IMG/VR virus record: IMGVR_UViG_3300038436_000063
Span: 1-26,169 of that record
Origin: a virus
Reading direction: 5' to 3' (one strand)
DNA length: 26,169 nt
The position numbers and the translations under genes were made by a program. Below, piece after piece: positions 1 to 26,169 of the stretch. Numbering within the stretch: the first letter of the stretch is position 1; every line of letters starts with the position of its first letter. The notes beneath the pieces are model-generated. The model did no database searches, was not told the DNA's origin, and was given only the letters and a program-made list of their open reading frames with translations.

Positions 1-915
1 CGCCACGCCAAAGCCAGCGTTCGAAACAGGCGCAGCAGAGTACATATGGGTCACGGTATCAGCCCAGCCGGTCACGCCTACCAGTTGGTTCAAACCGCGC
101 ATGATGACCTGATGGGTCGCAGCGGCCGTGATGCTGAAAGCGTTGCTGAGAGCGACCGCCCAGTTGGCAGAAAAGTTCTGGAAGATGCAATCCTCGAACT
201 CGATCCAGCGGTCCATGTTGTCGATCTTGACCAACACCTTCGTCGCCTCTTCGGAAGCGGATAGGAAGCGGGTCGTGCGGAACGCATTGCGCGCCGCGCC
301 GGCGCCGCTCACCCACAACTCTGCGTTGGCAGCCGCGCGCACGATCGTATCCAGGCCCACTGCGCAGCGCTTGAACTCGTTCTCCGCGCCGGTCAGCTTC
401 AAAGAATAAGATCCTGCGCGAGCAGCCGGGGTCGCGTGCGCCATGCCGGCGAAGAGCACGTGCTCGAACTCGTTGCGGCTTCCCGAGACCACGGCCGCGC
501 CCGAGTCGGTATCGGCATCCTTGCCGTTATAGATTTGGACATTGCGCACCTTGCAGCCTGTAGCGGCAAAGGTCACCACCGGTGTCAGGTCCAGCGCCGA
601 TGTTCCTACAATGCGGCAGCGCTGGCCAATGCCTGCCAGGTCTGTAGACAGGCCCACCAGATGGGTAAAGTCCTTATCCCACGCGATCTCCGCAGCCGGA
701 TTGTCGGCAGTCGGCCCGCCGATCATCACCACCGCATCGTTCCGGTTCGCCACACAGCGGCTTTCCGCCTCGGTCACCGATTTAAGTGGATCCTTGAAAC
801 TTAACCCGGTATGCCCGTCGTTGCCGTTCGCAGGGTCAACAACAAAGGCCTGGCTGTTCGGTCCACGCGGGATGCCAGCCAGCACAAGATATCGTTCGAT
901 CAGTTGTCTTGACAT
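1..915 (-). CDS. Phage structural protein, probable beta-helix fold (3' end cut by window)
   Basis: The open frame runs from an ATG at 915 to the window edge, so 305 residues are visible and the C-terminus is missing. The start is supported by a GGAG-type ribosome site about 7 bases upstream. The N-terminal region (residues 24-50) reads FVVDPANGNDGHTGLSFKDP, the signature seen at the start of many right-handed beta-helix (pectin-lyase-like) proteins. The rest is rich in V/I-N-x-F/G patterns such as FEHVLFAGM and FEDCIFQNF that suit parallel beta-helix rungs. It follows the capsid and probable decoration genes, so it is probably a capsid surface, tail-spike or other virion protein. I infer the fold from composition and pattern only; the exact role is unknown. 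Confidence 0.7.
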   Translation of the reverse strand, partial: MSRQLIERYLVLAGIPRGPNSQAFVVDPANGNDGHTGLSFKDPLKSVTEAESRCVANRNDAVVMIGGPTADNPAAEIAWDKDFTHLVGLSTDLAGIGQRCRIVGTSALDLTPVVTFAATGCKVRNVQIYNGKDADTDSGAAVVSGSRNEFEHVLFAGMAHATPAARAGSYSLKLTGAENEFKRCAVGLDTIVRAAANAELWVSGAGAARNAFRTTRFLSASEEATKVLVKIDNMDRWIEFEDCIFQNFSANWAVALSNAFSITAAATHQVIMRGLNQLVGVTGWADTVTHMYSAAPVSNAGFGVA

Positions 916-928
916 GATTTTTCTCCAT

Positions 929-970
929 CCCTTTACCCTTCACGGGACGTATGCCCGAAAGGGTAAAGGG
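929..970. other. Intergenic hairpin with perfect 12-bp arms
   Basis: Arms CCCTTTACCCTT (929-940) and AAGGGTAAAGGG (959-970) are perfectly complementary around an 18-base loop, which itself has a 4-bp inner stem (CGGG/CCCG). It lies between the structural gene starting at 915 and the gene ending at 999, directly upstream of the ribosome site of the former. There is no clear T-run, so it could be an RNA processing or stability element, or a weak terminator. A 13-bp direct repeat (GGTGTAGGTCTAT, 973-985 and 987-999) adjoins it. Confidence 0.6.
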
Positions 971-998
971 CAGGTGTAGGTCTATGGGTGTAGGTCTA

Positions 999-1409
999 TT
1001 ACGCTATCGGCGCCTTGCGCGCGCCTGACTGGGCCCACGTAGCGCTCAGGAACACGTTGCCGGTGTTGTTCGCCGGCGTGATCGTGGCACGGATATATCG
1101 TTTCGGGCCGATATAACCCAGCTTGCGGGTCCCATTGTCGTCGTCATAGTCGAAACCGGCCTCGGCCTCGGTGCCGAGCAGATAGGCGTCTGCCACTGCA
1201 GCGGCGTCGCTCAAAGCAGAGTTATCGCCATCCTCCAGCAGGACGGTGAACGTGGCATCCACGTCCGCCAGCGTGCCGAGCTGGATGATCAGCTCGTTGT
1301 CGCTGAAATTGGCCGTGTCAAGAATTTCACTCACGAACGGGGTGTCATCGGTCACAGCCGCCACGGGCGCAATTGCCCGGCTGTATTTCACATCACTATG
1401 CAAATCCAT
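999..1409 (-). CDS. Small phage structural protein, probable head decoration protein
   Basis: This 136-residue acidic protein starts MDLHSDVKYSRAIAPVAAVTD and contains GTLADVDATFTVLLEDGD, then AAAVADAYLLG, then GPKRYIRATITPANNTGN. From memory, this layout is seen in small conserved phage proteins encoded beside HK97-type capsid genes. The content is mostly short beta strands, suiting a small beta-sandwich. It sits immediately after the major capsid gene and before a beta-helix virion protein, which suggests a head decoration, head fibre or stabilising role. The start has an AAGGAG site 7 bases upstream. Just upstream lies a tandem 7-bp repeat (AATTACC twice, 1427-1440). Function is inferred from position and pattern. 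Confidence 0.65.
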   Translation of the reverse strand: MDLHSDVKYSRAIAPVAAVTDDTPFVSEILDTANFSDNELIIQLGTLADVDATFTVLLEDGDNSALSDAAAVADAYLLGTEAEAGFDYDDDNGTRKLGYIGPKRYIRATITPANNTGNVFLSATWAQSGARKAPIA

Positions 1410-1452
1410 GATCTTTCTCCTTTACTAATTACCAATTACCAATTGCTTCTCG

Positions 1453-2757
1453 CTACGCCAGCTTCACGCGCACAAACGCCTCGGCGAGCACAGGCATGCC
1501 GTCGGTGTACAGGTTGAAGTGGAAGCCGGTCTGGAAGGTGCGTGAGTACAGTTCCACCAGGCGTTGGATGGTCATCGTCAGGCTGTCGGCGATGTGGTAG
1601 AAGCGGAAAGCGCCCAGGATGCCCACATACTGCCCGGTCGTGAATGTGTTCGGGTTGAACTCACTCATGTAGTACGGGATGCCGCGCAGCGTGTCAGGTT
1701 CCCCTTCGCGCACAGACTCGCTCAGGATCGGATAGCCGTCGTCGTCTTCGATGGTCGCGATCTGCTTGATGCCGTCCTGGCTGAAGAGCCACTTGGCCTC
1801 GCGCCAGTATTTCGCCTTCAATCCGTATTTAGCGTTGGTCAACCCTGCCAGGGTAATTGCGGTCTGGGTGTTGCCGGTGCTCACATCGCGGGAAGTCGGG
1901 ATCCCCATATCCGAAGCGACGTACACGCCCAGGGCCTGCTTCGCTCCGCTGCCGGTCAGGTAGGCCTTTTCCATCGTGCCGCTGGCCTTGTAGCGCATGC
2001 GATCAATGGCGATTTCCTCCGATGATGGCGCCAGGCGCAACAGCTCGTTGCTGATCTTGATGCCTTTCGCCAGGCGGGTCGGCTTCAACTCGCGCCGCCC
2101 GAATTCCAGTTCGTCGTCATAGCCCAGTTCTCCGACCTCGGTCGTCCACTCGAAGTCATCGGGGTCTGCATCCAGCGAAGCCTCATAGCCCTCTGTGCTG
2201 TTGAGCGTAATCACCGTGGCCCAGCCCGGCTGTCGGAAGAACAGGTCCGCGTCGAGCGCCATGAGCAGCCCGGCCACGAATTGGGGCGGGGGCGCGATAT
2301 AGCCGCCCTTGGGCCCGTCGCTGATTTGCAAATCGCGCACGTTCACGCGCGGCATCGCGCCGTCGCGGAAGAATGCGTTCATCACGTTGGCATATTCAGG
2401 TTTCATGCGGAAGTCGCCGCGTTCCTGTAGCTCGCGCATCGCTACCTGGTAGCGCTTGGGGAATTTGGCTACATCCACCCGACCGCGCTGCTCACCACCG
2501 GCGCCGTCATCCTCCGGGTCCGGAAGGTTCGAACGGGACTCGCTCCCGTTGATCTCGGTCTCCATCGCTTCCAGCCGCTCGCGCTGGTCGATGTCCTGCT
2601 TGAGCGCGGTCCATTTATCCATCACCGCGTTCCAGTTGTTCTGCTCTTCCTGGGTCATCGAGCGGGACTCTTTATCGGCCTGCTCCTTGATCTCCTTTGC
2701 CTGGTTGAACAGAGTGACCTTTTCTTGCTTGAGTTCACGAATACTTTTTGGTGCCAT
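1453..2757 (-). CDS. Major capsid protein, HK97 family
   Basis: This 434-residue protein builds the icosahedral phage head. Residues 1-70 are a highly charged helical region (IRELKQEKVTLFNQAKEIKEQ...) like the delta scaffold domain of HK97 gp5, which the prohead protease removes during maturation. The following region has the usual capsid features: a segment around GGYIAPPPQFVAGLL, a Trp/Thr-rich A-domain and a C-terminal FHFNLYTDGMPVLAEAFVRVKLA-type strand. The length is close to other family members. The order portal, protease, capsid is the canonical HK97 arrangement. The protease stop lies 5 bases upstream, and an AAGGAG site about 8 bases before the ATG supports the start. Confidence 0.93.
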   Translation of the reverse strand: MAPKSIRELKQEKVTLFNQAKEIKEQADKESRSMTQEEQNNWNAVMDKWTALKQDIDQRERLEAMETEINGSESRSNLPDPEDDGAGGEQRGRVDVAKFPKRYQVAMRELQERGDFRMKPEYANVMNAFFRDGAMPRVNVRDLQISDGPKGGYIAPPPQFVAGLLMALDADLFFRQPGWATVITLNSTEGYEASLDADPDDFEWTTEVGELGYDDELEFGRRELKPTRLAKGIKISNELLRLAPSSEEIAIDRMRYKASGTMEKAYLTGSGAKQALGVYVASDMGIPTSRDVSTGNTQTAITLAGLTNAKYGLKAKYWREAKWLFSQDGIKQIATIEDDDGYPILSESVREGEPDTLRGIPYYMSEFNPNTFTTGQYVGILGAFRFYHIADSLTMTIQRLVELYSRTFQTGFHFNLYTDGMPVLAEAFVRVKLA

Positions 2758-2762
2758 GAGCT

Positions 2763-3440
2763 TTACTCCTTTACCTCATCGAGTTCGATTTCCATTGCCA
2801 TCAGCGCCAGCGTCTGGGCATCCTTCTCCGCCTTCTGGTCGGTTTCGAGATACTCGCCGCCCGCGTCTTCTGGCGTGGGTGGGGTCTGCTGTTGCTGACG
2901 CAACTCTTCAACTTTTGATCGAGCGTTTGCGCTCGTCTGCGGATACGCGGGGAACGTCACCGGCCCCACGTCCATCAACTCATCGATAACTTGCACGCGC
3001 CGTAGAGGAATGCCATCATCTTGTACTTCCCATTTCTCCCCGTTCGGCGCCACGGTGAACATGAATGACGACCCGTCTGCATCATTTCGGCGCACCTTTT
3101 CATAAGCCGCCATTGCCTCGGGATCGTTCGGGTTAACGAAGATCGTATATTCCAGGCCTGCTTCGGCTCTATTCAACGTCATCGTGCCGCTTTTCGTGCG
3201 CCCCAGCAGTACCTTATGGTCGAACCGCCCGCGCACATCGAGAGTGCCCATGATCGTGTCGAGTGCGCCCGGCTCGATCAGCTCACGGAAAATTCCGATG
3301 CCCGGTTCCACCAACACTTCACTGATCGCGTTAAACACGGGCGCAATCCCCCGGATGATCGGGATCGGGTTGTCATCGCCGCTCATTTCAGCAACGACAT
3401 CCATCCCGATAAAACGTTTTTCGATACGATTGTTGTTCAT
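2763..3440 (-). CDS. Prohead protease, HK97 family (serine protease)
   Basis: This 225-residue protein should cleave the capsid scaffold domain and itself inside the prohead. The family pattern is clear: GIAPVFN near residue 31, ELIEPGALD near 53-61, the catalytic His in RFDHK (H75), the catalytic Ser in DGSSFMF (S124 or S125), and the conserved DVGPVTFPAYPQT block near the end of the catalytic domain. A Gln/Pro/Glu-rich C-terminal tail follows, probably a removable linker. The ATG overlaps the portal stop (ATGA at 3437-3440), so translation is probably coupled. The capsid gene follows after 5 bases. Confidence 0.93.
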   Translation of the reverse strand: MNNNRIEKRFIGMDVVAEMSGDDNPIPIIRGIAPVFNAISEVLVEPGIGIFRELIEPGALDTIMGTLDVRGRFDHKVLLGRTKSGTMTLNRAEAGLEYTIFVNPNDPEAMAAYEKVRRNDADGSSFMFTVAPNGEKWEVQDDGIPLRRVQVIDELMDVGPVTFPAYPQTSANARSKVEELRQQQQTPPTPEDAGGEYLETDQKAEKDAQTLALMAMEIELDEVKE

Positions 3441-4993
3441 GCAAGACTCCGATCTGCCATGATCTCAGGCCAGGTGTAGGTCATCAGGTTCACGTTCCCG
3501 TTCTGCACGTCCGCGCAATATTTTCGGGCCAGATCGCCTGCCAGGGTTTCCAGGTCGGCGTCCGACATAAACCGCGCAGACAGTGCCAGGTGCGCCTTCA
3601 GCGCCGGGACCAGTTGCATCACCACGAACTGGCTGTGGTCATCTCCTAGGAACTCCCTGCGCCATTCAGAGAGCTTCTGCGGGTTGTCCTTGAACCGTTT
3701 GCTGGCGGCATCGAGATCGTGGCTCTCCCGCCGCGCGATTCTCCCGAACACGTCCCGGTAGATCGGCAGCATCACCTCGCGCTGCGTAGCGGGCGCCATG
3801 TTCAACTGCACCAGCGGTTCGTCCATGTCCTCGCGCGGGTTCAGGTTCTCGAGCTCGCGCGCCTCGTTGCGTACCATCCAGCCTGTGGTGATTGCGCCGT
3901 TGTAGCCTTCTGTACGGGTTTTGAAATCGCCGCGCAGCAGGCCGTCGATCGCGTGCTCCACAAAATATTCCTTGCGTTCGCTCTTCGTCAGCAGTGACCG
4001 GTGGGCTTCCTGCTCCCAGTTCACGGTCCACGGCCGCACCGTGTGGACCGTGAAGCGGATCCCGAACTGCTCCACGCTGGCATACGTGGCGGCTTTGTCC
4101 GTCTCGTTGAGCATGTCCAGCGATATGCCCCAGATCCGTCCCACGTCTGCGATCCCGAATTTCATCAGGTCCAGCAGCATGATGTCCTGCGGCGAAAGTG
4201 TGATCGCGTGATACTTCAGGCCCTCTTCCAGGATGGCCAGTCGATGCTTATTAGTCAGTCCGCCGTGCCGGTCTTCCCAATCGCTTTCCAGGCGGCTCCA
4301 GGCCTTGTCGCTCAGCGCAGCATCTGTTTCCAGCACGCCGCGCGGCGTGGCATCGTTCTGGAAGAAACGCCCCATAAAATCCTGGGCGGCCAGGGAGATT
4401 CCGATTGATTCACTGGCTAACTGCACCGGCGACATTCCCCATAACCCGTTCTGGCTCAGCCACTTGATGTGGAAGATCCGCTCGGCGGGCAATCGCACAC
4501 CCTGCCCGCCTTCCGATTCGGGCAGGGTATAGAAATAAAAGAGCCTTCTGCTGCGCGGGTCCCGCTCCAGCCTAACCTTGTCTGGGTTCAGCGGCCAGAG
4601 CGCTTTGACACGCCCGCCGCCGTCGAATTCGATCTCAGAAAGGCCGTTCCCGCGGCTGGCCACATGCGCCGAGATTGTCCTGCGGTACGTAAACGCAGAC
4701 ATCTCCGGGTTTGCAGCATCGTGCAGGATGGGATAAAGGTAGTGGTCCGGCGCTTTTTCTTTGCCCCTCTTTAGCCTGCGGTACGTGAAGAAGGGCAGGC
4801 TCGCTTCGGTATCGGCAATCGTCCGGATGCACGCCAGGGCGCCGGTCACGCGCATCGCGGTATCCGGCGTCACCGTCACTCCCGCGGCGCTCTGCCCCCA
4901 CCCCCCAAGCCCTGCCACATACTCACGGAACCAGTCGGGCGGGTCCTGGGATGGGTGAAAACGCTTGTTCACCAGGGAAGCAGTCAAGGGCAT
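3437..4993 (-). CDS. Portal protein, HK97/SPP1-like family
   Basis: The product (518 residues from this start) forms the dodecameric ring at the head vertex through which DNA is packaged. Typical portal features include AMRVTGALACIRTIADTEASLPFFTYRR near the N-terminus, the RIFHIKW...GLWGMSPVQLASESIG stretch, LAILEEGLKYHAITLSPQD, and DMLNETDKAATYASVEQFGIRFTVHTVRPW. I chose the ATG at 4993, not the in-frame ATG at 5017: a GAGGAA ribosome site lies 8 bases upstream of 4993, and the ATG overlaps the previous stop as TAATG. The extra eight residues from 5017 are encoded by the ribosome site itself. The 3' end overlaps the protease by 4 bases. Confidence 0.93.
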   Translation of the reverse strand: MPLTASLVNKRFHPSQDPPDWFREYVAGLGGWGQSAAGVTVTPDTAMRVTGALACIRTIADTEASLPFFTYRRLKRGKEKAPDHYLYPILHDAANPEMSAFTYRRTISAHVASRGNGLSEIEFDGGGRVKALWPLNPDKVRLERDPRSRRLFYFYTLPESEGGQGVRLPAERIFHIKWLSQNGLWGMSPVQLASESIGISLAAQDFMGRFFQNDATPRGVLETDAALSDKAWSRLESDWEDRHGGLTNKHRLAILEEGLKYHAITLSPQDIMLLDLMKFGIADVGRIWGISLDMLNETDKAATYASVEQFGIRFTVHTVRPWTVNWEQEAHRSLLTKSERKEYFVEHAIDGLLRGDFKTRTEGYNGAITTGWMVRNEARELENLNPREDMDEPLVQLNMAPATQREVMLPIYRDVFGRIARRESHDLDAASKRFKDNPQKLSEWRREFLGDDHSQFVVMQLVPALKAHLALSARFMSDADLETLAGDLARKYCADVQNGNVNLMTYTWPEIMADRSLA

Positions 4994-5181
4994 TATTGTT
5001 TCCTCGTCGCTATCCACGTGGCCAGGTAGGAGGTGATCACGCTCTCCCCGGCCACCACGGCGCCCACCACAATCAGCGCCGTTGCTACGGAAACGTCCAG
5101 CGCCAGGCCGATGAAGAGCAGCAACAGACCCAGCCAGTAAGACCGTTCGCTCGGTTCACTGGAGCGCAGCCAGGCAATCAT
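4993..5181 (-). CDS. Small two-helix membrane protein, holin-like
   Basis: This 62-residue protein has two hydrophobic segments, roughly residues 15-28 (YWLGLLLLFIGLALDV) and 32-50 (VATALIVVGAVVAGESVIT), with a short charged tail (ATRKQ). Size and topology suit a small class II holin or a holin partner. It overlaps the preceding coiled-coil membrane protein by 4 bases (ATGA) and the portal start as TAATG, so the three are coupled. The pairing with an XhlA-like protein resembles the xhlA/xhlB lysis pair of PBSX-type prophages. Against this, it sits between structural genes and no endolysin is visible. Holin is an inference; membrane location is well supported. Confidence 0.6.
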   Translation of the reverse strand: MIAWLRSSEPSERSYWLGLLLLFIGLALDVSVATALIVVGAVVAGESVITSYLATWIATRKQ

Positions 5182-5432
5182 GGGGTACTAAGCGCCCTTA
5201 CCAACAAAAAGACCAGCAATGCCAGATCGATCAGCGAAACGAGCCCACCACCCATTGTGAGATACAGGATGAAGTTGAACTTTGTCGCGGCCTCCTCGAG
5301 CAGGCGTAGCCGCTTTTCGTGATCGTCGAGGTCCTTGCTCAGCCTGTCAATCTGCATTTGGACCATTCTGTTCTCCAGATCATCCAGCCTTTGATAATCA
5401 GTTGCACGTTTGATCTCGGGGTATTCTGGCAT
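5178..5432 (-). CDS. Coiled-coil membrane protein, XhlA-like
   Basis: From the ATG at 5432 this is 84 residues: a charged amphipathic coiled coil (about residues 14-50, YQRLDDLENRMVQMQ followed by DDHEKRLRLLEEAA), then one membrane segment (about 52-80). The combination matches the layout of XhlA hemolysin/holin accessory proteins. The frame is open to an ATG at 5543, but that stretch is a structured leader with an intrinsic terminator (5461-5502), so I take the internal start, which has GGAGGA about 11 bases upstream. Transcription probably starts at the consensus promoter at 5564-5591 and must read through the terminator. It overlaps the next membrane gene by 4 bases. Confidence 0.6.
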   Translation of the reverse strand: MPEYPEIKRATDYQRLDDLENRMVQMQIDRLSKDLDDHEKRLRLLEEAATKFNFILYLTMGGGLVSLIDLALLVFLLVRALSTP

Positions 5433-5460
5433 ATCTCTGGGCGTCCTCCGCTGGTGGTTT

Positions 5461-5557
5461 ACAAACAAAAGCGCCCGACGACCACAAAGGGTCGTCGGGC
5501 GCATCAGTTCCGACAAGCGTCCCGGCCTATGCCAGGACTGCATTTAGTTATACATCT
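5461..5557 (-). ncRNA. Structured leader RNA, copy 1 (hairpin plus terminator)
   Basis: Downstream of a consensus promoter the minus-strand transcript would contain, in order: an 8-bp hairpin (GTCCTGGC / GCCGGGAC, loop ATAG; 5519-5538), a conserved linker (GTCGGAA, one variable base, TGATGC), and a perfect 13-bp terminator hairpin (5471-5483 with 5490-5502) followed by TTTTGTTTG. A second copy lies at 12331-12411; the block 5519-5542 is identical to 12385-12408. Between copies a 1-base insertion shifts the reading frame, so conservation is at RNA or DNA level, not peptide level. It looks like an attenuator or riboswitch-like leader for the XhlA-like gene. I do not recognise it as a known riboswitch class. 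Confidence 0.6.
5471..5502 (-). terminator. Intrinsic terminator in leader RNA copy 1
   Basis: A perfect 13-bp GC-rich stem (5471-5483 / 5490-5502) with a 6-base loop is followed on the minus strand by TTTTGTTTG. It lies between the promoter at 5564-5591 and the gene at 5178-5432, so it would limit expression unless bypassed. Confidence 0.8.
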
Positions 5558-5563
5558 GTTCTA

Positions 5564-5591
5564 ATTATACCCGTGTAGAGCGGATTGTCAA
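5564..5591 (-). promoter_or_regulatory. Sigma70-type consensus promoter
   Basis: The minus strand carries TTGACA (5586-5591) and TATAAT (5564-5569) separated by 16 bases; both hexamers are perfect consensus. It lies immediately after a terminator (5602-5642) and just before leader RNA copy 1, so it should start the transcript for the XhlA-like, holin-like and head genes. The only other promoter of this quality in the window is that of the ribbon-helix-helix gene, also with 16-base spacing. Confidence 0.85.
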
Positions 5592-5601
5592 GAAATTAAA
5601 G

Positions 5602-5642
5602 GACAACGCCACGGCCTGAGGGGGGCAGGTCATGGCGTTGTC
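5602..5642. terminator. Bidirectional intrinsic terminator
   Basis: Arms 5602-5618 and 5626-5642 form a 17-position stem (10 perfect outer pairs, GACAACGCCA / TGGCGTTGTC) with one mismatch and one wobble. T-rich sequence follows in both directions (CTTTAATTTCTT on minus, ACTTTATATTTTA on plus). It ends the minus-strand terminase operon after the gene at 5675-5884 and insulates the next promoter. Confidence 0.75.
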
Positions 5643-5674
5643 ACTTTATATTTTAGAACACATGTGCTATTTTG

Positions 5675-5884
5675 TCAAGTGATTTTGAGCAACATCTCAC
5701 CGGTTTGCGTTGCTTCCTGAAGAATGAAATTAACGTGCCTGAGATACTCAACCTGTTTCCATCCGATTTTTGGCAACTCGCTGGCTTCTTCTCCCACATG
5801 CTGCAGTTCTGAAAAACAACGCTGGAGCTTCTCAAGCTCCAGCGTGTATATTTCCTTTGGGGAGGTGATGTATTTGACGCTCAT
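5675..5884 (-). CDS. Small helical protein of unknown function
   Basis: This 69-residue protein (MSVKYITSPKEIYTLELEKLQRCFSEL...) is predicted by eye to be mostly helical, with no signal, membrane segment or motif I recognise. Its ATG overlaps the preceding stop by 4 bases (ATGA at 5881-5884), which supports a real, coupled gene despite a weak ribosome site. It is the last gene of the terminase transcript and is followed by a terminator. Confidence 0.6.
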   Translation of the reverse strand: MSVKYITSPKEIYTLELEKLQRCFSELQHVGEEASELPKIGWKQVEYLRHVNFILQEATQTGEMLLKIT

Positions 5885-6108
5885 GCGTATTCACCCATGC
5901 CGTGTAACTGGTCTCGGATGTCCGTGAGCGTCTCTGCGATGCTGGCGAGATCACCCACATGCCCCCAGTGGTGGCCACCCTTTCCGCTGGCGTCGCGGTC
6001 GTGCTTCTCCAGGCCCGCGGCGATCTGCTGTACGAGCTTCCCGATTTCGGCCTGCTTGGCCTCGTATTCTTTCAGTGCATCTTGTTTAGCGGCTTTGACG
6101 TTGCGCAT
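5881..6108 (-). CDS. Small conserved-looking phage protein, unknown function
   Basis: I chose the ATG at 6108 (75 residues, MRNVKAAKQDALKEYEAKQ...) because an AAGGAG site sits 6 bases before it; upstream in-frame ATGs at 6114 and 6159 lack a properly placed site. Residues 1-40 are a charged helix. A Gly/His-rich patch follows (GKGGHHWGHVGDLASI, about 45-58), which could bind metal, then a second helix (TLTDIRDQLHGM). It lies between the large terminase and the portal group, where phages often carry small head-completion or regulatory proteins. No function assigned. Confidence 0.65.
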   Translation of the reverse strand: MRNVKAAKQDALKEYEAKQAEIGKLVQQIAAGLEKHDRDASGKGGHHWGHVGDLASIAETLTDIRDQLHGMGEYA

Positions 6109-6171
6109 GATCATCTCCTTGTTTTTCTTCAGTAGGCCGCTGAACGCGAAGAAAGTCAAGCAGGCGGCTCT

Positions 6172-7890
6172 TCATCCCAGCGTCCGGATTCCCCTCTTTT
6201 CGTAGACTGACTTCGCCTCCGGATGCCGCAGTGCCAGGTCGATAGCCATGATCAGCGCCACCATCCCATCGATCTTCTCCCGGCTGGCCGCCTTGTCGGG
6301 CTTGATATTGCCAGCTGGGTCCATCTTCGCAACCAGGTTGTCGGCCATCCAGGTCAATACCGGGTTGTTGCCGTGGACGATCTTTTTCGAGAGCACCAGG
6401 CGCTCCAGTTCCTTCATGGGTGGGTTCATCGAGGCGAATCCTTGCCCGAATTGCACCATCGTTGCGCCTTTTGCCTCCAGGACCTGTACCACGCGTGCCG
6501 CTCCCCAGCGGTCGAAGGCGATCTGGTCAATATCGAACGTGTCCAGGTCCTGCTCGACCTGCTCGAAGATCCATTCATAATCGACAACATTGCCAGGCGT
6601 GGCTTCGATGTAGCCTTCTTTGACCCACTGGGAGTAATGCACCCCGTCGTCACGCGAACGGATCAGCATATTGTCTTCCGGGATCCAAAACCGGCACAGC
6701 ACATAAATATTGTCATCCTCGTCGATGAAGGCCAGCACCCAGGCAGTAATATCCGATGTCGACGACAGATCCAGACCGCCATACGCTGTCATGCCCTTCA
6801 GCCGCTTTGGTAGATCGAGCGCTGGCACTTCGCCGCCGCACTTGCGCCATTCGTCCATCGGCATCCATTTGATCTCGCCTTGTACCCACACATTCAGCTC
6901 GCGCCGCAGGAAGTTGTTTAACGCGGCGGGCATCTGCCCCGCGCGTTTGGCCTTCATCTGCATATCATCCAGATACTTGGAGACGCCCAGGTTTGGATTT
7001 GCCTTGATCCAGACGGACTCGTCGCGCCAATCGTCGCCCTCGTCCAACGTGAAGATGATTCCGAACCAGCTGTCGTCCTCGAAGCTGGCATCCTTCCAGC
7101 CCTCGAGCACCTTACGCGTGTATTCGTGCTTCTCGTAGCACACGCTGCGTCGGTCGATCCCGGCTGTCGTGATCGCAATGATCATCGGTTGCTCGCGCGA
7201 GCCGGTCGCCGTCTCGAGCACGTCCCACATCTCGCGTGATTTCCACGCATGCAGCTCGTCCGCAATGATTGCGTGCACATTCAATCCATCGGTGCTATCC
7301 GAGTCGGCACCCAGGGGTTCATATTTACTGGCGGTTTCATCAAGGTTCAAATTGTCTTTGACAATGTTGATGTATTTCTTCAGGGTCGCATTTTTGCGAA
7401 CCATGCGGATGGCTTCTTTGTGAACGATTCGTGCCTGGTCCCGTTTCGTAGCTGCGGAATACACCTCGGCGCCCGGCTCTCCATCTGCAAACGCGAGATT
7501 TAATCCCAGCCCTGCGGCCTTAGTGCTTTTACCATTCTTGCGCGCCACTTCCTCGTACAGGACCCGGAAGCGCCGCATGCCATCCACCTTGCGCTTCCAG
7601 CCAAACGCCACCCAGACGATAAACTGTTGCCACGGTTCGAGAACGATCAATTCCCCTTTGCCACGCCCCCACTTGCCTTTAGAATGCCGCAGCATTCCGA
7701 TAAACTGGAGTTTCTGCTCCGCTTCCTCCGTATCGAAATACAGACCACGTTCGTGGCCGTGCTCCAAATCATGCACGTGCCGCTCACAGGCCAATATCAC
7801 CCACTTGCAAGCGATGATTTTGCCGCTGATTACGTCCCGCGCATACTGCTCCGCGGGGTGCAGGGTCTGCTTCTTTGATGACCTGGCCAC
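6172..7890 (-). CDS. terL: Terminase large subunit (TerL)
   Basis: The 572-residue packaging motor pumps DNA into the prohead and cuts the concatemer. The ATPase half shows a Walker A (ARKNGKS, residues 116-122), a Walker B (AIIADE, 207-212) and a coupling motif (ITTAG, 240-244). The nuclease half shows the three acidic positions of the RNase H fold: D374 in GLDLSS, D460 in AFDRWG and D541 in KIDGMVAL. The length is usual for this family. The start is a GTG at 7890, one base after the small-subunit stop, with only a distant GAGG site, so translation is probably coupled. It acts with one or both of the small subunits and the HNH protein upstream. Confidence 0.95.
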   Translation of the reverse strand: MARSSKKQTLHPAEQYARDVISGKIIACKWVILACERHVHDLEHGHERGLYFDTEEAEQKLQFIGMLRHSKGKWGRGKGELIVLEPWQQFIVWVAFGWKRKVDGMRRFRVLYEEVARKNGKSTKAAGLGLNLAFADGEPGAEVYSAATKRDQARIVHKEAIRMVRKNATLKKYINIVKDNLNLDETASKYEPLGADSDSTDGLNVHAIIADELHAWKSREMWDVLETATGSREQPMIIAITTAGIDRRSVCYEKHEYTRKVLEGWKDASFEDDSWFGIIFTLDEGDDWRDESVWIKANPNLGVSKYLDDMQMKAKRAGQMPAALNNFLRRELNVWVQGEIKWMPMDEWRKCGGEVPALDLPKRLKGMTAYGGLDLSSTSDITAWVLAFIDEDDNIYVLCRFWIPEDNMLIRSRDDGVHYSQWVKEGYIEATPGNVVDYEWIFEQVEQDLDTFDIDQIAFDRWGAARVVQVLEAKGATMVQFGQGFASMNPPMKELERLVLSKKIVHGNNPVLTWMADNLVAKMDPAGNIKPDKAASREKIDGMVALIMAIDLALRHPEAKSVYEKRGIRTLG

Positions 7891-7891
7891 G

Positions 7892-8380
7892 TCACTGTTT
7901 TGCCTCTACCTTTACGTTTCGATTTCCGAACAGGAATCCAGCCATTTCCTCCTCCTCGCTCGGTGTGTTAACCTGTACCCTCGTACGGCTGCTGGGCGTC
8001 ATCCCAAATTCCGCATAGAACTTGATAATTTGGTCCATACTGCGCTTCTTGATTGCCACCCAGGGATTCTGGTACAGTCCGCCCTTATCCGAGATAATGA
8101 CTTCACCTTCCTTGGTCAACTTGTTGCAGGCTTTTACATAATCCGCGTATGCGGTGCAGCACACAGCCAGTGCAGCCCGGTCCAGCTTGGAAATCATTCC
8201 TAACACTTTCAATTCCTTTGTGATACGGGCCCATTCCTGTCGCGCTACTCCCTTCAGGTGATTCGGGCAAGAAGGCAGATCAACCGCGGGCCTGGGCTCC
8301 TTTTTATTCAGAGCGCGCTTCCCTGGGTTGCCCTCCAGCTCCTTCATAGCTGTTGGCTTTGGCTTTCTACCCCTCGTCAT
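7892..8380 (-). CDS. Terminase small subunit B, P27 family
   Basis: This 162-residue protein has the P27-type pattern: TRGRKPKPTAMKELEGNPGKRALN at the N-terminus, a central helical region (HLKGVARQEWARITKELKVLG...LDRAALAVCCTAYADYVKA), and the C-terminal AEFGMTPSSRTRV signature. Small subunits recognise the packaging site and load DNA onto TerL, which is encoded directly downstream. The ATG overlaps the methyltransferase stop as TAATG and has GGAGGA 4 bases upstream. A paralogue (10927-11403) is encoded on the other side of the two methyltransferase genes, so the phage carries two P27-type small subunits. Confidence 0.92.
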   Translation of the reverse strand: MTRGRKPKPTAMKELEGNPGKRALNKKEPRPAVDLPSCPNHLKGVARQEWARITKELKVLGMISKLDRAALAVCCTAYADYVKACNKLTKEGEVIISDKGGLYQNPWVAIKKRSMDQIIKFYAEFGMTPSSRTRVQVNTPSEEEEMAGFLFGNRNVKVEAKQ

Positions 8381-9603
8381 TATTCCTCCAAAATTGGATT
8401 TTCCTTCGTCATCTGCGACCAGCGCTCGAGCACCACCGCCGCATATTTCGGATCGTTGTCCATCGTGCGGCAGATGCGTCCAAGCCGTTCGCAGGCGATC
8501 AACGTGGTGCCAGAACCGGCGAACAGGTCCATCACGATTGCGTCTGGCTGGCTGGAATTCGTCAGCGATCGTTCCACCAGGTCCAATGGTTTCGTGGTCG
8601 GGTGATCTTCACTCTTTTTCGGTCGGTCGATCAACCACACGTCCGACTGTTTGCGGTCCTCCAACTCCACCAGTCGCGGCGCGCGGTTATCCCAGCCGTA
8701 CCACATCGGTTCGTATTGCGTGTGATAATCCTTGCGGGAGAGCACCAGGCTGTCCTTGACCCAGATGATGGTGCTCGACCAGTGGAAGCCAATCTTGCGC
8801 AACGATGCATCGACGACCGGCCATTCCTGCCCCCCCATGACGAGATAGATCAGCGCGCCTGGCTGGCAAAAGCTCCGGAATTGTGTGACGAACAGGTCAA
8901 CGAAGATGTGAAATTTCTCCCCGAGGTCATCGTTGTTCATCGTGCGGTCACCATAAGCTGGATGATCACCACCGCCATAATTGACGTTCCAGGGTGGGTC
9001 GCTCCAGATCAACTGGGCGAGATCGTTCCCCATCAAGCGCTTCACCTCGGACCGTTGGGTGGAGTCCCCGCACATCAGCCGGTGCGCGCCCAGCCGCCAC
9101 ACCTGCCCAACCTGCACCTGCCACTTCGCAAGCAGTTCATCAGCCCGGCCCAGCTCCGCGCCAGGGTCCTGGGCTATGGGTTTCGTTGCCGTGGAAACGC
9201 CTACCAGGTCGTCCAACTCCGCAGGCTCGAACCCCGTGAAGAGATCGCCGGTGGTGCTGGCAATCTCGCGCAAGACCACTTCATCCCAGCGGCTGAATTC
9301 ACCCACGCGGTTATCGGCAATCCCAAACGCCGCCGCGGTCGCCGGGTCATCCTCCACGAAGACCACGGCCAGGTGAGACCAGCCCAGGGACTTCGCCGCT
9401 CGATAGGTCCCGTTGCCTGCCTCGATCTTCCCCTCCTGCAGACGGTTGGCCACGATGGGTTTACGCTGTCCGTAGGCTTTCAGCGACGCAGCAATCCGCG
9501 CCACATCGTGACCCACGCGGGCATTGGCAGGGTCTTCGTGCAGGCTGTCGATCGGCACAGCCAGCGGCCGTAGGGATTCAGCGATGTAGGGAAGATTGTT
9601 CAT
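8380..9603 (-). CDS. ParB-domain / DNA methyltransferase fusion B (DPPW type)
   Basis: Starting at the ATG at 9603, which overlaps the preceding stop (ATGA), the protein is 407 residues. Residues 15-130 form a ParB/Sulfiredoxin-like domain (IDSLHEDPANAR, GQRKPIVANR, IEAGNGTYRAA, ADNRVGEFSRWD). Residues 165-395 are an AdoMet-dependent methyltransferase with motif IV DPPW (202-205), HPTTKP (334-339) and the AdoMet motif FAGSGT (361-366). This motif order is that of beta-class N6-adenine or N4-cytosine enzymes; DPPW favours N6-adenine. It probably modifies phage DNA, perhaps against host restriction or at packaging sites. The frame extends to 9690, but without a better start. The ParB domain closely resembles that of the next gene. 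Confidence 0.9.
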   Translation of the reverse strand: MNNLPYIAESLRPLAVPIDSLHEDPANARVGHDVARIAASLKAYGQRKPIVANRLQEGKIEAGNGTYRAAKSLGWSHLAVVFVEDDPATAAAFGIADNRVGEFSRWDEVVLREIASTTGDLFTGFEPAELDDLVGVSTATKPIAQDPGAELGRADELLAKWQVQVGQVWRLGAHRLMCGDSTQRSEVKRLMGNDLAQLIWSDPPWNVNYGGGDHPAYGDRTMNNDDLGEKFHIFVDLFVTQFRSFCQPGALIYLVMGGQEWPVVDASLRKIGFHWSSTIIWVKDSLVLSRKDYHTQYEPMWYGWDNRAPRLVELEDRKQSDVWLIDRPKKSEDHPTTKPLDLVERSLTNSSQPDAIVMDLFAGSGTTLIACERLGRICRTMDNDPKYAAVVLERWSQMTKENPILEE

Positions 9604-10934
9604 AACACCTTTGGCGTTTCGCCAGTCATCAAATGCCAGCGTTCCAGCGAAGCGGCAACATAACCCGGGTCCAGTTCCACGGCCCGGCATACTCGGTTCA
9701 GGATTTCGCAGGCGATCAGCGTTGTTCCCGAACCGCAGAACGGCTCGAAGACGATCTCATCGGGCTGGGTGTAAAGTAGGATATGGCGGGCTGGGATCTC
9801 CAGCGGGAAGGCTGCCACGTGGCCGTGCGCGCTCGCTGTGCCTTTTACATCATTCCAGTAAGAGCGCAGCGCCCACTTCTGTTTTGTCCGTTCCTGGCCT
9901 CGGTTCTTGCCTACGCGGTTATAGAAGGTTTCCAGCAGGTTCACGTCCTGCTCGTTGAGCACGTCGGTGAAGTCCATCTCAGCGCCATCGTCGTGTTCGA
10001 ACGTGCCAATGAATTCTGAGTGCTGGTCGATCAGGTCCGTCTTTGGTGAGATGGATGCAATCTGCCCCTCTTTCAGCCAGTGGCGGATGTGGCGCAAGTT
10101 CCAGCCCAGTTGGTAGAACGCCAACATCCACTTGTCGATCAGCAGCAGCACCTGACGCTTCTTGCGTTTTTCGAAGCTGGTTGTAAAACCGGTCCCGGTG
10201 TTGATCACAATTCGGGACTCATCCACGCGCACTACAGCGGCGATGATTGCCGCGGCGCGACCGATGAACTGGTCGATCTCGGCTTCGCTCTTCTCGCGCT
10301 CGTACTCCTTGCCCACCCAGTAAGGCGGAGATGTGACTGAAAGGGTGGCGATTCCCTGCCAGCCCAATGCCTCGACGTTTAGGGTCGTTGCGTCCGCGCA
10401 GGTAATGACATGTCTACCCAGTTGCCAGGTCTGCCCGGGCTGGGTCCCCCACTTCTCGCGCAGCTCGCCTAGTTTATTGTCATCATCCTGTGGGCCCGGG
10501 TCCACCATTAGGCCGCCGCCGCGCTCGCCGAGCAGGTCGCGCAGTTCCGCTTCGGTAAAGCCGGTGAATAAATCATCGACGGTCGGGATCAACGCGCCGA
10601 GCGCGTCCAGGTCCCATGCGCTCAGCTCGCTGAGGCGATTGTCTGCGATGCCATAAGCTGCTGCGGTGGCTGGATCATCTTCCACGAAGACAACAGCGAT
10701 ATGAGTCCAGCCGAGTTTCTTCGCCGCAAGCCAGGTCCCGTTACCGGCTTCGATCTTTCCACCCTGCAGGCGGTTTGCAATGATGGGTTTACGCTGACCG
10801 TACAGCTTCAGCGAAGTTGCAATCCGATCAAGCGCATGATTGGTGCGTGTATTGGCCGGGTCAATGTGCAACTCATCGATCACGAATGCAAGACTACGAA
10901 GGCCCTCGGCAATGTAGGTTAAATCATCAGTCAT
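9600..10934 (-). CDS. ParB-domain / DNA methyltransferase fusion A (TSPPY type)
   Basis: This 444-residue protein has the same design as its neighbour: ParB-like domain (residues 16-135; IDELHIDPANTR, GQRKPIIANR, IEAGNGTWLAA, ADNRLSELSAWD) then a methyltransferase with motif IV TSPPY (201-205) and AdoMet motif FCGSGT (399-404), plus HVAAFPLEIP (372-381). TSPPY is typical of N4-cytosine enzymes, so this copy and copy B probably modify different bases. The ParB halves are nearly superimposable while the catalytic halves are divergent. It overlaps TerS-A by 8 bases and copy B by 4, so the block is one translational unit. The target sequence cannot be read from the gene. Confidence 0.9.
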   Translation of the reverse strand: MTDDLTYIAEGLRSLAFVIDELHIDPANTRTNHALDRIATSLKLYGQRKPIIANRLQGGKIEAGNGTWLAAKKLGWTHIAVVFVEDDPATAAAYGIADNRLSELSAWDLDALGALIPTVDDLFTGFTEAELRDLLGERGGGLMVDPGPQDDDNKLGELREKWGTQPGQTWQLGRHVITCADATTLNVEALGWQGIATLSVTSPPYWVGKEYEREKSEAEIDQFIGRAAAIIAAVVRVDESRIVINTGTGFTTSFEKRKKRQVLLLIDKWMLAFYQLGWNLRHIRHWLKEGQIASISPKTDLIDQHSEFIGTFEHDDGAEMDFTDVLNEQDVNLLETFYNRVGKNRGQERTKQKWALRSYWNDVKGTASAHGHVAAFPLEIPARHILLYTQPDEIVFEPFCGSGTTLIACEILNRVCRAVELDPGYVAASLERWHLMTGETPKVL

Positions 10935-11403
10935 TGATTCTCACTCTTTGTCCAAATAACATCTGCTCCAGTTCCTGATCTGGATTTATCAGGTCTGCTT
11001 TCACACGCGAGCGGCTGGAGGGTGTCATTCCGAATTCCGCGCCCAGCTTGTTGAGTTGTTCGAGCGCCCGGTTCGCAATCGAGAGATAGGGATTCTGGAT
11101 GATATTCCCTGCCGCGGTTTTGATGATCTCACCTTTTTCGCGGACCATCCGCTCTGCTTTGACCCATCGCGCGTAGATGACACAATACATGGCGAGCGCG
11201 TCCACGTCGATTGTTGTTACCAGCCCCAGTGGATGCAGTTCGCGCACAACCAGCTTCCACTTGGCTTTTTCCTCGTCACTTAAGTGCTCCGGAGGCCGCG
11301 GCCTGACCACTTTCGGCCGAGGTTCCGCGTGATTCAAGGCGCGTTTGCCTGGGTTCCCGGCCAGCACCTTGACCGCTGTTGGCTTGGGTTTGCGGCCTCG
11401 CAT
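10927..11403 (-). CDS. Terminase small subunit A, P27 family
   Basis: This 158-residue protein shares the P27 pattern with TerS-B: MRGRKPKPTAVKVLAGNPGKRALN at the start and AEFGMTPSSRSRV near the end. It differs in the middle and in the tail. It is likely a second DNA-recognition subunit for packaging, or a relic of a recombination event. The upstream sequence has only a G-rich site (GGCGG), and an 85-base gap separates it from the HNH gene. In HK97-type phages the cos region often lies near terS and HNH genes, so that gap is a candidate location, though I see no diagnostic motif. Confidence 0.88.
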   Translation of the reverse strand: MRGRKPKPTAVKVLAGNPGKRALNHAEPRPKVVRPRPPEHLSDEEKAKWKLVVRELHPLGLVTTIDVDALAMYCVIYARWVKAERMVREKGEIIKTAAGNIIQNPYLSIANRALEQLNKLGAEFGMTPSSRSRVKADLINPDQELEQMLFGQRVRIND

Positions 11404-11488
11404 TCATCCGCCTACCCCCCCCTGCCTAATTTCGCGGGAAAACGAGCAAAGCTGCCCCCACCGGTTCACGCCCCCCACTACTAGAGAT

Positions 11489-11863
11489 TTAGACCGCCCT
11501 ACCCCTCCGACGACGGCTGCCATCATGTGCCGTCTTGTAGTTGTTGCAGTCCACACAGAGTGACTGGTAGTTCGTTTCATCGTCTTTGCCTCCGAGTTTG
11601 AGAGGAATGATATGGTCAACAATCTTTGCCTTGACCTTCTGGCCTTGATGCATGCCGTATAAATCCACACACCACGGATGTTCCGTAAGCCAGGCATCTC
11701 GTTTCTTTTTCCATTCGTGACCGTAACCACGTCGCGATGCAGACGGCCGTATTGCCTCATTCGTGCGGTCACGTGGGAGCAGATGTTTAGCACACCTGCT
11801 CCCGCTGTAGACTAGCTCAGGACAGCCAGGCTCGGCGCATGGCCGTGGTGGTCGACGTGGCAT
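11489..11863 (-). CDS. HNH endonuclease
   Basis: The 124-residue protein has an N-terminal zinc-type cluster (C9, C14, C24, H27) and a C-terminal HNH motif: IVDHIIPLKLGG (D83-H84), N98 and LCVDCNNYK (C103, C106, K110). In many HK97-like phages an HNH protein encoded beside the terminase genes is needed with TerL and TerS for specific cos cleavage; the position here fits that role. Its ATG overlaps the preceding stop as TAATG, with a GGCAGG-type site just upstream. A basic tail (SRRRRGRAV) may contact DNA. A homing endonuclease is less likely because the gene sits inside the packaging operon. Confidence 0.9.
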   Translation of the reverse strand: MPRRPPRPCAEPGCPELVYSGSRCAKHLLPRDRTNEAIRPSASRRGYGHEWKKKRDAWLTEHPWCVDLYGMHQGQKVKAKIVDHIIPLKLGGKDDETNYQSLCVDCNNYKTAHDGSRRRRGRAV

Positions 11864-12300
11864 TACCTGCCGATGTACCCGTGACTGAACGCCTGCACTC
11901 CCAACCCGCGTACCGCGAATTGATGGATGCGTTTGGTAGAGACCAACTGCACGATATACCCAAAGACCAGGGTAAGAAATTGTGCAATGATCATCAGGTG
12001 ACTATCGATGGCAGGAAAGTCAACGCTGGGATCGACGGCCAGGGCAACCGCAATACCAACAATGCCGAGCAGATTGAGCCCAGCGGACCATTTGCCGGCG
12101 GCGCCTTCAACAATAACGCCAGCCCATTTCAGCACATCGATCAACAGGCTGATCAGCGCCTGAGCGCCGACCATTGCCCCAGCGATGGCCAGCACCATCC
12201 CCAGCTCAACGCCGAACAACAGCATGACTGCGGAGAAGACAGCGACCAGGCCGAGCGGCCAGGCTAAGGTCTTCAGGATATCTTCGAGACTGAGTTTCAC
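11863..12300 (-). CDS. Integral membrane protein, holin candidate
   Basis: The 145-residue protein has about four hydrophobic segments (roughly residues 12-30, 33-58, 70-92 and 100-122) and a cytosol-type basic C-terminus. It could be a holin or another phage membrane protein; no catalytic motif is visible. The start has AAGGAG 8 bases upstream. It is the first gene after leader RNA copy 2 and heads the HNH-terminase-methyltransferase operon. The same leader also precedes the XhlA-like membrane gene at 5178-5432, so the two membrane genes may be controlled together. Confidence 0.65.
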   Translation of the reverse strand: MKLSLEDILKTLAWPLGLVAVFSAVMLLFGVELGMVLAIAGAMVGAQALISLLIDVLKWAGVIVEGAAGKWSAGLNLLGIVGIAVALAVDPSVDFPAIDSHLMIIAQFLTLVFGYIVQLVSTKRIHQFAVRGLGVQAFSHGYIGR

Positions 12301-12330
12301 GATTCACTCCTTTTCTTGATTGACAATTGG

Positions 12331-12411
12331 AAACAAAAACACCCGACGCCATCACAGCGCCGGGTGCATCATTTCCGACAGGGTGTCCCGGCCTATGCCA
12401 GGACTGCAAAC
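12331..12411 (-). ncRNA. Structured leader RNA, copy 2 (hairpin plus terminator)
   Basis: The same arrangement as 5461-5557: an 8-bp hairpin (12385-12392 with 12397-12404) in a 24-base block identical to copy 1, a linker GTCGGAA, one variable base, TGATGC, then a terminator stem (12339-12349 with 12357-12367, loop of 7) followed by TTTTTGTTT on the minus strand. Relative to copy 1 the terminator stem has a G-C to A-T pair exchange, and the loop differs completely, so pairing is kept while sequence changes. It lies between a TATAAT box at 12453-12458 and the holin-like gene at 11863-12300. Confidence 0.6.
12339..12367 (-). terminator. Intrinsic terminator in leader RNA copy 2
   Basis: An 11-bp stem (12339-12349 / 12357-12367, with two G-T pairs in the minus-strand RNA) is followed on the minus strand by TTTTTGTTT. 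It stands in the leader of the holin-like gene. Confidence 0.75.
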
Positions 12412-12452
12412 GATATTCAATTGTTGATCAGATCGTCCTCCTTTCAACTCCT

Positions 12453-12480
12453 ATTATACACGTTCAAAGTGTCAGCCGAA
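12453..12480 (-). promoter_or_regulatory. Probable promoter with consensus -10 box
   Basis: TATAAT (12453-12458, minus strand) is perfect, but the region 16-17 bases upstream (TTCGGC, 12475-12480) is a poor -35 match, so activity may need an activator. A strong AAAGGAGG motif follows the -10 box without a convincing start codon. By position it drives leader RNA copy 2 and the packaging operon. Confidence 0.5.
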
Positions 12481-12503
12481 CGGATAGGGCATTACCGACT
12501 CGG

Positions 12504-12776
12504 CTAGGGATTGCGCGGACAATGCCAGCGATGATCAATTAGGCTTTCAGAGCCACAATCGGGGCAGCCTGTAACCGCGCATCCGGCTGCGCGGATTTTG
12601 CCTAGCACATCTGTCGAAATGATACATTTGCGATGCAAATACAGATGATAAGGTTTGTCGCCACAATCAGCCATGCCGTACAGGTCAATTGTCTCTCCGT
12701 CTATGCGAGTGTGACACTCTGGACAATATCTTACTCTACGAGGCCTTTTTATTACTCTTACCGAAATTATTGGCAT
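12504..12776 (-). CDS. Small zinc-ribbon protein
   Basis: I chose the ATG at 12776 (90 residues, MPIISVRVIKRPRRVRYCPECHTR...), with AAGGA about 8 bases upstream; the open frame extends further but without a good start. Two Cys pairs are visible: CPEC near residue 18 and CPDC near residue 71, with a Cys/His-containing middle (HLYLHRKC) and a C-terminal HRWHC. This suits a zinc ribbon or treble-clef fold, likely binding nucleic acid or protein. It is the last gene of the initiator transcript. Specific function unknown. Confidence 0.65.
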   Translation of the reverse strand: MPIISVRVIKRPRRVRYCPECHTRIDGETIDLYGMADCGDKPYHLYLHRKCIISTDVLGKIRAAGCAVTGCPDCGSESLIDHRWHCPRNP

Positions 12777-12790
12777 CCTTTTTTCCTTTC

Positions 12791-13171
12791 CTAAGCATCC
12801 GGACGCCGCGGATAGCGCTCCATCAACCGCAGATACGCCTCTGTCGGCGCCTCCGTCCAATCCACTGTCTTGCCGCACACAGTGCAGATGATCCCGTTGC
12901 ACTCGCCAATGAGTGCCCGCGCCCGCGCCGGGGGCAGCTCTGCCGGCTCGCAGCCACGCATAACAGACTGCTCGTACAGGTACAGCGCCGAGATCGTCCC
13001 TGTGCCGTGCGCCACGCGGCGCACCTCGCCCAGGACATGCGCATGCTTCTGCGGGGATGGCCAGAACCTGCGTTTGTTTGCCTGCATGGAGACCTCCTGA
13101 TCAGCGGCGTTGTTTTCTGATGACACGGGCGCCACCCAATGATATTTTAGAGCTGCTGTAGTGCTGGGCAT
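12791..13171 (-). CDS. Small protein of unknown function (start uncertain)
   Basis: The frame supports two starts. The ATG at 13171 (126 residues) has AGGAG 7 bases upstream and lies right after the preceding stop, matching the tight packing of the operon. The ATG at 13087 (98 residues, MQANKRRFWPSPQKHAHVLG...) has an even better AGGAGGT site. Either way the C-terminal part contains CTVCGKTVDW, a single Cys pair, and no membrane segment. The protein is basic near the N-terminus. I cannot assign a function; two products from one gene are possible. Confidence 0.55.
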   Translation of the reverse strand: MPSTTAALKYHWVAPVSSENNAADQEVSMQANKRRFWPSPQKHAHVLGEVRRVAHGTGTISALYLYEQSVMRGCEPAELPPARARALIGECNGIICTVCGKTVDWTEAPTEAYLRLMERYPRRPDA

Positions 13172-13172
13172 A

Positions 13173-13436
13173 TCATTGCTCCTGTACAATCCCGGTGATC
13201 TGATAGAGCCCGATTTCACGCTCTTTCTGGGTGCGCAAATTGCGCACGCGCACCCGCGTGGTGCTGGGAATACCACAGATGCCCACCACAACCCCGTAAT
13301 ATTCTCGCTCGTTGGCCTGGTATTGCAGCTTTGTGCCAGGCGTCAACATCGAGGATGCCACATTGTAGATATTCCCGTCGATGCGCTTGCGCTCGGACAG
13401 CAGCCGGCGCAGCACGGCCAGATTGAGATCTGTCAT
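13173..13436 (-). CDS. Small beta-rich protein of unknown function
   Basis: Starting at the ATG at 13436, which overlaps the initiator stop (ATGA), the product has 87 residues. A short N-terminal helix (LAVLRRLLSERKRID) is followed by a region with alternating beta pattern (GTKLQYQANEREYYGVVVGICG, then TRVRVRNLRTQKEREIGLYQITGIV), which suggests a small barrel or SH3-like domain. Coupling to the initiator gene suggests a replication accessory role, but that is only positional. Confidence 0.6.
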   Translation of the reverse strand: MTDLNLAVLRRLLSERKRIDGNIYNVASSMLTPGTKLQYQANEREYYGVVVGICGIPSTTRVRVRNLRTQKEREIGLYQITGIVQEQ

Positions 13437-14425
13437 GCTTCCTCCGTTTCCGTAGCAACGATAAACTCGACGCGCAGCTGGGCGTCCCCCAGCAGCCTGG
13501 CCAGCGCCGGCTGGACCCGCGTGACCAGGCGGTCGCGCAGCCAGTCGGCGCCGTACACATTGCGGCATCCGATGCGGAGCACGCCGCCATCGAAACAGAC
13601 CGGGTAGGTGCCCAGCACCCAGGTCTCATACTCGACCTTGCGCAGGTCCTGCCGCAACTGCTCCTGGACCGTTATCCAGGCATCGTAAACGGCGGCCTCC
13701 ACAGTGCAGACATACTCGGTCACGCGCACGATCTCCGGCTCGGAATCAGGCTCGACATCCACCACGTCCGGCTCGGCCAGCCCCAGCGCGACCAGGTACT
13801 CATTAGGCAAAAAAGCCAGTGGGTCGGCCTGGTATTTCTTGTCCGGGAGCGCCCGCTGGGCCTGCAGCCGCCGGTAGACTAGCGCCCACGGATGACTGAT
13901 CTTGCCTTGTTTGTGCTGGTCGTAGGCCTGGGCCAGCCATGCGATCACATAGTCCGCATCCAGGCTCTCGCTCAGGCCAAAGCTGATCACTTCGTGTCCT
14001 GGGAATAAAATTCCCGTTTCAGACAGGATTGTGCTGGATGTGCAATTTTTGAGCATCCCCTTCTTTCTTTCTTTCATGTCTTTTAAGTCTTTAGAGTCTT
14101 TTCTTAAAGACTCTTTAAGAGACGGATGCTCAACTTTTGAGCATCCAGGATTGTCCAATTGGAGCAGCATCTGCCGCCCGCCATCAGCCAGGATGTAACC
14201 GCTGTTGTGGTCCACTTTGATGACAGCCTCGAGCACGGCCAGCTTGCGCAGCGCCGTCGCTGCTGTATTGCGCGAAATCTGTACGTTCTCGGCGATCTCG
14301 CTTTGCGTGACGGGTCGATCCCCGCGCGTGCGCATGTAGAGCAGGATGATGACCAGCGGCGCCGCTTTGTAGAGCGCGTGCCAGCGCACCTGGTCAGATA
14401 GCGGGAGCACAGACAGGCCAGTCAT
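13433..14425 (-). CDS. Replication initiator: winged helix plus DnaA domain-I-like region
   Basis: The 330-residue protein has three parts. Residues 20-88 form a winged helix-turn-helix (RPVTQSEIAENVQISRNTAATALRKLAVLEAVIKV). Residues 92-135 are a Lys/Ser-rich linker. Residues 248-323 resemble the N-terminal domain of DnaA (YDAWITVQEQLRQ, YETWVLGTYPVCF, GGVLRIGCRNVYGADWLRDRL, ALARLLG, LRVEFIV), the part that contacts helicase and other initiation proteins. There is no AAA+ ATPase. I infer an origin-binding initiator that recruits host helicase, functionally like lambda O. The linker-coding DNA carries paired palindromes and an AT-rich patch (14036-14146), a candidate origin. The start overlaps the preceding gene (ATGA). 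Confidence 0.75.
   Translation of the reverse strand: MTGLSVLPLSDQVRWHALYKAAPLVIILLYMRTRGDRPVTQSEIAENVQISRNTAATALRKLAVLEAVIKVDHNSGYILADGGRQMLLQLDNPGCSKVEHPSLKESLRKDSKDLKDMKERKKGMLKNCTSSTILSETGILFPGHEVISFGLSESLDADYVIAWLAQAYDQHKQGKISHPWALVYRRLQAQRALPDKKYQADPLAFLPNEYLVALGLAEPDVVDVEPDSEPEIVRVTEYVCTVEAAVYDAWITVQEQLRQDLRKVEYETWVLGTYPVCFDGGVLRIGCRNVYGADWLRDRLVTRVQPALARLLGDAQLRVEFIVATETEEA
14036..14146. other. Candidate replication origin inside the initiator gene
   Basis: Two 23-bp palindromes, 14036-14058 and 14124-14146, match at 20 of 23 positions; each is two 10-base arms (GGATGCTCAA-type and TTGAGCATCC) around 3 bases. Between them lies a 65-base pyrimidine/AT-rich segment containing further inverted repeats (AGAGTCTTT / AAAGACTCT at 14093-14114 and the palindrome CTCTTTAAGAG at 14111-14121). 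A 9-base direct repeat (CAGGATTGT) also flanks the block (14024-14032, 14146-14154). The palindromes fall in different reading frames of the gene, so their identity is not explained by protein repeats. The arrangement mirrors initiator-gene origins such as lambda ori in gene O. Confidence 0.6.
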
Positions 14426-14622
14426 GACCGTGGCTCTCGACCTTCGCTCAACCGGAAAAGATTGCGGATCGCCTGTATCAGCGAGATCGGCTCCAATTCT
14501 GTCCAGTAGTCAGACTGCGGTAGATCGTCCGGATGGTTCTCCAGGATCTCCTGCGTCTGGTCCGTCAGGCGCGCCATGTACAGCTTGCCCTTGCGTGCAT
14601 AAAATGCCAGCATCGTTTGCAT
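14422..14622 (-). CDS. Small protein of unknown function
   Basis: This 66-residue protein (MQTMLAFYARKGKLYMARLTDQTQ...) has an AAGGAG site 6 bases before its ATG and overlaps the initiator start by 4 bases (ATGA), so it is probably real and coupled. It is mixed in charge, with no membrane segment or recognised motif. Its place directly upstream of the initiator suggests a replication or copy-control accessory, unproven. Confidence 0.6.
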   Translation of the reverse strand: MQTMLAFYARKGKLYMARLTDQTQEILENHPDDLPQSDYWTELEPISLIQAIRNLFRLSEGREPRS

Positions 14623-14625
14623 CAG

Positions 14626-15327
14626 TTACTCCTTGTTGAGTTCCACCTGGGCATACTTGCGCCAATTGCGAGCCGTGCGCGCATCGATCCCGAAGTGGTA
14701 ACAAATATTTGCTGTCTCATCTACAGCCAGAGCCTGGACCTGATCGCCCGTCAATAGTTTCCGAGCTTTCCGCCAATCGTTCGGAAACTTACCGGAAAGT
14801 TTCCCATCCTCTTGCGGAAAGTTTCCGGTAACTTTCCCGTCGTCGCGGAAACTTACCGTCACGATCTGGTTGCCGACAGACACACCGCCGATCAGCAGGT
14901 ACGGCGCAATATTGACCAAAAACGACCAGCCAAACAACAGCCACAAGTTCGAGAGTACAGCGGCCATCGATGTGTGAGTTACCCTGGAGACCGTAAACGG
15001 CACCAGGATCAGCACACCGGTCCCGATCAGCGAGAAGACAAAGCCCGTGAGTGCCTTGAATTTGAACGACCACTTCTTCCCGGCCGCCGGCATCGTGCGC
15101 CGCCAGCCGTCGAAGAGATATGCGCCGCCAAAAACGTCCAGGATGCCCATTCCCAGGCCGCTGAGACCCATCAGAACGCTGATTACTTCCGACAACCAGC
15201 CTACGATCTCGCCCACGTCGCTGGCGATAAAAGCCGCCGCATAGCGCACCACCGTGACGATGGCTGCGCTCCAGATCAACATCGTCGAATAATCGTGCCC
15301 TTTACTCTTCGTTTTTCCTGCCATCAT
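14626..15327 (-). CDS. Four-helix membrane protein with C-terminal helix-turn-helix
   Basis: The 233-residue protein has four hydrophobic segments (about residues 15-36, 43-65, 92-113 and 121-150). A linker contains two similar units, KVTGNFPQEDG and KLSGKFPNDWR (165-186). The C-terminal region (191-225, LTGDQVQALAVDETANICYHFGIDARTARNWRKY) looks like a homeodomain-type helix-turn-helix. It may tether DNA to the membrane or act as a membrane-bound regulator. It lies in the ATPase/membrane gene run, directly upstream of the initiator pair, where membrane anchoring of the replicon would make sense. The N-terminus overlaps the previous gene by 26 bases; starts at residue 2 or 16 are alternatives. 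No family name assigned. Confidence 0.65.
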   Translation of the reverse strand: MMAGKTKSKGHDYSTMLIWSAAIVTVVRYAAAFIASDVGEIVGWLSEVISVLMGLSGLGMGILDVFGGAYLFDGWRRTMPAAGKKWSFKFKALTGFVFSLIGTGVLILVPFTVSRVTHTSMAAVLSNLWLLFGWSFLVNIAPYLLIGGVSVGNQIVTVSFRDDGKVTGNFPQEDGKLSGKFPNDWRKARKLLTGDQVQALAVDETANICYHFGIDARTARNWRKYAQVELNKE

Positions 15328-15646
15328 GCTCCTCCGTCATAACAAATAGATTCGCTTGCACTGCTCCAGTAGGCCGCACATCTGCGGGGTCGTCAAGCCG
15401 GGGGGCATCTGGTTCCAACCGGTCTTCCATAAACATACCGAGTTGTATTCCTTCGCCAGGCTCGCCGTCTATCACTTCGAGCGTAGCTACAAAATCCGGC
15501 TCCAGCCAGCCCGCCTTCACCACCGCCAACACCCGTTTTTCCAGTTCCTTGGCCCTGATCAAGGTCGACTGCGTGCGGTCCTTGAAATATTCCTGCTGCG
15601 CCGTCAACATCTCGCCCACCAGTTCCAAAAACGCCTGCGCTTTCAT
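15302..15646 (-). CDS. Small acidic helical protein, unknown function
   Basis: The 114-residue product starts with an ATG that overlaps the ATPase stop (ATGA) and has GAGGAG 8 bases upstream. Residues 1-50 are helical (FLELVGEMLTAQQEYFKDRTQSTL, then RAKELEKRVLAVVKAG), and the rest is acidic and probably flexible (GEPGEGIQLGMFMEDRLEPD). It may be a partner of the ATPase encoded just before it. No motif recognised. Confidence 0.65.
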   Translation of the reverse strand: MKAQAFLELVGEMLTAQQEYFKDRTQSTLIRAKELEKRVLAVVKAGWLEPDFVATLEVIDGEPGEGIQLGMFMEDRLEPDAPRLDDPADVRPTGAVQANLFVMTEEHDGRKNEE

Positions 15647-17070
15647 ACGCCAGACTCCTCGTCTTTCTCGGGCAGATTCGCAGAAACCGAAAACCCCGAA
15701 AACCGCCTAAAACCATCTGAAACCGGCCCAAAACTGCCTGAAACCGGCCCAAAACCGTCTGAAACCCCCAAAAACCGCATTACGCGCTCGCCCAGCACAA
15801 ACGCATTGTCCTGCTCGGCGTCTTTGACGATCCAGCCCCGCAGCGCCCAGCCCTTCTGCAGCTTGTTCGCCTGGTGCACGCTTTCGCCCGCCACTTCCTG
15901 GATCAGCGCCAGCGTCACCCGCCCGCCGTTCTCCAGCGCGCGGGTGAAGACGGCCCGCTCGATCTGCGACAACGCTTCGCGCGCCGCCCCGCCCTGCTGG
16001 CCGATCAACAGGCTTTTATCGAGGTAATAGGCCTGCACCGGCCCCCACTTGTTCGTGACCGCCAGCCCCTGGCGCGCCTGTGGGATGCGCTCGGCGCCTG
16101 CGCAGTGCATGCGCGTGGACATCTCTTTCGCCTCGGTCCGGAAGCACACCACCGTTTCGCATTGCGGGCGCAGCAGGCCGATCTGTTCCTTCGTGAACTC
16201 GTGCGCCGCGAACACGATGTTCACCCCGAATTTCAGCGCGCGCATCCCCAGCGCCCCCAGCAGTTCGCTCATGTTGCTGCGGTTCCCGCTCTGCATCAGC
16301 GTGTTGTTGAACTCGTCCAGCACCACCAGCACGCGCGGCAGCACCGGCGCGCCGGCTTTCACCGCCAGGCGGTTGTACTCTTCCAGGTCTTCGGGATACC
16401 CGGACATGCCCTCGAACAGCCCCGCGCGGTGGTCGCACTCCCCCATCACCCGCTGCAGGGCGGCCAGCGCCGCGCCCGGGTCGAAGGCCATCGGTGTCAA
16501 CAGCGCCGGATGCTCGGCCAGCATCGGGAAGGTCACCCGGTCGTTGTCCGCGATGACGAGTTGCATCTCATCGCGGATGGCCTGGTACACCAGCGCGCGC
16601 AGGAACGTGCTCTTCCCGGAGCGCGTCTTTCCGGCCGCCAGCACGTGCCCCAGCCGCCGCCAGTCCGTGACCACCTGCTGGCCATCGTAGGACTGGCCCA
16701 GGCCCACCTGGCCGTGCTCCAGCTGCGGCAGGTCGATCTGCTTGGGCAGCCTGGGCATGCGGTTCAGCTGGAACACATAGCGCAGCCCGGTCGAGTTCGA
16801 GATATACACCGGCATGCCTTTCAGATTGGTGCTCAACTGGTGCACCAGCTTGCCCTTGTAGCGTTCCTGGTCGCCGATCTGGTTGGTATCCAGCACGCCC
16901 ACTAGCAGCACAATGCCCTGCCAGGTCGTCAGGAACCAGCCGTCGAAAGCCGCGGCCAGCTTGCGGTCCAGCAGGAAGCGCGGCACGTAGTCGGCCACTT
17001 TCTGCGCCTGCAGCATGTACCTCCGCCCGATCAGCGGGGGATTTTGGGAAACCGTCGTCAATGCGTTCAT
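15643..17070 (-). CDS. FtsK/HerA-type DNA-translocase ATPase
   Basis: This 475-residue protein has a Walker A (GKTRSGKS, residues 147-154), a Walker B (VLVVLDEF, 247-254) and a downstream AAHE motif (288-291), the layout of FtsK/SpoIIIE/TraB-like motors. Residues 1-135 form an N-terminal domain without obvious membrane helices apart from a hydrophobic stretch near 52-60. A region near 375-430 (RVTLALIQEVAGESVHQANKLQKGWALRGWIVKD) could be a winged helix. The C-terminal tail has a 7-residue repeat of FGPVS type. It may move plasmid or phage DNA at the membrane, for segregation or conjugative transfer; it is not the packaging motor, which is TerL. It overlaps the lipoprotein gene by 4 bases. Confidence 0.8.
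   Translation of the reverse strand: MNALTTVSQNPPLIGRRYMLQAQKVADYVPRFLLDRKLAAAFDGWFLTTWQGIVLLVGVLDTNQIGDQERYKGKLVHQLSTNLKGMPVYISNSTGLRYVFQLNRMPRLPKQIDLPQLEHGQVGLGQSYDGQQVVTDWRRLGHVLAAGKTRSGKSTFLRALVYQAIRDEMQLVIADNDRVTFPMLAEHPALLTPMAFDPGAALAALQRVMGECDHRAGLFEGMSGYPEDLEEYNRLAVKAGAPVLPRVLVVLDEFNNTLMQSGNRSNMSELLGALGMRALKFGVNIVFAAHEFTKEQIGLLRPQCETVVCFRTEAKEMSTRMHCAGAERIPQARQGLAVTNKWGPVQAYYLDKSLLIGQQGGAAREALSQIERAVFTRALENGGRVTLALIQEVAGESVHQANKLQKGWALRGWIVKDAEQDNAFVLGERVMRFLGVSDGFGPVSGSFGPVSDGFRRFSGFSVSANLPEKDEESGV
15717..15779. repeat. Three 21-bp tandem repeats in the ATPase tail
   Basis: Units at 15717-15737, 15738-15758 and 15759-15779, each beginning CTGAAACC; the first two are almost identical (CTGAAACCGGCCCAAAAC core). 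They encode 7-residue units of the form (G/S)FGPVS(G/D), a flexible low-complexity tail. Confidence 0.75.
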
Positions 17071-17990
17071 TTGGGTCCTTCCTGGACGATCTCTGCATCG
17101 ATTGAGTCTGACATGATCTGCGGGATCACGTCCTTGATCACCGGCAGCGCCTGGTTGGCCGGGATCACCAGGATCTCAGCCTTGCCCGAAGGCAGCCTGG
17201 GCTGGTTGATCTGCGCGGCCGCGAGCTGCTTGCGCGGCTTGTCGTCCTTTTTCCCGTCGGGCAGGCCGCGCGTCGCCAGGTCTACCAGTTGGTCGCGCAG
17301 CGTCACCTGGTCCTGGCGCTCGCCGGTCACCGGCGGCAGCAAGGGCAGGTCTTTGCGATAGGTGCTGCTGGCGTAGTTGGGATTGCGGTCGATATCGATC
17401 ACCACCGCGTCCACCGTATCCAGCAAGGGGATCGCGTCGCCGCGCGCGTCGCGCGGGATCGGCCGGAAGCGCAGGTTTCGCACGGCCTGGCTAACCACCA
17501 CGATGATGATCACCGCTGCGAAAATCAACGCCAGGTAACTCAGCAGGGCGCGGAAGGTGTTGGTGATTGCCTGCCGCTCGAGCTCCAGGTTGTCTCGCTC
17601 GACCTGGTTGGCCACCGCCGTCTGCTCCGCGTATTTACGCGACAGGGCCAGGTCGGCTTCGTTCTGCATGGCGGTTGCGGTTGTGCTGAAAGCCAGTTGA
17701 TGGGCTGTTGCCGTAGCAACGCCAGCGGTCTGCGTGGCCTGCACCATCTGCGTGGCCTGGCCCGCCTGTTGCTGCACCTGGAACGCGGCCGCCGTCTCGG
17801 TGATGTGCACGATCGGCGCTTCGGCCGTGGCCGTCAGCTGCTCGCCGTAAAAGCGCGCGGCATCCTGGGCCGCCTCGGCCGTGGCCTGGCTGCGCTGCGC
17901 CAGTTCGAACGCATTCGGGTTATAGGTCTCCGCCGGCATACAGGCCGTCAGGATGGCCAGCGCGCCCAGGAATAGGATTGCCCGTCTCAT
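17067..17990 (-). CDS. Lipoprotein with coiled-coil spacer and transmembrane helix
   Basis: From the ATG at 17990 the protein is 307 residues. It begins with a lipoprotein signal (MRRAILFLGALAILTAC, acylated Cys at 17). A long Ala/Thr/Gln-rich helical region follows (25-140, with many TATA/QAT motifs, a style common in Anaerolineae surface proteins), then a transmembrane helix (about 147-170) and a soluble C-terminal domain of about 135 residues that should face the cytosol. It is thus anchored twice and could link the outside to the ATPase encoded next, whose start overlaps its stop (ATGA). The frame extends to 18152, but the signal peptide fixes the start. Function unknown; a scaffold in a membrane DNA-handling complex is my inference. 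Confidence 0.7.
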   Translation of the reverse strand: MRRAILFLGALAILTACMPAETYNPNAFELAQRSQATAEAAQDAARFYGEQLTATAEAPIVHITETAAAFQVQQQAGQATQMVQATQTAGVATATAHQLAFSTTATAMQNEADLALSRKYAEQTAVANQVERDNLELERQAITNTFRALLSYLALIFAAVIIIVVVSQAVRNLRFRPIPRDARGDAIPLLDTVDAVVIDIDRNPNYASSTYRKDLPLLPPVTGERQDQVTLRDQLVDLATRGLPDGKKDDKPRKQLAAAQINQPRLPSGKAEILVIPANQALPVIKDVIPQIMSDSIDAEIVQEGPK

Positions 17991-17997
17991 CCTGCAC

Positions 17998-18417
17998 CTA
18001 CCACCAGGCGACCGTTTCGTCGCCCTCGTCGCCCGCGTCGAGCTGGATAGACTCCGTCGGCTGGCGCATGCCTTGCAGCGCGCGCAGCGTCTCCAATTGG
18101 ATGAGCGTCTCGAGGGAGTTCCCCGCCTCGGGCAGCAGGCCCTGGCTCGCACGCCGCAACGCCGGGCGGGCTGCCTCGGGCTGCAGGCGTGTGCGGTACA
18201 GGAAGTACAGCACCAGCCCGACCAGCGCCAGCAGGAAGATGACGACCAGCGCCGTCATCAGGATCGTGACCAAATTCCCTGCGCTGGCCACCTGCGCCGC
18301 TTTCGCCGTTTCGATGGTGGCCTCGGCCTGCCTGGCCGAGGCGACCGAGCCGGCGATGTCAGTCGCAGCCCACGCCACGATCAACACCACCAGCCCTATC
18401 AGGATTAACCAATACAT
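17998..18417 (-). CDS. Two-helix membrane protein
   Basis: The ATG at 18417 (139 residues, MYWLILIGLVVLIVAWAATD...) has AAGGAG 7 bases upstream and is preferred over the upstream in-frame GTG/ATG. Hydrophobic segments are at about 2-20 and 49-74; between them is an Ala/Glu-rich loop (SARQAEATIETAKAAQVASAG). The C-terminal 60 residues are soluble and acidic (LQLDAGDEGDE-like). It lies 7 bases before the lipoprotein gene and probably belongs to the same membrane complex. No family recognised. Confidence 0.65.
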   Translation of the reverse strand: MYWLILIGLVVLIVAWAATDIAGSVASARQAEATIETAKAAQVASAGNLVTILMTALVVIFLLALVGLVLYFLYRTRLQPEAARPALRRASQGLLPEAGNSLETLIQLETLRALQGMRQPTESIQLDAGDEGDETVAWW

Positions 18418-18431
18418 GACCTTTCTCCTTC

Positions 18432-18740
18432 CTACAACCAACCTAATTGTTTACGCAGCTCCTCGTTCCAATCGGCCTGCTGCCTGGCCTTTTCCGGTTC
18501 CATCCAAACGACCCATAAGTACCAGTACCCGTCGTCTCTCTCCACCAGCCAGGCGGACAATTCCGCACCGTCTGCCCTGCGCCTGGCTGCGTGCATCAGG
18601 CTCTCTACGTCGGGCAGGTCGCCCTTGCGCGCATACACCAGCCTGCGCAGCCCGTACGGCGTAATGTCGTCCAGCAGCAGCCGGTCCCCGCCGCCTACCC
18701 AGGCCAGCGGCTTTTCCAGCGGCGCCAGGGACGCTGCCAC
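18432..18740 (-). CDS. Small soluble protein of unknown function
   Basis: The 102-residue protein starts at a GTG at 18740, three bases after the stop of a 21-residue membrane peptide gene, so translation is probably coupled. The sequence contains TPYGLRRLVYARKGDLPDV and ELSAWLVERDDGYWYLWVVWMEPEKA, rich in Trp and charged residues, suggesting a compact alpha/beta domain. No membrane segment. It precedes the two-helix membrane gene by 14 bases, a gap that holds that gene's ribosome site. Confidence 0.6.
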   Translation of the reverse strand: MAASLAPLEKPLAWVGGGDRLLLDDITPYGLRRLVYARKGDLPDVESLMHAARRRADGAELSAWLVERDDGYWYLWVVWMEPEKARQQADWNEELRKQLGWL

Positions 18741-18743
18741 CGC

Positions 18744-18809
18744 TCACCATTCGCCGGGATAAAAGCCGATCAGCAGGATCAGCGCGATGATAGCAATCAC
18801 GATTCCCAT
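18744..18809 (-). CDS. 21-residue single-helix membrane micropeptide
   Basis: A short frame encodes M-GIVIAIIALILLIGFYPGEW, almost entirely one hydrophobic helix. It has a good AAGGAG site 8 bases before the ATG, overlaps the preceding zinc-ribbon gene end, and its stop is 3 bases before the next start. The ribosome site and the tight packing make it more than a chance frame. It may be a regulatory subunit of a neighbouring membrane protein. Confidence 0.55.
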   Translation of the reverse strand: MGIVIAIIALILLIGFYPGEW

Positions 18810-19123
18810 AGCGCCTGCTCCTTCTCCGTCCGCCGCGTGAAGATCTCTTCGCACTGGCAGCACCGGAATAACCCGTATTCATTTTCCACCAGCTTCGTAT
18901 CCTCGCTGAAACAGTGCGGGCAGTTGACCGGCTGCTGGAGTTTGCACAGGCAGTCTGTACAGATGTACACTTCGTACACCACCTCGCCGTCTTGCACACT
19001 CTGGCGGTAGGCGGCCGGGTTCGTGCAGCGTGCCTGCCCGTCGATGATGACCTGGCAGGTGGGCAGACTGCGCGCCGCTGTTGCGAACAGGCTGGCTGCG
19101 CTGGTTTTATACTGATCGTTCAT
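18797..19123 (-). CDS. Double zinc-ribbon protein
   Basis: The ATG at 19123 (108 residues, MNDQYKTSAASLFATAARS...) has a GGGAG site about 7 bases upstream. Four Cys groups are present: CQVIIDGQARC, CTDCLC, CPHC and CCQC. CPHC...CCQC (about residues 70-92) is a classic zinc ribbon. The N-terminal part may form a second metal site. Likely nucleic-acid binding, function unknown. Confidence 0.7.
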   Translation of the reverse strand: MNDQYKTSAASLFATAARSLPTCQVIIDGQARCTNPAAYRQSVQDGEVVYEVYICTDCLCKLQQPVNCPHCFSEDTKLVENEYGLFRCCQCEEIFTRRTEKEQALWES

Positions 19124-19247
19124 GGGGGTCTCCCTTCGTATGGGTGCGCCGCGTTGCGACCGCGTCCCAAATCCGCCAGGCCAGGTGCAGCGGTCCCACA
19201 ACGCACAGCACCAGCGCCCCGGCGCATAACGGTAAATCACCGCTCAT
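19107..19247 (-). CDS. 46-residue single-helix membrane protein
   Basis: The frame begins at an ATG at 19247 that overlaps the preceding stop (ATGA at 19244-19247) and has GAGGAG 8 bases upstream. The product, starting MSGDLPLCAGALVLCVVGPL, has one hydrophobic segment (about 4-27) and a basic tail (TRRTHTKGD). It overlaps the next gene start by 17 bases. The ribosome site and overlaps support a real gene; function unknown. Confidence 0.55.
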   Translation of the reverse strand: MSGDLPLCAGALVLCVVGPLHLAWRIWDAVATRRTHTKGDPHERSV

Positions 19248-19495
19248 CGGTCGTGCTCCTCGATCCCGATCCACAGGTGACCCGGCAGCACCGGGCGAAA
19301 AGGGCGGACCGTGATTTTGCCATCTTTTGGTTTGTCAGCTTCCACCTTTTCGTTTGCGGGGAGCATACTGGGGTGGATGAGACACAGGTTTGGGTCGCGC
19401 CCGTATTTATGACGGTAGTAATCGACTGCTTTCTCGATTTTTGCAGAGAGAGCGGTTTTCGGGTCATTATCGAACCACATCATGCCGGCATTCAT
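19244..19495 (-). CDS. Small conserved-looking protein, unknown function
   Basis: I take the ATG at 19495, which overlaps the upstream stop (ATGA), giving 83 residues (MNAGMMWFDNDPKTALS...). It contains KIEKAVDYYRHKYGRDPNLCLIHPSML and ends VRPFRPVLPGHLWIGIEE. The block YYRxKYGRxPNLCLxHP looks like a conserved alpha/beta core that I recall from hypothetical proteins of Chloroflexota. No enzyme motif or membrane segment. Function unknown. Confidence 0.65.
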   Translation of the reverse strand: MNAGMMWFDNDPKTALSAKIEKAVDYYRHKYGRDPNLCLIHPSMLPANEKVEADKPKDGKITVRPFRPVLPGHLWIGIEEHDR

Positions 19496-19755
19496 TCTTC
19501 CTCCACTTTCTTCTTCTTTTTCTCGATTTCCACAACTGCCGGCGCTTCGAGCCTGCCTGCCATCCCGACGAACACCACGCGCCCGTTGCTCACCCGGTAT
19601 TTCGGCCTGGGGAACTTCCAGCCGCGCTTGCTCAACTTGCCGCGGCATTCCGGCCCCATCCCGATCGCAATCGAGAAGGGATCGGTCAACACGCGCTGAC
19701 AGCGCGAGCAGCGCACCGGCTTCACAGCAGCCTCGGCTGGAGCACTTCCGGCCAT
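19492..19755 (-). CDS. Zinc-binding protein, DUF6011-like
   Basis: The 87-residue protein contains CSRCQRVLTDPFSIAIGMGPECRGK (Cys at 16, 19 and 37), matching the pattern C-x2-C-x2-L-x-D-x2-S-x3-G-x-G-P-x-C of DUF6011 zinc proteins, which are common in phages and mobile elements. A basic middle and a Lys/Glu-rich tail (VEIEKKKKKVEEE) follow. It overlaps its upstream neighbour by 34 bases. Function of the family is unknown; nucleic-acid binding is plausible. Confidence 0.7.
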   Translation of the reverse strand: MAGSAPAEAAVKPVRCSRCQRVLTDPFSIAIGMGPECRGKLSKRGWKFPRPKYRVSNGRVVFVGMAGRLEAPAVVEIEKKKKKVEEE

Positions 19756-20099
19756 TCCTGCTCGGCGGCCTGGTCCATCCTGCGGATGGTCTCCATTTTC
19801 TCGAAAGCGCCCGCGCCGTAGTAGCGCCGAAAGCCCTGGTACTCTTCCAGGGTGGCTGCCAGGTAACGCCCCATGCCGTCCCCCATGTCGCAGATCAGCA
19901 CGCCCCGCTTGCGCAGGCGCGCCACCGCCTGGCGGATCTGGCGGTCGGCGAAATTGTCATCGCTCTCCGGGAAACAGGCCTCGGGCCCGTAGATCTTGGC
20001 GACCATTTCCCAGCGCCCCATCGGGTTCTCCTTGCCGGTATGCCCTTTCAGGAAGAACAATACATGCCGCTCTAGCTCATCATCGCTGTACTTTGGCAT
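19722..20099 (-). CDS. Probable winged-helix DNA-binding protein
   Basis: From the ATG at 20099 (GGAGG 4 bases upstream) the protein is 125 residues. The central part, with DRQIRQAVARLRKRGVLICDMGDGMGRYLAAT, has the recognition-helix-plus-wing pattern of small winged-helix proteins in phage replication modules. The C-terminal helix (AFEKMETIRRMDQAAEQEW) may mediate oligomerisation. The frame stays open to 20408 but that part reads as an overlap of the next gene. It may act as a regulator or replication accessory. Confidence 0.6.
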   Translation of the reverse strand: MPKYSDDELERHVLFFLKGHTGKENPMGRWEMVAKIYGPEACFPESDDNFADRQIRQAVARLRKRGVLICDMGDGMGRYLAATLEEYQGFRRYYGAGAFEKMETIRRMDQAAEQEWPEVLQPRLL

Positions 20100-20383
20100 A
20101 GGGCCTCCATATCGAATTCGAACGCATCTTCTGCGACCGGCAGGAACCGGCCGGCTGCCTCCACCGGTTTCCCGGACAGGTACGCTTTGACCAGCCCCGT
20201 TTCCCGGTGCACCAGGGCTATGTCGTTCAGGTCCACCGGGACCAGGCGGTAAATGCTGTGCATGCGGTGCGCCGCCCAGCGGGCCAGCTTGCGCATGTAG
20301 CGCTTGCCGTATTTCTTCACAGTCGCCTTCCCGCCCTTCGAACCGGCGAGGGCGCGTTTCTGGCTGAGCGTAAGTTCGGTCAT
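20072..20383 (-). CDS. Small basic protein of unknown function
   Basis: The ATG at 20383 overlaps the ParB stop (TGATG) with AGGA just upstream; the product has 103 residues. The N-terminus is very basic (KRALAGSKGGKATVKKYGKRYMRKLARWAAHR), suggesting nucleic-acid binding, followed by a beta-rich part (YRLVPVDLNDIALVHRETGLVKAYL). Coupling to parB suggests a partner role in partition or its regulation; this is positional only. Confidence 0.6.
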   Translation of the reverse strand: MTELTLSQKRALAGSKGGKATVKKYGKRYMRKLARWAAHRMHSIYRLVPVDLNDIALVHRETGLVKAYLSGKPVEAAGRFLPVAEDAFEFDMEALCQSTAMMS

Positions 20384-22116
20384 CAATCCTCGTCCGTTTC
20401 CACCGCAACGGCTGCGATCAACTCGGCCAGGCCTTCCGGTTCGTACCCGGCCGCCACGTCCAGCCAGTCGCCGGGCAGTTTCACGCCCCAGGCCTTCGCC
20501 ACGCCCTGCAAATGCCTGGCGGCATCCTGCACCGGCGTGATCGTGTTGGCACGATAGGGATCGGTGGTCAGATCGTCGTCATACCGGGCATACAGCAGCA
20601 TATAGGCGGCGCGCGCCTGCGGGCTGAGCGTGTCGAAGTCATAGCCCTTCGGCGCCCTGCAGTGCGTGCGCAGGTCGTCCAGCACGCCCAGGGACAGACC
20701 CTTGAAAACATCCCCGAAGAGCGCCGCTGCCTGATCCCACACGAAGCGGTATACCTGCTCGTTGGATAAATCCTGGCGCTGTTGATTGATCTGCCAGCGT
20801 GTGTTGAAATCGAGCCGGTTCTTTTCCTGCTCCCTGCGCTTGCGCTCGGCCTGCAGCGTTTTTCGGGCCGTGGTGCCGGTCATCACGGCCATAACCGTGC
20901 CTGACCTGGTGTAATCGTGCCGGTAGGAGGCTTTCTTGAGCATCAATCGCAGCCCCTTGTGCTTCTCTTCCCACCACTTCTTTTGCTTGTGGTCGTAGCT
21001 GCTGCCCAGGCGAATGAACTCCTGACCGTCGCGGTCACGGTTGTATTTCGGGATGCCCAGCTGCTCAGACAGCCGGTCCAATTCCAGCCAGCCCCAGCGC
21101 TGCACCTTGTTGTCGTGGCAGGCTTTCAGCGCGCAGTAGTGGCTGCCGTCCTGCTTGATGTGATAATCGCAGGCCGTGCAAGCGGGGGGAGACATCAACT
21201 GCTTGAGAAAATCGAGCACGTCCGTCCAGTGCTCGCCGTTGATCTGATACAGTTCCTGCCAGGTGCTCTCCAGCCCCGGAAGGTTCGATGTGATGGCGCG
21301 CGCGAACTCCATCGCCATGTCGACCACCAGGCGGCCGTTGCGCTCCTCGTCCCCATCCCACAGCTTCTTCCACTTCTTCGCGTCTGGCACCATGAAGGGC
21401 GGGGTCTCGAAGGTCCAATTCAGCAGCCACAAGTCCGTGCCGCCTTTGGGTTCGTCCGTGTCCCAGCGCGAGTGCATCCGGTTCAGCCGGCGGCCCAGGC
21501 CGTAGGCGTTGTCGATCTCGTGGCTTACGATCTCATCCACCGTGCGCGGACCGTCTTTCTTCAGTTCTTCCAGGTCAGCGGGCCTGATGACCTTCTGCAC
21601 CGCCAGGATCTTGCGCGCCGCGCCCTCGCTCATTTCACCGGCTGCCAGTTTCGCCTGGAAATCAGCGTCCAGATCCAGCAGGCGGATCTTGCCGCGCACC
21701 GTCGCATCGTTCTTCCCGAACAGCAATCCCACCTGCTGCGAGTTGTAGCCGAAATCCTCCATCGCTCGTTTCATCGCGCGCGCTTCTTCGATGGGAGTCA
21801 GATCCTTGCGCTGCAGGTTTTCCGTGACCGCATGGCGGTACATGGCCTCGTCGTTCAAATCGACCAGCTCCAGCGGCATCCGGGCGAAGTCTTCGCCGTA
21901 GTTGTTGGCTACCAGCCAGCGGAAGGCCGCCAGGCGCGTGTGCCCGAAGGCCAACTGGTAGCGCCCGTTCACGCGGCGCGCTGCCGGCGGCTGCAATAAC
22001 CCGTCCCGGCCAATCGAGAGCGCCAGCCGTTCGACCAGTTCCGGGTCTTCCGCCATCCGTGGCTGGTACGGGTTGGAATCGATCAGTCCTAATTCGATCT
22101 GTGTGCGTTCACTCAT
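20383..22116 (-). CDS. parB: Large ParB-like protein with Cys cluster
   Basis: This 577-residue protein has a clear ParB/Spo0J N-terminal half: I12-D13-x-N-P-Y-Q-P-R (12-20), the nucleotide-binding box GHTRLAAF (58-65), ENLQRKDLTPIEEA (99-112) and a helix-turn-helix (124-147, YNSQQVGLLFGKNDATVRGKIRLL). The GxR-type box suggests CTP binding, as in other ParB clamps. The C-terminal 400 residues are unusual in length and include a probable zinc site (C313, C316, C328, C333). No ParA is visible nearby, so partition may be ParA-independent, or the protein may act in transcription like KorB. The start has GGAAGGAAAG directly upstream. Confidence 0.85.
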   Translation of the reverse strand: MSERTQIELGLIDSNPYQPRMAEDPELVERLALSIGRDGLLQPPAARRVNGRYQLAFGHTRLAAFRWLVANNYGEDFARMPLELVDLNDEAMYRHAVTENLQRKDLTPIEEARAMKRAMEDFGYNSQQVGLLFGKNDATVRGKIRLLDLDADFQAKLAAGEMSEGAARKILAVQKVIRPADLEELKKDGPRTVDEIVSHEIDNAYGLGRRLNRMHSRWDTDEPKGGTDLWLLNWTFETPPFMVPDAKKWKKLWDGDEERNGRLVVDMAMEFARAITSNLPGLESTWQELYQINGEHWTDVLDFLKQLMSPPACTACDYHIKQDGSHYCALKACHDNKVQRWGWLELDRLSEQLGIPKYNRDRDGQEFIRLGSSYDHKQKKWWEEKHKGLRLMLKKASYRHDYTRSGTVMAVMTGTTARKTLQAERKRREQEKNRLDFNTRWQINQQRQDLSNEQVYRFVWDQAAALFGDVFKGLSLGVLDDLRTHCRAPKGYDFDTLSPQARAAYMLLYARYDDDLTTDPYRANTITPVQDAARHLQGVAKAWGVKLPGDWLDVAAGYEPEGLAELIAAVAVETDED

Positions 22117-22298
22117 GCTTTCCTTCCTTCCGACTGGTTCCCCCTAAATGCGTTCGTTGCATTTGGGGGGATGTCGCTGTACTCAGCGACAGGGGGGTCT
22201 TGGTGCGCCTGCGCGAACTCCACTGGCGCTTTCTTGCGCGCAGGCCCGGGCCAAGGAGAGAGATGCGTTCGCTTGTCTGCAGGCCGGTCACTGGACAT
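22113..22298 (-). CDS. Possible 61-residue upstream partner of parB
   Basis: The frame overlaps the parB start by 4 bases (ATGA), like many true pairs here. The product (MSSDRPADKRTHLSPWPG..., 61 residues) is Pro/Ala-rich and probably disordered. Its GGAGG lies directly against the ATG, a poor spacing, and two strong hairpins fall within the frame. A competing GTG frame (22291-22109) has better spacing. It may be a leader region, not a protein gene. Confidence 0.35.
   Translation of the reverse strand: MSSDRPADKRTHLSPWPGPARKKAPVEFAQAHQDPPVAEYSDIPPNATNAFRGNQSEGRKA
22140..22191. promoter_or_regulatory. Twin palindromes before parB
   Basis: Two inverted repeats stand side by side 24 bases upstream of the parB start. 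The first has 12-base arms (CCCCCTAAATGC at 22140-22151, GCATTTGGGGGG at 22159-22170) with one T-G pair. The second is perfect: TGTCGCTG (22172-22179), a 4-base spacer, CAGCGACA (22184-22191). The second has the TGT...ACA outer form of ParB-family sites and could be an operator or parS-like site; alternatively both shape the parB leader RNA. Confidence 0.45.
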
Positions 22299-22477
22299 CC
22301 TCCAGCCTGCAGATTTTGCGGTCTTGCAAGCGGCTATTTAGCGTGAGCTACCCTGCCGTGCTCGCAGTTTTCTTTCACCGCTCGACGGTGTCCAGCCCTC
22401 GAGGGAACAGTCCCGGAATCGCACGGATAGTCCGGAACAACTATGGCTACAAGCGTACGTGCTCACAAAGTGCATAG
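22299..22477. other. Noncoding gap upstream of parB
   Basis: I see no convincing gene. On the minus strand a near repeat occurs (TTCCGGACT then TTCCGGGACT, about 22405-22440). The region would carry the parB promoter if parB has its own, but no consensus boxes stand out. Confidence 0.4.
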
Positions 22478-22581
22478 AGCGGCCAAGTGGATTCGAACCA
22501 CCATTTCCTGCCTGGTGTTGGTCGGGTAGGCCGAAGGCCGTACCGAGACCGGCAGACGTCCTGCCATTGGACGATGGACGC
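22478..22581 (-). tRNA. tRNA-like gene with enlarged anticodon region
   Basis: The minus strand has acceptor arms GCGTCCA (22575-22581) and TGGCCGC (22479-22485; one T-C mismatch), TC at positions 8-9, a D arm GTCC-AATGGCA-GGAC, and a T arm GGTGG-TTCGAAT-CCACT with a consensus T loop. The D-arm region resembles Glu/Gln tRNAs. Outer anticodon-stem halves TCTGC and GCAGG pair, but about 31 extra bases forming their own hairpin (GGTC...GACC outer pairs) lie in the loop. At 104 bases it is too long for a normal class I tRNA, and the anticodon cannot be assigned. CCA is not encoded. It may be a decayed, intron-like or regulatory tRNA. Confidence 0.55.
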
Positions 22582-22855
22582 GTACCCGTTTGGGTCTCCT
22601 GCGCCCCACCGGTGACCAGCCGGTGGGGCCTTGCAAGGAGGAGAGTGCCGCCTGACAAGGAAAACTGATTGCCTTTCATGAAGAAGCAGGCGGCCATGTC
22701 AACTCTGAACCGGCGAAACCTGTAACGCCGGGTTCATTCGAATAATTGCTGCCGCCCTGCCGTCATTGCCGGTAAAGTGCTGCGGGGATGCCGTTAGGGT
22801 GGGGACGCCACGCCCGCGCAGGACACGTGCAGGGCAGCAAGATGATTTCAAGGTG
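22582..22855. other. Noncoding gap with hairpins
   Basis: No convincing gene. Two structured spots: a hairpin GAACCGGCG / CGCCGGGTTC (22707-22715, 22726-22735), and a long-range pairing GCTGCC...CCTGC (22748-22760) with GCAGGGCAGC (22829-22838) enclosing about 70 bases. On the minus strand the latter is followed by AATTATT, so it may serve as a terminator or small RNA after the early genes. Confidence 0.35.
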
Positions 22856-23299
22856 CTACTTTATCTGTACGCTTCCATCCACCGGGTCGGCCAGCAGGTA
22901 CGGGCCGTCCGGATGCGCGTCGTCTGCGATCACGACCTTCTTCCCGTGCTTCGGGTGATGCAGGTTCGTCCCCGGCTCGAGCGTGTGGTCGCGCAGGCGC
23001 ACGTTCAGCGACTGCTGTGAGAATTTCTCGTCCGTCCCTGCGATGTTCCAGGCCGGCAGCGTGCGCTTCTGTTCGCCGCCCTGGGGCTTCGAAACGCGAG
23101 CAGGCTTCCCGGCGTTCGCTGTCCCCTGGAAGGTCGTCTGCAGCACGTCCAGGGCCGCTTTCGACGCGGTCTTGAGCGTGATCTCGGATACAATCTCAAT
23201 ATCCGTATTGCAGAGCCTCTCCAGTCCGCACAGGATGTCATCCAATGCGTCCATATCTACGTTGGAGGGGACTTTGATCGAAAAAATAGTTGCGTTCAT
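22856..23299 (-). CDS. Unknown protein, last of the early gene group
   Basis: The 147-residue protein starts at an ATG with AAGGAG 4 bases upstream. The N-terminal part (ATIFSIKVPSNVDMDALDDILCGLERLCNTDIEIVSE) looks alpha/beta. The middle (GTANAGKPARVSKPQGGEQKRTLP) is a basic linker. The C-terminal part (LRDHTLEPGTNLHHPKHGKKVVIADDAHPDGPYLLADPVDG) looks like a small beta domain. No family recognised. Confidence 0.65.
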   Translation of the reverse strand: MNATIFSIKVPSNVDMDALDDILCGLERLCNTDIEIVSEITLKTASKAALDVLQTTFQGTANAGKPARVSKPQGGEQKRTLPAWNIAGTDEKFSQQSLNVRLRDHTLEPGTNLHHPKHGKKVVIADDAHPDGPYLLADPVDGSVQIK

Positions 23300-23314
23300 G
23301 CTGCTCCTTTTCTC

Positions 23315-23584
23315 TTACTCATCACTCTTCTCAGGCATTTTCAACTCGCCCGTCTTGATCGCCCGGTCGATGTCCTTGACCGATTCTCCAAACTTTTCCA
23401 GGCCCGAGATCTGCAGGGAGATGGTCAACTGCGCGTTCGTGATCGTCATCAGCAGCGCCGCCTGGGTGGCGCTGAGTTCGTCGGTGTTCAGCTTATCCAG
23501 CGCTTCCAGGCTCTCGCCCAGCGCCTCCAGGATGGTATCCAGCGCGCGCCGGTAGACGTTCGCTCCAACGTACGGCTTGCTCAT
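23315..23584 (-). CDS. Small helical protein, unknown function
   Basis: The ATG at 23584 overlaps the preceding stop (ATGA), giving 89 residues (MSKPYVGANVYRRALDTILEALGES...). It is almost entirely helical with heptad-like spacing (ALGESLEALDKLNTDELSATQAALL...), acidic, and lacks a membrane segment. It may be a small regulatory or adaptor protein. Upstream in-frame sequence overlaps the zinc-finger gene in another frame and is not used. Confidence 0.65.
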   Translation of the reverse strand: MSKPYVGANVYRRALDTILEALGESLEALDKLNTDELSATQAALLMTITNAQLTISLQISGLEKFGESVKDIDRAIKTGELKMPEKSDE

Positions 23585-23952
23585 GCCGTTACCCGCGCCG
23601 CCCGCTTGCGCCCGCGCGCCAGGCTCTTGTTGCTCGTCAGGAGCACGGGTTTGTCCCGGTCCTGGCGTAAGCGCTTCAGGCAGCAGCTCACGCATTCGCC
23701 CATCTCCCGGGCGTAGCCCTGTTCCAGCGGCCGCCCGCATGCGCACCTGGCCTGCTCTTTCGGCCGGGGGATCACCGGCGCGGCCTGCACCAGCACCCCA
23801 TCCGGCACGATCACCGTCCCGCACAGCCCGCATACCACTGCGCGCTCGCGGTCGATCATCACGTTTTCCCGCAGCGTTTCGCCGCGGTTCGGCAGGATGG
23901 CTTCGAAAGCGCCTTCGATGCGCGCTTCATAGGGGTGCCGGCACTTACTCAT
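23581..23952 (-). CDS. Zinc-finger protein, unknown function
   Basis: The 123-residue protein has three Cys groups: CGLC (near residue 41), CACG (near 70) and CVSCC (near 87), plus an N-terminal SKCRHPYEARIEG. Together they suit two zinc ribbons. The C-terminal tail is strongly basic (SLARGRKRAARVTA), consistent with nucleic-acid binding. It overlaps the upstream membrane gene by 8 bases and the next gene by 4 bases. Confidence 0.7.
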   Translation of the reverse strand: MSKCRHPYEARIEGAFEAILPNRGETLRENVMIDRERAVVCGLCGTVIVPDGVLVQAAPVIPRPKEQARCACGRPLEQGYAREMGECVSCCLKRLRQDRDKPVLLTSNKSLARGRKRAARVTA

Positions 23953-24325
23953 GCTCCCCGCCGTTCTGTTTGGCCTTCGTGATCATTTCACCGATCAATT
24001 GTTTGGCTCCTTCCTTGTCGTTGGCTTCGGTGCGCGATTCCACCACCCAGTAGCCTGTGATCATCGGCAGGCCCGTCGCCATAAAGCACAGCAGCAGCAC
24101 GGCCACCGCCTGCCAGCCCAGCACCGGGACATCCCAGCCGAGCGCGCAGCCGAAGCCGAGGATGGTGATCAGCACGCCGAACACCACGAATTCTGCCGTG
24201 CGATGTTTGATCTTCTTTTGGGGCGCGTAGACGTACACCAGCCAGCAATACCCCCAGCCGAGCAGATGCAATAGCAGCCAAATCCCCGCTAATTTCCATC
24301 CAAAAACCTGCCCAAAGTTGTCCAT
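23945..24325 (-). CDS. Three-helix membrane protein of the early operon
   Basis: The 126-residue protein has hydrophobic segments at about residues 12-33, 46-64 and 70-92 and a charged cytosol-type tail (ESRTEANDKEGAKQLIGEMITKAKQNGGEHE). The ribosome site (AGGAG) is 11 bases from the ATG, slightly long. It is the first gene after the regulatory region and could act in superinfection exclusion or membrane recruitment. No family recognised. Confidence 0.65.
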   Translation of the reverse strand: MDNFGQVFGWKLAGIWLLLHLLGWGYCWLVYVYAPQKKIKHRTAEFVVFGVLITILGFGCALGWDVPVLGWQAVAVLLLCFMATGLPMITGYWVVESRTEANDKEGAKQLIGEMITKAKQNGGEHE

Positions 24326-24422
24326 AACGTTTGCATCTCCTGTGCGGCTGTGCTAAGATGCAAAAGAAGCACACACACACAACCGCTTCACCGACGGGGC
24401 ACGTCCATGCCCACAAACCGTT

Positions 24423-24456
24423 CGAGAGCAGACACCCTGCCAGGTGCCTGCTCTCG
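24423..24456. other. Hairpin after the ribbon-helix-helix gene
   Basis: Fourteen-base arms (24423-24436 / 24443-24456, one mismatch) form a strong stem with a 6-base loop directly after the regulator's stop codon. No T-run follows on the minus strand, so it is a terminator only if weak or Rho-assisted; it could attenuate read-through into the early operon. A (CA)n stretch lies just left of it, near 24370. Confidence 0.5.
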
Positions 24457-24461
24457 TGCTG

Positions 24462-24659
24462 TTAAATTGCTATTTGGGTCTTTTCACCCTTTATTGGGGA
24501 ATTCTTACCGGTACTTTCCTGCTCGGAATACAACTTACTGTGTGCCTGCTCGATCCACCACGTGACCTGAGCTTTTGCGCTACGACGGTTCGCCTTCGCA
24601 ACTTCCTTGAGCTTGTCGCGTGCCTCCGTGTCGATTTGGATGGTGGTCAAATCTGCCAT
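24462..24659 (-). CDS. Ribbon-helix-helix (Arc/CopG-type) regulator
   Basis: The 65-residue protein has a typical RHH layout: N-terminal strand LTTIQIDTEARDKL, then helices KEVAKANRRSAKAQVTWWIEQA. RHH dimers insert the strand into the major groove and often repress their own promoter. A polar tail of about 25 residues follows. The ATG has GGAG upstream. Its promoter (24709-24736) is flanked by two matching operators shared with the divergent XRE gene, so the pair probably forms the decision switch, with RHH at the head of the lytic-direction transcript. Confidence 0.8.
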   Translation of the reverse strand: MADLTTIQIDTEARDKLKEVAKANRRSAKAQVTWWIEQAHSKLYSEQESTGKNSPIKGEKTQIAI

Positions 24660-24683
24660 TCCGTTCTCCTAAACTTCGTTCAA

Positions 24684-24705
24684 TTTGTCCGAGACTTCGG
24701 ACAAC
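24684..24705. promoter_or_regulatory. Operator 1 of the divergent regulator region
   Basis: A near-palindrome with perfect core arms TTGTCCGA (24685-24692) and TCGGACAA (24697-24704) around GACT. It lies just downstream of the minus-strand -10 box, where a bound repressor would block transcription of the RHH gene. Confidence 0.7.
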
Positions 24706-24708
24706 GTC

Positions 24709-24736
24709 ATTATATTGATATTCACTAGTTTGTCAA
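24709..24736 (-). promoter_or_regulatory. Consensus promoter of the RHH gene and early operon
   Basis: Minus strand TTGACA (24731-24736) and TATAAT (24709-24714) with 16-base spacing, both perfect. The -35 box lies inside operator 2 and operator 1 follows the -10 box. Confidence 0.85.
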
Positions 24737-24750
24737 GGGTTTCGGACAAA
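24729..24750. promoter_or_regulatory. Operator 2 of the divergent regulator region
   Basis: TTTGTC...GACAAA (24729-24734, 24745-24750) has the same 22-base length as operator 1 and one half-site (TTCGGACAA) is identical. It covers the minus-strand -35 box and lies upstream of the XRE gene, so it could control both directions. The operators start 45 bases apart, about four helical turns. Confidence 0.65.
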
Positions 24751-24784
24751 TTGGTATTAATCCTAAAACGTTACTTCTGACATA

Positions 24785-25141
24785 ATGTCAAAGGCTATGG
24801 ACACCTTCGCAGACTGGCTTTTGCAACAAATGCAAGAAAGGGACTGGTCTCAAGCAGACTTAGCCCGTCAGTCTGGATTGACCAGGTCAACTATCAGTTA
24901 CTACCTTAGTGAAAAATCAAAAAGCCCCGATGAAGCCGCCCTCCGTAAAATTGCTCGCGCCTTTAAGTTTCCACCCGAAACCATCTTTCGCGCCGCTGGC
25001 CTTCTTCCATCCAAGCCCGAAATTGACGAACAAATCGAAGAGATCCTGCACGAGGCGGCGCAGCTTAGCGGCGCTGAGCGTGAAGAGCTGCTGGCCTACA
25101 TCCGCATGAAGCGCAACCTGCGCGAGAAACAGAAGTCCTGA
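24785..25141 (+). CDS. XRE-family (Cro/CI-type) repressor
   Basis: The 118-residue protein has an N-terminal HTH_3 domain (about residues 8-70): WSQADLARQSGLTRSTISYYLSEKSKSPDEAALRKIARAF. The C-terminal part (EIDEQIEEILHEAAQLSGAEREELLAYIRMKR) is helical and probably dimerises; no LexA/CI-type protease domain is present. Two starts are possible, 24785 and 24797 (Met 5); neither has a strong ribosome site (AAAGG lies 2 bases before the second), so the mRNA may be leaderless. It is divergent from the RHH gene and likely represses it in the lysogen. Confidence 0.85.
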   Translation: MSKAMDTFADWLLQQMQERDWSQADLARQSGLTRSTISYYLSEKSKSPDEAALRKIARAFKFPPETIFRAAGLLPSKPEIDEQIEEILHEAAQLSGAEREELLAYIRMKRNLREKQKS

Positions 25142-25151
25142 AAGGGGGCCT

Positions 25152-25316
25152 ATGCACACCATCCGGCAAGAATTGCTCGCTTCGCACCCCGCAGACCTGA
25201 AAGCCGTCCGGCATTACACCCGCTGGCTGCGTCTGCGCCGGCAGGTCAATAACTACTTCTATCTCACCCCGCAAATGCACTGGGTGCGTTCCCAAAGAAC
25301 GGTGCACTGGGTGTAA
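25152..25316 (+). CDS. Small basic protein of unknown function
   Basis: A 54-residue frame (MHTIRQELLASHPADLKAVRH...) follows the XRE gene by 10 bases with a GGGGG-type ribosome site. It is basic and aromatic. Its 3' end has a direct repeat (TGCACTGGGTG at 25276-25286 and 25303-25313) coding for two HWV units, so the last residues may have arisen by duplication. Its position after the repressor suggests expression in the lysogen. Confidence 0.5.
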   Translation: MHTIRQELLASHPADLKAVRHYTRWLRLRRQVNNYFYLTPQMHWVRSQRTVHWV

Positions 25317-25328
25317 GGGGAATTCAGC

Positions 25329-25760
25329 ATGAAAAGCAGCACCAATAGCAAAGGCAAGATCATCATCCTGATAATCTTCGGATTACTTTTTACTACCTGT
25401 CTCATCATCTATGCGATCATTCTCTCGAGTCCGCCCGCACCACAACAAACAATCGATCAGACCCAGGCCTTTGAAACCGCCCTGGCCAGCTTGCCAACGC
25501 CTACACCAACACCTACGCCACCACCTACAAATCCTCCAACCGCATCCGAAAGAGCACAACGCTATGTTGATGAATACAGTGGCGGGTTCGACGCCTACGT
25601 CGAAATCTTCTCATCCAACGACTGTGCATTCCTTCAAGATAAATTCGATATTGCTGCTGGCAACAACGAACGCGCAGAACCCGGCACAGCCGAGTTTAAG
25701 TGGACGCTCGGATTCATGCTGGCAAGCGATGAAAGAATGCAAGAAATAAATTGTTATTAA
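25329..25760 (+). CDS. Membrane-anchored protein with Pro-Thr linker
   Basis: The 143-residue protein has a basic start, one hydrophobic segment (about residues 10-33), a linker with PTPTPTPTPPPTNPPT (56-71) and a C-terminal domain of about 70 residues outside the membrane, with two Cys (near 99 and 142) that could form a disulfide. The PT-type linker is common in Anaerolineae surface proteins. It lies next to the att site on the lysogenic strand, as expected for a cargo (moron) gene such as a surface-acting exclusion factor; that role is inferred. Confidence 0.7.
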   Translation: MKSSTNSKGKIIILIIFGLLFTTCLIIYAIILSSPPAPQQTIDQTQAFETALASLPTPTPTPTPPPTNPPTASERAQRYVDEYSGGFDAYVEIFSSNDCAFLQDKFDIAAGNNERAEPGTAEFKWTLGFMLASDERMQEINCY

Positions 25761-25783
25761 ATTCAAAATAGGGAGAGAAAGCA

Positions 25784-26041
25784 ATGGAACCGTCCAGATA
25801 CGCCTACAAAATGGTGCAGTTGCCCCAGACCTACGTGCTCAAAAAAGACACCGGGCATGAGATCTCCGATCACCTTGAAAGCCTGGTTCTCCAAATGGGA
25901 GAAAAAGGCTGGGAATTCTACCGCATCGACTCTGTCGGCGTCGCCGTCAACCCGGGCTGCCTGGCTGCCATGCTCGGCCAGAAGCAAAGCATGACCTACT
26001 ACAACATCGTCACCTTCCGCCAGGAGAAGAAATTTGCGTAA
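25784..26041 (+). CDS. DUF4177-like small protein
   Basis: The 85-residue protein (YKMVQLPQTYVLKK, then LESLVLQMGEKGWEFYRID, then MTYYNIVTFRQEKK) matches the plan of DUF4177 proteins: a strand with Y-K-x-V, a helix followed by G-W-E-x, and a C-terminal strand ending the sheet. These are small single-domain proteins of unknown function. The start has GGGAGAG about 6 bases upstream. It is the last gene before the att site. Confidence 0.75.
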   Translation: MEPSRYAYKMVQLPQTYVLKKDTGHEISDHLESLVLQMGEKGWEFYRIDSVGVAVNPGCLAAMLGQKQSMTYYNIVTFRQEKKFA

Positions 26042-26131
26042 CTCCGCTCAAACGTTCTATGCCCACAGGAAGCCCGCACGCGCCAGATTGTATAGAACAA
26101 ACTGTCTATGAGATGAACGATAGGAGTCGCA

Positions 26132-26169
<38 letters not shown>

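Follow-up and report, generated by a model that had tools for sequence, protein, structure and literature searches.

The 26,169-base virus record IMGVR_UViG_3300038436_000063, analysed here over its whole length and called the window, contains two copies of a leader RNA that probably works as a cis-acting transcription attenuator, that is, as an antitermination switch placed before two late operons. As judged from sequence comparison, each copy would be OFF by default and would be turned ON by the capture of a pseudoknot, the capturing agent probably being the protein product of a linked gene, called gene q below.

Results

Both elements are located on the minus strand. Copy 1 (minus 5591-5461) is called element B and consists of a promoter, a conserved leader RNA and an intrinsic terminator. 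Copy 2 (minus ~12460-12329), called element A, has the same three parts, with the leader proper at 12408-12329. Their features are the following.

5564..5591, minus: promoter B, TTGACA-16-TATAAT, 12/12 consensus bases; position kept in most B elements
5539..5542, minus: copy 1, P0 5' strand TGCA; covaries with TGCG 5503-5500
5519..5538, minus: copy 1, stem P1, GUCCUGG-CAUAGG-CCGGGAC; covarying, double-sided changes in 7/7 pairs
5510..5514, minus: copy 1, P2 5' strand, linker GUCGG; covaries with CCGAC 5498-5494 (terminator 5' arm)
5500..5503, minus: copy 1, P0 3' strand TGCG; overlaps the base of the terminator; covariation
5471..5502, minus: copy 1, intrinsic terminator, 13 bp stem-loop; covariation; T-tract 5470-5461
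12453..12460, minus: promoter A, extended -10 TGTATAAT, from sequence; recurs upstream of A elements
12437..12445, minus: GAAAGGAGG in the A leader, STAB-SD-like, without an ORF behind it
12405..12408, minus: copy 2, P0 5' strand TGCA; pairs with TGCA 12368-12365
12385..12404, minus: copy 2, stem P1; covariation
12375..12379, minus: copy 2, P2 5' strand, linker GUCGG; pairs with CCGGC 12363-12359
12339..12367, minus: copy 2, intrinsic terminator; T-tract 12338-12329

An earlier note on this DNA had described a perfect sigma70 promoter at copy 1, which is indeed present at 5591-5564 with all 12 consensus bases, followed by a hairpin, a linker and a 13-bp terminator, all of which were found at minus 5538-5471 (the P1 stem having 7-8 bp). 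The same note regarded copy 2 as a repeat of the whole unit. This holds for the leader, the linker and the terminator (12408-12329), but not for the promoter, which has no clear -35 and instead shows the extended -10 TGTATAAT and then GAAAGGAGG; the A and B promoters are of different type. In the A leaders of many relatives GAAAGGAGG lies directly 3' of the extended -10, with no ORF, or one of 2-3 codons, behind it. The sequence resembles STAB-SD, the mRNA stabiliser of cry3A (PMC4113751). The B leaders have no ribosome-binding site of this kind.

Within the window there are exactly two occurrences of the 20-base hairpin, with none expected from shuffles even when 3 mismatches are allowed, and the two copies fold with stabilities of z = -5.7 and -5.6 relative to shuffles.

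We now turn to the homologues of the leader RNA, which were gathered from contigs with a related terminase and then by scanning viral contigs for the pattern. Parsing by structure yielded 55 clear distinct members, aligned as A2, from which the covariance model R1 was built with P1 and the terminator alone as structure, P0 and P2 not being entered as pairs. The search with R1 finds additional members, and more than 60 distinct homologues are at hand. Two members are weak or uncertain, L291 (G290) and L292 (G179); the covariation tally omits L291 as well as the truncated L020, and includes L292 despite its poor fit. In L020 (2831-2912) element A has no terminator 5' arm, while the linker and the 3' arm remain; if the model presented below is right, this element would be permanently ON.

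An exact scan of viral contigs for the 20-mer gave no match, because the P1 loop varies. Among genome contigs the pattern matched 94 times, and only L271 and L272 are real. The former is assigned to a Bacteroidetes bin, but its elements score the same as those of the phage L019, and it looks misbinned. No Rfam 15 covariance model matches the window at the gathering score, the best sub-threshold one being Pxr with 23 of 80 bits. Likewise, none of the annotated phage records matches the RNA or the gene q protein, and a literature search that covered few of the subscription journals yielded no paper on this RNA. By these searches the RNA is previously undescribed.

Most RNA-bearing phage records longer than ~16 kb carry the element exactly twice, the usual distance being 6-8 kb. 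Two full copies are present in G303 to G314, G317, G319 and others, and a single one on the searched strand in G315, G316 and G321-G324, some of which are fragments. G306 has a spacing of 3.3 kb. The two copies of G310 are near both ends of the record, a placement that would fit a permuted circular genome. All four records with more distant terminases (G325-G328) were found to have no copy.

Next, the covariation will be discussed. For P1 and the terminator in A2, 96.0% of the cells are paired and 16 of the 20 pairs show double-sided changes. None of 500 shuffles reaches any of the five measures used, and slid controls give at most 49%. The earlier statement that the terminator stem keeps its pairing despite sequence change is thus confirmed, P1 and the terminator covarying strongly across the homologues. 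The same note had proposed a search for homologues with covariation beyond the terminator, and this is what the collection displays: every P1 pair covaries, and the conservation extends past the terminator.

Two helices, P2 and P0, can be added to the structure described before. P2 is formed by the linker and the 5' arm of the terminator. It is paired to 92.4% over 50 distinct elements, compared to a shuffle maximum of 86.4%, and to at most 61.6% when the partner is slid by 1-4 bases; its exchange types include GUCGG/CCGAC, UUCGG/CCGAA, GACGG/CCGUC, GAUGG/CCAUC and GCUGG/CCAGC. The linker, GUCGGAA-C-UGAUGC in copy 1, had been noted as a kept sequence (GTCGGAA-n-TGATGC). Conserved it is, but not as mere sequence, since it constitutes a pairing strand. 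P0 joins NGCA, just before P1, to UGCN at the terminator base. It is paired to 84.0% over 50 distinct elements, compared to a shuffle maximum of 80%, and to at most 46% when slid by 1-4. The helix is short (4 bp) and shares positions with the base of the terminator, and in the UGAGC variants one of its pairs is lost if no 2-nt bulge is permitted. Its pair types are UGCA/UGCA, CGCA/UGCG and GGCA/UGCC, and whole helices are replaced in GGUU/AACC, AGUG/CACG and GGCU/AGCC. None of 5,000 shuffles reaches the observed values for P2 or P0, but as the homologues are related the shuffles overstate the independence, and the helix swaps and the independent set described next are the better evidence. A few imperfectly parsed rows (e.g. 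L012:937, L297:9629) make the figures lower, not higher.

The independent set consists of 16 elements reached via the gene q protein. They played no part in proposing P0 or P2, and they were located by R1, in which these helices are not modelled as pairs. P2 was found to form 79 of 80 pairs (reached by 3 of 20,000 shuffles) and P0 60 of 64 (reached by 0 of 20,000), with the strands hand-picked from the sequences and only their order checked, so that some selection is possible. The exchanges GUUGG/CCAAC, GGUGG/CCACC, GCCGG/CCGGC and UGCG/CGCG are new in this set.

P0 and P2 cross, and both are incompatible with the complete terminator. That they make up an H-type pseudoknot, with P1 within its first loop and with the terminator excluded, is well supported by the comparisons, and the comparative evidence speaks in the same way for P0, P1, P2, the terminator and their mutual exclusion. 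In nested folding the mean probability of P2 is 0.74 in transcripts that end before the 3' arm, and falls to 0.00 when the whole leader is present.

As to the genes, element A stands before the holin-like/HNH/terminase operon and element B between terminase and portal, with cargo genes sometimes intervening. This placement holds even where TerL matches at only ~30% identity.

12791..13087, minus: gene q, 98-aa uncharacterised protein; candidate regulator, family upstream of A elements
11863..12300, minus: first gene of the terminase operon, holin-like by appearance; starts 28 nt after element A
6172..7890, minus: terminase large subunit, in the A operon
5178..5429, minus: first ORF of the structural operon; starts 28 nt after element B
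3437..5017, minus: portal gene of the structural operon (phrog_12, E 3e-108)
7892-8380 and 10927-11403, minus: two terminase-small-subunit genes
8380-9690 and 9600-10934, minus: two ParB/methyltransferase-like genes

Neither the holin-like gene nor the ORF at 5178..5429, called XhlA-like in the earlier note, has a family match. In 26/26 A elements the first late gene has a ribosome-binding site and begins, at its start codon, 16-36 nt after the element. This gap leaves no space for another promoter, which means that the A operon can be transcribed only across the terminator, be it from promoter A or from further upstream. The suggestion that one control serves two late operons would agree with the comparative evidence on both copy number and position, as the copies precede both operons in every relative complete enough to judge.

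Two further observations concern this region. The small-subunit and ParB/methyltransferase-like genes lie within an apparent tandem duplication at minus 7892-11403, an arrangement that recurs in many relatives. A second conserved hairpin is located at minus 5600-5640, between the terminase operon and element B, and also in L006, L023, L029, L087 and others. Its arms typically end GGGUG ... UCACCC around five or six C, and while the stem sequence changes, the C-run loop is kept. It accompanies 26 of the 51 non-A elements (in one of them, L065, with a 4-pair stem only) and none of the 26 A elements, the background of C5+TC being 0.019 per 280 nt. A terminator, a processing site and a packaging site are candidate roles.

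We now turn our attention to gene q. When genes were clustered across 16 phages with the element and 2 controls, its family came next in spread after terminase and portal, with no member in the 2 control phages. A profile search places a member upstream, on the same strand, of 26/26 A elements that have upstream sequence (the one in L058 being weak, E 0.006), mostly at 18-60 nt and at a maximum of ~2.5 kb. In the opposite direction, a scan of viral contigs with the protein only gave 12 new contigs, 9 of them with the RNA; two of the others end within 800 nt of gene q, and L356 has no RNA in 6 kb. One of the nine, L346/L358, has element B only. At ~6300 in L346/L358 and ~6310 in L347, a short, membrane-protein-like gene comes immediately after gene q, without promoter or RNA; element A seems to have been deleted, while element B remains in L358. 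Among 301 genomes of the host order discussed below, 8 have gene q and 7 of these the RNA, three of the seven only in a diverged form that a closer search brought out; in the eighth the sequence ends 1.25 kb downstream. The separation is ~15.5 kb, on the same strand, in G277. Comparative evidence of this kind shows a linkage between gene q and the RNA.

The residues M1, H17, G20, C68, C71 and W77 are invariant in 25 aligned members, which suggests a zinc site. These 25 members match no family in Pfam-A, gene q has no PHROG match, and the members contain no known antiterminator or RNA-binding domain. The AlphaFold2 model (pLDDT 79.5) consists mostly of strands with a C-terminal helix. The fold search gave no informative PDB match, the best being VIA with Z 2.0, and one nameless viral predicted structure, A0A1P8DJL1, at E 1.5e-3; the want of a match is no evidence against any function.

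Two other ORFs were considered as regulators, the zinc-ribbon one at 12504-12770 and that at 13173-13568. They are near element A in only some relatives, and gene q is therefore preferred. The former is an 88-aa zinc-ribbon-like ORF on the minus strand between gene q and element A, and is seen in few relatives.

Finally, a genome of Candidatus Villigracilaceae, a family of Anaerolineales, Chloroflexota, has a prophage-like pair of elements within a contig of 340 kb. The RNA is present in 8 of 152 genomes of the family and in 6 of the 301 genomes of the order, where most occurrences are pairs arranged as in the phages, and in a sample of 400 genomes of the phylum only in the centre genome itself. 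The phage family with the paired RNA looks to infect Anaerolineales, and a temperate Anaerolineales phage is the best explanation for the carrier of the switch.

Discussion

The attenuator that the earlier note had guessed at gains support from these results, and the alternative pairing offers a concrete mechanism for it. The polymerase would start at the promoter and P1 would be made first. As the 5' arm of the terminator emerges, the linker would pair with it (P2) and NGCA with UGCN (P0), to yield the H-type pseudoknot. If nothing holds the pseudoknot, the 3' arm would displace it, the terminator would form, an RNA of ~90-130 nt would be released and the late genes would be OFF. Capture of the pseudoknot by a trans factor would instead keep the 5' arm occupied, and the polymerase would read through into both operons at once, holin-like/HNH/terminase (A) and portal/protease/capsid (B). 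Since the stability of the terminator far exceeds that of the pseudoknot, a stabilising factor must be assumed. Its likeliest identity is the gene q protein, encoded just before element A, because of its position and linkage. That this protein binds the RNA, in which direction the switch works and that it sets lytic timing is what we infer, and gene q may be conserved beside element A for another reason.

Another option is that the same switch answers to a host molecule (a metabolite, an ion, a ribosomal protein or a Nus factor), as a borrowed riboswitch or host-factor attenuator that times lysis and assembly. A pseudoknot overlapping the 5' arm of a terminator is a common riboswitch layout, and in the fluoride, preQ1 and ZTP types it is mutually exclusive with an overlapping intrinsic terminator, just as covariation indicates for the P2/P0 fold. 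The retention of the RNA where terminases match at ~30% identity is also as expected for an unchanging ligand, and the host range is apparently confined to one order. However, the RNA has no Rfam match, it precedes late phage genes, for which metabolite control is atypical, and it is tightly linked to a protein gene, gene q, rather than to a metabolic pathway. Its rarity in the hosts, with 6/301 genomes in the order and 1/400 in the phylum sample, mostly in phage layout, also disfavours a host-wide riboswitch. We consider a host ligand unlikely, although it is the strongest of the competitors.

The nascent leader could also modify the RNA polymerase by itself and suppress termination without a protein factor, as put RNAs do. 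These are ~70 nt long with two stem-loops, lie on early operons and have no dedicated protein (PMC9378689). As in HK022, there are two copies per phage, the cis RNA lies just downstream of promoters, and two hairpins (P1, P2) are possible. Here, however, the elements precede terminase and portal operons and not early ones. The second hairpin uses the terminator's own 5' arm, whereas put does not include the terminator it acts on, and constitutive antitermination would render a built-in terminator pointless. A put-like action is accordingly improbable.

Slightly less probable still is a trans-acting small RNA whose promoter and terminator are those of the unit, with only an incidental relation to the late operons that follow. 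The compact promoter-RNA-terminator unit has the right form, and the STAB-SD-like sequence of the A leaders could stabilise such a product. Yet the two copies have fixed operon positions, the 16-36 nt before the first late gene in 26/26 A elements leave no promoter space, and a plain small RNA has no need for a conserved fold that excludes the terminator.

Ribosome-coupled attenuation by a leader peptide, which could draw on the ribosome-binding sequence GAAAGGAGG of the A leaders and on a TTG-started frame readable through the copy 2 leader, is rejected as most improbable, since the B leaders have no such site, no start codon is shared, no conserved open frame is seen in the leaders, and homologues vary in the length of loop and linker by 1 to several nt, indels that break every frame, as the earlier note had said of the two copies.

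Returning to a switch governed by the gene q protein, we can compare it with known antitermination systems. In lambda, Q is the last early gene, just before the late promoter. The present arrangement resembles that of the lambdoid Q (PR'/tR') in that a late promoter is followed by a terminator to be read through and that the regulator gene lies directly upstream. In Q-type systems the terminator comes just after the late promoter (PMC6606751, PMC7171158) and the loading of Q takes place at a sigma-dependent pause by way of a site in the promoter DNA (PMC6606751). Here, in contrast, what is conserved is an RNA that overlaps the terminator and follows promoters of differing type, and there are two units per genome. 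The Q families PF06530, PF03589 and PF06323 gave no match for the 25 gene q members in the Pfam-A search, even at E 0.1.

In the LoaP/dfn system of Bacillus, a leader hairpin and an intrinsic terminator precede two operons that are served by one dedicated protein (PMC12691694), and a small leader hairpin with a terminator is here, too, common to two operons. LoaP is, however, a NusG paralogue, and no NusG or KOW match was found among the gene q members. Its hairpin is a distinct one with a UNCG loop, located upstream of the terminator, whereas the anti-terminator here is made from a terminator arm and the P1 loops are not UNCG but variable (CAUAGG, UGUAGA, CUGGU, UUGAU and others). By the features tested, the system would be a late-gene attenuator that works with an antiterminator and belongs to none of the Q, LoaP and put families.

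Conclusion

It is quite possible that the elements represent a new class of late-gene control, in which a dedicated protein, small, zinc-finger-like and from a new family, recognises a pseudoknot built in part from the terminator and opens both operons at once through two matched switches. Recognition would then concern the nascent RNA and not, as for Q, the promoter DNA, and no persistent modification of the polymerase would be needed. Little is known about late-gene timing in the phages of Chloroflexota, which are abundant in wastewater sludge and sediments, and from sequence alone the analysis provides a switch that can be put to the test, together with its candidate regulator and whole regulon. 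If the proposal is true, an RNA-pseudoknot route to late antitermination would stand beside N, Q, P7, LoaP and put, and the compact two-part switch would be usable as a genetic part.

Follow-up and report, generated by a model that had tools for sequence, protein, structure and literature searches.

The initiator gene and its protein

The window, by which we mean the whole stretch of DNA analysed here, is the 26,169-bp record IMGVR_UViG_3300038436_000063, a linear viral contig that encodes an HK97-type capsid and portal and has most of its genes pointing in one direction. Its reverse strand carries an initiator gene whose internal features, listed below in the order of translation, include two palindromic sites and the AT-rich core between them.

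13433..14425, minus strand: initiator gene, 330 aa (winged helix, disordered linker, helical middle domain, DnaA domain I)
14156..14401, minus strand: winged-helix (wH) coding DNA, residues ~9-90 (AlphaFold2 model; wH fold matches)
14124..14146, no strand: palindromic site 1, GGATGCTCAACTTTTGAGCATCC, with perfect 10-bp arms, GGATGCTCAA-CTT-TTGAGCATCC
14059..14123, no strand: AT-rich inter-site core, putative unwinding element, 65 bp, least stable 65-mer of the window
14093..14114, no strand: inverted repeat within the core, AGAGTCTTT-4-AAAGACTCT
14036..14058, no strand: palindromic site 2, GGATGTGCAATTTTTGAGCATCC, with 8/10 arm pairs (2 arm mismatches)
13784..14056, minus strand: helical middle-domain coding DNA, residues ~124-214 (conserved in homologues; no Pfam match)
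13457..13696, minus strand: DnaA domain I-like coding DNA, residues ~244-323 (PF11638; 4tps_B fold match)

In the AlphaFold2 model of the 330-aa protein (mean pLDDT 78.5), residues 9-90 form the wH, whose fold matches wH DNA-binding proteins with Z ~10-11 in a structure comparison of the model. Residues 83-118 are disordered; site 1 and the greater part of the AT-rich core encode them. Residues ~124-214 make up a confidently modelled helical domain. The protein matched the Pfam family DnaA_N (PF11638) at 26.4 bits against a curated cut-off of 24.6, and its C-terminus aligned with DnaA domain I (4tps_B) at a Z of 13.8 and an rmsd of 1.7 with 82 aligned residues. A profile of 15 homologues compared with the PDB also found DnaA domain I (4tps, E 1e-15). 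The initial annotation had described a wH joined directly to a DnaA-I-like domain without AAA+. Both domains and the lack of AAA+ stand, the DnaA-I-like assignment now by profile and fold, whereas the direct junction does not, because the confident helical domain (~124-214) lies between them.

Neither the AAA+ domain III nor domain IV of DnaA gave a Pfam match in the initiator, which scored 19 bits with the DnaA model TIGR00362 (cut-off 344). Phage_rep_O (PF04492) and RepA_N (PF06970) were not matched at E<=1, and DnaB_2 (PF07261) was matched neither by the initiator nor by its middle domain alone; there was a weak match to PHROG 678 (O-like; E 0.08). A DnaD-like identity of the middle domain was tried and dropped, at 2% probability in profile comparison and no Pfam match. 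In DnaA domain I of B. subtilis, T26, W27 and F49 are required for DnaD binding (PMC10201431), and in that of E. coli, E21 and F46 bind DnaB (PMC5448010). The window initiator has T-W and a tyrosine at positions that, mapped by eye on the alignment, match this DnaD/DnaB-binding surface.

Two palindromes around the least stable stretch of the window

The two 23-bp sites are identical at 20 of 23 positions and lie 88 bp apart, in position and identity as first annotated. Allowing up to three mismatches, the motif occurred nowhere else in the window and was absent from 100 dinucleotide shuffles. The repeat score of 14 (shuffle maximum 12) was reached by none of 100 synonymous-codon shuffles of the initiator gene, in which protein and codon use were kept, and the palindrome score of 10 (shuffle maximum 8) by none of 30. 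The copies are read in different frames, GCSKVEHP in frame 0 and GMLKNCTS in frame 1, in agreement with the earlier reading. That reading also placed them between the wH and the DnaA-I-like region; they do lie in linker DNA downstream of the wH, but the next domain is the helical middle domain. A search for the exact palindrome in viral contigs gave no match. Three genomic matches to it were rejected, as they resemble Rho-independent terminators in unrelated bacteria.

The core has 31% GC against 59% for the gene, and by nearest-neighbour energies 14059-14123 has the lowest stability among all 65-mers of the record. Its inverted repeat, AGAGTCTTT...AAAGACTCT, was equalled in 3 of 200 shuffles. 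The AT-rich 65-base stretch with inverted repeats annotated between the palindromes is thus confirmed, and the duplex-stability calculation proposed for 14060-14123 singled out this very stretch.

The layout recurs in divergent homologues

Used as a direct query, the window initiator gave no match in viral contigs or phage records, and no related loci were recovered with FtsK as bait. With the terminase as bait, 80 related phage loci were obtained (L numbers below), and initiator homologues were found there and by two further alignment searches. The homologues are divergent in sequence, and in every one the same linker contains a repeated palindromic site of its own, usually unlike that of the window: GCACAAAATGTGC in L036, L037, L092 and L108, GTGCGGAAAATCGCAC in L089 and L090, GGGGGGAAATCCCCCC in L024, GGGAGAAATTCTCCC in L011 and GAGGGTAAAAGTTACCCTC in L042. 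L108 was examined after the layout rule had been formed, and fits it. Site copies are read in more than one frame in seven genes (e.g., RGEIPP/GGNPP in L024 and SAENRT/VRKIAP in L089), and GCACAAAATGTGC at the homologous third site is translated as TKCA in L036 but as AQNV in L092. The layout is conserved at the level of the DNA. Homologues that keep the linker peptide and lose the palindromes had been named beforehand as the outcome that would speak against an origin. The search of related phages returned the opposite: paired palindromic sites persist at the same place while peptide, frame and often the site sequence vary.

When 19 genes were compared with synonymous shuffles, most beat nearly all of them on direct-repeat score, palindrome score or both; since the genes share descent and the sites were partly picked by eye, this and the other homologue counts describe a pattern, not independent trials or probabilities. 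L022 beat the shuffles on palindrome score only, neither score clearly passed them in L012 and L033, and the top-scoring direct repeat of L031 is located outside its linker.

In 13 of 14 genes, it is the widest gap between sites (63-92 bp, ~7% of gene length) that contains the least stable 45-mer. L093 has its least stable stretch next to the sites rather than between them, and L012, L033, L029, L094 and L095 have linker repeats with no clear flanked core. An inverted repeat was present in all 15 gaps examined, and in no gap was it equalled by more than 3 of 200 shuffles. Its arms are short repeats in most gaps (GATGATGAT...ATCATCATC, GGAGGAGGA...TCCTCCTCC, GTAGTAGT...ACTACTAC or GTTGTTGTT...AACAACAAC), with units such as (GAT)n, (GGA)n, (GTA)n and (GTT)n, and the L024 gap contains a strong dyad with 22-bp arms. 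We considered the DnaA-trio as a general rule for the trinucleotide arms and rejected it: with orientation compared by eye, TAG repeats fitting 3'-GAT-5' occur only in L011 and L093, the other arms being GAT, GGA and GTT.

At L042 5249-5269, two consensus DnaA boxes (TTATCCACA) lie in the linker. The L042 protein is the only clear homologue without DnaA_N, and there the host DnaA may supply domain I. Judged by domain I, the closest named protein belongs to a plasmid of Leptolinea, a member of the Chloroflexota (50% to L027 across 70 residues), and this similarity in sequence tentatively suggests a Chloroflexota host.

The winged helix and its sites move as a cassette

Homologues whose N-terminal halves are more than 60% identical have a common site (L036/L037/L092; L089/L090). 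The N-termini of L012 and L033 are 82% identical and their sites are similar (GGGTGGCGC- and GGGTGACAC-type), while their C-termini are swapped, L012 ending in DnaA_N and L033 in a DnaB_2/DnaD-type domain that matches PF07261. In L024 and L092, the C-termini are 49% and the N-termini 28% identical, and the sites differ. Site identity tracks the N-terminus and not the C-terminus; therefore, wH and sites move together. From the DnaA_N and DnaB_2 endings it follows that DnaA domain I takes the place of a helicase-loader domain. In L029, from a related phage, Phage_rep_O (PF04492) was matched at 42.6 bits and DnaB_2 below threshold, and the linker contains repeats.

The domain order is reversed in L097-L100, where DnaA_N comes first. 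A Pfam search for the DNA-binding domain of these DnaA_N-first proteins gave no match; we infer that they have one. Short repeats start at or near the stop codon in L098, L099 and L100, those of L100 being palindromic, and the least stable stretch lies just beyond the repeats. Directly downstream of the L100 gene (5935-6882), at 959-1155 in gene coordinates, lie three TGATGTCAAAATTGACATCA palindromes along with a terminator-like hairpin and a purine-rich AT stretch. L096 has the forward order, with about nine GGAAAGAATTTTCC-type linker copies and then an AT-rich core with GTTGTTGTT/AACAACAAC arms. On the Thermobacillus composti plasmid pTHECO01, an HTH_36-DnaA_N gene is followed within 300 bp by about seven palindromic repeats of the TTTCAAACTTTGAAA type. 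A match by structure, Brevibacillus phage SecTim467, was discarded, having no DnaA_N in the stretches searched.

Alternative explanations for the sites

We asked whether the palindromes could be operators through which the wH represses its own gene from within the coding region, the AT-rich part being incidental. MarR/IclR-like wH folds bind palindromic operators, and in the locus DNA examined, the only site copy outside an initiator gene lies 53 bp upstream of the L089 start codon. However, loci other than L089 have no promoter-located site, the sites flank the least stable stretch with its internal dyad, and the C-terminal domains are replication domains (DnaA_N, DnaB_2), so that we consider this explanation improbable. 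Because of the L089 copy, autoregulation is also possible, and in L089 it may go alongside origin function.

Upstream of the initiator gene, positions 14782-14858 carry CGGAAACTTTCCG-like near-palindromes in the linker of gene 14626-15327(-), just before the C-terminal HTH-like tail of the encoded membrane protein; they are partly common to L023. This is possibly a second case of binding sites within the gene of their presumed binder. An origin with iterons elsewhere in the element was the other finding that had been named as contrary to the lambda-like reading, and this cluster, with five copies spaced 11-22 bp apart at 0.6 kb from the palindrome pair, is such a candidate. It has, however, no AT-rich core among the least stable segments of the window, and of 14 related loci checked it recurs only in L023, unlike the linker site pairs, which almost all homologues have. 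That the true origin lies in this cluster is thus quite unlikely.

Even less probable is a centromere-like partition site, with the protein acting in segregation as an adaptor like AspA or TubR. The wH does resemble pNOB8 AspA (Z 10.8), and ParB-like and FtsK-like proteins are also encoded by the phage, but the C-terminus is DnaA domain I, for which homologues have a helicase-loader domain instead, and a centromere has no need for an AT-rich core between its sites. An RNA-level hairpin in the linker (attenuator or translational pause) would suit the strong gap dyads, such as the 22-bp arms of L024, but is the least credible of all, given that the outer sites are spaced repeats tracking the wH, that the window palindromes show no terminator-like site and no Rfam match, and that the repeats lie outside the coding region in three loci. 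These rivals explain less than an intragenic origin does.

Other features of the window are recorded here in their own right. AAACCG-unit repeats ~10-11 bp apart occupy 15698-15760, at the 3' end of the FtsK-like gene 15643-17070(-), and the FtsK homologues of L011, L027 and L023 likewise end in tandem CAAACC/CCAACC-type repeats; these are perhaps loading sites of the translocase. At 24663-24749, three 21-bp TTTGTCCGAGACTTCGGACAA-type palindromes adjoin an XRE-like repressor gene (24785-25141, plus strand) that is divergent from the early genes, likely the operator region of a temperate phage. The adjacent genes 8380-9690 and 9600-10934 (minus strand) each encode a ParB-like N-terminal part and a DNA methyltransferase, and each has its own small terminase-like neighbour (7892-8380; 10927-11403), which looks like a duplicated gene pair.

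Proposed origin and mechanism

We put at roughly 85% the probability that 14036-14146 is a phage replication origin inside the initiator gene, of the lambda O / RepA_N kind, with DnaA domain I recruiting the helicase. The initial annotation had offered a lambda-like intragenic origin as a candidate, and the layout of the homologues now supports it. We prefer an intragenic origin because the sites are kept at the DNA level in a disordered linker, are linked to the wH and enclose an unstable dyad core, and because the helicase-recruiting C-terminus is exchangeable. The phage origin might also lie beyond the window, which is a linear fragment.

From these features we infer binding, opening, helicase recruitment and origin activity, which could proceed as follows. 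The origin would be carried by the DNA encoding the disordered linker, and wH dimers of the initiator would bind both 23-bp palindromes. The bound dimers would strain the intervening AT-rich core or open it, and the C-terminal DnaA domain I would deliver the replicative helicase of the host to the opened strands, either directly or via a host loader.

More tentatively, and with the odds rather against it, these phages and plasmids might form a replicon class in which DnaA domain I, freed from DnaA, is a plug-in helicase recruiter on swappable wH and origin cassettes, and in which the dyad core with repeat arms is a new symmetric opening element that would admit two helicases for bidirectional replication without an AAA+ filament. 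The family offers matched initiator/origin pairs of differing specificity, in which site recognition, opening and helicase recruitment are separable by part swaps. It also suggests that DnaA domain I could recruit helicase where an unrelated DNA-binding domain opens the origin, which bears on the strict need for the other DnaA domains. Paired palindromes around an unstable dyad in an initiator linker give, in addition, a route to finding origins in uncultured phages.

Comparison with known systems

In lambda, the O-binding repeats and a 40-bp AT-rich region lie within gene O (PMC5043065). The window shares with it an origin in the initiator gene, dyad sites for initiator dimers (whose binding is here proposed) and an adjoining AT-rich element (PMC5043065); the lambda-type architecture is found here as dyad repeats between wH and middle domain, next to an easily melted AT-rich element. 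In lambda, however, four 19-bp iterons stand to one side of the 40-bp AT-rich region and the loader, P, is a separate protein, whereas the window has two palindromes flanking the core and DnaA domain I within the same protein.

In the RepA_N plasmid pSK41, the Rep boxes are central in rep, the linker is dispensable and the ends are exchangeable (PMC5703833). As in pSK41 and the chimeric pPR9, where the wH N-terminus binds boxes in the middle of rep and the origin encodes the linker, N-terminus and origin can be exchanged against a constant C-terminus (PMC5703833). The pSK41 Rep C-terminus, in contrast, is DnaD-like and binds DnaG, whereas that of the window is DnaA domain I, and four Rep boxes stand against a palindrome pair around a dyad core.

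With DnaA at oriC, the likeness lies in domain I, a helicase-recruiting hub (PMC5448010, PMC10201431), but the window protein is without domains III and IV, and DNA binding is assigned to an unrelated wH; a search for DnaA boxes in the window found none. The pTHECO01 protein also combines HTH_36 and DnaA_N with palindromic repeats nearby, downstream of the gene there and in the linker here.

The principle of an intragenic origin is already known, since lambda O (PMC5043065) and pSK41 RepA_N (PMC5703833) precede our case. Within the open-access literature, we found no published description of such initiators. What is new here is that DnaA domain I forms the C-terminal module, that a pair of palindromes encloses a dyad core, and that the cassettes of the family differ.
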